In this document: piece by piece, positions 1-30,438 of the stretch
Layout: every line of letters starts with the position of its first letter
How positions within the stretch are numbered: the stretch's first letter is position 1
Virus record (IMG/VR): IMGVR_UViG_3300020411_001248
Location: 1 to 30,438 of that record
Reading direction: 5' to 3' (one strand)
Length of the DNA: 30,438 nucleotides
From: a virus
Notes under the pieces: model-generated
Database searches by the model: none
What the model was told of the DNA's origin: nothing
Seen by the model: the letters and a program-made list of their open reading frames with translations, nothing else
Program-made: the position numbers and the translations under genes

Positions 1-92
1 AGAAATGAAGCAACGAACTTGGTGTTCTCTGCTGCTGAGTGAGACTCTTTAGTCCCTTGTTTAATTTGTGCTGCAAAGTCTTCTACGGCCAT
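1..92 (-). CDS. ho1: heme oxygenase, N-terminal fragment (runs off left edge)
   Basis: Reading the minus strand from the ATG at 92-90 gives 30 codons plus two bases before the window ends. The peptide contains QIKQGTKESHSAAEN followed by a short hydrophobic stretch, which matches the start of cyanobacterial and cyanophage heme oxygenase HO1 (family form LREGTKKSHSMAEN). His18 sits where the proximal heme-iron ligand is found in the family. HO1 opens heme to biliverdin IX-alpha using ferredoxin as electron donor, the first step towards phycobilins. The start codon overlaps the last 10 nt of the upstream 77-aa gene, suggesting co-transcription and translational coupling; a GAAGAA stretch just upstream may serve as the ribosome site. 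Only the N-terminus is visible, so integrity of the enzyme cannot be judged. The family call rests on a short but characteristic motif. Confidence 0.85.
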   Translation of the reverse strand, partial: MAVEDFAAQIKQGTKESHSAAENTKFVASF

Positions 93-316
93 GGTTCTTC
101 AATCTCAATATAATTAGGGTTGTCACATGATTTCATGTATTCTATTAGATCATCTCTAATCTCCATTAGTTCATTGTAACACTTTTGGTTATGAGAACAT
201 GATCTTAATTCAGTGTCAGGTTTATACAATGATTCTAACATCAATGTCTTAGCACGATCCCATTTCTCATATGGTGTATCGTCACCTTCAATGCTACGTT
301 GATCTTTACTGGCCAT
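83..316 (-). CDS. small protein of unknown function (77 aa)
   Basis: I do not recognise this family. The 77-residue product is hydrophilic and acidic, with no signal peptide or membrane segment. It contains three cysteines (one in SCSHNQKC, a CxxxxxC spacing, and one in KSCDNP) and a Pro-rich acidic tail ending EEPWP. The central part is probably helical. It starts 4 nt after the stop of the 83-aa gene and its stop region overlaps the ho1 start by 10 nt, so it sits in a run of small genes leading into ho1. Such runs of short unknown ORFs are normal in T4-like cyanophages. Its reality is supported by the tight spacing with neighbours and the absence of any competing ORF. No clear Shine-Dalgarno sequence is visible. 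Confidence 0.7.
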   Translation of the reverse strand: MASKDQRSIEGDDTPYEKWDRAKTLMLESLYKPDTELRSCSHNQKCYNELMEIRDDLIEYMKSCDNPNYIEIEEPWP

Positions 317-320
317 AATA

Positions 321-572
321 TTATAAGTGTTCTTGGAGTTCTATGGGGTTGCCTTGTGACACTTCTTTTGGTGTCCAACCAAATCCATTTTTCTCTTCTC
401 TTCGTGCGTTAATAAGTTTATTCTCACAATCACGAAGTTCTTTCTTCATCTGATGGATTTCTTCCTCAGTATATAGAAATGGACTTCGTTCACTTGCTTG
501 AAGACACTTCTTAAGTATTACTGTTTGACTTTTATATCCTACAACAGGATCATATGGTTGGTTATTCATCAT
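321..572 (-). CDS. small protein of unknown function (83 aa)
   Basis: The 83-residue product is not recognised. Its middle, from about residue 38 to 62 (TEEEIHQMKKELRDCENKL), is charged and heptad-like and predicts an alpha helix or short coiled coil. No membrane segment or signal peptide is seen. Two adjacent ATG codons are available at 572 and 569. The first overlaps the upstream 60-aa gene by 11 nt and the second by 8 nt, so the exact start is uncertain. It precedes the 77-aa gene by 4 nt. Context points to an accessory operon ending in ho1, but the sequence gives no direct evidence of function. Confidence 0.7.
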   Translation of the reverse strand: MMNNQPYDPVVGYKSQTVILKKCLQASERSPFLYTEEEIHQMKKELRDCENKLINARREEKNGFGWTPKEVSQGNPIELQEHL

Positions 573-744
573 CTACCATCTCAAATTCATCTATATTTTG
601 TGCAGGAAGCAAATGTCCTCCTATCTCATATATATGTTCTCCGTTGACACAACCTTTGTACTCAAGACCATTAAGAGAGCCATACTCTCGTATGGCTGCT
701 TGGATCTTATAATGCATCAGTTGTCCTTTAGCAGGTACTTTCAT
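562..744 (-). CDS. small protein of unknown function (60 aa)
   Basis: The product is a compact, soluble 60-residue protein (KIQAAIREYGSLNGLEYKG, then a short beta-like C-terminus, ending in an acidic EMVDDE). No known family is recognised. It is the first gene after the structural block, separated from it by a 46-nt gap that holds a stem-loop (763-780). It has no strong Shine-Dalgarno sequence; the bases before the ATG are AT-rich. Its end overlaps the next gene by 11 nt. It is called a gene because it is the only sensible reading between the structural block and ho1 and because overlaps of this kind are typical for phage operons. Confidence 0.65.
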   Translation of the reverse strand: MKVPAKGQLMHYKIQAAIREYGSLNGLEYKGCVNGEHIYEIGGHLLPAQNIDEFEMVDDE

Positions 745-762
745 AACAAAATGCGATTTGAT

Positions 763-780
763 ATAATGCTAAGGCATTAT
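763..780. repeat. perfect stem-loop between structural block and ho1 block
   Basis: ATAATGC, a 4-base loop and GCATTAT form a perfect 7-bp inverted repeat in the 46-nt gap after the 115-aa gene. No T run follows on either strand, so it is not a textbook intrinsic terminator. It could be a weak terminator, an RNA-processing site or a 3'-end stabiliser for the late transcript. Confidence 0.5.
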
Positions 781-790
781 GCTAGATTTG

Positions 791-1138
791 TCAAGTAGGT
801 TTGTTTTCCCATACAATATCACCCCATGTATCAACCACGTATGCTTTCATAAAGTGGTCAGCATCGGGACAATCTGCTAACTTAGGGAACCATGATGCTC
901 CCATTAATGTTGCCTGATCCTCATCTGGATACTCAACAGTATTAAAGATGCCTTGCTTCATTATATCAATAATATAATCATCTACGAAACCTTCGTAGTA
1001 TGCTGTAACAGTTGCTTTCTTATCTGCATCCAGATTATTATAGGTAGTCAGATCAAAATATAATACTGACACTTGATGTCTCTGAGCCCAATAAGCAATG
1101 AGATCAAAGTGCGATAGTTCTTTCCCATTGATAATCAT
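791..1138 (-). CDS. protein of unknown function after tail-chaperone gene (115 aa)
   Basis: The start chosen is the ATG at 1138-1136 (MIINGKELSHFDL). It is preceded by a strong GGAGG at 1151-1147 with an 8-nt spacer and lies one nucleotide after the stop of the 316-aa gene. A longer reading from 1189 would overlap that gene by 50 nt and is rejected. The 115-residue product is soluble, aromatic-rich and acidic (ASWFPKLADCPDADHFMKAYVVDTWGDIVWENKPT at the end, split here as residues about 80-115). I do not recognise a family. Its position as the last gene of the fibre and collar run suggests a virion-assembly or small structural role, but that is inference from location only. Confidence 0.75.
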   Translation of the reverse strand: MIINGKELSHFDLIAYWAQRHQVSVLYFDLTTYNNLDADKKATVTAYYEGFVDDYIIDIMKQGIFNTVEYPDEDQATLMGASWFPKLADCPDADHFMKAYVVDTWGDIVWENKPT

Positions 1139-1139
1139 C

Positions 1140-2090
1140 TTAAGAACCTCCAGATGCACTAGGTTCAGAGCCTTCTGTAGGTGATGCACCTAGTGCATCT
1201 AACTCTGCTTGTGCTTCAAAAATTATTCTATCTAACCAATCTTTCTTCGCTGAATTTTCAGAGTTTGCAAACTCATATGCAGTAGGAGTACCATCAGCAG
1301 CAAGTTGAGCAGTTCTTACATTCTCATACTCTACTAATAGTTGTGGGAAGTATGCTGTCTCAGTCAATGATTTCTGTAGTAGATAATATGAGATCTTCTC
1401 TCTAAATGCCTTAAGATAATGCTTACCTAATGGTAAGAACTGTTCAGGTGTAGTGAGGTAATCAATACCAGGGAAATCCTTGGACCATATTTCTGTATAG
1501 AAATCAGGTGAGATTGGAAACTTAGTATTCTCTACTTCAGTAGCAAATTCTGCTGTTCCTGTTAATTCTCTTAGTTTCTGTCTGTATAATGTATATTTTG
1601 CTTTAGTGTCTGCATCTAACGGTGAGTCTGAGACCATGACCCAATCAGTCTCACTTAACAAGAAATTTCTAGCAAGTCTTACGGAGAATGGAGTAACTAT
1701 TCTTTGTTTAGCATATAATCTACCTAGTTCTTTCTGGTAGTCTTCATTCTCAAGGGAGTCTATTAAATAAAATGCTTCAATCAGTTTATCTTTTAGTTGA
1801 GTGGCCTCAGGTATGTCAGCCTGCTCCATCTCATAGTCTTTCCATTCAAAGGCATTAGTCTTAAAATTCTTTAAGAACTTCCTACGCTTGGCATGATATG
1901 TTCCATTAGTATACCAATGAAATGATATGAGTTTATCTTTATCACTATCCCATAGAGGATATAAAAATGTAGACAAAGTATCCTTCCAGTAACTCTCTGG
2001 AATTACTTTGGGTGTTCCATTGTATGATATCTCCTGTGCTATTGTATCTAATTCAATTTGTAGTACAGGTGGATCAGCATTGATAGCCAT
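1140..2090 (-). CDS. phage tail assembly chaperone-like protein (316 aa)
   Basis: Residues about 138-195 carry a pattern I recognise from the phage tail assembly chaperone family (Phage_tail_APC): RNFLLSETDW, then DSPLDADTK, then YRQKLRELT, and after a short gap FPISP. In that family the core is RN-x-LL-x-x-x-DW, a D-x-PL turn, YRQ-x-LR and a closing P-x-x-P. The first 130 residues and the C-terminal third are not recognised; the end is a low-complexity tail (SPTEGSEPSASGGS). Genes of this type usually sit next to fibre or tape-measure genes and help fibre or tail assembly, which fits its place just after three collar-fibre genes. A GGAG at 2109-2106 lies 15 nt before the ATG, rather far. No membrane segment is seen. 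Confidence 0.65.
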   Translation of the reverse strand: MAINADPPVLQIELDTIAQEISYNGTPKVIPESYWKDTLSTFLYPLWDSDKDKLISFHWYTNGTYHAKRRKFLKNFKTNAFEWKDYEMEQADIPEATQLKDKLIEAFYLIDSLENEDYQKELGRLYAKQRIVTPFSVRLARNFLLSETDWVMVSDSPLDADTKAKYTLYRQKLRELTGTAEFATEVENTKFPISPDFYTEIWSKDFPGIDYLTTPEQFLPLGKHYLKAFREKISYYLLQKSLTETAYFPQLLVEYENVRTAQLAADGTPTAYEFANSENSAKKDWLDRIIFEAQAELDALGASPTEGSEPSASGGS

Positions 2091-2113
2091 CTTGTTAACT
2101 ATAGTCTCCGTAT

Positions 2114-2121
2114 GTATTTAG
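2114..2121 (-). promoter_or_regulatory. possible degenerate late promoter before the 316-aa gene
   Basis: The minus strand reads CTAAATAC across the stop codon of the 1455-aa gene, matching the TAAATA core of the T4-type late element TATAAATA but not its first bases. It lies about 25 nt before the ATG at 2090. The match is weak and the gene could equally be read through from upstream. Confidence 0.25.
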
Positions 2122-5100
2122 TATGCCTTGATCAAGTATTTGCATGTTCTATAAGGATGTAGTAATGGTACATTAATATCAGGATCAATGGTTGCCTGTG
2201 GTTCTATCTTAGTTGTTGACTTTAAAGTCAACTTTGCATCAGATGCACCAAGACCAGAACTGTATGTTATACCTGGCCCAGTTTCACCTTCAACAGTATA
2301 AGTTAGACTATCAACCAATGGTTTTGATATAGCACCAGGACTCTGTTGGAATACAAGACCAGATACCTGAGAGTACCACCAAATAAATTCAATAATACCA
2401 TAATGATCACTATCATCAGCATTATCATTAGAACCAGATGGTGTTGCTCTTGGTTGCTCAATTCTGAATCTAGTATCAGTTGCTCTTGCTGCTTCAGGTA
2501 CTGCCACAGAATATGTATACCAATTAGTTGTACCATTACCATCCCAAGTATTCTCAATAATAGGAACATTACCAATGATAGGATCATTCCTTACTGATAT
2601 TGGTGAGATAATAGTATCAATTAAATTCCAGTTGGTTGATCCTGAAAGTTGATAGTACACACGTAATGATTCTTCAGGTGTGTTTCCACCATTAACTCCA
2701 TTACCTCTACAAGCCTTAATTGAGAAGTAATTACAATTAGTGGTATCAACTGGCCTTAAATTAATAAAACGTGTTCCTCCATTACCACTCAGTCCACCAA
2801 ATTTAACATACTGTGTATATGACTGTGATGATGCAGGTGTTAATGTTAAAGCACTTACTTGTCCAGCAGCCTCATCAACAGTAGCTGTTGCTGTAGTACC
2901 ACCAGATATTCCATTCATTATATAAACGTATGGTTGAGATTGATAACCAGCACCATTACTATCAAGAGAAATAGCATTGACTGTTCCTGCACCAGATAAT
3001 GTTACTGATCCTGCTGCATTAGTAGTTGCTCCACCTCCTGCAAATATAACGTCAGGTACTTGAGCAGATGTTGGTAAAGCAAATGATCCAGAACTTCCAG
3101 TACCAGTACCATTACCAAAGATGTCAACATCCCACACATTTGCATCCTGTGATGCAGATTCAATTATATCACCAGTAGTAGTTCCAGTCTGCCCACCTTC
3201 ATATCCAGTGATAGTTCCTAATCCTATCTTAGCATATCCACCACCAGCAGTAGCACTAGATCCTGTGGTTTGTCCACCCATTGATACACCAGCACCACCA
3301 GTTCCAACTTCTACAGTAATATCAGCAGGATCATTTAAGAAAGAAAACTCAATATTACCAACGAATGAACCTCCAGCAGCACCACCGCCACCACCAGCAG
3401 TCCAATAATCATTATTATATTCTACTTGTAATCTTACAGCTGCTTCTCCTCTTTGAATACCATCACTAGATGCACGAGAATGAGTTTCAGCAAAACTAGC
3501 ATTTTCCAAATAATCTGTACGATATGATGATATGCCTTGTCTACCACCAGCACCACCTTGGTGCTGACCATCACCACCAGGTCCACCACCTTGTCCAGCA
3601 GAACCACCACCATTTCCTGAACCACCAAATGAGAGACCGTTGCGAGCGACACCGCCACCGCCTCCTCCACCGCCACCACCGACGCAGGTATAGTTACCAC
3701 CAACACCACCTTGTCCAGCACCGAGAGCTTGAGTTGTTGCATCAACTCCTTGAGGTGGTCCAACACCAGCAGTACCAGTACCTCCATCATCACCATCTGA
3801 ACCAGCACCACCTCCACCACCAACACCAGCGATGATGAGTGATCCACGTTTTATTAATGTAGATGCTCCTCCACCTCCACCAGCATTGACTCCATGACCA
3901 TTACCACCTTGTCCACCATTACCAGAGTTATAATCATTACTTGCACCAGCAACGTTATTCTGAGCAACTTGCCAAGGACTTACACCAATTGCTTGTCCTG
4001 CTCTATTTCCTATCTCTACACTCCATACCTGTGATTGGAATGTACCTAATTCTCCACTAACTAAATCAACCTGTAAATATCCACCAGATGATCCTTGATA
4101 GTTACCTCTATGTGCTCTTCCTCCCTTAGCACCCCACATTGTAAATGTTGCACTGGTAGGATTAGAAATCAAATTAGTATCAGGGAATGTTGTTGTTGGT
4201 GCAGTAGTAGAACCACCAGTACAATTTGCTCTTGACTCTGCTACTACATTATTAGTTCCTGCATCTTTAATTTCAAATGCAAGTCCACCAGGATTATCAC
4301 CCCAAGTATTATTACCAACACTACCAGTATTTCTGACTCTAAATGTTACTCTATTCAATCCTGCATCACATGGTCCAACTGTAACATTTGTAGATGGTGT
4401 ACTATTAGAACTAGCACTTGCATTCCAAGTACCTAAAGAATTTTCTGCACCTGTCCAATACATAGTGGCTTCATTATCACATGCAAACTCCACATCATAT
4501 GAATTACCGCCACTAGCATTTATTTCTATTCCACATTCTATCCAATCACCATAATAAGGATCTGGATTACTTAATCCTGGAAATGTTTTATATATTGCAT
4601 GATCCTTCATAAACTGAGACCATACACCCTGTGTTCCTGTTGATAACTGTGCTGTTCCTATTGCTACCCAATTTCTAGTATATAATCCAACAGTAAGATC
4701 TAATGTTTGATCATATGTACCAGTCTGTCCACCTACCAATACGTTAACACCATTAGATCCAGATGAATAAGGATCAACACTAGCTAATGCTCCGTTACCT
4801 CCACCTTGAGGATCATTTGGATATTGTGAATATAACCAACCTGGAGAAGTTGGAGCATTTTGACCATTTTGACCAGCAGCACCAGTAGCTCCACCTTGCA
4901 CATTAACTGATCCATTATTAACAGCTGTGCCACCTATTCCACCAGTTCCACCACCCATTCCAACATTTCCTTGGCCACCACCGCCACCACCTACTACTAA
5001 ATCAACCTCTGCTCCATCACCAACCTTTATCCTACTTCCAGTACCATTATTACCTGCTGTTGTACCAGCAGCACCTGATCCACCACCAGCAAATACTTCA

Positions 5101-6485
5101 TATATTAATTTGTCTGGAGCACCAGTTATATTTCCTAAATTTATACTATAATTTCCTGGTGTAGTATATGTCCATTCATTAGAATAATCATATATTGGAG
5201 TACCACCTGTATTAACAGTTCTTCCACCAATAACAGATGATCCACTGAATTTTCTAAAGACTGGACTGGGTATATAAGTTTGGAATACATATGTTCCTAC
5301 ACCACTAGTACCTGAAGCAAGATACTTTTGTTCTGATGCTGCTACAGTTGGGTCTTGAATTGTTCCAGGACCACCAGCACCACCAGCATAATCAAGTACA
5401 TCATATGTACCAACAGTATTATCTGTATTTGGTTGTCTTAATAATCCATGACTATGTGTAAAGACCTGTCCAGTTGTAGGATACCATCTTGTTATTCTTC
5501 CTGTTCCTTCACGATAATCTTGTTGGTATCTATCACCACTAGCCTCTTGAATCCATGAGTTAGTACCTGATTGTGCATGATAAACTGTATGACTGTGTTG
5601 TTGAGCACCAGAGAGTTTAGTCTCTCTCATACTTATCTCAACTGTCTGCTGTCCTATTATAGTACACTCTGTAGTTTCAACTACATTCTCATATCCAGAA
5701 GTAACTATCCTACCTAATGAAAAATAATCATCTTGTAATGTCTTGTCTAAGTACCATCCACCACCTGTAGTACCCACACCCATTGTAGAGTTTGCTATAG
5801 TTGGTGAGTTCTGACCCCACACAGGGCCATTACCAACTACTTTCTTAGCAACCATATCAGGAACTTTGAATGTTCCCATTAATGTATCACCTAAAAAATC
5901 TAATACATTATTCTTAGTGATACCTTCTAATGATCCATCATTAGGATTGATTCTTGCTTGAACTGTAGCTTGAGTAGATGCACCACCACCACTAAGAACT
6001 ACATTAGGTACAGTAGTATATCCAGATCCTTGTTCAAATACTGTAAGAGATATTACTACACCATTTGCAACAGTTGCAGTTGCAGTTGCAGTAGTTCCTC
6101 CTGAAGTTGATGGTGGATCAATAGTTACAGTTGGAGCACTTGTATATCCTACACCTCCTGTTAATATATCTAATCCATTACTAGCAGTTCCACCATAATC
6201 ATTACCAATTATTTCAAATAATCCTGGATAATCATTTATATTATATTCTGTACCATCACAATATAAGTATCCCTCATGTGTATAAGCTGGATCATCACCA
6301 GCTTGATATGCATTACCAGTATTTTCACTTAATGCTGGAAATGCAGCTGCACCTGCTTTAATAAAACTATGGTCATAAGAATTTGCACCAGCCTTAAGGT
6401 TAGGCACAATAGCACCTATAGGTGTTGTGTCTGTTAAGATATCTGTTAGATATCCTGTCCTTGCATTTCTATAAGTCTGGGTCAT
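2118..6485 (-). CDS. giant tail-collar fibre/adhesin with glycine-rich domain (1455 aa)
   Basis: This is probably a distal fibre or receptor-binding protein. Residues 71-100 hold the tail-collar core (EGYLYCDGT, then NDYPGLFEIIGNDYGG), as in T4 gp12-like short fibres. The collar's closing strand (GTFKVPD, about 204-210) comes only after a roughly 100-residue insertion built of GYTSAPTVTI-like beta repeats. A relative of that insertion recurs near 2970-2850. The middle third is dominated by glycine: GGGGG runs around 5110-4850, 4140-3530 and 3400-3200. The segment TMWGAKGGR, then GGYLQVDL, then GGGGGASTLIKRG and LIIAGVGGGGG resembles the Gly_rich domain of ALK-type receptors and also recalls polyglycine phage adhesins. 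The protein ends CKYLIKAY, like the tip of the 551-aa neighbour. It starts two bases after the stop of the 466-aa gene. Confidence 0.85.
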   Translation of the reverse strand: MTQTYRNARTGYLTDILTDTTPIGAIVPNLKAGANSYDHSFIKAGAAAFPALSENTGNAYQAGDDPAYTHEGYLYCDGTEYNINDYPGLFEIIGNDYGGTASNGLDILTGGVGYTSAPTVTIDPPSTSGGTTATATATVANGVVISLTVFEQGSGYTTVPNVVLSGGGASTQATVQARINPNDGSLEGITKNNVLDFLGDTLMGTFKVPDMVAKKVVGNGPVWGQNSPTIANSTMGVGTTGGGWYLDKTLQDDYFSLGRIVTSGYENVVETTECTIIGQQTVEISMRETKLSGAQQHSHTVYHAQSGTNSWIQEASGDRYQQDYREGTGRITRWYPTTGQVFTHSHGLLRQPNTDNTVGTYDVLDYAGGAGGPGTIQDPTVAASEQKYLASGTSGVGTYVFQTYIPSPVFRKFSGSSVIGGRTVNTGGTPIYDYSNEWTYTTPGNYSINLGNITGAPDKLIYEVFAGGGSGAAGTTAGNNGTGSRIKVGDGAEVDLVVGGGGGGQGNVGMGGGTGGIGGTAVNNGSVNVQGGATGAAGQNGQNAPTSPGWLYSQYPNDPQGGGNGALASVDPYSSGSNGVNVLVGGQTGTYDQTLDLTVGLYTRNWVAIGTAQLSTGTQGVWSQFMKDHAIYKTFPGLSNPDPYYGDWIECGIEINASGGNSYDVEFACDNEATMYWTGAENSLGTWNASASSNSTPSTNVTVGPCDAGLNRVTFRVRNTGSVGNNTWGDNPGGLAFEIKDAGTNNVVAESRANCTGGSTTAPTTTFPDTNLISNPTSATFTMWGAKGGRAHRGNYQGSSGGYLQVDLVSGELGTFQSQVWSVEIGNRAGQAIGVSPWQVAQNNVAGASNDYNSGNGGQGGNGHGVNAGGGGGASTLIKRGSLIIAGVGGGGGAGSDGDDGGTGTAGVGPPQGVDATTQALGAGQGGVGGNYTCVGGGGGGGGGGVARNGLSFGGSGNGGGSAGQGGGPGGDGQHQGGAGGRQGISSYRTDYLENASFAETHSRASSDGIQRGEAAVRLQVEYNNDYWTAGGGGGAAGGSFVGNIEFSFLNDPADITVEVGTGGAGVSMGGQTTGSSATAGGGYAKIGLGTITGYEGGQTGTTTGDIIESASQDANVWDVDIFGNGTGTGSSGSFALPTSAQVPDVIFAGGGATTNAAGSVTLSGAGTVNAISLDSNGAGYQSQPYVYIMNGISGGTTATATVDEAAGQVSALTLTPASSQSYTQYVKFGGLSGNGGTRFINLRPVDTTNCNYFSIKACRGNGVNGGNTPEESLRVYYQLSGSTNWNLIDTIISPISVRNDPIIGNVPIIENTWDGNGTTNWYTYSVAVPEAARATDTRFRIEQPRATPSGSNDNADDSDHYGIIEFIWWYSQVSGLVFQQSPGAISKPLVDSLTYTVEGETGPGITYSSGLGASDAKLTLKSTTKIEPQATIDPDINVPLLHPYRTCKYLIKAY
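3651..3680 (-). repeat. run of ten glycine codons in the fibre gene
   Basis: Ten consecutive GGN codons (mixed GGT, GGC and GGA) encode ten glycines in the glycine-rich domain. The mixed codons argue against simple slippage and for selection at the protein level. Local GC is clearly above that of the surrounding gene. Confidence 0.9.
6071..6091. repeat. short CAGTTG tandem repeat
   Basis: Three and a half copies of CAGTTG encode the alternating Thr-Ala stretch (TATATATV) of the beta-repeat insertion in the collar domain. It is a minor tandem repeat where replication slippage in steps of 6 nt would keep the frame. Confidence 0.75.
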
Positions 6486-6487
6486 CT

Positions 6488-7888
6488 TTATATCTTAATT
6501 AAGTATTCCATTACAATAAAAGGAGCAGCAGCAGAATCAATTGATACTGAAGAATCAACTCCTATAGACATAGTTGTAGATAAATTCTCTGGTGGAATTG
6601 ATATAGCAGCAGTCTTTACTTTATATGTATGATCTCCTTTAACAATATCAATACGATGGTTATGTGATGTAGGATCAATTCCACCTTCTCTAGGTAAATC
6701 AAGAGTATCTGTCATCTCATTATCACAATCTGGAGTACATGAATTATTATTAACATCTAAGTTAGATTGTAATGGTAATACATCATACAAACTATTTCCT
6801 GCCCAATCATCAGGAACTCCTTGAGCACCCTGAATATATGTTACTGGAACAGTCAATGTTGAAGATGCTAAACAACCACAACAACCAGGGAATCCAGTAA
6901 CACAAACATATGTTAAAACTAACCACACTCTACTAACATCACAAAATCTTGCTAGATTCTGTCCATCAGCAGAACCAGCGAGATCAAATCTATTCATATT
7001 ATAACTGGAGTTACTAATACAGTTATATGTGTATTGAGTTCCAGCACCAAATATACAATGTCCGTAATAAACAGTCTGTTGTAATCCTGCTGCTTGAATA
7101 GATGTAGGGCCTCCATTATCACCTGGACTCCATTTATCTATTGCTTTACATGGTTCTTGAGCACTACCTGGTGGTTGTGCAGGATCATTATTATATCTTG
7201 TTGCATCCAACCAATCTTGAATAGGAACAGTAGATGCATTTCTTCTACCAGTTCTACCAGCTCCTATAGGATTTTGTGAATTTGTTTCGTTGGTCTGTAA
7301 GTTTCTTGATCTATTCCATGTACCAAAGTGAGCATGAGGATGTACAGCATTTTCTTCTACACCTTCACTATCAGTTCTATGTGTTTCACCAGCATAATTC
7401 CATGATGGTTTACCACGAACTTCTATCTCCTGGCTGGGAACACTAATTGAACCAGAATATTGTATGGTAACATTTTCACCAATAGCAGATGCAATTTCTA
7501 CACCAATACCACCTCTACTTATCTCAGTACCTAAAGCATTGGTAGTTCTTATATTATCATATACACCAGCATTAGCACCAGAAGTAGGCTCTGGATACTT
7601 AGATCCAAAGTCAGGAACCATGAACTGATCATCTGTTATAAAATCAAATGCAGTATTATCAAGATTTTTTCTAAGAAACTTAGTCTGTTCACCTGTTCCT
7701 AATATAGCAGCAAGTTGTGGATAATCCTCTGCATAATATATTGTACCATCACACCTTAAATATCCAGCTGGTAAATTTCTAACGTTGTTAGTCTCTTCAG
7801 GCGGTCCATCATACTCAACTGGCCAAATAATTATTTGACCTGTAAGATTACCATACTTTGATTTTTCTTTTCCGTATAGTACTGTCAT
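6488..7888 (-). CDS. tail-collar domain fibre protein (466 aa)
   Basis: The N-terminal part has the phage tail-collar signature: a beta strand with IIIWPVE (residues 19-25), LPAGYLRCDGT (39-49), EDYPQLAAILG (54-64) and the closing MVPDFG (90-95). In T4-like phages such domains occur in short tail fibres and other baseplate-attached fibres that bind the host surface. The rest is beta-rich, with a cysteine-containing stretch (GFPGCCGCLASS, about two thirds along) and several His-rich loops (HPHAHFG, SHNHRID) that could bind metal as in trimeric fibre tips; that is inference. It ends EYLIKI, close to the YLIKAY end of the two neighbouring collar proteins. Its ATG overlaps the TAA of the 551-aa gene (TAATG), implying translational coupling. 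The N-terminus MTVLYG parallels MTVHYD of the upstream paralogue. Confidence 0.85.
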   Translation of the reverse strand: MTVLYGKEKSKYGNLTGQIIIWPVEYDGPPEETNNVRNLPAGYLRCDGTIYYAEDYPQLAAILGTGEQTKFLRKNLDNTAFDFITDDQFMVPDFGSKYPEPTSGANAGVYDNIRTTNALGTEISRGGIGVEIASAIGENVTIQYSGSISVPSQEIEVRGKPSWNYAGETHRTDSEGVEENAVHPHAHFGTWNRSRNLQTNETNSQNPIGAGRTGRRNASTVPIQDWLDATRYNNDPAQPPGSAQEPCKAIDKWSPGDNGGPTSIQAAGLQQTVYYGHCIFGAGTQYTYNCISNSSYNMNRFDLAGSADGQNLARFCDVSRVWLVLTYVCVTGFPGCCGCLASSTLTVPVTYIQGAQGVPDDWAGNSLYDVLPLQSNLDVNNNSCTPDCDNEMTDTLDLPREGGIDPTSHNHRIDIVKGDHTYKVKTAAISIPPENLSTTMSIGVDSSVSIDSAAAPFIVMEYLIKI

Positions 7889-9543
7889 TAGTATGCCTTA
7901 ATGAGAAATGTACAAGTTGCTGATGGTTGAGTTACGTCCGCAGAAATATTTAGAGCATTTTCAAGACTATCTGCCTGTAATGCTGATCCATCTGCATCAC
8001 TAGCAGTGTGTGATGGTGGCCCTGACATAGATCCCATGCCTTGAGAAATTTCAAAACTACCATGATTATGCGATTTAAAGGCTTGGTTTAATGGATCTTT
8101 GTTAGTAGCACTCAAGTTCATACTTGTTGGCCAAGTACCATTCTTGAATACTAAATTTCTTGTTCCACTAGCAAGGGTCTGTTGGTTTAGTGTAACTTCA
8201 TAGACACCACCACCAATATCTTCAATGGTTTGTACCCATGTTCCCTCCCTTAAGTATGTATATTTCTGATCATTATCAGCATCAACAATATACATTAACG
8301 GAGTGATCATATCATATTGATACCACCAATCTACATTTTGTGTACCAGTAGGATCACCATATACTCTTCTTATATCTGTACCTGCTGGTAACTGAAATTT
8401 GTTAGTACTAGCAGTAATAGTAACACCATTAACTGTGAATACTGGTGAGGTTTCTGGATCGTCCACCAATCCATCAGCTCTTACAGGTGCTCCTGTATCA
8501 TATCCAAAGAAGTTAGGTCTATTCCTAGTCTCCATTGGTCTTGGGAACATACCTGTATGACATGGTGTTGCATGTGAATCTTCTGGAGTTATATCAACCA
8601 TATCAGCAGTATCATACCTACCAAATACAGTCTGTGTATAAGTCTCTGTTGCTTGACCTGATCCTCTATTTGTTCCTCTCCAGTTGGATGCACCAGCTGG
8701 GACATTATTCCAATAGTTCTTTCCTGTGCTATCCTGAACATATTCCCTAAATGAATCCATCATAGGTAATGTATGTTCTTTGTTAGCATCACCATAAAAT
8801 GTTAAATTTGTAGCACCATTACTCCATGTTGTAGGTTGTGCTTCTTCAAGAGCACAAGTATTTGGACCTCTACTTTCGTCACAATGAATAGTAGCACTAC
8901 CAGTCATGGTAATACCTAAGTCAGTTCTAAAATTCATAACACCAACATCAGTTGGGTTTACAGATGGAATAGTATCAGCGTGACCGTGTGCTGGTGTATG
9001 GTTAATACCCAACTTACGATTCAATGTATGAACAGTTTCTAAGAAATCTGGTGCTTGTAGAGTAATATCACTAAATTTAAAATATAAATTACCTGCTATG
9101 TTAAGACTGAAATCTATATCAGATGTGGCCTCGTATGTAGTAGAGATAATAGTAGTCTCACCATAATCACTAACTAAATCACCAACAACAGTTGCAGCAT
9201 CATCCTGACCCATTTGATATGCTGGTTGATCAAGATGAAATCTCTCTAAGTCCATCAATACACTTGATGATAACTGAGGTAATCTAAATGTTGCTGGTGT
9301 AGCAATATAAGGGAACTGATAATGATTACCACCACCATCAGTCATGTCACCTCCATAAGTATCACCAATAACAGATGCTAATAATGGATAATCAAAAGCA
9401 TTTAATGTAGAACCATCACAAACTATCCAACCTTTAGGTATATTGGATGCGAGGAAACCAGTTCCTCCATCACCACCCCAAGGTAGGATAGTTCCTATCT
9501 TGGCGGTTCTCATACTTTTTAGTGAATCGTAATGTACTGTCAT
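7888..9543 (-). CDS. tail-collar domain fibre protein (551 aa)
   Basis: This has the clearest collar domain of the three: IGTILPWGG (16-24), IPKGWIVCDGS (35-45), NAFDYPLLASVIGDTYGG (48-65) and FRLPQLSS (86-93). This matches the Collar family of T4 gp12-like short tail fibres. The remainder is beta-rich and contains His motifs (NHTPAHGHAD near residue 180, KSHNHGSFE near 500), reminiscent of His-containing metal-binding sites in trimeric fibre tips. It ends CTFLIKAY. A GGAG at 9556-9553, lying inside the end of the giant gene, sits 9 nt before the ATG, so translation probably follows directly from the giant gene. Role: host recognition or attachment at the baseplate; the exact place in the virion cannot be told from sequence. 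Confidence 0.87.
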   Translation of the reverse strand: MTVHYDSLKSMRTAKIGTILPWGGDGGTGFLASNIPKGWIVCDGSTLNAFDYPLLASVIGDTYGGDMTDGGGNHYQFPYIATPATFRLPQLSSSVLMDLERFHLDQPAYQMGQDDAATVVGDLVSDYGETTIISTTYEATSDIDFSLNIAGNLYFKFSDITLQAPDFLETVHTLNRKLGINHTPAHGHADTIPSVNPTDVGVMNFRTDLGITMTGSATIHCDESRGPNTCALEEAQPTTWSNGATNLTFYGDANKEHTLPMMDSFREYVQDSTGKNYWNNVPAGASNWRGTNRGSGQATETYTQTVFGRYDTADMVDITPEDSHATPCHTGMFPRPMETRNRPNFFGYDTGAPVRADGLVDDPETSPVFTVNGVTITASTNKFQLPAGTDIRRVYGDPTGTQNVDWWYQYDMITPLMYIVDADNDQKYTYLREGTWVQTIEDIGGGVYEVTLNQQTLASGTRNLVFKNGTWPTSMNLSATNKDPLNQAFKSHNHGSFEISQGMGSMSGPPSHTASDADGSALQADSLENALNISADVTQPSATCTFLIKAY

Positions 9544-9546
9544 TGA

Positions 9547-12500
9547 TTATAACTCCATTAGCCACCATCCGCGTAGTGCAGGTGGTATTGTTCTTGAATT
9601 TGCAGATCCCTCAATGTCAACCGTACCAGCAAATACTAGTCCGAATGATGCATTGCGTGTCTGAATAACCAATTCACCTGAATCCCATGCTGTTGCTAGA
9701 GACTGACCATTTCCTGCATCTAACTTAGATCCAGTTGCATCACCCTGAATAGCAGTGGCAATACCACTAATCTTCTTCGCTCTAATGATTAGACTTGTGT
9801 TATATGTTAAGTTTCCACTTAATTCAACGAATCTAATCATATCACCTGTTTGTGGATTATCTGGTAGATATAGAACTATATTACTTCCAGAAGATGCATT
9901 AACAAGATAGTTATTGTTAACCTGTAGTGGATTATCTATCTGCTGTCCTACACCAGTAGCAGTATCGAATGCGACATATGTATGTCTTCTACCACCATTT
10001 CCTGTCCAGTATTTCTCAATACCGAATGAATCAATAGCGTTGTTCTGATAGATTCTAAAGTCCTTAGCACCTTCAGTACCACCAACTCCAGCAGATCCAA
10101 GGTTATCAATGTGGAACATTGTCTTGGATGCAGTCTCAGTCTCGTAGACCTTACCTGCTTGATAGTACTCTTCACCTAAGAATACATTACCTTCTCTATT
10201 AGTAACTTTAAATGTTGTTACATCAGAGCAGAGACCAAATGCCTGACAGTTCTCATAGTTGATCTTAAGATCACCACCAAGTTGAGCTCCACCATGTAAT
10301 GTTAGTCCAGAAGTTGATGTCTTCGCATCAGCAAGTGATCCGTCTCCAGAGTGGCCATCGTCATTAGCGATAGACATAACCAGAGTCTGACCATCAGAAC
10401 CATACATTCTGAGGTTACCACTGTATATCTCAACGTCATCGTGAACAGTTAGTTTACCACCACCATATAGATCAACTAAAGGAGTACCAATAGTATTTGG
10501 ATTTCTAATTTGCTTAGGAGTCTTAACAGCGAAGCTAATATCATTAGAACCATCAACACTATCAGGTATGAACCACTCAGTTCCAATTCTGACGTATGTT
10601 ATATAATCAAGTTTAGGAGCAATTAGATCAGCATCACGTAATGTAATCTCAAGTCTGATATCACTTGTGTTAGGTGTTCTAGCCTTAAGTGCAGTTGCTC
10701 TATCACCCTGTGTTGCAGGTACATCATGTAATAATGTAGTAGTTCTATCATACTTGTCTAACTTAACAACATTAGCACCTATCGAGAATGCTTGTGCTGC
10801 TGTTCCTTCTAATCCTCTACCTCCAGATGGATATTGAGCATTAGTAGCTGTTGGAAGTATTAGTTCTCCACCACCACCTGTGTAAGGATCATCAGTAATC
10901 TGAATAACCTCGATTGCAGCACCAACACCACTTACATAGATTGCAACCAAGTCACCTTTCTGGAATGCAGTTAGGTTACCTTGAATCTCAATGTTAGATG
11001 TGGCAGTTACAATGTTGTCCGCAGTAGTAGTTGAAGGACCACCTGATATAGTAGACTGAGGATTATGTCTGTAGACATATACTACATCACTATCTTTACT
11101 ATATGCAGCAGGAGATGAACCGAACTGTTCAGAAAGCATGAATACTGTTCCATGCTGATTACCAACCTCTGTATTACCTGTGCAAGTATCAACCTTGAAT
11201 ATATCAACAGTTTGATTATTAGTAATCTTAAGTTTTCTGTTGGTATCTGCATCAATATATGGTGTTGTGCATGTTCCTGTTAGGTTCAATGAACCACCAA
11301 TATTTGCATCACCACCAGTTACTAATGTACCATCAGTAGAATCAACAGAGAATACTGACTCTTCTTGTGCAGTATCACAACCATTCTTAATGTAGAAACT
11401 CTTAGCTACCTGTGATAGGAGAGTTTCAACCTTGAATAGTTCACCTTGATCATCAACACCATCAGCAGGGACGGTAGTATCTTCACGATCAATAATTACA
11501 TAATCACCAAGATCTATATCTCCACCAAACTGTGATAGATATACATCTTCTGATACTCCACCAGAATCAATTGCACTAGTAATCCATGTAGCATCATACT
11601 GAACATTACACTTATAGATTGGAGTTGTATCAGGATGATCTGATCTTGTTGCTGTCCATGTACCAAATGGTAGTCTCTCAACTACAATATAGTATGGAGC
11701 AGTACTAATCCTTGGTAGTGAAACGATCTTAACAAATTCAGGATGTAATGTACCACCTGAATCATCTGTATCAATCAATAGAATATCATTCTCATTGAAG
11801 TACTGATTACCAGCAGCATCTTCTGGCTTATTCTTAATAGGTAGATAGTATTGGTTACCAGTTAGAGCAGGTAAAGTCTGAGGTTCAATTACTGGTACTC
11901 CACCAACATTAGGAATCTCTTGCTGGAATGTTGCTCCACCCCATGCACCACTACCAGATGTATCAACTTGGTTGTAACTATCAATCAGAGTATTGTTTGA
12001 AGTTACTCTTAGAACATCAACCAAATCAACGTTGCTGTTGAATAGATTGTTACCAAGTACTCCACTAGCATGAGCAAATGCAGTTGATCCTGCCTGTGCT
12101 CTCTTAGCACTGAATGAGTAAGAAGCAAATCCACCACATAGAGTAACATCAGCATTGAATCTAGCAGTAGCATCAACAATCAGGTTATTTCTAATTGTTG
12201 TAGATCCACCTTGACCAGCAATCTTAATTTCAGAAGCATTAGTTGCAAAGTCAAGTATAGATGTTGAAGAGTTACCAGAGAAGAATTCTACCTTCTGAGA
12301 AGTAGAACTTAGTTTAACGATACTACCAGCACCAGATCTTCTAGATCCTAGTTCTGCATCACCATCTATCTTAAGAACTTTAGTCTTAATTCTAGTAGCA
12401 GATAATGATTCGTTATTATCATATGCACCACCAATATCAACTAGTGATATTGTAAGAGCACCATCTGAAGCACGGTTGTCTGGTGTAGCACCTAATCTTA

Positions 12501-15500
12501 TGTTACTATGAAGTGAACTACGTCCGATATTGATAAACTGATCTGCTTCAGTTGTATCACCAATAGCAATTGTAGTTGCATTCTGACCAATATTAAGTGT
12601 TCCAGTAAATCCTGCTGAATTAACAAGATTAAATCCACCTGTTGTGATCGTTGTTGTTATGTCAGCAGTATTAGCACCACCTCCACCATTAACTTCTACA
12701 TCTTGTAAGAAGATAGCATTATCAGTGAACTTGGAAGTACCACCAACATAGAATGTACTATCAAGTGATGCATTATCAACATTGATACCAATACGATTAT
12801 CAACAGTATTAACTCTGAATAGTGCAGAATCTGTAGGAGCAGCACTATCACCACCAACTAAGAATGCAGATGTGCTACCAGTTTCAGTCTTAACTGTTCC
12901 TGTCTCAGTTAGATAAGAGTTAATTGTCTTACCACTGATGAATGTAGTACCTACAACATCTAAGTTAGCACGAGGTTCTGTTTCAGCAGATACAAATCCC
13001 TTCTGGTATGCACTATGTGCAGAACGTGCAATAGTGTTAATACCAAGTTTGTAATCACCAATAGTGTCAGTTTCTGTTCTTAATGCTTCTGAACCTAGTA
13101 CACCAACTTCCTTGAATGAAGAGTTAGAGAACTCAACAGTTGGATTTGGTTGGCCACCTGGAACATTAGCAATAATATCTCCATTCCAGTTAAGTGTCTC
13201 ATTTGCTAATGTTATACCTTCAGCAACGAAGTGAACATAGTTATTAGTACCTGAGAATGCATCTCCATTAGGTGAAGCAACTTGGAATGGTATGGAATTA
13301 AATCCAGCATTATGATAGAAATCATTAATTCTAATCTGAGATCCAGATGTAATACCAAGATCATCGTTAGTAATATCAAGTCCTGTATTAGCTGACTTGA
13401 ATGTTAACTTAACTAGACTTCCAGAATTAATAAACTCAATAGTGAATATACTTGTATCAGCAATTGGTTCATAGTAGTTTGCATATATCCATCCAAGTGA
13501 ACCAGTTCTTCCTACTTCCTTACCTTTAAGTAAAACATCACCTGGTCTTGGTAAGACATTACCATACATGGTGTATTGTTCACTAGCAAGTCTAGTTCCA
13601 CCAGGGTTGCCAACCAAATCACTATTGTTTGGTGTCATGTTAGATGGAAGAGAACCAGTACCACCAGTATGTGTCTGGAACATGTACTCTTGACCATTAC
13701 CTCTGGCATTAAATCCAAAGATAGCAGCATTAACACGGTTCTTGCTGATCTGAATATCACCCTTAGTTGGTGGTGTGAATGCAGTTCTACTTAATGACTC
13801 ATCTTGTTCTAGTTGTGTTACAGGATCAACAGATGATACATTAGAACGAACAATAACAGCATGACGTTCCTGTGTTAGATCATTATCCTGTACAGATACA
13901 ATTAGAGGAGATTCAAATGTATTAGGTAGTGTTCCTTCTCCACCAACAACTGTAATATTCTGGTTGAATGTTACAGGGGTGTCAAAGGTAGTAACTAGAC
14001 TTCCAATTACATCATCCTTATCTCCATCATCTTGTAATGTAGCAGCATCTATAAATGTTTCTTCACCTGTGATAGCATTGATTCTTCTGTTACCAATGTA
14101 CAAGTCACCTTGTGAGTTAATACCAGTGTAGAATACAATACCACCATCTTGCTTCTTAGACTGAGCATAGAAGTCTTCTTCTGGTGTTAGAACTACTTCC
14201 TGTCTAGCTGGTAGACCAGTTGAGTAGTTACCTGGACCAAAACCAAGATATTCAAATGTGTGGTTACCTGCTCTTGCAATAGATGGTCGTCTAAGTTCAA
14301 CATAGTATCTCTGATCTGAGAGAACTGTGCTGTTACCAGCGATAGGAATTAATCTATCTTCTGATCCAGAGGTTGCATTACCAAGTTGTGCCTGAATCTT
14401 ATTAGAACCAGTATATGTGTTCTCAATGAAAGCAGGTTGTTTAATTAGATCCTCAACACCTTCTCTTGTTACAGAGTTCTTATAGTCGTTAACTGTAACT
14501 AAACCATGAGTATAGTTATCAGCAGCAGAATATGCTTGAGGTGGATCAATTAAATTAGCATATAGATTTTTCTCTTCGTTTGTTGTACCTGAGTTCTTAA
14601 ACCAGAGAGGATCATTTCTATAGTTTAGAGGATATAGTTTGCTAACTGGCTGAGAGAACTTGAATCTCTGGAAGTTTCCACCAGCACCAGCACCAGTTGG
14701 GAATGGTGACATGTTACCACGTAAGCAAGTTAGATAGTAAACACCATCTTGCTGACCTGCGATACGTTTCTGTAATGTCTCGTAACCGAAGATGTAGAAT
14801 GTATCTTCAATGATACCAGCATCAGTAACAGACTCAACATAGTATTGAACACCAGCACTGTCAGTTACAGTATCACCAGGAGTAATAGTGTAAACATTTG
14901 CACCATCTTGCTTATAGTAATACTCAGGATATCCCTTAGCGATCAAGGTCTTAAGTGGTAATGACTTACCAAAGTCCTGATCCTCTACCATATCAGCGAA
15001 TACAGATCCTTGAGTGAATCTAGTTTGAGTGAATTCTGAGAACTCTAATTTTCCGCCGCGTAAATTTTTCAGAATTAGGTAATGGTCACTTCCAACTGAG
15101 TAGTAGCCATGTATATTACCAAGTCCAGATGAATTACCAGTCCATTCAATTTGGTTAGCAGTAATACTCTGTGTCTTACTGGTTATAAAGTCTCCACCTT
15201 GAGGAGCAGTGATCTTAACTGTTGTAAACTTATCGTTTCTTAATCCAGGATAGTTAACAATGTCAACTGCATGGTCATAAACAGTTAGTTCAAGATAATT
15301 GATAGAATTATCTAATTGATCTGCTACATAACGAGCACCCTGAATTGTGGCCTGAATACCACTGGTTGTACGAATAAATGCACGGTAATCAATACCAGCA
15401 CCAGTTAGATCCTTTCTATATGGATCATATGCAAGATCTTTGTTTAAGTTATTGGATGTAAAGTCTGCATCAGTGTATCCAATATATTCACCTGCTTGTC

Positions 15501-18500
15501 TTGGGTTCTCGAACCTAGCACCAAATTGGTTACCACTTACAGGTTTCAATAAGATCTTCTGTGGAATTATCTTACGAGTATCGTCAGTTCTTGTCTTGAT
15601 AACAAATCCATTGATAGGATCTCTTGCGTTCTCAAGATACTTAGGAATAACATAACGTAACTTGTATGTTCTTTCATCTGCCTCACGAACATCCTTAAGA
15701 CGCTCATACCACATGTCAGTGGTCTTAGGTCTATCAGCATAATCATTCTGATGAATTCTCCAGAATATATTATCGCTGCTTGTATGCTCATCCTTAGTCT
15801 GAATATACCACTTACCAGTTGTAGTTACATTATCAGTGAATCCAGGTTCAAACTGGAATGGACTTCTACGCTTGTTAGCAAATACATTAAATGATAATGT
15901 TTGTCCAGACTGGAATGTTATTGGATTTGCTCCAGTAATAGCATCAGCATGTGTTTCATGGATGGTAAATACCTTAGCATTTTGGTAACGAGCATAGAAC
16001 TCTGTCTTACCATTAAGTCTACCAGTAGCAAGATCTGCAACTGCTGAATTATTACCACTAACATATGTTGTAGCAACTAGAGGTAAGTCACCACCATCAA
16101 TTCCTCTAAAGAATACTCTATGAGGAGTAGTAGATGCAGATGGCTTATCAAAGATATTTGAAATATCAGTTTCAATACCAGCATTAACTGCATTAGTTAA
16201 TTCACACTTATATGTGTGAAGATCGTACTTGTCATCAAGAACAAACTGATAGATATCAATCTCAACATCAGGATCAATAGCATCAGTTTCAGATGCATAG
16301 ATGTAGATACCAGCAGCAGCATTTTCTTTTGATGTTGCAAGCATCAACTTGGTTTGATCACTACCATTGAAGAATGTAGTACCATTATAATTTTCTGGTA
16401 CTGTAACTCTACCTGGAGCAATTACATAGTAGATTTGGTTAGTAGAGAATCCATTAGGTAGTCTAACAAGTCTCTTATCAACCTCAACATACTTCTGTGT
16501 GACTGTATCGAAACGGGGTCTTGGAACCAATCTTACGGGAGTTCCAGTCTCAAAGTCGTGAGCATTAGATGAACCAGTACCAGTTGTATCAATAGTGAAT
16601 ACAGTTGCTCTGGAAGCAAGTAATGCAGTATTAACTGTCTGTTCTTGACGAGTAACTGATCCAACACCACTGTTAATAATTGTAGTACATACTCCTATCA
16701 ATGTGTCGATAGCAGCAGCTGTACTTGCACACTGTAAAGATCCAGGAGCAGTTGTTGTATCCTGAGTGATAGATGTATCTGTTTGAGGTAATGTATCAGC
16801 CCAGATTCCCTTAGTATAAGCAAAGAATAGATTAGTTGTGCTACTTGTTTGTAGAGTATTGACTGTATTACCAGTAGTTAATCTAGAATTGATAACACCA
16901 AGTTCAATCTTAGTATTGTCAACAATTCTCTTAACATATGTTCCTTCTGGTATGTTAGTATAGATTGGTGTTGCACCAGGTTGTAATGCACCATTGACAT
17001 AAGGTGATACACCAGTCTCATCATACTCAGTAACACTCATACCAATGATGATACCTCTTGTATCACCAACATCAACTATAGCTGTCTGATCAGTAGAGCA
17101 ATTGAATACAAGAACATCAAAGTTCCTCATAGCAGCAGTTGCTATTGATCCAACATAGTTGTAAGCATCAATAGTTTCTGATTTCTCAGCATCAATGAAG
17201 TCTAGGTTATTACCAACGAAGTAAGATTCACCAGCCTGAACACTATTAATGTTACCACCAAGTCTTAAGTCATTAACAACAGCATCTGTGATGAATGCAA
17301 TATCACGGAAGCACTTAGATGACTCATTATTAAGAGTAAAGTCTCCTTTATTAACTGTAGGTAGGCCACTGATATTACCAGCAGTAATAGAATCTGTTAT
17401 GATGTCATATAATGTTTCTATTGTACCACGAACGTTAGCACAATCCCACTCACCACTGCTTAATGATGGTAGAGTGTCTAATGTACCTGCCTTCAATGCG
17501 TCTCCAACAATACCAATCAAGGTATCAACAGTAGCAAGAACATCAGAACAATTACCAAAGGCATATGTACTTGGATGTGTTATCGTTGCTGCTCTTGGAT
17601 AAGCATGTTTAGTAGCATTATTATCTGTAGCACATGTGAAGATTAAGGACTCAGTTCCTAACTTAACACTCTCACCTACTGTTAGTGAGTGAGAACCAAT
17701 AGTTAGTACCAATTCACCTGTTGTTGGATTGTAATCAGCAGCAGTAGGTGTATGCTCTACATTTGTGGTAGTTCCAACGTTAATCCAAATCTGACCAGTC
17801 TGTCTCCAAACTCCATTACTTGTTGCAGATACGAATGTATGAGCAAACTGACTGTTAGGACCAGCCTTACCAATGAATACATCAAATGTATTTTGTGTTA
17901 CATTAGAGATAGGTAACCACTCACTGTAGAATGGATCAGATGTTCTTGGATATGTCTTATTAACAGTATTACCATCCTTCAAACATGTGAATGTAAGAGA
18001 ATCTGGTGCAAACGTAATAGAATCATTTGCCTTCTCAATTCCATTAGCAGTTGCAGATACAAATGTATGTACTGAAGTGTTAGTAGATGGAGTACCTAAT
18101 AGAACATTAACTTCAATTGTATTAGCAGTTACATTAGTAACAGATAACCATCTTCCACTTACAGGATCAGCAGCACGAGGATATGACTTAGCATTACCTG
18201 TTGGATTAGCAATACCAACGTTAACTGTAATAGTTGTAGCAGTTACAGCAGTGATGGCAATATTTGTACCAGATACAGGGTCAGTTGATCTTGGATATGA
18301 ATGATTAGTTGCATGATTGTCAGCATCACAAGTAAATGTAATACCACCGTCTGCAATCTGAATTGTATTAGCAGTTGTAAGACTGTGAGTACCAAGAGTG
18401 ATCTGCATATCACCACTGACAGGATTGTATGTTGTACCAGCCTGTGCTGTGAAGTTAGATGCACCAGATGAGATAGCATCAGCAACACCACTTACAAATG

Positions 18501-21500
18501 TGTGAGTACCAGTAGCAGCACTACACTCAAATGTTAGTGAGTTATCTGCAATTCTTATCCTATCGCCATTTCTATAGGTGTGATTAGGAATTGTAAGAAC
18601 TAACTGACCAGCAGCTGCATCATAAGAACCATTAGTTACAGTATCATATGTTGTAGCCTTGAATCCATGATTTGCGATTCCAACGGTCAAGACACCAGTT
18701 GCAGGATCATATGCTGTACCAGCTCCTGCTGTATGTAATGTCTTGTCTATATTTGTAATATCAACTGCTGTGTTGTATATTGGATCTGTTGATCTTGGAT
18801 AAGACTTAACAGTCTCGTTATTGTCCATTCCACAAGAGAAGAACAATGAATCATTAGCAATCTTCACACCATCTGTCATCATTAGATTGTGTGTTCCAAT
18901 ATCTAATGTTAATCTTCCAAGTCCAGCATCATAAGTTGCGTCTGAAATATCATACTTAACTTGTTCTGTTGTACCAACATCAACTGTGATTGTTGTTCCA
19001 GTAACAGCAGTAATTGTAACTGCCTCACCAGCAATAGGATCCTTACCAGGACGAGGATATGTCTTATTGTCGGTATTGCCATCCATCTCGCAAGAGAATG
19101 TCAATGAGTTGTCAGCAATCTTGATGCTTGTACCAACTGCTAATGAGTGAGCACCAATAGTTAATACTAGATCACCTAGACCTGGGTTATAAGTTGCACC
19201 AGTTACATTAAACTGAACGATAGGTGATGAACCTACATTAACTGTAAATGTATCTGTAGTTACACTTGTAATTGCTAGTGATTGTCCAGAAGCAGGGTCT
19301 GTTGAACGTGGATATACATGCTGACTAACATCATTATCCATATCACAACTGAAGGTTAATGCACCATCAGCAATGATAATAGTATTAGCAGTTGATAATC
19401 CATGGCCTACACTTGTGAATGAAATATCACCTGAAGCAGGATCATATGCAGCACCCGTTACTGTGTATTGAGTACCCGTATTTGCTGTGATTCCATTATT
19501 AACAGCAGATATGAATGTATGTGTATAGTTACCACCAGATGATACAGCACCAGTTGTAGCAGATACAAATGTGTGAGCATATGCACCACCAGTGATCAAT
19601 GCACCTTTAGCAGCATGTGAGAATGTATGAGGATAGTTACCACCTGAAACTACTGCACCTGTAGATGCACTCAAGAATGTATGAACTGACTTATCAGGAG
19701 AAGGTCCAACATTAAGAGTGATTGAAGTTGCATCAACAGCACTAATTGGCAATGCAGTATCATATGCTGGATCAGATGTTGATGAAATTACTCTACCAAC
19801 TCCACCTGCACCAACATTAACTGTAAATGTATCAGTACTTACTCCTGAAACTGTTAACTCCTTGCCTGAAGCAGGGTCAGTTACTCTAGGATATGAATGT
19901 TGTGAGAAGTTATCATCCTTATCACATGTGAATGTCAATGAATTGTTAGTAATGATTATCTTATCACCATTACTTAATCCATGAGATGCAGCAGTGATGA
20001 CTAAATCACCAGACTGTGAAGTATAAGTTGCACCAGTAGCAGTTAATGATCCACCAGAAACTATTGTTATTCCACTAGCAGTAGCACTAACAAATGTGTG
20101 GTTGTAATGATCTGTTACTGCATCATAACCAGCAGCAGTTCTAACGATACCAGAAAGATTACCAACACCACCAGTTGTAGTTCCAAGTGACTGTATAAGG
20201 ATACCAATTAATGTATCAACATCAGCAACAACTGAACCGCAATGTGGTAAGTTAGCAGGTAGATCCCAATCTTCTACGATTGTTAGATCCTTAGTCTGAG
20301 TTAGTGGGTTGTTACCATTAACACTAACTGTTAGGTTGTTAAGAACTTCTATTGCAATGCTGCTAACATACTCATATACACGAACAATCTCATCTCTTCT
20401 ATCGTCTTCAATAACTGTTGTGTAGTTAACTCCACCAAACTCATTAGTAATGAATCCTTCAGCAACATCATATGTCTTACTGTTACCACCGAACTTAACG
20501 TCCCATGTAACTTCTCTTAAGACATCATAGATATCATCTAAACAATCCTGCATTGTGTTGCCAGCAGAAGGAGTATATGAAGGGAAATCTACCTTCATTC
20601 TTTCATATGCTTCTCTAGCAATAAATTCTTTATTTGTACGGATTAGATCATGTGCATCAGCGTGCATGTTAGAGACTATTGCTGGTTCTCCAACCTGATC
20701 TAATGTGATTGTTGTATCCTTAACATAGTATAGGTTGTTAAGAGAACGATTCATCAAGTCGGCAGCACGTTTGAATGCTGTGATCACTGGATCAACTTCT
20801 CCTTGAACACCATTACCTAGTAATGTGTTACCATCAAAGTACTCCTTAGTAGCAGCGATAGTAAATTCATTACCACCGAACCATAAGTCTTGTGCAACAG
20901 CATCAACGAAGATACCCATGTCTCTACGACACTTAGCTTCACCTGTTAAGAATGTTCCTGCGTTCTCTACTGGCATACCAGCAAGAGTACCATTAGTAAT
21001 GGCATCTGTTACGATAGTACCAAGTGTTACGATTGCTGACTGAACATCAGAACATAAAGCATCATTGTACTGATTAGATGTATTACCAGCAAATGTAACT
21101 GCATTAGCAGATGCACTTACAAATGTATGAACTTCATTTGTAAACTTAGCTCTACCAACATTAACTGTGATAGTATTAGCATCAGCAGCAGTAATTTCAA
21201 TATATGCTCCATTTACAGGGTCACTGGAACGAGGATAACTCTGTTGTCCTACACTTCCTTGATAGTTACAACTGAATGTAAGAGATCCAGCAGCAATATT
21301 AACTCTGTTACCAACACTTAATCCATGAGCATTCATGGTTAGAACTAAGTCACCTGTAGCAGGATCGTAAGTAGCATTAGAAGGAGTAAACTGTTGCTGA
21401 GTCTGGCCATAAGGTGATCCAGGAGCATTATCAGCAGTGATAGTTAAATCCTTATCATACATTGACTGTGTAACTGCCTTTCTCATTTGAGTTACAGCAG

Positions 21501-24500
21501 CATTAAGAGCAGTTGTGTACTGAGTCTGCTCTCCAACAAAACCATTAAGGATAGGTGTTGTTGTATCAGAGAAGTATTGTTGTGCAAATGCTCTTGTATG
21601 CTTGTTACCAGTGGTATACAAGTCAGTAGCAACAGCATCTATAAAGATTCCAATATCTCTGAAACACTTACTCTCATGTACTCCACCAGATCCATTGTTG
21701 ATCTCTTTTGGTAGAGAGTTAAGATTACCAGCAGTAATGATATCTGTTACAATAGTACCTAGAGTATCAATAGTTGCTTGTACATCAGCACAGTTATACT
21801 GAGTATTAATTGAGTTATCTGTATTAGCACCAAAGATAACTGAATCAGTAGCAGCTCTTACAAATGTATGAGTTGCTTGTGGAAGATGCTTAATTGCATT
21901 ATTTGAAGCAGTTACAAATGTATGAGTTGTATTTGGTCTGAACTCAACAGCATCAGTAGATGCAGAAACCCAAGTATGTGCTTCGTTGTTACTACCAGTA
22001 CCAACACCAACATTCATTGTGATCCAACCATCTTGTCTGTCTACACCATTTGAAGTAGCAGATACAAATGTATGATTGAATTGACCGAATGATCCTGCTG
22101 CACCAACGTTAACATCGAAGGAGTTAGCAGTTACATTACTTACAGCATACCATCTACCACTAGCAGCATCGCTAGTACGAGGATAAGTATGTGTACTTGA
22201 ATTATTATCCTTATCACATGTGAATGTCAAAGAATTATCAGCGATCTTAATGTAATCGCCATTTGAGAATCCATGTGTAGGAATTGTAAGAGTTAGTGCT
22301 CCAGTTGCAGCTGTGTATGCTGCGTTAGTAACTGTATGCTGAGTAGCACCAACATTAGTAATTAGAATTGACTTACCAGCATAAGGGTCAGTGCCTGGTC
22401 TTGGATATGATCCATTACCACCGCCACCAAATCCACAACTGAAGGTCAATGAATTATCTTTAAGAACAATACTTCTACCAACACCGATACCATGCTGACC
22501 AATATTTAATGTTAAGATACCAGTTGAAGGTTCGTATGTACCATCAGTAGGAGTGAAGTCTCTATTACTACCAGCAGCATTAATATTAACTGTGATAGTA
22601 CCATTAGTATAATCTACTGCTGTAATAGTAGCAGACTTACCTGAATACTCATCAATACCAGCACGAGGATATGTCTTGTTAGTACTATTACCATCCATAG
22701 CACAAGTAAAGGTCAAAGAGTCATTCTCAATGACAATTCCTTCACCAACTGCTAGGCCATGAGTACCGATTGTTAATACAAGATCACCTGTAGCAGGATC
22801 ATAAGTAGCATTACTTGGTGTCCACTGTTGATCAGCACCAGCACCACCAATATTTACAGTGATGGTGTCAGCTGTTACAGTGGTTATCTGAACATACTTC
22901 TCATAGTTTGAACTTGCAGATGTAGGATATGTCTTCTGACTTGCATTACCATCCATTCCACATGTGAATGTTAATCCATTCTCAGCAATGTTAATGCAAT
23001 CACCTGTAGTTAATCCATGACCTGCGATAGTTAATACAAGATCGCCTGAAGTTGGGTTATATGATGCATCTGTTGGTGTGAATCTCTTTTCATCATTCTC
23101 ACCATAATCAGATCCAGGTGCCTTATCTACAATAGTTAAATCTTTAACGAAGAGTTGGTTAGTAACCGCCTTCTTCATTTCTTCTTTTGCTTGAGCGAAA
23201 GCAGCATTTGCTTCTGCCTCTTCACCCTGAACACCATTTGTTATAGGTGTAGTAGCATTCTGGAAGTACTCAGCAGCAAATCTATATGTGTACTCATTAC
23301 CTTTAATGAATAAGTCAAGAGCAACAGACTCAACGAAGATCTCAAGGTCTCTACGACACTTAACTTCACCTAACTCACTGACATAACTGGTTTCTGCTGG
23401 AAGTCCAGACAAGTTACCAGCACTAATAGCGTCAGTTACAATAGTTGTAAGAGTTGCGATTGCATTCCTTACATCAGCACAAGCTGCTGGATCTGTATTA
23501 GGAACATTAGCACCACCAGCAATATAATCTGCTGGACCTGAAGTTAGGGTAAGATCCTGAACTGCTAATTGGTTACTAGCAGCAAGTTGCATCTGATCCC
23601 TTGCTTGGTTGAATGCATAATTTGCTTCTGTCTCTTCACCAGACAGTGAGTTACCGAAACTAGATGCAAACTTACGTGCATATCTGTTACCACCCATGAA
23701 TACATCAAGAGCAATAGCATCTATGAATATACCTGTGTCTCTTCTGCACTTAGCTTCATACTGAACATGATTAGGATATGCAGTAAGAGTATTGGCCCAT
23801 ACTGTATTGATAATAGAAGCTTTGTTCTGTAATATTAAACGATAACCATCTGCAAATCTGGAAGATGGAGTAGTTGCAGCATCTCCAGTATGATAGAAAT
23901 CTGGATGTTGTACTGCAATATTACCAAGACCACGATCTACGATCCAGTCTTTGTTTTGCATAATCAAACGATATGCATCAGCAAATCTTGATCCATCATC
24001 TGTTTCTGCATCGTTAGGGAAGTAGAAATCAGGATGATCCATAGTAATTTGTGCTATGGCCTTATCCTTAATCTCCTTACTGTTACGACGGATGAATCTA
24101 AATGCATCACCAAATCGTGATTGTGAATTAGTTTGTGTATCTCCAGGACTATAGTAATCTGGATGATATACTGCTACCTCAGCAACAGCACCATCAAGAA
24201 TATAATCTTTGTTTGCTAAGATTAAGTTTCTAGCATCCTTATTACGGCTAGCAGAACTTGTAATTCTATCTGCGTAGATAGTAACTGAGTTAGTTGCTGC
24301 ACTTACAAATGTATGTGCATATGCACCACCAGAAATTACAGCACCAGCAGTAGCAGATACGAATGTATGTGCATACTGATCTCCAACAGAAGCAGCAGCA
24401 CCAACATTAATTGTTATAGTACCATCTTGTTTCTTAATACCATTGGATACTGCTGATACAAATGTATGAGCAGATACATCAGAAGAAACACCAATGTTAA

Positions 24501-27500
24501 CTTCAAATGTATTTGTTGATACGTTAGAAACTGGTAACCACTGACCACTAGCAGGGTCAGATGATCTAGGATATGCATGGTTGGTAGCATTATTATCCTT
24601 AGCACAACTAAATGTGATTGATCCATCATCTAATTTAACTGCACCATTTGCTTTCTCAACACCACCAGCAGTTCCTGATTGGAATGTATGTGGATAATCT
24701 CCAAGAGTTGTAGATCCAACATTAACCTCAAATGTATTTGTAGTTACATTTGAAATTGGTATCCACTTGTTGCTAACTGGGTCAGTTGATCTTGGATATG
24801 TTTTCTGTTGAGCACCACCGTCTTTAGTACATGTGAATGATAAAGAATTATCTGCGATCCTTATCTGATCACCATTCTTAAATCCATGATTACTAATAGT
24901 TAATACTAATGCACCTGATGATGGTGTATATGTTGCAGCAGTTACAGTTCCTGAAGTTGGAGCAGTAATACCATGACCAGCAACAGTTAGTTGCAATGCT
25001 CCTGTAGAAGGAGTATAAGTTGCATTTGTTGCTGTTATGTTAGAAGATCCAACACCAGTAATTGCTATAGCAGTATTAGCAGCAGGATCAGTTCCTGGAC
25101 GTGGATATGACTGTGCTACACTATTACCATCCTTAGTACATGTGAATGATAGTGAGTTATCTGCTAACTTAATGGAACTACCAGAATCTAAATTATGTGT
25201 TCCAACTGTGAGAACCATCTCACCACTTGCTTCATTATATACTGCATTAGAAACATCATAGTTAACTATAGGTGATGCACCAATATTAACAGTAAGTGTA
25301 TCACTAGTAACTGAATTGATTGCTAACTTCTTATCATATGCAGGATCTGATACACGAGGATATTTCTTCTGTGATACATTATTATCCATTGCACATGTAA
25401 ATGTCAATGAATCACTAGAAATCTTAAGTGTATCAAGTACAGTATAACCATGCCCTACAACTGTTAGAACTAAGTCACCTGTAGCAGGATCATATACTGC
25501 ATTAGTTGGAGTATATGAAGCACTGATAGCATTAGCAGGGTCAATAGTAATAGTCTCATCTGTTACTGTTAACAGATTAGCGATTGCTTGCTTAGATAAA
25601 TCTCTTGCTCTATTGAAAGCATAAACTGCTTCTCTTTCTTCACCAACTACACCATTTGCGATAGCATTTCCACTACCATCAAAGTATGTCTTTGTTGCTT
25701 CTATAATATTAGCGTTACCACCATCTCTTAAATCTTCTGAGATAGCATCAACAACATATCCAATGTCTCTCTTACACTTATCTTCAGCAGAAGAATGTGC
25801 AGGATATGTATCTACCGTCTTCTGCCATGCAGAATTAACAATCTCTTGACGGTTTGCCTGAATTAGATCACGAGCATCTGCATATCTATTTGCAGCAGGG
25901 TCTAGGCCAGGATTTACATAGGAAATATTTTTTAGATCTGGGTATTTCTCAAGAATGTATCCGAATACCTCTTCTTGGATCATGCGTCTGTTGCTTTCAA
26001 TCAAGTTAGCAGCGTCAGCATATACATTATTAATAGCATATCCACTTGGATTTAATATAGATCCTTTAGCGATATACTTAACAAAACCTGTTGGTTCTAG
26101 AGTTACATTGAAGAACTCATCACCAACAGCACCTTTCTCAAGTTTTACGTTTAATTTTTCGTTTGTTTTAGCACCAAGTCTATATCCTGTAATTGTTGCA
26201 GCAGGACGAGTCAATGGGTCTATAATATCCTCACTACCTAAGAATAACTTAGTATAGTTGGTAGGATTTTGAATTGTTCCTTGAATATCAACAGTATAAT
26301 ATTGAATCTTCTCTACATTAGTAGCACTATCTACAACCTGTTGAGGAGGAATAATATCAGTAATATATCCACCCTTATCTTGGTTAAAGGAGAATCCCTT
26401 ATGACCAATAGCATGTAAAGATGTATTACCAAAGTTACTGTTAGAGTTGGTGATACTCATATCACCACCACTTTCCATTAGGAAGTGATCAGCATAACCA
26501 ACAGCGAAGATACTAACACACTGAATGAATGCATCTTCTGAAGCACGAACGTGGAAGTTTCTCCAGTCATCCTTCCAATATGAATCACCCTTAGTGTGGT
26601 AAGGTACTGTTGCAAATGCATCTGTTAAGGATGCTTGGTTCCAAGTATTTGAATACTCATCATATCTAATGAATGATCTGTCGTCTTGCTGTAGTGATAC
26701 ACCAGTATACTGTGCAATAACAACTGACTTAAATCCAGTTGCTTTTAGACCATTAGCCCAGATACCACAAATACCCCATGTTGAACGGATGGAGCAGTTA
26801 AAGACGTATGGAGAAGCAGATTCAACAGAGTCAACTTCTGCTAATGTCTGTGCGTTCTGACCTAATGCAGGAGTAGTATCTACACTTATTGTCTGACCAG
26901 ATACTATATTAGTTCCGATAGCAGTTGCTATAACAGGAACTTCATAAATGAACTTACGAGTATCATTCTGATCAATCTTTGTGATTGGGAATATACCTTC
27001 AAGTACATCATCAATTTCTGTGTTAGAAATACCAACAAACTGGCCTTGGAAGTAACCATGATCAACTTTAGTTGTTACTTCAACTTCTGTTGTTGAAGGA
27101 GGAATAGAAGGATCAGTAGTACTATCAGTAAACTTTAAAGACTCAATAACACGAGAGTCAGATAGAGGACCAACAATTCTGTTCTCTTGAACTCTCTGAT
27201 CAAATTCACCTGGATCATCAATAGTAGGTTGATATGCAGAGAATCCCTTAGCAATCTTTCTATAATAAAGACCTAACTCTTCTGAGTCAGCATATTCAAA
27301 TACAGTTAGTTTATGGTGAGAATAATTAGGAGCAGTTTTCTTAGTGAAATCTGTAGGATCATAGTAAACTTCACCAGTACCTGCTGAAGCATTATAAAGA
27401 GGAGATTCAGATGTTGTCTGACCATCTTTAATAGTAAACTGCCAGAAATAACAACCACCAGTTACGTTGAATAATGCAGTACGTGGAGATAATAAGGATG

Positions 27501-27966
27501 CTGGATCAGGAACATACAACGGACGTAATGTAGTTCTACGAAGATCGTAACCAACAAGAGAAGAACCACGAGGAATGATTGCACCACCCTCAGTGTTGTT
27601 AAACTTATAGTAGATATTATCAGGATTAGATAAATCTAAGATAGAATTATCTGTCCAAGCATTATTTGCTTGATCAAAACCAAATACATCAATACCACTA
27701 GTATCTGCAAGACCTGGCCTGTTATCAATATAATGGATGCCAGGCATCAGCATTATAGTAAATTGGTCAAATCTATCGTTGTCGAAACCTGGTAGATATG
27801 AATACCTAGCAATCTCAATAAAAGCACGCTGGATGCTCTTAAATGGAGTTACTGGGGAGTTACCTCTGTTTGATAACGCATCCGTTGCGTTAAAATCGTC
27901 TGGTGAAACATATAGATACTTACCTGTTTTACTAGTAATCAGGTTATCCAGTCTTGTTAATGGCAT
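9547..27966 (-). CDS. giant modular virion structural / fibre protein (6139 aa)
   Basis: One uninterrupted 18.4-kb reading frame gives a protein of roughly 6100 residues, far larger than ordinary phage fibres. Part 1 (residues 1 to about 620) looks like a right-handed beta-helix fibre base (LMPGIHYIDNRPG, GSSLVGYD, MESGGDMSITNSNSN, GHKGFSF). Part 2 (about 26050-17100) alternates helical cassettes with conserved Cys (KCRRDxGIFxDA) and beta modules (SLTFTC, YPRxxDP, VNVG, HTFVSA); these are listed separately. Part 3 (about 17100-9547) is mostly non-repetitive beta-rich fibre sequence, including LNIGQNATTIAIGDT-type fibre repeats, and ends RGWWLMEL. There is no signal peptide and no visible enzyme motif. 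A TATAAATA late promoter lies 38 nt upstream. The collar genes follow at once, so it is probably a long tail fibre or baseplate fibre. Precise function is unknown. Confidence 0.9.
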   Translation of the reverse strand: MPLTRLDNLITSKTGKYLYVSPDDFNATDALSNRGNSPVTPFKSIQRAFIEIARYSYLPGFDNDRFDQFTIMLMPGIHYIDNRPGLADTSGIDVFGFDQANNAWTDNSILDLSNPDNIYYKFNNTEGGAIIPRGSSLVGYDLRRTTLRPLYVPDPASLLSPRTALFNVTGGCYFWQFTIKDGQTTSESPLYNASAGTGEVYYDPTDFTKKTAPNYSHHKLTVFEYADSEELGLYYRKIAKGFSAYQPTIDDPGEFDQRVQENRIVGPLSDSRVIESLKFTDSTTDPSIPPSTTEVEVTTKVDHGYFQGQFVGISNTEIDDVLEGIFPITKIDQNDTRKFIYEVPVIATAIGTNIVSGQTISVDTTPALGQNAQTLAEVDSVESASPYVFNCSIRSTWGICGIWANGLKATGFKSVVIAQYTGVSLQQDDRSFIRYDEYSNTWNQASLTDAFATVPYHTKGDSYWKDDWRNFHVRASEDAFIQCVSIFAVGYADHFLMESGGDMSITNSNSNFGNTSLHAIGHKGFSFNQDKGGYITDIIPPQQVVDSATNVEKIQYYTVDIQGTIQNPTNYTKLFLGSEDIIDPLTRPAATITGYRLGAKTNEKLNVKLEKGAVGDEFFNVTLEPTGFVKYIAKGSILNPSGYAINNVYADAANLIESNRRMIQEEVFGYILEKYPDLKNISYVNPGLDPAANRYADARDLIQANRQEIVNSAWQKTVDTYPAHSSAEDKCKRDIGYVVDAISEDLRDGGNANIIEATKTYFDGSGNAIANGVVGEEREAVYAFNRARDLSKQAIANLLTVTDETITIDPANAISASYTPTNAVYDPATGDLVLTVVGHGYTVLDTLKISSDSLTFTCAMDNNVSQKKYPRVSDPAYDKKLAINSVTSDTLTVNIGASPIVNYDVSNAVYNEASGEMVLTVGTHNLDSGSSIKLADNSLSFTCTKDGNSVAQSYPRPGTDPAANTAIAITGVGSSNITATNATYTPSTGALQLTVAGHGITAPTSGTVTAATYTPSSGALVLTISNHGFKNGDQIRIADNSLSFTCTKDGGAQQKTYPRSTDPVSNKWIPISNVTTNTFEVNVGSTTLGDYPHTFQSGTAGGVEKANGAVKLDDGSITFSCAKDNNATNHAYPRSSDPASGQWLPVSNVSTNTFEVNIGVSSDVSAHTFVSAVSNGIKKQDGTITINVGAAASVGDQYAHTFVSATAGAVISGGAYAHTFVSAATNSVTIYADRITSSASRNKDARNLILANKDYILDGAVAEVAVYHPDYYSPGDTQTNSQSRFGDAFRFIRRNSKEIKDKAIAQITMDHPDFYFPNDAETDDGSRFADAYRLIMQNKDWIVDRGLGNIAVQHPDFYHTGDAATTPSSRFADGYRLILQNKASIINTVWANTLTAYPNHVQYEAKCRRDTGIFIDAIALDVFMGGNRYARKFASSFGNSLSGEETEANYAFNQARDQMQLAASNQLAVQDLTLTSGPADYIAGGANVPNTDPAACADVRNAIATLTTIVTDAISAGNLSGLPAETSYVSELGEVKCRRDLEIFVESVALDLFIKGNEYTYRFAAEYFQNATTPITNGVQGEEAEANAAFAQAKEEMKKAVTNQLFVKDLTIVDKAPGSDYGENDEKRFTPTDASYNPTSGDLVLTIAGHGLTTGDCINIAENGLTFTCGMDGNASQKTYPTSASSNYEKYVQITTVTADTITVNIGGAGADQQWTPSNATYDPATGDLVLTIGTHGLAVGEGIVIENDSLTFTCAMDGNSTNKTYPRAGIDEYSGKSATITAVDYTNGTITVNINAAGSNRDFTPTDGTYEPSTGILTLNIGQHGIGVGRSIVLKDNSLTFSCGFGGGGNGSYPRPGTDPYAGKSILITNVGATQHTVTNAAYTAATGALTLTIPTHGFSNGDYIKIADNSLTFTCDKDNNSSTHTYPRTSDAASGRWYAVSNVTANSFDVNVGAAGSFGQFNHTFVSATSNGVDRQDGWITMNVGVGTGSNNEAHTWVSASTDAVEFRPNTTHTFVTASNNAIKHLPQATHTFVRAATDSVIFGANTDNSINTQYNCADVQATIDTLGTIVTDIITAGNLNSLPKEINNGSGGVHESKCFRDIGIFIDAVATDLYTTGNKHTRAFAQQYFSDTTTPILNGFVGEQTQYTTALNAAVTQMRKAVTQSMYDKDLTITADNAPGSPYGQTQQQFTPSNATYDPATGDLVLTMNAHGLSVGNRVNIAAGSLTFSCNYQGSVGQQSYPRSSDPVNGAYIEITAADANTITVNVGRAKFTNEVHTFVSASANAVTFAGNTSNQYNDALCSDVQSAIVTLGTIVTDAITNGTLAGMPVENAGTFLTGEAKCRRDMGIFVDAVAQDLWFGGNEFTIAATKEYFDGNTLLGNGVQGEVDPVITAFKRAADLMNRSLNNLYYVKDTTITLDQVGEPAIVSNMHADAHDLIRTNKEFIAREAYERMKVDFPSYTPSAGNTMQDCLDDIYDVLREVTWDVKFGGNSKTYDVAEGFITNEFGGVNYTTVIEDDRRDEIVRVYEYVSSIAIEVLNNLTVSVNGNNPLTQTKDLTIVEDWDLPANLPHCGSVVADVDTLIGILIQSLGTTTGGVGNLSGIVRTAAGYDAVTDHYNHTFVSATASGITIVSGGSLTATGATYTSQSGDLVITAASHGLSNGDKIIITNNSLTFTCDKDDNFSQHSYPRVTDPASGKELTVSGVSTDTFTVNVGAGGVGRVISSTSDPAYDTALPISAVDATSITLNVGPSPDKSVHTFLSASTGAVVSGGNYPHTFSHAAKGALITGGAYAHTFVSATTGAVSSGGNYTHTFISAVNNGITANTGTQYTVTGAAYDPASGDISFTSVGHGLSTANTIIIADGALTFSCDMDNDVSQHVYPRSTDPASGQSLAITSVTTDTFTVNVGSSPIVQFNVTGATYNPGLGDLVLTIGAHSLAVGTSIKIADNSLTFSCEMDGNTDNKTYPRPGKDPIAGEAVTITAVTGTTITVDVGTTEQVKYDISDATYDAGLGRLTLDIGTHNLMMTDGVKIANDSLFFSCGMDNNETVKSYPRSTDPIYNTAVDITNIDKTLHTAGAGTAYDPATGVLTVGIANHGFKATTYDTVTNGSYDAAAGQLVLTIPNHTYRNGDRIRIADNSLTFECSAATGTHTFVSGVADAISSGASNFTAQAGTTYNPVSGDMQITLGTHSLTTANTIQIADGGITFTCDADNHATNHSYPRSTDPVSGTNIAITAVTATTITVNVGIANPTGNAKSYPRAADPVSGRWLSVTNVTANTIEVNVLLGTPSTNTSVHTFVSATANGIEKANDSITFAPDSLTFTCLKDGNTVNKTYPRTSDPFYSEWLPISNVTQNTFDVFIGKAGPNSQFAHTFVSATSNGVWRQTGQIWINVGTTTNVEHTPTAADYNPTTGELVLTIGSHSLTVGESVKLGTESLIFTCATDNNATKHAYPRAATITHPSTYAFGNCSDVLATVDTLIGIVGDALKAGTLDTLPSLSSGEWDCANVRGTIETLYDIITDSITAGNISGLPTVNKGDFTLNNESSKCFRDIAFITDAVVNDLRLGGNINSVQAGESYFVGNNLDFIDAEKSETIDAYNYVGSIATAAMRNFDVLVFNCSTDQTAIVDVGDTRGIIIGMSVTEYDETGVSPYVNGALQPGATPIYTNIPEGTYVKRIVDNTKIELGVINSRLTTGNTVNTLQTSSTTNLFFAYTKGIWADTLPQTDTSITQDTTTAPGSLQCASTAAAIDTLIGVCTTIINSGVGSVTRQEQTVNTALLASRATVFTIDTTGTGSSNAHDFETGTPVRLVPRPRFDTVTQKYVEVDKRLVRLPNGFSTNQIYYVIAPGRVTVPENYNGTTFFNGSDQTKLMLATSKENAAAGIYIYASETDAIDPDVEIDIYQFVLDDKYDLHTYKCELTNAVNAGIETDISNIFDKPSASTTPHRVFFRGIDGGDLPLVATTYVSGNNSAVADLATGRLNGKTEFYARYQNAKVFTIHETHADAITGANPITFQSGQTLSFNVFANKRRSPFQFEPGFTDNVTTTGKWYIQTKDEHTSSDNIFWRIHQNDYADRPKTTDMWYERLKDVREADERTYKLRYVIPKYLENARDPINGFVIKTRTDDTRKIIPQKILLKPVSGNQFGARFENPRQAGEYIGYTDADFTSNNLNKDLAYDPYRKDLTGAGIDYRAFIRTTSGIQATIQGARYVADQLDNSINYLELTVYDHAVDIVNYPGLRNDKFTTVKITAPQGGDFITSKTQSITANQIEWTGNSSGLGNIHGYYSVGSDHYLILKNLRGGKLEFSEFTQTRFTQGSVFADMVEDQDFGKSLPLKTLIAKGYPEYYYKQDGANVYTITPGDTVTDSAGVQYYVESVTDAGIIEDTFYIFGYETLQKRIAGQQDGVYYLTCLRGNMSPFPTGAGAGGNFQRFKFSQPVSKLYPLNYRNDPLWFKNSGTTNEEKNLYANLIDPPQAYSAADNYTHGLVTVNDYKNSVTREGVEDLIKQPAFIENTYTGSNKIQAQLGNATSGSEDRLIPIAGNSTVLSDQRYYVELRRPSIARAGNHTFEYLGFGPGNYSTGLPARQEVVLTPEEDFYAQSKKQDGGIVFYTGINSQGDLYIGNRRINAITGEETFIDAATLQDDGDKDDVIGSLVTTFDTPVTFNQNITVVGGEGTLPNTFESPLIVSVQDNDLTQERHAVIVRSNVSSVDPVTQLEQDESLSRTAFTPPTKGDIQISKNRVNAAIFGFNARGNGQEYMFQTHTGGTGSLPSNMTPNNSDLVGNPGGTRLASEQYTMYGNVLPRPGDVLLKGKEVGRTGSLGWIYANYYEPIADTSIFTIEFINSGSLVKLTFKSANTGLDITNDDLGITSGSQIRINDFYHNAGFNSIPFQVASPNGDAFSGTNNYVHFVAEGITLANETLNWNGDIIANVPGGQPNPTVEFSNSSFKEVGVLGSEALRTETDTIGDYKLGINTIARSAHSAYQKGFVSAETEPRANLDVVGTTFISGKTINSYLTETGTVKTETGSTSAFLVGGDSAAPTDSALFRVNTVDNRIGINVDNASLDSTFYVGGTSKFTDNAIFLQDVEVNGGGGANTADITTTITTGGFNLVNSAGFTGTLNIGQNATTIAIGDTTEADQFINIGRSSLHSNIRLGATPDNRASDGALTISLVDIGGAYDNNESLSATRIKTKVLKIDGDAELGSRRSGAGSIVKLSSTSQKVEFFSGNSSTSILDFATNASEIKIAGQGGSTTIRNNLIVDATARFNADVTLCGGFASYSFSAKRAQAGSTAFAHASGVLGNNLFNSNVDLVDVLRVTSNNTLIDSYNQVDTSGSGAWGGATFQQEIPNVGGVPVIEPQTLPALTGNQYYLPIKNKPEDAAGNQYFNENDILLIDTDDSGGTLHPEFVKIVSLPRISTAPYYIVVERLPFGTWTATRSDHPDTTPIYKCNVQYDATWITSAIDSGGVSEDVYLSQFGGDIDLGDYVIIDREDTTVPADGVDDQGELFKVETLLSQVAKSFYIKNGCDTAQEESVFSVDSTDGTLVTGGDANIGGSLNLTGTCTTPYIDADTNRKLKITNNQTVDIFKVDTCTGNTEVGNQHGTVFMLSEQFGSSPAAYSKDSDVVYVYRHNPQSTISGGPSTTTADNIVTATSNIEIQGNLTAFQKGDLVAIYVSGVGAAIEVIQITDDPYTGGGGELILPTATNAQYPSGGRGLEGTAAQAFSIGANVVKLDKYDRTTTLLHDVPATQGDRATALKARTPNTSDIRLEITLRDADLIAPKLDYITYVRIGTEWFIPDSVDGSNDISFAVKTPKQIRNPNTIGTPLVDLYGGGKLTVHDDVEIYSGNLRMYGSDGQTLVMSIANDDGHSGDGSLADAKTSTSGLTLHGGAQLGGDLKINYENCQAFGLCSDVTTFKVTNREGNVFLGEEYYQAGKVYETETASKTMFHIDNLGSAGVGGTEGAKDFRIYQNNAIDSFGIEKYWTGNGGRRHTYVAFDTATGVGQQIDNPLQVNNNYLVNASSGSNIVLYLPDNPQTGDMIRFVELSGNLTYNTSLIIRAKKISGIATAIQGDATGSKLDAGNGQSLATAWDSGELVIQTRNASFGLVFAGTVDIEGSANSRTIPPALRGWWLMEL
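17110..17570 (-). repeat. helical cassette E of giant protein
   Basis: This holds two consecutive CxxV...TL..I sequences (CSDVLATVDTL, CANVRGTIETL), followed by SKCFRDIAFITDAVVNDLRLGG and a helical tail with DAYNYVGSIA. It is the last cassette before the non-repetitive C-terminal half. Confidence 0.75.
17580..20110 (-). repeat. beta-module array D of giant protein (largest)
   Basis: Eight YPR-containing beta modules lie in this stretch, with YPR codons near 17593, 17945, 18170, 18288, 18793, 19052, 19307 and 19890. Each module has the order YxPxTGDLVLTI, HGL, SLTF-T/S-C, YPRxxDP, VNVG. Several HTFVSA motifs occur both after modules and alone in tandem (about 19500-19700). Two modules look damaged: one keeps SLTFEC but jumps straight to HTFVSG (about 18495-18550), and another has YPRAADP without SLTF (about 18165-18215). 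Confidence 0.85.
20150..21060 (-). repeat. helical cassette D of giant protein (two units)
   Basis: This contains CSDVQSAIVTLGTIVTDAI, KCRRDMGIFVDAVAQDLWFGG, then a diverged second unit (MHADAHDLIRTNKEF, DCLDDIYDVLREVTWDV, VRVYEYVSSIA) and a final CGSVVADVDTLIG. The second unit keeps the layout but replaces CRRD with CLDD. Confidence 0.75.
21075..21400 (-). repeat. single beta module C of giant protein
   Basis: One complete module (FTPSNATYDPATGDLVLT, SLTFSC, YPRSSDP, VNVG, HTFVSASANAV) stands alone between two helical cassettes and shows the minimal repeat unit. Confidence 0.85.
21430..21820 (-). repeat. helical cassette C of giant protein
   Basis: This contains CADVQATIDTLGTIVTDII, KCFRDIGIFIDAVATDLYTTG, a FAQQYFSDTTTPILNG stretch and a helix ending in MRKAVTQSMYDKDLTI. 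It has the same order of elements as the other cassettes. Confidence 0.8.
21830..23100 (-). repeat. beta-module array B of giant protein
   Basis: Four beta modules have YPR or YPT codons near 22176, 22400, 22663 and 22924. They are followed towards the C-terminus by four HTFVSA-type motifs (about 22080-21840), three of them without an intervening full module. Confidence 0.85.
23120..24260 (-). repeat. helical cassette B of giant protein, with tandem HPDFY repeats
   Basis: Three tandem repeats of about 45 residues open the block: HPDYYSPGDT, HPDFYFPNDA and HPDFYHTGDA, each followed by SRFADAYRLI-type helices. Two full CRRD cassettes then follow (CRRDTGIFIDAIALDVFMGG and CRRDLEIFVESVALDLFIKG) with a CADVRNAIATL unit between them. 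Confidence 0.85.
24270..25530 (-). repeat. beta-module array A of giant protein
   Basis: Four YPR beta modules have YPR codons near 24570, 24790, 25100 and 25355, plus three HTFVSA-type motifs at the C-terminal end (about 24450-24300). This is the first beta array after the N-terminal region. Confidence 0.85.
25540..26050 (-). repeat. helical cassette A of giant protein
   Basis: Two short helical units (YADAANLIESNRRMI, YADARDLIQANRQEI) are followed by KCKRDIGYVVDAISEDLRDGG, TKTYFDGSGNAIANG and NRARDLSKQAIANLLT. This is the first and slightly diverged cassette. Confidence 0.8.
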
Positions 27967-28003
27967 AATTCGTCCGAGCCGTTGTCATAAGATCTTCTCG
28001 ATT

Positions 28004-28011
28004 TATTTATA
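28004..28011 (-). promoter_or_regulatory. T4-type late promoter for the giant fibre gene
   Basis: The minus strand reads a perfect TATAAATA, the late-promoter element of T4-like phages recognised by the phage late sigma factor (gp55 type). It lies 37 nt before the ATG of the giant gene, a usual distance. No -35 box is needed for this class. The gene order downstream (giant protein, three collar fibres, chaperone) is fully structural, as expected for late expression. Confidence 0.8.
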
Positions 28012-28035
28012 CCAGTAAATCCCTTAACATGACTT

Positions 28036-28071
28036 CGGTTCTAAAATTTTAATTACTATGGATTTGAACCG
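28036..28071. repeat. weak inverted repeat after the oxygenase gene
   Basis: CGGTTC and GAACCG (6 bp) enclose 24 nt that include the palindrome TAAAATTTTA. It lies just downstream of the oxygenase stop and before the late promoter. It may reduce read-through from the upstream operon, but the stem is short and the loop long, so the call is tentative. Confidence 0.3.
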
Positions 28072-28581
28072 TTAATCACCCCATATTTGTATCGTATATC
28101 TAAAATCTGGTGTATCTGGAGAAACAGAAGTAACCAAATGTGGTTCTGAATTGTCATTTACTACCATAGAATTAAACTCTGGTAATATGGCCTTATAAAT
28201 TCCAGATCTTTCTGTACCTTGATCTGCCCATATAAACCATCCTCCAGCATTGGGATGCCAGTCTTGATTCAAATAAATTGTAGCACCAAATATATGATGT
28301 TCATCATCGTGAATAGCGATACCAGAATTAGGTTGCCAAATATAATATTGTGACATTATTTTGGTATGTTCTGGTACATATCTTCTAATTTCACGTTGTA
28401 TTTCTAGGTTTAAATCATGCGGAACAAGAGATGTTAAGCAACTACCATTTAACCCCTGCTTCAAATGTGGCTTCCATATCATATTACTGGAAGACCAACA
28501 TTGCTGAGGTATCATTTCATTTAAACTATCTAAACAATCGTCAAGTAATTCTCGACTTAAGACGTTATATGCTATTTTCAT
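28072..28581 (-). CDS. 2OG-Fe(II) oxygenase (prolyl-hydroxylase-like, 169 aa)
   Basis: This is a likely Fe(II)- and 2-oxoglutarate-dependent dioxygenase of the type frequent in T4-like cyanophages. The double-stranded beta-helix core has the metal triad in order: His91 and Asp93 (AIHDDEHH), then His148 (SEPHLVTSV), with Arg161 (FRYTIQIW) placed to bind the 2-oxoglutarate carboxylate. The strand ATIYLNQDW and the GGWFIWAD segment between them fit the family. At 169 residues it is a minimal enzyme. The substrate is unknown; a peptide or protein side chain is possible. The ATG lies 4 nt after the mature 3' end of tRNA-Thr, leaving no room for a separate ribosome-binding site, so translation probably needs the unprocessed transcript or starts leaderless after tRNA cleavage. 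It is the last gene of its operon. Confidence 0.85.
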   Translation of the reverse strand: MKIAYNVLSRELLDDCLDSLNEMIPQQCWSSSNMIWKPHLKQGLNGSCLTSLVPHDLNLEIQREIRRYVPEHTKIMSQYYIWQPNSGIAIHDDEHHIFGATIYLNQDWHPNAGGWFIWADQGTERSGIYKAILPEFNSMVVNDNSEPHLVTSVSPDTPDFRYTIQIWGD

Positions 28582-28585
28582 AATA

Positions 28586-28657
28586 TGCCATCAGAGGGAT
28601 TTGAACCCCCGACCTTGGCTTTACAAAAGCCCTGCACTACCACTGTGCTATGATGGC
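28586..28657 (-). tRNA. tRNA-Thr (anticodon UGU)
   Basis: The minus strand folds into a full cloverleaf: acceptor GCCATCA with TGATGGC (7 perfect pairs), D arm GCAC-loop-GTGC, anticodon loop TTTGTAA with anticodon TGT, a 5-nt variable loop and T arm GGGGG-TTCAAAT-CCCTC. The discriminator base is A and CCA is not encoded, so it must be added after transcription. The outermost anticodon-stem pair is a G-A mismatch. It should read ACA (and ACG) threonine codons. It lies inside a protein-coding operon, overlapping the end of the HNH gene by 10 nt. Confidence 0.93.
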
Positions 28658-29001
28658 AATAAGATAAGTTCTGGTAAATCGACATAACCGTGATTAAGTA
28701 ATCTGTGACAATTTGCACATAAGGGAGCACACTTATCTATCTCATCTTTGAGTTTAGCATAAGATGCGATAGATTGCAACTGAGATATAGTAGATATCTT
28801 GGAAGCAGGATCTATATGATGAAGTTCCATAACTTCCACTGGATACTGCTTATTGCATATAACACATGGATGAGACTTGGCCTCATCCACCATCTGTTTT
28901 CTCCTCCTATGACCAACTTGATTCTTTCTCTTTGTCTTCCCGTTTTTTCTAGCCCACTCTCTTTGATATTTTCTGTTTGCTTCCTTGTCTTTAATTGGCA
29001 T
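28648..29001 (-). CDS. HNH endonuclease-like protein (117 aa)
   Basis: The protein has the small HNH nuclease layout: a basic N-terminus (KEANRKYQREWARKN), a zinc knuckle Cys46-x-x-Cys49 (CVICN), the catalytic motif ELHHID with His61, His62 and Asp64, and a second knuckle Cys95-x-x-Cys98-His99 (CANCHRLLNHG). In the family this beta-beta-alpha-metal site cuts DNA. In T4-like phages free-standing HNH genes are often homing endonucleases, and one next to a tRNA gene fits that pattern. GAGG at 29013-29010 lies 8 nt before the ATG. The gene starts 2 nt after the cpeT stop. Its last three codons and TAG stop lie inside the tRNA-Thr gene. The target is unknown; a non-homing role in DNA packaging or repair cannot be excluded. 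Confidence 0.85.
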   Translation of the reverse strand: MPIKDKEANRKYQREWARKNGKTKRKNQVGHRRRKQMVDEAKSHPCVICNKQYPVEVMELHHIDPASKISTISQLQSIASYAKLKDEIDKCAPLCANCHRLLNHGYVDLPELILLPS

Positions 29002-29003
29002 TA

Positions 29004-29525
29004 CTATTGCCTCACAAATTTAAGATACCCGTATTCAGAACCCCAGACTCTCTGGTTTGTATTTACATCCTTACCTGTATCTAGTATATGTAACTCATTC
29101 TCATCTAATCTTATTTGATTAATGATATAAGTTTTCTTTCCACCCCAATCAACATAACACTTACATCCTTCTGTGCCACCCTCATATCTATTGTGTCCTA
29201 CCTTTCTAAAAACTAAATCACAATGCTCACGGAATCTTAAATGTTCGTCTGTTATCTCTTCTACATTAGCACCATTACAATATCTCTCAGGAGTCTTAAT
29301 GATCTCGTGATTCTTTGTACGAAAAGTACCATTATCTTCAACTATATCAATGACATACTGTAAATAAGGTCTCTGCCTCATATAATTATATGCCTGTTCA
29401 CCATAATATCTATTCTCACTAATTTTTTTGTATGTCACCCAAATATGAGCATAGCGTGTTGGATGACACTGTGCTTGTGTTTTATTTGAGAAGACACCCT
29501 CTAATAATGATAAGAATTCGTTCAC
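29004..29525 (-). CDS. cpeT: CpeT-type phycobilin lyase-like protein
   Basis: This is a phage member of the CpcT/CpeT family, which attaches bilin chromophores to, or chaperones them onto, phycobiliprotein beta subunits (T-type lyases). Family landmarks in order: GVFSNKTQAQCHP (10-22), YAHIWVTYK (25-33), YYGEQAYNY, RPYLQYVIDIVED, RYCNGA, HCDLVF, GTEGCKCYVDW, KKTYIINQ, LDTGKD and VWGSEYGYLKF. At 173 residues it is slightly shorter than cyanobacterial homologues (about 200). It starts with GTG at 29525, which overlaps the TGA stop of the psbN-like gene (GTGA) and places the family's N-terminus correctly. With ho1 in the same window it points to phage intervention in bilin or phycoerythrin metabolism. 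Activity on a host protein is not shown. Confidence 0.9.
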   Translation of the reverse strand: MNEFLSLLEGVFSNKTQAQCHPTRYAHIWVTYKKISENRYYGEQAYNYMRQRPYLQYVIDIVEDNGTFRTKNHEIIKTPERYCNGANVEEITDEHLRFREHCDLVFRKVGHNRYEGGTEGCKCYVDWGGKKTYIINQIRLDENELHILDTGKDVNTNQRVWGSEYGYLKFVRQ

Positions 29526-29680
29526 TTTTTACTATGTCCGTGTGCAATACCTAATTCATGCATTTTAGCATGTTCTGCTATAGGATCTCTAACATCCTTT
29601 TTACCTGGCCCAAAAGTAAACCAGATTCCTACTCCTACTAAGGCAAGAAGAATGCCTACGATTATAAAAACTATAACCAC
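29522..29680 (-). CDS. psbN: PsbN-like small membrane protein (52 aa)
   Basis: This gene begins with GTG at 29680 (AGAGG at 29692-29688, 7-nt spacer), overlapping the TAG of the 45-aa gene (TAGTG). The N-terminal 20 residues form one transmembrane helix (VIVFIIVGILLALVGVGIW). The helix is followed by FTFGPGKKDVRDPIAEH, which lines up with the FGPPSKELxDPFxxHED end of cyanobacterial PsbN. A further His-rich tail (KMHELGIAHGHSKK) is absent from the 43-aa host protein. In plants and cyanobacteria PsbN is a thylakoid membrane protein needed for photosystem II assembly or repair rather than a core subunit. The match covers the FGP, K, DP and H positions; since the protein is short, an unrelated single-span protein remains possible. 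Confidence 0.7.
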   Translation of the reverse strand: MVIVFIIVGILLALVGVGIWFTFGPGKKDVRDPIAEHAKMHELGIAHGHSKK

Positions 29681-29817
29681 TATTCAGCCTCTTTTACTGC
29701 CTTTGAAGATTTTTCTAATACACGCAATGCTTCCAATAGTTCTGGAGTTTCTTCCCATTCCCATATTTGATTATGCTGTGGGTTCTTCTTTTCTATAGTA
29801 TATGTTCTTTTTGTCAT
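29680..29817 (-). CDS. small protein of unknown function (45 aa)
   Basis: The ATG at 29817 is preceded by a strong AGAGGGG (29830-29824) with a 6-nt spacer, which is the best ribosome site in the window. The start overlaps the stop of the 51-aa gene (TAATG). The 45-residue product is soluble, with a basic N-terminus (MTKRTYTIEKKN), a Trp-x-Trp (WEWEE) and a C-terminal helix (ELLEALRVLEKSSKAVKEAE). The family is not recognised. It is called from the ribosome site, the stop/start overlaps on both sides and the helical amphipathic C-terminus. Confidence 0.75.
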   Translation of the reverse strand: MTKRTYTIEKKNPQHNQIWEWEETPELLEALRVLEKSSKAVKEAE

Positions 29818-29972
29818 TATGTTCCCCTCTCTTGTAAAGTTATTACATCTGTTAGTAGATTGGTTATTTTATTGATTGTTTCAATATCTCCATCCTTTGC
29901 TGCTTGTGCTAAGGCAACACGAAGTCCACCTCTAACATCACGCAATGCTTCAATTAGTGCATCTGATAGCAT
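29817..29972 (-). CDS. small helical protein of unknown function (51 aa)
   Basis: The start chosen is the ATG at 29972 (MLSDALIEAL). A longer in-frame reading from 30038 would run through the terminator and promoter and is rejected. The product is almost entirely amphipathic helix (ALIEALRDVRGGLRVALAQ, then DIETINKITNLLTDVI), possibly a two-helix hairpin, with no membrane segment. The predicted transcription start lies about 15 nt upstream, giving a very short leader (TTAAATATAAT just before the ATG) without a Shine-Dalgarno sequence. It is the first gene of the auxiliary operon. The family is not recognised. Confidence 0.75.
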   Translation of the reverse strand: MLSDALIEALRDVRGGLRVALAQAAKDGDIETINKITNLLTDVITLQERGT

Positions 29973-29993
29973 ATTATATTTAACGCTGGAGAA

Positions 29994-30022
29994 ATTATAG
30001 CATAAAAAAGGAGGGGTCGCAA
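29994..30022 (-). promoter_or_regulatory. sigma-70-type promoter inside the terminator
   Basis: On the minus strand TTGCGA (30022-30017; 4 of 6 to TTGACA) is followed by exactly 17 nt and then TATAAT (29999-29994). An extended -10 TG lies at 30002-30001 (TGCTATAAT). The -35 is the loop of the preceding terminator hairpin and the spacer covers its second stem arm and T run. It should start transcription near 29987 and serve the operon from the 51-aa gene to the oxygenase. This form fits recognition by host-type RNA polymerase, that is early expression. Confidence 0.75.
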
Positions 30023-30029
30023 CCCCTCC
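30004..30029 (-). terminator. intrinsic terminator after the porin-like gene
   Basis: GGAGGGG, a 6-nt loop TTGCGA and CCCCTCC form a perfect 7-bp GC-rich stem, followed directly by six T on the minus strand. It lies about 22 nt after the stop codon of the 128-aa gene. This is a strong, textbook rho-independent terminator. Confidence 0.93.
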
Positions 30030-30036
30030 TAATATC

Positions 30037-30051
30037 ATTCACTCTGTGAAT
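30037..30051. repeat. small stem-loop directly after the porin-like stop
   Basis: ATTCAC, loop TCT and GTGAAT form a 6-bp stem adjoining the stop codon and lying just before the main terminator. It may protect the 3' end or assist termination; its role is uncertain. Confidence 0.4.
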
Positions 30052-30438
30052 TTAGAATGTGAACTTAGCACCTAACTTAGCACCCCAGTTAACGATATCG
30101 TCACCTGAAGAATCTTCGTCAGTAATGCCTGAAAGCTCACCGTAGATTCCTAGAGAATCTGTAGCAGCGACACTAAGACCTGCTTTTCCAGATAGTTCAC
30201 CTTCAGAACCATCAGTTCCGTCTACTGCTGTGAAAGCAGGACCGCCTTGTACATAGAATGCAACTTTCTCAGAAGCTTGTCCTTCATAACCGATATGAAG
30301 ATCAGTAGTAGCTGCAGAGTAGTCTCCGTCAGGATATGAGATATTGCTCTCAACATTCACGTATGGACCAGCAAAAGCTGCACCAGCGAGTAGGAATGGA
30401 GATGCTGCAACAGCAGCGATTGTTGATTTGATAGACAT
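30052..30438 (-). CDS. secreted outer-membrane-barrel-like protein (128 aa)
   Basis: A clear Sec signal peptide opens the protein: MSIKSTIAAVAASPFLLAG, with likely signal peptidase I cleavage after AFA at residue 23. The mature part of about 105 residues alternates short beta strands (YVNVESNI, HIGYEG, AFYVQGGPAF, GKAGLSVAA, GIYGELSG, VNWGAKLGAKFTF). It ends in phenylalanine, as outer-membrane beta-barrel proteins do. With so few strands it is either a small barrel or one half of an oligomeric barrel. Small proteins of this look occur in cyanophages and picocyanobacteria, so host origin is plausible. It could alter the envelope of the infected cell or be a virion-associated surface protein. 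The ATG is exactly at the window edge; the signal peptide supports it as the true start, but an upstream extension cannot be excluded. Transcription ends at the terminator at 30029-30004. Confidence 0.75.
   Translation of the reverse strand: MSIKSTIAAVAASPFLLAGAAFAGPYVNVESNISYPDGDYSAATTDLHIGYEGQASEKVAFYVQGGPAFTAVDGTDGSEGELSGKAGLSVAATDSLGIYGELSGITDEDSSGDDIVNWGAKLGAKFTF

Follow-up and report, generated by a model that had tools for sequence, protein, structure and literature searches.

A small HNH endonuclease gene ends inside the tRNA gene that follows it in the window, i.e. the whole 30,438-nucleotide stretch of viral DNA analysed here, and takes its stop codon from bases U8-A9-G10 of that tRNA. 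With a probability of roughly 0.7, we read this arrangement as a docked shared-stop junction, in which a small HNH gene is set flush with the tRNA 5' end and takes U8-A9-G10 of the tRNA as its stop. Directly observed parts of this model are the overlap, which is conserved and recurs in front of many different tRNA isotypes, its excess in HNH genes, and one occupied/empty pair of sites. Recurring across unrelated phages, the overlap is a common way to dock a probably mobile gene at a tRNA and not a quirk of one genome.

The HNH gene and its stop within tRNA-Thr

The window is part of the genome of a T4-like marine cyanophage and carries CpeT, PsbN-like and cyanophage OMP genes as well as an ORF of 6139 aa. 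The latter is a single reading frame (27966-9547, minus strand) with many repeated segments, which in relatives is annotated as short tail fibre. On the minus strand, a CpeT-like gene (29004..29525) is followed by the HNH ORF (28648..29001, 117 aa), whose ATG lies 2 nt after the CpeT TAG, then, with an overlap of 10 nt, by tRNA-Thr(UGU) without encoded CCA (28586..28657, found by both ARAGORN and Rfam), and finally by a 2OG-Fe(II) oxygenase gene (28072..28581), whose ATG is 4 nt beyond the 3' end of the tRNA (28581-28586, minus strand). Given this short distance and the missing CCA, processing of the tRNA 3' end would leave a nearly leaderless oxygenase message.

The segment common to HNH and tRNA-Thr, GCCATCATAG (28648..28657, minus strand), comprises tRNA bases 1-10, of which U8-A9-G10 form the HNH stop codon TAG (28648..28650). 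The 3' end of the gene reads TTA TT/G CCA TCA TAG, the slash marking the tRNA 5' end; the last three codons are hence TTG CCA TCA, of which the tRNA covers all except the first two bases of TTG, and the C-terminal residues Leu-Pro-Ser are encoded by the tRNA. No further in-frame stop occurs in the HNH ORF upstream of the tRNA TAG. The length of 10 nt is counted from the 7-bp acceptor stem and the Rfam boundary (28657-28586, 68.9 bits), while ARAGORN places tRNA-Thr(TGT) at 28658-28585 with one more pair at the base of the stem, in which case the overlap would be 11. An earlier note on this DNA had claimed that the HNH frame enters the tRNA-Thr acceptor stem and stops at U8-A9-G10, and by the ORF listing and the Rfam boundary this is exact. 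The HNH 3' end together with the tRNA folds into a cloverleaf-like tRNA, the whole stretch being not unusually stable (z -0.87).

The HNH domain (PF01844) scores 21.9 bits, just over the Pfam cutoff of 21.4, and the protein carries the conserved pattern C-x2-C ... HHxD ... C-x3-C-x-N-C-H, the motif of an HNH (beta-beta-alpha-metal) nuclease. A profile of the protein gave only weak matches to solved structures (best E 0.025), and Pfam returned HNH families and weak sub-cutoff matches with no GIY-YIG among them. Compared with its homologues on three other contigs (L040, L071 and L049), the gene has a dN/dS of ~0.11, indicating strong purifying selection, with dN 0.09 and dS 0.78 for L040 and a saturated dS for L071 and L049. 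At such a ratio, enough HNH message must be translated, and the protein, full-length or nearly so, appears to be made and used. The reading frame also contains an 11-pair hairpin (28890-28866, minus strand), which was reported as terminator-like, with a weak T tail.

Recurrence among HNH relatives and other phage genes

tRNAs have seven acceptor bases followed, in nearly all of them, by U8, and A9-G10 is frequent in phage tRNAs. A 7-base acceptor strand with U8-A9-G10 therefore means that most phage tRNAs give a stop in the same frame, and a frame that has tRNA base 1 in third codon position is bound to end there. TAA and TGA at these bases work equally as stops; among 48 cases ending exactly 10 nt into the tRNA (+10), we found TAG in 43, TAA in 4 and TGA in 1. 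In phage sets +10 is the commonest overlap length, and it accounts for about half of the tRNA-entering HNH genes, with other in-frame stops at +15, +18 and +22; since these occur too, flush placement matters more than positions 8-10.

Cultured phages of Synechococcus, Pseudomonas, Erwinia, Mycobacterium and Rhodococcus have the 10-nt overlap between gene and tRNA too, as do many IMG/VR contigs, in front of tRNAs for Thr, Gly, Asn, Lys, Met, Leu, Ile, Val, Pro, Phe, Ser and Pyl. Annotated HNH genes with exactly this overlap precede tRNA-Asn in S-WAM2, tRNA-Gly in S-RIM50, tRNA-Thr in Pseudomonas KIL1, tRNA-Lys in Erwinia Hena1, tRNA-Met in Mycobacterium Phabba and tRNA-Phe in Rhodococcus Francesca, and Felix O1 has one HNH gene with a 7-nt tRNA overlap and another with none. 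Phabba also contains a second small gene of unknown function (L455, 5480-5665) that overlaps tRNA-Lys by exactly 10 nt. In S-H38 (L458, about 1960-2270), an HNH gene at +10 has its stop at bases 8-10 of tRNA-Asn and is absent from the public annotation, which may have come about because overlaps between CDS and tRNA are disallowed.

The junction extends to genes of other kinds. CpeT overlaps tRNA-Asp by exactly 10 nt in S-RSM4, S-WAM2 and, as called by ARAGORN, ACG-2014e, and tRNA-Thr in S-CAM4; cyanophage 2OG oxygenase genes and a tryptophan-halogenase-like gene have the same junction. Its use by CpeT and oxygenase genes speaks for the overlap being something other than a nuclease-specific control.

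The earlier note had proposed a comparison with related phages, and here the overlap is kept in close HNH orthologues from IMG/VR (L039, L040, L056, L060, L067, L073-L079) as well as recurring in unrelated phages. It had also named, as evidence against its reading, relatives with an HNH stop of their own and no conserved overlap. Such relatives exist in the more distant homologues of S-RSM4, S-WAM2, L295 and L296, which have their own TAG near the same residue and no tRNA at the 3' end, whereas the close orthologues retain the overlap. Because these own-stop homologues have no tRNA, the overlap seems to be a trait of the tRNA-docked copies and not of the whole HNH protein family. No tRNA lies just downstream in 110 of 169 HNH relatives. 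The last conserved HNH residues mostly lie 17-47 nt (often 29) 5' of the tRNA, and an HNH tree, weakly resolved, implies minimum changes of 36 for tRNA isotype and 16 for the +10 state. That tRNAs are interchangeable at the junction is shown by a set of closely related HNH genes (L046 and L297, whose proteins are 82% identical, with L071 and L049 clustering with them), which precede tRNA-Leu, tRNA-Met and tRNA-Thr. The L297 gene ends TTA CCA TCC TAA just 5' of tRNA-Met, resembling the tRNA-Thr junction TTG CCA TCA TAG, and this end may be the scar of a tRNA-Thr junction.

We counted genes that end no more than 60 nt from a tRNA start, using ORFs of at least 80 aa (at least 60 for HNH), deduplicated and filtered for longer overlapping ORFs. 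In this set, whose rows are phylogenetically not fully independent and whose HNH relatives are enriched for +10 because the search profiles were seeded partly with +10 cases, 23 of 41 HNH genes run into the tRNA compared with 15 of 92 other phage genes (p=6.7e-6), and exactly +10 is found in 13 of 41 versus 5 of 92 (p=1.2e-4). On bacterial control contigs 0 of 11 genes run into the tRNA, a small control in which ten bacterial genomes contributed one gene near a tRNA.

Possible roles of insertion, compaction and RNA processing

How might such junctions arise? In the docking model, the HNH gene most probably encodes a free-standing homing endonuclease and sits flush against the tRNA 5' end without a stop of its own. 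As tRNAs with U8-A9-G10 give a stop at the same distance and in the same frame, deletion or swap of a tRNA, or a new invasion, would leave the upstream gene unbroken. A case of this kind is seen with CpeT, which in ACG-2014e is followed by tRNA-Asp and tRNA-Thr; S-CAM4 is without the whole tRNA-Asp unit, and there tRNA-Thr supplies the stop of CpeT with the frame unchanged.

Evidence for insertion comes from S-RSM4 and S-WAM2. In S-RSM4, a short hairpin spacer lies between tRNA-Ala and tRNA-Asn (tRNA-Ala...GCGAACA-TA-tRNA-Asn). S-WAM2 shares this spacer as far as GCGAACA, after which come a late-promoter motif in an inverted repeat, an HNH gene and tRNA-Asn. The two are thus an occupied/empty pair whose right insertion edge is tRNA-Asn itself, the inserted HNH being a distant relative of the one in the window. 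On contig L009, CpeT itself ends on the tRNA-Thr TAG, whereas the window has a CpeT with a separate TAG and an HNH gene ending on that of the tRNA; L009 is therefore a suggestive candidate for the empty counterpart of the window site, its CpeT being only 49% identical. HNH genes flush at tRNA 5' ends are probably homing endonucleases, and we infer both that the window HNH homes and that its target would include tRNA-flanking DNA.

The motif ATAAATA within an inverted repeat lies directly upstream of 12 of 51 tRNA-linked HNH genes, compared with 0 of 110 HNH genes without tRNA and 23 of 2040 other genes, counts that take no account of relatedness and in which several of the 12 come from one tRNA-Gly lineage. 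This late-promoter arrangement 5' of tRNA-linked HNH genes was noted on L386, L397, L309, L436, L365, L375, L377, L390, L423, L348, L137, L083 and L458. No such arrangement lies upstream of the HNH gene in the window; CpeT ends 2 nt before that gene, whose expression may rely on translation coming in from CpeT.

A different hairpin, GGTTCAAATC...TAGAACC, lies between the last gene and the late-promoter motif TATAAATA 5' of the giant fibre gene (28004-28070, minus strand); it resembles a tRNA T-arm and is also conserved in L082, L083, L295, L296, L080 and L071. In S-RSM4, S-WAM2, L295 and L296, an HNH homologue ends flush with it. We do not use GGTTCAAATC after the S-RSM4 and S-WAM2 HNH genes as proof of a decayed tRNA, the same hairpin being found 5' of the fibre gene without HNH.

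Could the overlap result from genome compaction alone? DNA preceding a tRNA would then erode until the upstream gene loses its stop, and bases 8-10, as the first stop in one of three frames, would act as an absorbing state, with no mobility or regulation involved. This is possible, if on the doubtful side. Non-HNH genes show the overlap too, with +10 the commonest length, and in a marine tRNA-Thr set, selected with a tRNA pattern of which the TAG is part, 12 of 18 non-HNH genes end at +10, as do 7 of 7 HNH genes. However, compaction leaves unexplained the 3-4-fold HNH excess, the HNH insertion in S-WAM2, which is clean at the edge of the tRNA, and the left end of these HNH genes with its hairpin and late promoter.

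The other alternative, which takes up the earlier note, is that the overlap is a selected regulatory switch, in which RNase P removes the HNH stop, yielding non-stop messages and tmRNA-tagged protein, so that tRNA maturation limits the nuclease. Part of this holds. The RNase P cut predicted from the tRNA 5' end, between 28658 and 28657 (minus strand), lies 5' of the stop, which ends 10 nt on, and would leave a message ending ...UUA UU without a stop. Our sigma-70 scan, which leaves room for other promoter types, gave no promoter-like site on the minus strand from the HNH start down to the tRNA; the late-promoter motif TATAAATA has no copy there either, its sole copy (28004-28011) lying before the fibre gene. 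With no nearby minus-strand promoter, co-transcription is likely, and HNH and tRNA-Thr would share one transcript. The over-representation of HNH genes among the overlaps also fits a switch, as does the repression of T4 homing endonucleases by RNA processing and structure (PMC2988022). What lacks support is a brake specific to a nuclease, as CpeT, 2OG oxygenase and tryptophan-halogenase-like genes share the junction and damping would have no obvious use there; its presence on metabolic genes argues for a junction that is tolerated, not one made to restrain a nuclease. HNH relatives, moreover, vary among overlap, own stop and gap. We therefore judge a selected switch unlikely. Hardly conceivable is a spurious ORF end falling by chance in the tRNA: although many phage tRNAs have TAG at bases 8-10, where random frames stop as well, and several short ORFs of the census look like artefacts, we rejected this on account of the HNH domain, the dN/dS of ~0.11, the conserved overlap in orthologues and the recurrence in unrelated phages.

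Returning to the docked junction, each RNA shared by gene and tRNA would have one of two fates, either full translation of HNH before the cut, or a mature tRNA and a non-stop HNH message. A ribosome terminating at tRNA bases 8-10 would, judging from the anatomy and general knowledge of RNase P, hold the acceptor stem open. In our view this would lower HNH output, as a by-product of the packing and not as the function it serves. A wider proposal, which we regard as somewhat unlikely, is a widespread tRNA-specialised family of phage HNH enzymes that would recognise the DNA of the tRNA 5' region, insert flush with base 1 without own stop, rely on U8-A9-G10 and move in frame between isotypes and phages, with RNase P maturation setting the amount of nuclease.

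Known systems and biological meaning

Mitochondria reportedly use a "tRNA punctuation", said to go back to Ojala et al. 1981, in which the ends of mRNAs are set by cutting out the tRNAs. Their stop codons are completed by poly(A), whereas the phage stop is part of the tRNA and is not completable after the cut. A poly(A)-completed stop was rejected for the phage junctions, as in none of the 48 +10 cases is the tRNA preceded by TA and a one-base remnant is impossible in this frame. In the open-licence PMC literature, a CDS stop inside a tRNA appeared mostly in mitochondrial papers and in none on phages, and we did not find the recurrent shared-stop junction described there, although free-standing HNH genes in phage tRNA arrays are already known.

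Such arrays, in mycobacteria and mycobacteriophages (PMC5966550, PMC6409571) and in the tRNA region of Felix O1, resemble our locus in having small HNH genes between tRNA genes, and in the available parts of these two papers the HNH genes are suspected of moving tRNA genes along with them; a gene end inside the tRNA with a stop at bases 8-10, as present here, is not described in those parts. T4 SegB is likewise encoded between tRNA genes and has the tRNA region as its target, but is a GIY-YIG enzyme, unlike the HNH gene of the window (PMC2988022). Homing endonuclease genes of T4 often overlap a neighbour and are repressed by RNA processing and hairpins; a hairpin hides the ribosome site, and a late promoter is positioned such that late transcripts escape (PMC2988022). 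In T4, however, the overlap is with the upstream protein gene and processing is by RNase E (PMC2988022), whereas here the overlap is with the downstream tRNA; a device similar to the hairpin and late promoter occurs in the 12 of 51 tRNA-linked HNH genes mentioned above and is lacking at the window HNH. Finally, phage attachment sites in tRNAs and tRNA-dependent lysogeny (PMC10865867) also involve tRNA genes as landing sites for mobile DNA, but there an integrase acts at a site that usually lies in the 3' half of the tRNA. Our junction is at the 5' edge with an HNH gene; it covers bases 1-10, the neighbouring genes considered here are those of CpeT, HNH and 2OG oxygenase, with no integrase among them, and it does not classify as an attachment site on these grounds.

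From the shared stop one would expect tRNA maturation to compete with translation of the same RNA. The overlap may also explain why genes such as the unannotated S-H38 HNH are overlooked where annotation forbids overlaps of CDS and tRNA. It also suggests a reason for HNH genes filling phage tRNA arrays, in that tRNA genes would have a second job at the level of DNA, providing a frame-fixed stop codon for the genes in front of them.
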